Assembly (NCBI GenBank): GCA_029054485.1
Contig: JAIDFD010000273.1
Coordinates: 1-14,537, forward strand
DNA from: Clostridia bacterium
GTDB lineage: Bacteria; Bacillota; Clostridia; Christensenellales; Borkfalkiaceae
DNA length: 14,537 nucleotides
Reading direction: 5' to 3'
Shown: positions 1 to 14,537 of the stretch, piece after piece
How positions within the stretch are numbered: the stretch's first letter is position 1
How the letters are laid out: every line of letters begins with the position of its first letter
Notes under the pieces: generated by a model
The model's database searches: none
What the model was told of the DNA's origin: nothing
Seen by the model: only the letters and a program-made list of their open reading frames with translations
Made by a program: the position numbers and the translations under genes

Positions 1-1
1 C

Positions 2-61
2 GGTGGCTGCGGCGGTCAACGCGGGGGCGGACACGGCGGGGGGGGCGGCAGATTCAGATAA
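2..61 (+). CDS. C-terminal tail of an unidentified glycine-rich protein (partial)
   Basis: Only the last 19 codons are in the window. In the frame starting at base 2 the sequence reads GGCGGQRGGGHGGGGGRFR, then TAA at 59-61. The intrinsic terminator at 82-113 follows 20 bases later with a T-run on this strand, which is where the end of a + strand gene should be. The tail is almost all glycine with a few Arg/His/Gln and ends in a basic-aromatic RFR. Such tails occur on TPM-domain (YgcG-like) membrane-anchored proteins of Firmicutes and on some nucleic-acid-binding proteins, but nothing here tells them apart. Base composition is very GC-rich compared with the rest of the window, as expected for a run of glycine codons. 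Function unknown. That this is a real gene end is an inference from the frame, the composition and the terminator. Confidence 0.5.
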   Translation, partial: GGCGGQRGGGHGGGGGRFR

Positions 62-81
62 AATACTCGCCAAAAAAATAC

Positions 82-113
82 GGCGCGGATTGCAATGCAA
101 TCCGCGCCTTTTT
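82..113. terminator. Bidirectional intrinsic terminator between the left-edge gene and rplI
   Basis: An 11-bp perfect GC-rich stem (82-92 with 98-108) has the 5-base loop CAATG. On the + strand it is followed by TTTTT (109-113). On the - strand the hairpin is followed by GTATTTTTTT (81 down to 72). It can therefore stop transcripts from both convergent genes: the glycine-rich gene ending at 61 and rplI ending at 134. Confidence 0.9.
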
Positions 114-133
114 ATTGCGCAAAATTCAAAAGG

Positions 134-577
134 TTACTCCGCCTCTACGTTCACCTTTATCTTGGAAGATACGCCTTCCATAAGTTTTAAATCAACGTCG
201 TAAGTTCCCACAGTCTTAATGGGTTGGGCGAGTATTACCTTCTTTTTGTCTACGTTGTAACCGTCTGCCTGAAGCGCGGCGGCTATGTCGGCGCCCGTAA
301 CCGAGCCGAACACCTTTCCGCCCTGTCCCGCCTTTATGGATATGCGGAACAGTTTGCCGCTTATGCTCTTCGCGAGTTCCTGCATAGCCTTGACCTCTTC
401 CGCCTTGTGGAAGTCAGCCGCAGACTTTTTTTGATTTATATCGTTCAGCTTGGTTGCCGTGGCAATTTCAGCCAGACCTTTCTTTATAAGGAAGTTTCTC
501 GCGTAGCCTTCGTTTACGTCCTTAACTTCGCCTTTCTTGCCCTGCCCTTTAACGTCTTGCAATAAAATAATTTTCAT
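134..577 (-). CDS. rplI: 50S ribosomal protein L9
   Basis: Large-subunit ribosomal protein that binds 23S rRNA near the base of the L1 stalk and helps keep reading frame. The 147-residue product is the usual length. The N-terminal rRNA-binding domain starts [17 protein letters not shown] and carries the family signature around [13 protein letters not shown] (about residues 23-35). It is followed by the long connecting helix (about 40-75) and a C-terminal domain with [13 protein letters not shown]. The start is the ATG at 575-577, preceded by AAGGAG at 583-588. A GTG two codons upstream would overlap that ribosome binding site and is not used. The gene stands alone with its own promoter and terminator, without the rpsF-ssb-rpsR or dnaB neighbours often seen. 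Identity is certain from sequence similarity. Confidence 0.98.
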
Positions 578-595
578 AAGCACTCCTTTTGGTTT

Positions 596-624
596 ATTTT
601 ACTTAAAATTATCCGATTTGTCAA
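596..624 (-). promoter_or_regulatory. sigma-A promoter of rplI
   Basis: On the - strand, TTGACA (624-619), a 17-base spacer and TAAAAT (601-596) make a strong vegetative promoter. Transcription would start near 589. That gives a leader of only about 12 bases, almost all of it the AAGGAG ribosome binding site. Confidence 0.8.
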
Positions 625-680
625 TACCCTGAGAATAAATTGCCTTTGCGGTACACATACTTGTATTCGGAGGATATTTT

Positions 681-827
681 ATGAAAACGAATCACGATAT
701 AGCTTGTAACGTTACGGGCTGTAAGTTCAACGCCAACGGCTGTAACTGCTCCCTTGAAAAAATTACCGTAGGTTGCACTTGCAATAGCGAAGTTTGCACC
801 TGCTGCGAAAGCTATTCAGAAAAGTAA
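681..827 (+). CDS. DUF1540 cysteine-rich mini-protein
   Basis: A 48-residue protein starting at ATG 681, with GGAGG at 669-673 and a spacing of 7 bases, and ending at TAA 825-827. Nine of its 48 residues are cysteine (C9, C14, C21, C23, C32, C34, C39, C41, C42). The pattern C-N-V-T-x-C-K-F-N-x-N-G-x-C, then I-T-V-G and a closing C-E-S-Y, fits the DUF1540 family of Firmicutes. The spacing suggests a metal-binding (zinc or similar) fold, but the family has no settled function. This product has more cysteines than the four-Cys core I associate with DUF1540. It is divergent from rplI and followed by its own terminator, so it looks monocistronic. I found no convincing -10 in its short upstream region. 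It has no signal peptide and should be cytoplasmic. Confidence 0.88.
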   Translation: MKTNHDIACNVTGCKFNANGCNCSLEKITVGCTCNSEVCTCCESYSEK

Positions 828-845
828 TTAAATATCACTTTTAAA

Positions 846-880
846 AGCGCGGAAACGTTTTGTTTCCGCGCTCTTTTTAT
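846..880. terminator. Intrinsic terminator after the DUF1540 gene, shared with the fhs-glnS-cvpA operon
   Basis: An 11-bp perfect stem (846-856 with 862-872) has the loop GTTTT and is followed by C then TTTTT (874-878) on the + strand. On the - strand the stem is followed by TTTAAAAG, a weaker U-tract. The stop codon of the CvpA-like gene (877-879) lies in the + strand T-run, so the same hairpin sits right at the end of the leftward operon and probably serves both. Confidence 0.85.
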
Positions 881-2076
881 TGAAGATAGTTTGCAATGGG
901 AAGCTTCAATACTCCCATAGCGTTGAGTATGTTGTTATCGTAAATATAAGTTGCAATACCGCTCTTATCGAAGTAGGCGTTAAACACGTTCATAAAGTCG
1001 AAGTCGTGAACGGAATTGATTATCGCGCCAACGATAAGCAACACGGCGAGAATTACCGTAGTCAAAGCTATTGCGCCGAACACGCCGTCTATACTTCTGA
1101 AAATTTTTCCGCTCCGCGCCATATCGATAAACTTTGGTACGAATACCGCAATCAAAATCACGGGAACGAGCATCAGCACGAAAAGCCCCAACGCGATTAT
1201 ACTCTGCGATACGAAAAGCGTGGACAGCTTCATCTGTTGCAAAATTGCTGAAACGCTTGAAAGCTTGTCTGCAAGGTGATTGTCAAGCGCATGCGCAACC
1301 GTTACAAAATCGTTGACTTTGAAAGCAAAGTACACCGCGAGCATACCAGCGCCTATGACCATAAATATGACTACGCCCGTCCACAGTGTGGAAGATATAC
1401 CGCTTGAATAGCCCGCCTTTATGCACACCATCAAAATGCCGATAACCGCGAAATCGAAAAGGTATTTCTTGAAGAACAGCCAGCTTCCGCTTTCAAACAG
1501 TTTGCCGAGCAAAACGTAAAGTTTGCCGCCCTCGTGAGCGAGTCTTGTAAAATCAACCAGTGCCAAAAATGCCGCCGCAACGATTCCCGCTATGACTACT
1601 CCCTTTATGGCGAGAGTCAACGCGCCGAACACCCTGTTCAGAACGCTCCACGCTCCGCCGGACTGCTTGGGCTTATGCTTTGTCAGCTTTTTGTACTCCT
1701 TCATATCCTCCGCGGCGAGCGCGCTGAGAATTTTGACGGTGTTCTGCTCGTTTTCTATGTATTTAGAGTAATACGACATCTGCTTGCGCTTTTCAATCCG
1801 CTTTTCAAGAAGTTTACGAAACAGCCAGAAAAGAAACATAAACAGACCGATAAAGAATATTGCAACGGCAAAGGAAATAAATCCGCCGGCAACAGCCGCG
1901 CCCGATTTCATTTTACTTGAAATAAGCCCTGCAACTGGTATGGCGATAATTCCCGTGAGTATAAACTCAACTCCCCAGGACTTAACGCGCGTAAAGCCTT
2001 TACACGCGCCTATTACGCCGCCGATTACCGCAAAAGACAATATCGGGCAAATAATAGCTAAACCTATCAAGTTCAT
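877..2076 (-). CDS. Multi-pass membrane protein with two CvpA-like halves
   Basis: A 399-residue integral membrane protein with about eight hydrophobic segments (roughly residues 4-24, 36-54, 61-87, 149-175, 205-222, 232-252, 288-314 and 332-354). A charged cytoplasmic stretch (about 88-145) carries several KR clusters. The first half resembles CvpA (colicin V production) proteins: a GACKGF turn after helix 1, and an NRVFGALTLAIKG helix start at 147-159. The second half repeats both landmarks: IKAGYSSG at 219-226 and IDGVFGAIAL at 329-338. CvpA proteins are usually under 200 residues, so this looks like an internal duplication. CvpA is an inner-membrane protein of obscure role. The gene starts 21 bases after glnS stops and is probably co-transcribed with it. 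Its ribosome binding site is weak (GGTGA). The CvpA assignment is by motif only and moderate. Confidence 0.7.
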   Translation of the reverse strand: MNLIGLAIICPILSFAVIGGVIGACKGFTRVKSWGVEFILTGIIAIPVAGLISSKMKSGAAVAGGFISFAVAIFFIGLFMFLFWLFRKLLEKRIEKRKQMSYYSKYIENEQNTVKILSALAAEDMKEYKKLTKHKPKQSGGAWSVLNRVFGALTLAIKGVVIAGIVAAAFLALVDFTRLAHEGGKLYVLLGKLFESGSWLFFKKYLFDFAVIGILMVCIKAGYSSGISSTLWTGVVIFMVIGAGMLAVYFAFKVNDFVTVAHALDNHLADKLSSVSAILQQMKLSTLFVSQSIIALGLFVLMLVPVILIAVFVPKFIDMARSGKIFRSIDGVFGAIALTTVILAVLLIVGAIINSVHDFDFMNVFNAYFDKSGIATYIYDNNILNAMGVLKLPIANYLQ

Positions 2077-2097
2077 TTTTTCACCATTTTGGACGGT

Positions 2098-3744
2098 TTA
2101 TTTTTTAAAACTGTCCTTTAACGAAACGATTTCCGAAAGAATCAATCCGTTTTCCGTATTTTTTTTGAAATAGCCTGTCCGCAAAAGCTGGAACGACTTT
2201 CCGTCCTCGCTGTCGGCGAGATATCTTTCCGCTTTGCCGAAGGTAATTTTTTCGCTGTCCGCGTTCAGCCTTTCCGCGTAGTCCTGATCGGGGTACTGCT
2301 CGTCCTTTAAAAGAGGCTCGTACTGTCTGAACTGAACGTCGCAGCCGTATTTTTCGTCCACCCACTGGATTACGCCCTTAGCCTTTATATCGGTGGGCGC
2401 GGTTGAACCGCTCCTCGTTTCGGGGAAGTAGGTGCAGAGTATCTCTTCCACTTCGCCGTCCTTATTAAGTTTTACGTCGTCGCAACGCACAATGTACGCG
2501 CTTTTAAGACGGACGGTACCGCCCTTTTGAAGCCGCTTGTATTTGGGGGGCGGATTCAGTGAAAAGTCGTCCCTGTCGATATACACGCTTCCCGTAAATT
2601 TTATTTTTCGGGTGCCGCTTCCCTCTTTCATAGGGTTGATATCGAAGTCTAGCTCTTCCTCACCCTCGTAGTTGGTTATAGTAAGTTTAACAGGATTGAT
2701 TACTGCCATAGCGCGTTCGGCGGTTTCGTTCAGCTCATCGCGGATACAGCTGTTTAACTGCGCCTGATTTACCACTGAGTAAGCCTTTGCAACGCCAACG
2801 TCCGCACAGAATTTTTTTAACGCCTCAGGCGGTACGCCTCGGTTTTTAAGTCCCATTACGGTGGGCATTCTGGGGTCGTCCCAGCCGCGCACAAAGCCCT
2901 CGTCCACCAGCTTTTTGAGATAACGCTTGGACATAAGCATATTGGTTATGTTAAGCCTTGCAAACTCTATCTGTCTGGGAAGGGGCGCTTCAAAGCCCGC
3001 CTTTTCAACAAACCAGTTGTAAAGGGGTCTGTGGTTTTCAAATTCAAGCGAACAAAGAGAATGTGTAATTCCCTCTATCGCGTCCGACACGGGGTGCGCA
3101 AAATCATACATAGGATAAACGCACCACTTGTCGCCCGTGCGGTAATGCGGCACGTGCGCTATACGGTAAATTACGGGGTCGCGCATATTTACGTTGGGCG
3201 AAGCCATATCGATTTTTGCTCGCAGAGTTTTAGCGCCGTCCGGATATTTACCCGCTTTCATTTCGCGGAAGAGTTTTAAGTTCTCTTCAACGCTCCTGTT
3301 TCTGTAAGGCGAGGGTTTGCCCGCCTCGGTAAGTGTTCCGCGGGTTGCGGTTATTTCTTCCGCGGACAAATCGCAGACGTATGCGTTTCCGTCCGTGATA
3401 TATTTTTCGGCGATTTCGTAAAGCCTGTCGTAATAGTCGGAAGCGAACACAAGTCTGTCGTACTCGAAGCCAAGCCACTTGACCGCGTCCACGATTGAAT
3501 CTACATATTCATAATCCTCTTTCGCGGGGTTGGTGTCGTCCATTCTGAGATTTATTTCGCCGTGATACTTGTCCTTCACTCCGAAGTTTATGCACATAGC
3601 TTTAATATGCCCTATGTGCAGATAACCGTTGGGTTCGGGCGGAAAGCGCACAACGATTTTATTTCCGCGGCTCTCGAATTTGCCCGCCGAAAGTTCTTCG
3701 TTGATAAATTGCTCTATAAAGTTAGATGCCTCGGGAAGTTCCAT
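2098..3744 (-). CDS. glnS: Glutaminyl-tRNA synthetase
   Basis: Class I synthetase that charges tRNA-Gln directly with glutamine in the cytoplasm. At 548 residues it matches the bacterial family (about 550). The Rossmann catalytic domain opens with PPEPNGYLHIGH (residues 35-46). The second ATP-binding signature is MSKR at 271-274. The stretch DAIEGITHSLCSLEFENHRPLYNW (from 221) is typical of GlnRS rather than GluRS. The rest is the beta-barrel anticodon-binding region. The start ATG follows AAGGAG with good spacing, 14 bases after the stop of fhs, so it is the second gene of a - strand operon. Many Gram-positive bacteria lack GlnRS and make Gln-tRNA with GatCAB amidotransferase, so this gene may be an acquisition, or may coexist with GatCAB. 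Function is near certain. Confidence 0.97.
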   Translation of the reverse strand: MELPEASNFIEQFINEELSAGKFESRGNKIVVRFPPEPNGYLHIGHIKAMCINFGVKDKYHGEINLRMDDTNPAKEDYEYVDSIVDAVKWLGFEYDRLVFASDYYDRLYEIAEKYITDGNAYVCDLSAEEITATRGTLTEAGKPSPYRNRSVEENLKLFREMKAGKYPDGAKTLRAKIDMASPNVNMRDPVIYRIAHVPHYRTGDKWCVYPMYDFAHPVSDAIEGITHSLCSLEFENHRPLYNWFVEKAGFEAPLPRQIEFARLNITNMLMSKRYLKKLVDEGFVRGWDDPRMPTVMGLKNRGVPPEALKKFCADVGVAKAYSVVNQAQLNSCIRDELNETAERAMAVINPVKLTITNYEGEEELDFDINPMKEGSGTRKIKFTGSVYIDRDDFSLNPPPKYKRLQKGGTVRLKSAYIVRCDDVKLNKDGEVEEILCTYFPETRSGSTAPTDIKAKGVIQWVDEKYGCDVQFRQYEPLLKDEQYPDQDYAERLNADSEKITFGKAERYLADSEDGKSFQLLRTGYFKKNTENGLILSEIVSLKDSFKK

Positions 3745-3758
3745 ATTTCTCCTTAATT

Positions 3759-5420
3759 TTACGACAACCCCGTTATGTTGCCGTCTTTATCTACGTCTAT
3801 GTGCTCGGCTGAGGGGATTTTGCCGAGACCGGGCATAAGCATAATATCGCCCGCTACGGCGACTATAAAGCCCGCGCCGCCTTTATATATAATATCGCGC
3901 ACAAAAATTTTAAAGCCCGTGGGAGCCGATAGCTTTTTGGGGTCGTCCGAAAGCGAGTACTGGGTCTTTGCTATAATCACGGGCAGATTTTTAATTCCCG
4001 CATTTTCAAGCGACTTGATTTTTTCAAGCGCGGTTTGGGAAAACTCCGCGCCGTTGCCGCCGTACACTTTTTTGACTATGCTTTCTATTTTTTTGACGAT
4101 ACCGTCTTTAAGCTCGTAAGCGTATTTGAGTTTTGATTTTTTGCCGCACTCTTCTATTACGGCTTGCGCCAAGTCCTTGCCGCCTTCGCCGCCCTTTAAG
4201 AAAACGTCAGTGAACACCGCTTTCGCGCCCGCCTTTTTGCAGGCTTCAAGTACCGTTTCAATCTCTTTTTCGCTGTCGGTTGCAAATCTGTTCATTGCAA
4301 CCACGCAGGGTTTGTTGAATACCTTTTTCACGTTTTCAACGTGTTTTAAAAGGTTGGGAAGTCCGCTCTTTAACGCGGGGATATTTTCTTCCGAAAGATT
4401 AGCCTTGTCCGCGCCGCCGTGAAGTTTCAACGCCTTTACCGTTGCAACCACTACCACGCAGTCGGGCTGAATGTCCGCGATACGGCATTTTGCGTCAAGG
4501 AATTTTTCCGCACCCAAATCCGCGCCGAAGCCCGCCTCTGTTACGGTGTAATCCGCAAGGGTCATCGCCGTGTAGGTTGCGCGCACCGAGTTACAGCCGT
4601 GCGCGATATTTGCAAAGGGTCCGCCGTGTACGATTGCGGGCGTGCCCTCCAGAGTCTGTACGAGGTTGGGTTTTATCGCGTCCTTTAAAAGCGTTGCCAT
4701 TGCGCCGTCCGCATTGAGCTGTTTTGCACGGACGAAGTTTCCGTTCTCGTCGACGCCGACCACGATTTCGCCTATTCTCTTTTTCAAATCGGCAAGGTCG
4801 CGGGCGAGGCACAAAATCGCCATAACCTCGGAAGCTGCGGTGATTTCAAAACCTTCCTGTCTGGAATAGCTTTCGCACCCGACCATTTTGCCGGCTTCGC
4901 ACTTAATCGTCAGATCGCGCAGTGCGCGGTCGTTCATATCCATACAACGGCGGAAAGTCACCTGTTTTATTTTAAGCGCGTTACCCCTGAAAATATGATT
5001 ATCAATCATAGCGCAGAGCAAATTATTTGCAGAGGTTATCGCGTGCAAATCGCCCGTAAAATGCAAATTAATATCCGCCATAGGCACGACCTGTGCATAA
5101 CCGCCGCCTGCCGCTCCGCCCTTAATTCCGAACACCGGACCCAAAGACGGCTCTCTTAAAGCAAGGCATACCTTTTTTCCGAGCTTAGCCATACCGTCTG
5201 CAAGACCGATTGACACTGTTGTCTTACCCTCGCCACTTGCCGTGGGATTGATTGCGGTGACGAGAATAAGTTTTGACTTCGGCTCAACCTTTTTCAGATT
5301 GATTTTAGCCTTGTATTTGCCGTACAGCTCCAAATCGTCTTCGCAAAGATTTAATTTTGCGGCAATCTCGCGCACGTCTTTCAGGTTACAGCTTTCAGCT
5401 ATTTCGATATCGGATAACAT
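3759..5420 (-). CDS. fhs: Formate-tetrahydrofolate ligase (10-formyl-THF synthetase)
   Basis: Makes 10-formyl-tetrahydrofolate from formate, THF and ATP in the cytoplasm, feeding purine and fMet-tRNA synthesis and, in acetogens, the Wood-Ljungdahl pathway. At 553 residues it is full length (family about 555). The nucleotide-binding loop is PTASGEGKTT (59-68); the more usual form is PTPAGEGKTT, so Ser replaces Ala here. The strongly conserved region from REPSLGPVFGIKGGAAGGG (89-107) through QVVPM, and the later GAGFIVAVAGDIMLMPGL near the C-terminus, are intact. The ATG at 5420 has a GGTGG ribosome binding site and is first in the operon with glnS and the CvpA-like gene. The promoter is 24 bases upstream. 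No acetogenesis partners lie in the window, so a biosynthetic role is the safer reading. Confidence 0.97.
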   Translation of the reverse strand: MLSDIEIAESCNLKDVREIAAKLNLCEDDLELYGKYKAKINLKKVEPKSKLILVTAINPTASGEGKTTVSIGLADGMAKLGKKVCLALREPSLGPVFGIKGGAAGGGYAQVVPMADINLHFTGDLHAITSANNLLCAMIDNHIFRGNALKIKQVTFRRCMDMNDRALRDLTIKCEAGKMVGCESYSRQEGFEITAASEVMAILCLARDLADLKKRIGEIVVGVDENGNFVRAKQLNADGAMATLLKDAIKPNLVQTLEGTPAIVHGGPFANIAHGCNSVRATYTAMTLADYTVTEAGFGADLGAEKFLDAKCRIADIQPDCVVVVATVKALKLHGGADKANLSEENIPALKSGLPNLLKHVENVKKVFNKPCVVAMNRFATDSEKEIETVLEACKKAGAKAVFTDVFLKGGEGGKDLAQAVIEECGKKSKLKYAYELKDGIVKKIESIVKKVYGGNGAEFSQTALEKIKSLENAGIKNLPVIIAKTQYSLSDDPKKLSAPTGFKIFVRDIIYKGGAGFIVAVAGDIMLMPGLGKIPSAEHIDVDKDGNITGLS

Positions 5421-5443
5421 CTTCCACCATAAGTTTTTCTTTG

Positions 5444-5452
5444 ATTATACCA
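5444..5452 (-). promoter_or_regulatory. Extended -10 promoter of the fhs-glnS-cvpA operon
   Basis: On the - strand TGG-TATAAT (5452 down to 5444) is a perfect extended -10. No good -35 is found 16-18 bases upstream, which is common for TGn promoters. The start site would be near 5437, giving a leader of about 17 bases. Confidence 0.65.
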
Positions 5453-5537
5453 CAACAGGTTGCAAAAAGTATATCTTTTAAAACAACTTTTTAAAAAAAT
5501 GGTTATCCTTATAATTCCAACGCCCGCCCGCATTTAC

Positions 5538-5566
5538 TTGACTTGAAAGGCGCATTTTATTAAAAT
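5538..5566 (+). promoter_or_regulatory. sigma-A promoter of glyS
   Basis: TTGACT (5538-5543), a 17-base spacer and TAAAAT (5561-5566). The expected leader is about 48 bases and contains a small hairpin (CGCAGT 5585-5590 with ACTGCG 5597-5602, loop AAACCA) just before the AAAGGAG ribosome binding site (5608-5614). It is too short to be a T-box. Confidence 0.75.
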
Positions 5567-5621
5567 GTTTTAAAAGAATAAGCGCGCAGTAAACCAACTG
5601 CGTAGCGAAAGGAGATTTTTT

Positions 5622-7025
5622 ATGACGGATAAAAAAAGAGCTGTCACAATGGAAAAACTTGTGGCGCTTTGCAAAAACAGAGGCTTCATTTTCCCCGGAA
5701 GCGAAATTTACGGCGGACTTGCAAACACCTGGGACTTCGGACCACTCGGCGTTGAGTTTAAAAACAACGTAAAAAAAGCTTGGTGGAAAAAGTTTGTTCA
5801 GGAAACGCCCTACAACACTGGACTTGACTGCGCGATACTTATGAATCCCTCGACCTGGAAAGCTTCGGGACACCTCGGCGGTTTTTCAGACCCCCTTATG
5901 GATTGCAGAAGCTGTAAATCGCGCCACCGCGCCGACAACCTTGTTGAGGACTACTGCAAAAAATATAAGCTTGATATTAAAGTTGAAAGCCTTGACAACG
6001 ACGGGCTGGAAAAATTTATCACCGAAAAAAAGATTGCCTGCCCCGTGTGCGGAAAATCCGATTTTACGCCGATTAGAAAGTTTAACTTAATGTTTAAGAC
6101 CTTTCAGGGCGTTACCGAGGACAGCGTAAACACCGTATACCTCCGCCCAGAAACGGCGCAGGGCATATTCGTCAATTTCAAAAACGTACAGCGCACTTCG
6201 CGCCTTAGAGTTCCCTTCGGCATAGGTCAGGTGGGCAAATCGTTTAGAAACGAAATTACCCCCGGCAACTTCATTTTCCGTGTGCGCGAGTTCGAGCAGA
6301 TGGAGCTTGAATTTTTCTGCAAACCGGGCACCGATTTGGAGTGGTTCGGTTACTGGAAAGACTACTGCAAAAACTTCCTCCTCTCCCTTGGAATGAAGGA
6401 AGAAAATTTAAAGCTTCGCGACCACTCGCCCGAAGAGCTTTGCTTCTACTCGAAAGCAACGACCGACTTCGAGTACAACTTCGCGTTCGGCTGGGGCGAG
6501 CTTTGGGGCATAGCGGATAGAACGGATTACGACTTGAAACAGCACCAGAGCGAAAGCGGTGAAAATATGGAATACACCGACCCCGTTACGGGCGAGAAGT
6601 ATATCCCCTACGTCATAGAGCCCTCTTTGGGCGCGGAGCGCGTAGTACTTGCATTCCTTACCGACGCTTACGATGAGGAAGTCTTGGACGCTGAGAAAAA
6701 CGATGTGCGCACCGTTTTAAGGTTGCACCCTTTCCTTGCGCCCTACAAGGCGGCGATTTTGCCTTTGCAGAAAAACCTCTCCGAAAAGGCGGACGATATT
6801 TACAGAAGCCTTGCAAAGAAATTTTCGGTAACTTACGACGTGACGGGTTCGATAGGAAAGCGTTACCGCCGTCAGGACGAGATAGGCACGCCCTATTGTA
6901 TAACGGTTGACTTTGATACCCTTGAGGACGGCTGTGTTACCGTGCGCGACAGGGACAGTATGCAACAGGTGAGAATAAAAATCGAAGAGCTTGAAAGTTA
7001 TATTGAAAAGAGCCTTGAATTTTAA
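5622..7025 (+). CDS. glyS: Glycyl-tRNA synthetase, single-chain homodimer type
   Basis: Class II synthetase charging tRNA-Gly, of the alpha2 kind (one polypeptide, as in many Firmicutes, Actinobacteria and eukaryotes) rather than the alpha2beta2 GlyQ/GlyS kind. The 467 residues fit. The N-terminal region contains [13 protein letters not shown] (31-43). A putative zinc knuckle is formed by C95/C98 and C140/C143. Class II motif 2 is [21 protein letters not shown] (208-228), following [12 protein letters not shown]. Motif 3 is [10 protein letters not shown] (333-342). The C-terminal anticodon-binding domain runs from about 365 to the end. The start is fixed by AAAGGAG 7 bases upstream. It is divergent from fhs and followed by its own terminator, so it is monocistronic. 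I see no T-box in its leader, although T-boxes are a frequent control of this gene in Gram-positives. Confidence 0.97.
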
Positions 7026-7037
7026 ACGGCGTTATAA

Positions 7038-7080
7038 AAGCCGCGGCGCAAAATGCGCCGCGGCTTAATTTATTTTTACT
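7038..7080. terminator. Bidirectional intrinsic terminator between glyS and the membrane-protein gene
   Basis: A 13-bp perfect stem (7038-7050 with 7054-7066) has the tight loop AAA. On the + strand it is followed by AATTTATTTTT; on the - strand by TTATAAC after the T's that close the stem. It lies between two convergent stops, TAA at 7023-7025 and 7080-7082. Confidence 0.85.
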
Positions 7081-8114
7081 TATTCTTCCTGCCCTTCGGC
7101 AATGTTTTTCTCGATATATTTCTTAATCATAGACTTGCCGATTTTTCCGCCCAGTCTCAAAAACTTTTCCTTGATTTTTGTCTTGGGCTTTTCCTCTTCC
7201 TCAATATTGCCCTCAAACTCAAGGTCCTTGCAGGGGTCGAATGTTACGTAGCCGCACTCGGTTGCGTATGCAAAAATGCTTTTCAAAATTCCTTCGATAA
7301 GCAGTTTATCGCCCTGCGCGCCCTGAGCCGCGCGCAAAATCGTTGCGGGCTTTATGCTGTTGACGTACTTTTTGCCGAGAAGCGGAATCAGATAATTGTC
7401 AAGGCACCTGCCGATATCATCGTGGTATTTATGCGAAATCTTTTTGACCGTCTTTTTTTCGCCGTCCTCTGTTACCACAAGCTCGTACCATTCAAGCGCA
7501 ACGGCTGAAAAGTGATACTTGATTTTTACGGGGGATAACAGCCACCTTGCGAGTTTTGCAAGACCGCCCGCAATTAAGGGGATAATTGCAATTATCAGAC
7601 AGAATATAGAAAAGATTACCAGCACTATATCGATTGCAATGTGCTGGGCTGTAAAATTGCCGCCCTGCATTACGAGGGCAAGCGCGGTTATCGTAAGTCC
7701 CAGCGACAAGAGGCGCACAATCAGTCGGCAGACGGCAAGCAGTTTTTTGATTACTTTCATACTCTTTGTCTTTGCCGAAGCTCCGCAGGCTATGCCGATA
7801 AGCATAACGATAAACACCGCCGCGTAAACGCCAACAACAACGTACAGCAAAATTGTGCCGCCCGTATTGATGTTGTCAATGATGCCCGTAAACATAATAT
7901 ACGCCATGTACAGCACCGTGAATATAAGGCTGACTATGAGCGAAAACAAATTCAACCTGCGCGAGATAACCGCGCGGTTGTTGTAGACGTTTTTAACAAA
8001 GCATCTTAAATCGAAAACGTCTTTGGCGAGCGTAAAGGTTTCTTCCGCGTTTATCGTATGGCGGATAACCTTTTCTTCCTCGACCTTTTCAATTTCGTTC
8101 TTATTTTCTTCCAT
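7080..8114 (-). CDS. Four-helix membrane protein with a cytoplasmic C-terminal region, function unknown
   Basis: I do not recognise the family. From the ATG at 8112-8114 it is 344 residues. A charged, Glu/Lys-rich N-terminus (1-20) leads to a soluble segment with DVFDLRCFVKNVYNNR (32-47). Four hydrophobic helices follow (about 55-78, 88-110, 127-149 and 159-185), then a soluble C-terminal region (190-344) ending in a highly charged Glu/Lys tail. There is no signal peptide. The positive charges between helices 2 and 3 and after helix 4 suggest that both termini are cytoplasmic. I prefer this ATG because AAGGGG lies 8 bases upstream. The alternative TTG 39 bases further upstream has no ribosome binding site. 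The gene follows the ABC-F gene on the - strand but has its own likely promoter inside the end of that gene. Confidence 0.8.
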   Translation of the reverse strand: MEENKNEIEKVEEEKVIRHTINAEETFTLAKDVFDLRCFVKNVYNNRAVISRRLNLFSLIVSLIFTVLYMAYIMFTGIIDNINTGGTILLYVVVGVYAAVFIVMLIGIACGASAKTKSMKVIKKLLAVCRLIVRLLSLGLTITALALVMQGGNFTAQHIAIDIVLVIFSIFCLIIAIIPLIAGGLAKLARWLLSPVKIKYHFSAVALEWYELVVTEDGEKKTVKKISHKYHDDIGRCLDNYLIPLLGKKYVNSIKPATILRAAQGAQGDKLLIEGILKSIFAYATECGYVTFDPCKDLEFEGNIEEEEKPKTKIKEKFLRLGGKIGKSMIKKYIEKNIAEGQEE

Positions 8115-8180
8115 TAAAATTCCCCTTAAAGCCGCTACAATAAATCTTGACAAGTTTTGATTTATAATACTCGTAATACC

Positions 8181-8210
8181 ATTATAGCACAGTTTCGTAG
8201 CGTTTGTAAA
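8181..8210 (-). promoter_or_regulatory. Likely internal promoter for the four-helix membrane protein
   Basis: On the - strand TTTACA (8210-8205), an 18-base spacer and a perfect TATAAT (8186-8181). The -35 lies in the last codons of the ABC-F gene and the -10 overlaps its stop codon. The start would be near 8174, leaving about 60 bases of leader before the ATG at 8114. Confidence 0.55.
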
Positions 8211-10071
8211 GAGTATCTAACTGTAATTTTATCCCTTCAAGCTTAGATAAAAGCTCTTGCACCTTTAAATAATCCGCCGCAACGTCGGGAAGAGCCAACT
8301 TTGAGTTGATTTCATCTTCTTCTTTTTCAAGCTGAGTAATTTCGCGCTCGATTTGTTTTGCAAGTTGTTTTTTCCGCTCCTCTTCCGCACGTTCCTTTTT
8401 TGAACGGTAACTGCTTTCCCGCTCCGCCTGCGCGGTTTTTTGTTTTTCCGCAAATTCGGCTTGCTTTTTTGCGTCTGCTGTTTTCTGCTTTTCCGAAAGG
8501 TAATTTTCGTATCCGCCGAAGTAAGTTTTCAGTCCGCCGTCCGAAATTTCGCAGACGTTCTGTGCGAGCGCGGAAATGAAATATCTGTCGTGCGAAACAA
8601 AAATGAGAGTGCCGTCAAATTCCTTCAACGATTTTTCCAGCCCCTCGCGGGCAGGCAAATCCAGGTGGTTGGTCGGTTCGTCCATAAGAAGGAAGTTTCC
8701 GCGTTCACATTCTAATATGCAAAGCGCGAGCTTCGCCCGCTCGCCACCCGAGAGGGATTTGACCTTTTTGTCCGCGTCCTCGGCAAAAAGTCCGCACCTT
8801 GCAAGCGCGGCGCGCGCCTCGGTCTGGGTGTAGCCCGTATGCCTTTCCCAAAGCTCGGATAAAACGGTGTTTTCCGCGTTTAAATTCGCCGACTCCTGAT
8901 CGAAGTAAGCAAAGCGCACAAGCCTGCCCTTGGTTATAGCCGTATTTCCGCTTAAAATTTCCTTTAAAAGGGTGCTTTTGCCCGTTCCGTTTTCGCCGAC
9001 CACGGCAACTTTTTCGCCGCGTTTTACTAAAAGATTTGCGCCTTTAAGTAGTTGTTTTCCGCCCCGCTCCAAGTTTAAATTTTTAATTTCCAGCGCGTTC
9101 TCGTAAGGCTCTGCATCATAATTAAAAACAAACCGCGGCGGCTTCGGCGGAATGAAGGGCTTTTCTACTAAGTCCATTTTTTCAAGCTGTTTTACCCTGC
9201 TTTGCGCCGACTTTGCCGTACTTGCGCGCGCGAGGTTTCTGTCAACATAATTCTGCAATTTTGCCCGCTCTTCAAGCTGCGCTTCGTACTCCTTTTGCAG
9301 TCTTTCGCAAAGCTCCGCTTTTAAGATTTTGTACTTCGAGTAGTTGCCCGCAAATGACAAAAGTTTTTTGTTTTCGAGTTCGAGCGTTCTTCTTGTAATT
9401 TTGTCTAGAAAAAACCTGTCGTGCGAAACAACGAAAATCGCGCCCTTAAAGGTTTGAAGATACTCTTCAAGCCAAAAGAGCGTGGGAATATCCAGGTGAT
9501 TGGTAGGCTCGTCCAAAATGAGTAAATCGGGGTTTTCAAGCAAAAGGCGGGCAAGTTTAAGCCTCGTCTTTTCTCCGCCCGACATAGTGTCTATTACCTG
9601 ATTATACCTGTCCGCAAAACCCAGTCCGTTTAGCACGGTCTTGATTTTAACTTCCACGTTAAAGCAATCGTTAGCCGAAATGTATTTGTTCAGGCTCTCG
9701 ATTTTTGCGGAAAGCGCGTTGTACTCGCGGCTGGTGTAATCGGTTTTTGAAAGCTCTTCAGAAAGGCTTGAAAGCTTTTGCACCGCGGAAAGCTCTTCAT
9801 TGAAAATGGCAAGCATTTCGCCGTAAACGGTGTTTCCGCAGGTATATCCCCCGCTCTGTTCGAGACAGCCGATTTTTATGCCGTTCTTTTTTACGACCGT
9901 CCCCGCGTCCGTCTGAAATTCACCCGTGATAAGCCTTATCAGCGTGGTCTTACCCTCGCCGTTCGCGCCGATAAGTCCCACGCGCTCGCCCTCGTTTATT
10001 GAAAAGGTCACGCCCGAAAATATTAAATTGTCGCCGTATGAAAACGCGGCGTTATCAAGTGAAATCAACAT
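8182..10071 (-). CDS. ABC-F family ribosome-associated ATPase (YdiF/Uup-like)
   Basis: A soluble protein of two fused ABC ATPase domains with no membrane helices, the ABC-F type that binds the ribosomal E site and adjusts or rescues translation. Domain 1 has Walker A GANGEGKTT (35-43), signature MSGGE (163-167), Walker B LLILDEPTNHLD (183-194) and switch SHD (216-218). The arginine/lysine-rich linker that reaches toward the P-site tRNA spans about 241-312. Domain 2 has GENGTGKST (359-367), LSGGE (440-444), LLMDEPTNHLD (461-471) and SHD (493-495). Residues 525-629 form a charged coiled-coil tail as in Uup and YdiF. All catalytic residues are intact, and 629 residues is typical for YdiF. The gene starts 3 bases after the radical SAM gene stops, with only a weak ribosome binding site, so translational coupling is likely. 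I see nothing that would make it an antibiotic-resistance protein. Confidence 0.92.
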   Translation of the reverse strand: MLISLDNAAFSYGDNLIFSGVTFSINEGERVGLIGANGEGKTTLIRLITGEFQTDAGTVVKKNGIKIGCLEQSGGYTCGNTVYGEMLAIFNEELSAVQKLSSLSEELSKTDYTSREYNALSAKIESLNKYISANDCFNVEVKIKTVLNGLGFADRYNQVIDTMSGGEKTRLKLARLLLENPDLLILDEPTNHLDIPTLFWLEEYLQTFKGAIFVVSHDRFFLDKITRRTLELENKKLLSFAGNYSKYKILKAELCERLQKEYEAQLEERAKLQNYVDRNLARASTAKSAQSRVKQLEKMDLVEKPFIPPKPPRFVFNYDAEPYENALEIKNLNLERGGKQLLKGANLLVKRGEKVAVVGENGTGKSTLLKEILSGNTAITKGRLVRFAYFDQESANLNAENTVLSELWERHTGYTQTEARAALARCGLFAEDADKKVKSLSGGERAKLALCILECERGNFLLMDEPTNHLDLPAREGLEKSLKEFDGTLIFVSHDRYFISALAQNVCEISDGGLKTYFGGYENYLSEKQKTADAKKQAEFAEKQKTAQAERESSYRSKKERAEEERKKQLAKQIEREITQLEKEEDEINSKLALPDVAADYLKVQELLSKLEGIKLQLDTLYKRYETVL

Positions 10072-10074
10072 AAA

Positions 10075-10926
10075 TCAAAAATCCCATCGGGGTATAAAAT
10101 TTTCACCGCTGCTGTCTGGTTGTTGTATGAACACGTTTTCAAGCGCGCATCTCTCCACTTCATCTAAAACGCGGTTGTACTCGCGCGGAGTAATTTTTCG
10201 TTGCAGTTCCTTATATTTTTCAATATCGCCGAACGGCGTATACTGCGCCATTAAACTGAAATAGACGCTCTTTGGCAAAGTTGAAACGAATTTTACGACC
10301 TCGACCGAGTCGTACGCGGCAAGGGGCAAAACCAAGTGGCGCACTATGCAGCCTGAAAGCATCTTGCCGTCTGCGCGCATTTTAAGCGGTTTGTCCGCCA
10401 TAAATTTCAACGCTGGCAGAGCGTAGTCGGCGTAGTCGGCGCGGACGGTGTACCTCTTTGCAAGCGCGGGGTCTATAAACTTCAAATCGGTAAGCCAAAT
10501 ATCCACGAATTTATCCGCCTCTTCAAGACTTTGGATTTTTTCGTAGCCGTGCGTGTTCCAGACAATCGGTATTTGCGGAAGGTAAATATCTAACGCTTCA
10601 CCGATTTCTTTAAGGTAGTGCGTGGGGTTAACCAGGTTGATGTTTTCCGCGCCCTCGCTTTCGAGCCGCTTGAAAATTTCGGCAAGCTCTTTAACCGTAA
10701 TTTCTTTCCCGCGAGTATTGCGAGAAAGCTCGAAGTTCTGGCAGAAAACGCACTTTAACGAACAGCCGCAAAAGAAAATACAGCCGCTCCCGTTTTTAAA
10801 AGATACGGGCGGCTCTTCAAACGGGTGAAGATAATATTTTGCAATTTTAACTCCGCTCACCCCGCACGCGCCGTTCGATTTTTTTCTGTCGGCGCCGCAG
10901 GACACGGGACACACACCGCAATTCAT
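10075..10926 (-). CDS. PflX-like radical SAM protein (COG1313 type)
   Basis: A 283-residue radical SAM enzyme related to pyruvate formate-lyase activating enzymes. The SAM cluster motif CxxxCxxC is C55-SLK-C59-VF-C62. It is preceded by an extra cysteine-rich N-terminus (C3, C6, C10, C21, in the pattern CGVCPVSCGADR and GACGV) that marks the PflX group and could hold another metal centre. Later conserved pieces are VNPTHYL (99-105) and PIVWNTHGYE (119-128). The substrate of this group is not established, and no pyruvate formate-lyase or obvious target lies nearby. It is first in a - strand unit with the ABC-F gene. The ATG at 10926 has no ribosome binding site. A well-spaced promoter ends 6 bases before it, so the mRNA may be leaderless. 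Confidence 0.88.
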   Translation of the reverse strand: MNCGVCPVSCGADRKKSNGACGVSGVKIAKYYLHPFEEPPVSFKNGSGCIFFCGCSLKCVFCQNFELSRNTRGKEITVKELAEIFKRLESEGAENINLVNPTHYLKEIGEALDIYLPQIPIVWNTHGYEKIQSLEEADKFVDIWLTDLKFIDPALAKRYTVRADYADYALPALKFMADKPLKMRADGKMLSGCIVRHLVLPLAAYDSVEVVKFVSTLPKSVYFSLMAQYTPFGDIEKYKELQRKITPREYNRVLDEVERCALENVFIQQPDSSGENFIPRWDF

Positions 10927-10932
10927 AGGGAT

Positions 10933-10961
10933 ATTATAAATTAAAAAGCGGCAAAAGGCAA
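10933..10961 (-). promoter_or_regulatory. Promoter of the radical SAM/ABC-F operon
   Basis: On the - strand TTGCCT (10961-10956), a 17-base spacer and TATAAT (10938-10933). The normal start distance puts +1 at or within a base or two of the ATG at 10926. It is back to back with the metK-operon promoter; the two -35 boxes are 7 bases apart. Confidence 0.65.
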
Positions 10962-10968
10962 GTTTTGT

Positions 10969-10997
10969 TTGACAAATATAATTGCGGCTGATATAAT
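10969..10997 (+). promoter_or_regulatory. Consensus sigma-A promoter of the metK riboswitch operon
   Basis: TTGACA (10969-10974), exactly 17 bases, then TATAAT (10992-10997). Both boxes match the consensus fully. Transcription should begin near 11004, just ahead of the riboswitch, so control is expected to act on elongation rather than initiation. Confidence 0.9.
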
Positions 10998-11006
10998 ACC
11001 CTTAAA

Positions 11007-11095
11007 CCTATAAAGAGTGTGCGAGAGAACGGCTCGTTGACCACACAGCAACCTGCATTGCAAGGTGCTAACGCCGCGTCCTATGGGAAATATAA
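11007..11095 (+). ncRNA. SAM-I (S-box) riboswitch aptamer
   Basis: The conserved core is present: AAGAG (11013-11017) at the entry, AGCAACC (11047-11053) and AAGGTGCTAA (11062-11071). P2 is GTGTG/CACAC (11017-11021 with 11042-11046) stacked on CGAG/CTCG (11022-11025 with 11033-11036), with a UUGAC bulge where the S-box kink-turn belongs. The P2 loop AGAACGG can pair its CGG (11030-11032) with CCG (11074-11076) in J3/4, the expected pseudoknot. P3 is ACCTGC/GCAaGGT (11051-11056 with 11060-11066), and P4 is a short TCC/GGA. P1 looks weak (TATA with TATA). It lies between a consensus promoter and a terminator ahead of a metK operon. Bound SAM should favour termination. Identification is by motif and context; no covariance model was run. 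Confidence 0.85.
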
Positions 11096-11106
11096 AAACG
11101 TAACTT

Positions 11107-11136
11107 ATCCCGTTCGGCGCGAACGGGATTTTTTTT
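11107..11136 (+). terminator. Riboswitch expression platform: intrinsic terminator
   Basis: A 10-bp perfect stem (11107-11116 with 11120-11129) has the loop GCG and runs into eight T's. Its 5' arm contains CCGTTC (11110-11115), the complement of GAACGG (11027-11032) in the P2 loop of the aptamer. That pairing is a candidate antiterminator, available only when the aptamer is unfolded. This predicts an OFF switch in high SAM. Confidence 0.88.
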
Positions 11137-11146
11137 AGGAGAAGTT

Positions 11147-11608
11147 ATGATTACGGAAATTACTATCGGCAAAATGCAAGATAGCGATAAATGCGATTAT
11201 TTTGAAATGTCGCGCGAATTTTATTCGCTGGGCGTTACCAACTCGCAAATTACCGATGAAGGACGCGATTGTTTTTGGAAAGAAATATTGAGCGGTGAAA
11301 TCGTCAAAGCCTACATACTTCGTTGCGGCGGCGAAACTGCGGGTTATGCAATCTGCGCCCTCTCCGCCTCTCAGGAGGCGTGCGGCAGAGTGCTTTGGCT
11401 GGACGAGCTATACGTTAAACCGCAATTCCGCGGCTTAGGCGTAGCAAAACATTTTTTTAAATTTATAGAGCAGGGCGGCGAATATAAGTTTGTGCGTTTA
11501 GAAGTTGAGCTAAATAACGATAAAGCAACCAAGCTATACAAGTCGCTCGGTTATAAAGAAGTCAAATATCTTCAACTTTACAAAAAGACAAATCAATCTG
11601 AAATATGA
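11147..11608 (+). CDS. GNAT family N-acetyltransferase
   Basis: A 153-residue acetyl-CoA-dependent acyltransferase fold. The acetyl-CoA pyrophosphate loop is QFRGLGVA (93-100), preceded by the motif A strand LWLDELYV (83-90). Motif B is LEVELNNDKATKLYKSLGY (118-136), typical of GNATs that modify small amines or protein N-termini. The substrate cannot be told from sequence. It is the first gene after the SAM riboswitch, with AGGAG 5 bases before the ATG, and metK starts 9 bases after its stop. It is therefore under SAM control and may act in a SAM- or methionine-linked step, but that is only guilt by association. Confidence 0.9.
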   Translation: MITEITIGKMQDSDKCDYFEMSREFYSLGVTNSQITDEGRDCFWKEILSGEIVKAYILRCGGETAGYAICALSASQEACGRVLWLDELYVKPQFRGLGVAKHFFKFIEQGGEYKFVRLEVELNNDKATKLYKSLGYKEVKYLQLYKKTNQSEI

Positions 11609-11617
11609 GGAATTAAA

Positions 11618-12778
11618 ATGAAAAAATTATTTACAAGCGAAAGCGTGACCGAAGGTCACCCTGACAAACTTTGCGACAACATTTCGGACGCTATCGTGGA
11701 CGAAATTTTCAAGGCAGATAAAAACGCGCGTTGCGCGGTTGAGTGCTGTGCGGCATACGACAGACTTTTGATTATGGGCGAGGTCACTACCACCGCCGAA
11801 GTCGACTACGAAAAAATCGCGCGCGAAACTATAAAAAGAATAGGCTACACATTCGGCTCGTTCGCATACGACAAATGCAAAATAATGGTTGCAATCCACA
11901 CCCAAAGCTCCGACATCGCTATGGGCGTTGACAACTCTTACGAAAATAAAGAAGGCGGCGCGCCCGAAGACGTATTAGGTGCGGGCGACCAGGGTATGAT
12001 GTTCGGATATGCCTGCCGCGAAACAGAAGAACTTATGCCCCTACCCATTTCGCTTGCGCATAAACTTGCGATAAGGCTCACCGAAGTGAGAAAGTCAAAT
12101 CTTCTGTCCTACCTCCGCCCCGATGGAAAAACACAGGTCACTGTGGAATACAACGGCAAAAAACCAGTGCGAATAGATACCGTGGTTGTTTCAGCCCAGC
12201 ACGATGAAAAAATCTTGCAGGAACAACTGAAAGAGGATATAAAGACGAACGTAATAAGCGTTCTTCCTAAAGAGCTTATCGATGGCGACACAAAGTATTT
12301 CATCAACCCCACGGGAAGATTTGAAATCGGCGGACCCGAGGGCGACAGCGGACTTACCGGCAGAAAAATTATTGTGGACACATACGGCGGCAGGTGCGCG
12401 CACGGCGGCGGAGCTTTTTCGGGCAAAGACCCCACAAAGGTTGACCGCTCGGCGGCGTATATGGCAAGGTACATATGTAAAAATCTCGTAGCCGCAGGAC
12501 TTTGCGATGAGGTGCAGTTGCAGGTGGCTTACGCTATCGGCGTATCCCGCCCCGTTTCCGTGTTCGTGGATACCTTTGGCACAGGCAAGCTGAGCGATAG
12601 CGAAATCGCCGATATAGTGACCTGGGAATTTGATTTACGCCCCTACTCCATTATCGAAAAACTGGGTCTGCGCGCCTCCGTTTACCTTCAAACCGCGGCG
12701 TACGGACACTTCGGCAAACAGGGCTTGCCGTGGGAAAGACTTGACAAAGTTCAGGATTTGAAAAAATATTTAAGATAA
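11618..12778 (+). CDS. metK: S-adenosylmethionine synthetase
   Basis: Makes S-adenosylmethionine from methionine and ATP in the cytoplasm. At 386 residues it is the normal family length. Signatures are [13 protein letters not shown] (8-20, with the catalytic His14 and metal-binding Asp16), [12 protein letters not shown] (121-132), GDSGLTGRK (242-250) and the phosphate-binding [19 protein letters not shown] (263-281). All look intact. The start is set by GAGGA 7 bases upstream. It is the second gene of the riboswitch operon, so its product represses its own transcript. The comF-type gene begins 3 bases after its stop. Confidence 0.98.
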
Positions 12779-12781
12779 CTA

Positions 12782-13516
12782 ATGATTAAGTTTTCCGATT
12801 TTACAAAAGCGCTGTCAAAAGTTTTCTTTCCCAGGTCGTTCACCTGCGACATTTGCGGAATAGAAACTTTTGACACAAATCTTTGTCCCGACTGTTTGAA
12901 AACGGTGACTTTCAATCACGGAACCACCTGTCCCGTCTGCGGAAGAAAAACCTTTTCGTCAGAAATCTGTCTTGAATGTAAGGCAAGTCTGCCGCGTTTT
13001 AAAAAGGCGGTTTCCGCTCTCGTCTACGAGGGCGGAGCAACGGTGCTTATTGCAAAATTCAAAAACGGTTGCGGTTATTTAAATGAATACTTTGCCGATT
13101 TGATTGCGGCAAAATCCGAAGGGATTTCAGACGCAGATTGCATAGTTTATATCCCCATGACTAAAAAAGCTTTGCGCAGGCGCGGCTATAACCAAGCCGA
13201 GCTTTTGGCAAAAAGCATTTCAAAGCGGCTGAATATTCCCGTACTCAAAGACGGGCTTGTCAAGACCGCGGAAACCGAGGATCAAAAAACTCTTTCAAGA
13301 AAAGAGCGTGCGACTAATCTTGCCGACTGCTTCAAAGTTAATAGACGTGCAGAGATTAAGGACAAGACTGTTTTACTAATAGACGATGTTTTAACTACGG
13401 GCGCGACCGCAGACTCCGCCTGCAAAAAACTTTTGCAAGCGGGCGCAAAACGCATATACTTCGCCACCGCCGCCTCGGTTGAATATAAGCTGATAAATAA
13501 AAAAGAGTCCAAATAA
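12782..13516 (+). CDS. ComF/ComFC-family phosphoribosyltransferase-like protein
   Basis: A 244-residue protein with an N-terminal zinc-ribbon array of four CxxC pairs (C22/C25, C35/C38, C50/C53, C63/C66). The C-terminal type I phosphoribosyltransferase fold has RRRGYNQAELLAKSI (132-146) and the PRPP loop VLLIDDVLTTGAT (197-209), with both acidic residues. ComFC works in DNA uptake in naturally competent bacteria, and homologues (GntX in E. coli) are widespread without competence. No comFA helicase gene is adjacent, and the link to metK is not the usual setting. The ribosome binding site is weak and the gap to metK is 3 bases, suggesting coupled translation. The start fits, because the first residues lead straight into the zinc-ribbon region. 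Confidence 0.93.
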   Translation: MIKFSDFTKALSKVFFPRSFTCDICGIETFDTNLCPDCLKTVTFNHGTTCPVCGRKTFSSEICLECKASLPRFKKAVSALVYEGGATVLIAKFKNGCGYLNEYFADLIAAKSEGISDADCIVYIPMTKKALRRRGYNQAELLAKSISKRLNIPVLKDGLVKTAETEDQKTLSRKERATNLADCFKVNRRAEIKDKTVLLIDDVLTTGATADSACKKLLQAGAKRIYFATAASVEYKLINKKESK

Positions 13517-13517
13517 A

Positions 13518-14183
13518 ATGTATACTGTAGATTTTTTAGGTACAACGCAAATTTACTTACAGAGTGAATCAGAGCTTATTTATAAAACGGTGCAAGAAAA
13601 ACCTGTAGGATGGTGCATTTGCGATTTGCACTTGTATTATCGCGATGGATCTGAAGAAACAAAAAAACTTGATTTTGATTTTTCTTGCTTTATAACACTT
13701 TCAAAAGATAACAAGTATCTGTTTGTTGCGACTGGAGAAAAACGATATATCATGTGCTATAAATTGAGCGACATGTCTGTTGTATGGAAAGTTAAAATCA
13801 AACATGATATCGGACCAATGCATTTTTGTAGTGATAAGTTATATTGTCGATGTTATAACGGGATTCATATCTATGATGCAAAGAACGGAGATTTTATTGA
13901 TAAGTTGCGGGCAACATCTTGCGATCAAATTTTTTCACTTGGCTGTAGGTATTTATGCTTGCTCTTCGGCGGACGTTTAAGAATATACGATATGGTGGAA
14001 AGCAAATATGTCTATAAAACGCAATATTTCAAAAGAGAAGACGACTATGCTTTGATGTATGTGATGGATCAAACGGAAGAGACAACAACAGTTAAATTTG
14101 CATATGGTAAGTCTTTAGTGCCGGGCGGAGAGCGTGAGGAGACCGCAATAATGTTTAAAATTAAGGATTTTTGTCTGCATTAA
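13518..14183 (+). CDS. Uncharacterised beta-propeller-like protein
   Basis: No family is recognised with confidence. The 221 residues show a repeating beta pattern like WD40/quinoprotein blades: CFITLSKDNKYLFVAT (57-72) with KLSDMSVVWKV; SDKLYCRCYNGIHIYDAKNG (105-124); CRYLCLLFGGRLRIYDMV (143-160). Three blades are visible, fewer than a closed propeller needs, so it may pair with itself or be a shortened relative. There are nine cysteines and no signal peptide, and it is probably cytoplasmic. It starts one base after the comF stop with no good ribosome binding site, so it is the last gene of the riboswitch operon by position. Its codons are clearly more AT-rich than those of metK and comF, which hints at later acquisition or weak selection. 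No terminator follows it. Confidence 0.7.
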   Translation: MYTVDFLGTTQIYLQSESELIYKTVQEKPVGWCICDLHLYYRDGSEETKKLDFDFSCFITLSKDNKYLFVATGEKRYIMCYKLSDMSVVWKVKIKHDIGPMHFCSDKLYCRCYNGIHIYDAKNGDFIDKLRATSCDQIFSLGCRYLCLLFGGRLRIYDMVESKYVYKTQYFKREDDYALMYVMDQTEETTTVKFAYGKSLVPGGEREETAIMFKIKDFCLH

Positions 14184-14256
14184 TAAAAAGGTGTTAACAA
14201 TGTTTAAATTTGACGAATTTCCCGAGAGAAAAGAATAAAAACCAAACCGATAAAAG

Positions 14257-14285
14257 TTGACTTTAATAATTTATTGCTGTATAAT
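14257..14285 (+). promoter_or_regulatory. sigma-A promoter of the tRNA-Ser transcript
   Basis: TTGACT (14257-14262), a 17-base spacer and TATAAT (14280-14285). The start should be near 14292, about 12 bases before the first tRNA-like repeat. No terminator lies between it and the tRNA-Ser gene, so the two repeats should be part of the precursor RNA. Confidence 0.8.
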
Positions 14286-14303
14286 TTCTATCTGTAATCA
14301 CTT

Positions 14304-14389
14304 GGAGAGATGATGCGGTAAGCGCTTCGCGCTTCGGTGCGACGAATGCTCCGCATTCGCCCGCTCCCCTACTAAAACTTAATATTTAT
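14304..14389 (+). repeat. tRNA-Ser-derived structured repeat, copy 1
   Basis: An 86-base unit that begins with GGAGAGATG, the tRNA-Ser 5' end, but has lost bases in the D-arm part. It then has a hairpin AAGCGC-TTC-GCGCTT (14320-14334), a second hairpin CGAATGC-TCC-GCATTCG (14343-14359) and CCGCTC (14361-14366), closing GCGG at 14315-14318. An AT-rich spacer follows (14371-14389). It is related to copy 2 along its whole length. It is not a working tRNA: there is no anticodon arm and no 3' acceptor strand complementary to GGAGAGA. Confidence 0.85.
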
Positions 14390-14480
14390 GGAGAGATGGC
14401 AGAGCGGTAAGCACTTTCGTGCTTCGGTTCGACGAATGCTCCGCATTCGCCCGCTCCCACAACTAAAACTTAATATTTAT
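14390..14480 (+). repeat. tRNA-Ser-derived structured repeat, copy 2
   Basis: A 91-base unit whose first 19 bases (14390-14408) are identical to the start of the tRNA-Ser gene at 14481. Together with the 19-base AT-rich spacer before them they form a 38-base exact direct repeat (14371-14408 and 14462-14499). An insert hairpin AAGCAC-TTTC-GTGCTT follows (14409-14424), then CGGTTCGA, the hairpin CGAATGC-TCC-GCATTCG (14433-14449), and CCGCTC (14451-14456) closing GAGCGG (14402-14407). The predicted shape is a three-way junction. It lacks an anticodon arm and cannot be a normal tRNA. Confidence 0.87.
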
Positions 14481-14537
14481 GGAGAGATGGCAGAGCGGTC
14501 GAATGCGGCGGTCTTGAAAACCGTTGATGGGCAACTA
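14481..14537 (+). tRNA. tRNA-Ser(UGA), 3' end cut by the window edge
   Basis: Starts GGAGAGATGGCAGAGCGGTC, a typical bacterial tRNA-Ser acceptor and D-arm. The anticodon stem GCGGT/ACCGT (14508-14512 with 14520-14524) encloses the loop CTTGAAA, with anticodon TGA at 14515-14517, which reads UCA and other UCN codons. The window ends inside the start of the long variable arm typical of serine tRNAs. The 3' acceptor strand, T-arm and CCA are not visible. Confidence 0.93.

Follow-up and report, generated by a model that had tools for sequence, protein, structure and literature searches.

Two tandem units lie upstream of the tRNA-Ser(UGA) gene at the end of the window (the whole stretch analysed, which is one entire contig of 14,537 bases, G000:C194, from a 1.46-Mb draft genome in 297 contigs); both are partial copies of that tRNA in which a hairpin insert, hereafter B, occupies the D-loop position and is followed by inverted copies of tRNA arms, the whole being laid out as a three-way junction. 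The reading that we prefer, and to which we give about an even chance, is that B is a REP-like palindromic mobile element residing in tandem partial copies of structural-RNA genes, where it would be kept or renewed by a process acting on DNA.

Unit 2 (14390..14480, 91 nt, on the forward strand, as is every part of both units; covariance model R1, E 6.1e-25 in its own genome) is the complete version of the unit 1 design. It opens with a 19-nt exact copy of the tRNA-Ser(UGA) 5' end (14390..14408), which includes the left arm GAGCGG, and continues with B (14409..14432), a 24-nt block made of the hairpin AAGCAC-TTTC-GTGCTT and the linker CGGTTCGA that occupies the place of the D-loop, with GGT before it and CGA after it. 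The right arm CGAATGC, the loop TCC and inverted copies (GCATTCG and CCGCTC) of the tRNA D-arm region come next (14433..14456), and the unit closes with an AT-rich spacer containing AAACTTAATATT (14459..14480), similar to which are the AACTTAATAT-type leaders found directly 5' of tRNA-Ser in many relatives, with or without units. Since the hairpin CGAATGC-TCC-GCATTCG is joined by a CCGCTC that complements the GAGCGG of the unit's tRNA part (with one C sitting before it), the 3' half repeats the tRNA's own GAGCGG-CGAATGC in inverted form. Unit 1 (14304..14389, 86 nt; R1 E 1.8e-20 in its own genome) starts with a shortened tRNA-Ser 5' copy (14304-14319) that matches the tRNA for 9 nt and has then lost bases, followed by the hairpins AAGCGC-TTC-GCGCTT (14320-14334) and CGAATGC-TCC-GCATTCG (14343-14359), joined by the linker CGGTGCGA (14335-14342), and by the closing arm CCGCTC (14361-14366) and a spacer. 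The two units share a 19-nt 3' end, ACTAAAACTTAATATTTAT; in the B stem they are told apart by a whole-pair change, with AAGCAC/GTGCTT in unit 2 and AAGCGC/GCGCTT in unit 1. In general, B is a 23-27 nt hairpin insert consisting of a variable stem and CGGTACGA. The earlier note had placed two tandem units starting as tRNA-Ser at 14304 and 14390, the second exact over 19 nt, and this layout is confirmed; what escaped it was that B is a separate insert and that the tRNA's own arm recurs, inverted, as the 3' half of the unit.

The tRNA-Ser(UGA) gene is represented in the window by its 5' part, 57 nt on the forward strand (14481..14537) that are identical to the start of complete genes in relatives, such as that of locus L003. 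Because the contig ends inside the tRNA, neither ARAGORN nor Rfam at the gathering score calls it, and at a lower score Rfam returns a weak tRNA match cut at the 3' end. Ahead of both units, also on the forward strand, is a sigma-70-like promoter site, TTGACT-17-TATAAT, scoring 11/12 (14257..14285). Shuffled versions of the promoter region yield 1.1 sites of this kind, so that the window site is weak on its own; a promoter-like site of 11/12 also precedes the first unit at 12 unit-bearing tRNA-Ser(UGA) loci of relatives, and the scores ahead of tRNA-Ser(CGA) loci are only 6-10. With no terminator-like site found in the window, the picture of a promoter-like site without a terminator-like site stands. 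The units would probably be co-transcribed with the tRNA and removed during its maturation. A regular expression used in a survey of leaders missed B in L004, L009, L026 and L036 (which it classed as 'copy') and in L011, and its class tallies were not used. Elsewhere in the window, a SAM riboswitch (RF00162) lies upstream of genes for a GNAT acetyltransferase and S-adenosylmethionine synthetase (11005-12778), and a 221-aa open reading frame without a Pfam match at E 0.001 (13518-14183) separates the tRNA-Ser leader from a gene that is named comF-like after its Pfam match.

The recurrence of the units in relatives, and not their folding energy, lifts them beyond chance. Folding is modestly better than in shuffled sequences (z of -2.0 for unit 1 and -2.9 for unit 2). 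At minimum energy, unit 2 folds into a three-way junction that contains both hairpins and in which GGC/GCC and GG-GAG/CTCCC pairs take the place of the GAGCGG/CCGCTC closing helix of the hand-made model; unit 1 folded alone gives a single long imperfect hairpin. In the 50 distinct matches aligned, the junction is 94.7% paired, against 28-40% in slid controls, a figure to be read with the model having been drawn up manually, on the basis of the GAGCGG/CCGCTC arms and the two palindromes, and with the alignment having been fitted to, and thus biased towards, that model. Helix 2 is 99.3% paired in these matches and has double changes at 5 of its 6 pairs; such changes occur at 1 pair of helix 1 and at 2 pairs of helix 3. 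Shuffles never reached the observed paired share, number of double-change cells or score (0/500 for each), and matched the count of double-change pairs in 8/500 cases; the number of pair types, matched by 88/500, is not above shuffles. Left unconstrained, the RNAalifold consensus of 24 units pairs GTGCTTCG with CGAANGC and GCGG with CCGC and does not contain helices 2 and 3; its alternative pairing has double changes in 1 of 11 pairs. The two-hairpin, three-way-junction design proposed in the earlier note is borne out, helix 2 covarying in relatives.

A blastn search with the region gave a match in 75 of 101 genomes, many through the tRNA itself. Model R1, built from 24 units, matches 33 of the 93 genomes of the genus at E up to 0.01, a set that includes a chance match in G120 (no tRNA nearby) and one to tRNA-Ser itself (G008:C10); the unit stands ahead of both tRNA-Ser(UGA) and tRNA-Ser(CGA). 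These blastn and R1 matches rule out a purely local feature, and the several copies with conserved folds that had been named as support for a functional element are present in relatives. Across an order sample of 248 genomes, R1 was found under stricter filters in 4, all of the same genus, and in no other genus; the genomes named in that sample include 10 from other genera of the family, and 224 of the 248 are not named individually. An exact insert pattern run over the GTDB genome collection returned 28 stretches, all from Clostridia or Eubacteriales MAGs, the hosts being tRNA-Ser (14), tRNA-Arg (4), tmRNA (8) and a REP-like repeat (1), with one lacking a host gene nearby; the same single exact pattern had no match in viral contigs. 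A looser pattern gave 27 matches in 18 genomes and none with the reversed control; two of the matches, L049 and L056, are not near a tRNA and appear accidental. Rfam has no match to the units at the gathering score, which sets aside the described Rfam RNAs (riboswitches, T-boxes and others); relaxing the cutoff to E 5 brings up the cut tRNA, two sub-threshold hits, to snoZ101 (E 0.86) and mir-230 (E 4.1), and nothing else. Literature searches on repeat letters, tRNA copies, palindromes and truncated tRNA repeats returned no description of the module in titles or the opening of abstracts.

B, with the same linker, is not confined to copies of tRNA-Ser (UGA and CGA). Partial copies of tRNA-Arg(CCG) carry it, inverted, in their anticodon loop; these copies lie upstream of the true gene in G039, G048, G020 and G104 and downstream in G010, and form a tandem array of five 84-bp units in G039. 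It is likewise inverted in partial copies of the 3' end of tmRNA that directly follow tmRNA genes (Rfam calls tmRNA at 7 of the 7 such loci tested), with an array of at least 3 units in G006; both the gene and a terminator-like hairpin precede the tmRNA units. G010 carries B in the loops of GTCATTCCGAGCG..CGAGGAATC REP-like repeats, and in several of these the loop of B itself holds another such repeat. In G048, a tRNA-Ser copy downstream of the true gene has B in its D-loop and other inserts in the anticodon-loop and T-loop positions. Across all fetched loci, distinct copies of B number 40 in tRNA-Ser, 10 in tRNA-Arg, 12 in tmRNA, 7 in REP-like repeats and 11 elsewhere, the classes being set by flanks, with the right-hand CG part of the pattern, the left end also part of the matching rules for the three gene classes, a mixed left flank in the remaining class and one plain mis-parse there (L123). 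Because the matching rules prescribe the junction ends, the basis of the GT^CG rule is not these counts but the native gene sequences at the three gene hosts, which read GGT^CGA, GCGT^CGGAG and GAGT^CGGGAC. Stems are typical of each host, with AAGCCC in 11 of 12 tmRNA copies and AAGCC in 7 of 7 copies in REP-like hosts. The exact 13-mer CTTCGGTACGACG occurs 1-8 times per genome in 29 of the 93 genomes, 64 matches in all compared to 6 for the reversed control, some of them in coding sequence; in G000, at one mismatch, only the two units and one other place match the 13-mer.

Conservation at orthologous loci was assessed in two neighbourhoods, one with the comF-like gene as in the window (8 loci) and one with a gene that, judging by its motifs, we take to be radC-like (11 loci). 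Among 43 pairs drawn from 14 unit-bearing loci, identity outside the tRNA part is 67-92% for the units; in the same pairs, the adjoining ortholog has only 31-61% identity at its four-fold sites and 49-72% at the protein level. Unit similarity does not rise with four-fold-site similarity (Spearman -0.46 and -0.09, pooled -0.23, none significant). The B unit is absent upstream at 2 of the 8 comF-type loci (L014 and L015) and at 3 of the 11 radC-type loci (L016-L018), shares that are not unbiased frequencies because the loci with units were fetched for matching. The units also resemble their own neighbour: in 38 of 41 units (C-G in 22, T-A in 16), the adjacent true tRNA exactly predicts base 16 of the tRNA part together with its 3' partner, with 9 of 50 rows unscorable and the three remaining units showing one other base and two gaps, and the D-arm base follows the adjacent tRNA in 33 of 41. 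Seven units have a neighbour that departs from the usual bases of its isoacceptor, and five of them follow it at base 16, the other two being gapped there.

These comparisons bear directly on the suggestion that the units are decayed tRNA duplicates, present only here and decaying freely. That just partial tRNA sequence is left and that unit 1 has lost bases would fit duplication debris, to which we now assign a very small probability; conservation well above that of the neighbouring four-fold sites and covariation contradict it, the same two observations exclude a neutral tRNA pseudogene, and since relatives carry a conserved module beside several tRNA and tmRNA genes, the units are not decaying debris.

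The main rival to the preferred reading is that the junction is a selected leader RNA, made with the tRNA precursor and released by RNase P at a tRNA-like 5' end, that modulates the processing or expression of tRNA-Ser, with analogous roles for tRNA-Arg and tmRNA. We consider this possible but doubtful. It would account for units conserved at orthologous loci far beyond the four-fold sites, for covariation in each of the three helices, for the complementarity of the 3' arms to arms that track the neighbouring tRNA, for stems characteristic of the host gene, and for a promoter-like site upstream with no terminator-like site in the window; it is harder to reconcile with the patchy distribution (33/93 genomes), with tmRNA units placed beyond the gene and its terminator-like hairpin, and with B being inverted relative to transcription in the tRNA-Arg and tmRNA copies, where the conserved linker would therefore be a different RNA. 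Compensation at the RNA level would be expected to leave more G-U pairs than are seen in helix 2, where 283 of 286 cells are Watson-Crick, 1 is G-U and 2 are mismatched. From these sequence patterns, a mobile or DNA-maintained palindrome seems favoured over a selected RNA, because B occurs in both orientations relative to transcription and in repeats unrelated to tRNA, and because its stems change by whole pairs with almost no G-U and the arms mirror the neighbouring gene.

On the reading of B as a REP-like palindrome in gene copies, the units would be truncated extra copies of the tRNA-Ser(UGA) 5' end, with B in the D-loop, amplified in tandem between promoter and tRNA. B would enter hairpin-forming loops at the GT^CG step in either orientation; near structural RNA genes it is found only in partial copies, presumably because insertion into a sole working gene would be lethal. 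A DNA-level process, which we infer to be template switching or conversion at the palindrome, would keep the direct and inverted arms identical to the neighbour and cause stems to change as whole pairs, and unequal recombination would let arrays grow and shrink. A more specific proposal, a tRNA-anchored mini-cassette, is tentative and has a clearly lesser chance: an 84-111 bp module beside tRNA-Ser, tRNA-Arg or tmRNA, in which the hairpin lies between arms copying the target in direct and inverted form, would be programmed by, and match, its own neighbour. Of the earlier note's interpretation, which is supported in part, the guess of a small mobile or replicating repeat that uses tRNA starts appears to have been right. 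The few B copies per genome count against a mobile reading. Host-typical stems are more in keeping with prolonged residence at a given site than with repeated re-insertion, and as no tRNA-Ser palindrome without B was found with the pattern tried (0/93 genomes), insertion into a pre-existing target is not seen for tRNA-Ser. No recombinase or transposase linked to B was found. Y1 (IS200/RAYT-type) transposases occur in 28 of the 93 genomes, and as mover of B this family is not supported, being present in just 3 of the 33 R1-matching genomes and not found in the window genome.

The closest likeness among described repeats is to the CGTC REP super-family, small palindromes with an unpaired CGTC at one end, some of them inside larger palindromes, for which no dedicated transposase is known (Di Nocera et al. 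2013, PMC3733652). As defined there, these have an unpaired CGTC (or TGTC/CCTC) end, a stem 8-9 bp long whose first and second positions are A and T, a loop of 4-5 nt and a short tail that is mostly CCA, and are dispersed in many copies per genome (PMC3733652); the paper gives them for five other phyla, and its text does not contain the terms Firmicutes or Clostridi. Read in reverse, B starts with CGTCGTACCG (the CG at that end being part of the search patterns) and likewise sits within palindromes. Unlike these REPs, it has a stem of GT..AC plus 5-6 pairs AAGCNC/GNGCTT with a 4-nt bulge in place of AT..AT, loops mostly of 3-4 nt, no CCA tail, and what seem to be few copies per genome, placed in partial tRNA or tmRNA copies. 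B therefore resembles CGTC REPs in end motif and palindromic setting but falls outside their stem and tail definitions, and it differs from RAYT-mobilised REPs in that a cognate Y1 transposase was not found in G000. Short repetitive hairpin elements, double hairpins among them, with substitutions in their loops, are described for intergenic regions and rRNA genes of sponge mitochondria (PMC2800124). These elements differ in being organellar; in the present case it is the stems that vary, with compensation, and each copy mimics a neighbouring gene.

In the rtT repeats of the E. coli tyrT operon, a fragment from the 3' end of a tRNA is reportedly repeated downstream of it and transcribed together with it. 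They share with the present units a tRNA fragment and transcription along with the tRNA, which is predicted here; they differ in that the units carry the tRNA 5' end, lie upstream, contain an inserted covarying hairpin and are spread across a genus.

Partial copies are also found near other tRNA genes, among them tRNA-Pro, tRNA-Ser(GCU) and tRNA-Arg(ACG) in G000 and tRNA-Tyr, tRNA-Val and tRNA-Ser(UGA) in G048. By an exact 14-mer within 500 nt, which misses degenerate copies such as those of tRNA-Arg(CCG) and tRNA-Ser(CGA) in G048, 3 of 13 distinct tRNAs scored in G000 (16 loci) have one nearby, as do 3 of 31 in G048 (30 of 39 matched places). Read by eye, several such copies have hairpins in loop places, some with inverted pieces. 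In the partial copy upstream of tRNA-Arg(ACG) in G000 (L078, C207), a structured insert of ~115 nt separates the D-arm from the anticodon arm and finishes with an inverted repeat of tRNA sequence, CCAAAGGC-GA-GCCTTTGG; L011 has a similar insert ahead of tRNA-Ser. Copies of tRNA 3' ends lie downstream of tRNA-Pro and tRNA-Ser(GCU) in G000 (L076, L082) and of tRNA-Tyr and tRNA-Val in G048 (L205, L208), some paired with inverted copies and with GC-rich hairpins in the T-loop position, and an inverted 3'-end copy follows the tRNA-Ser terminator hairpin in L020, L025 and L053.

Such copies, some with hairpins in the anticodon-loop or T-loop place, together with perfect palindromes and few intermediates, would be expected if the units were a by-product of replication, in which repeated fold-back template switching renews inverted partial copies and B is a favoured hairpin with no dedicated element behind it. 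This we judge improbable, as it leaves unexplained the recurrence of the linker CGGTACGA and of the GT^CG position across genes and repeats.

In G004 and G050 (L006 and L010, also L042 and L043), the B units are separated from the true tRNA-Ser by a 37-nt tRNA-Ser copy and, after it, ~230 nt containing TTTCTACAA repeats, together possibly an integration-site remnant. tRNA and tmRNA genes are classic integration sites, and this stretch would suit the view that the units are scars, or attachment-site remnants, left by site-specific integration of larger elements; that none of the CTTCGGTACGACG copies examined was seen to belong to a larger element bounded by B, and that viral contigs did not match the one exact pattern used, make this view very unlikely.

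The change of the palindromes by whole pairs, with almost no intermediates, makes maintenance at the DNA level as against the RNA level directly testable, within the framework of a REP-like palindrome in gene copies as well as outside it. If selected as RNA, the units would be a leader or trailer module of tRNA and tmRNA genes that is, as far as our searches show, undescribed. If B is mobile, it would be a very small element that enters copies of structured RNAs without destroying the gene and whose flanks track that gene, and would offer a clean natural system for studying how REP-like repeats spread without a known transposase.
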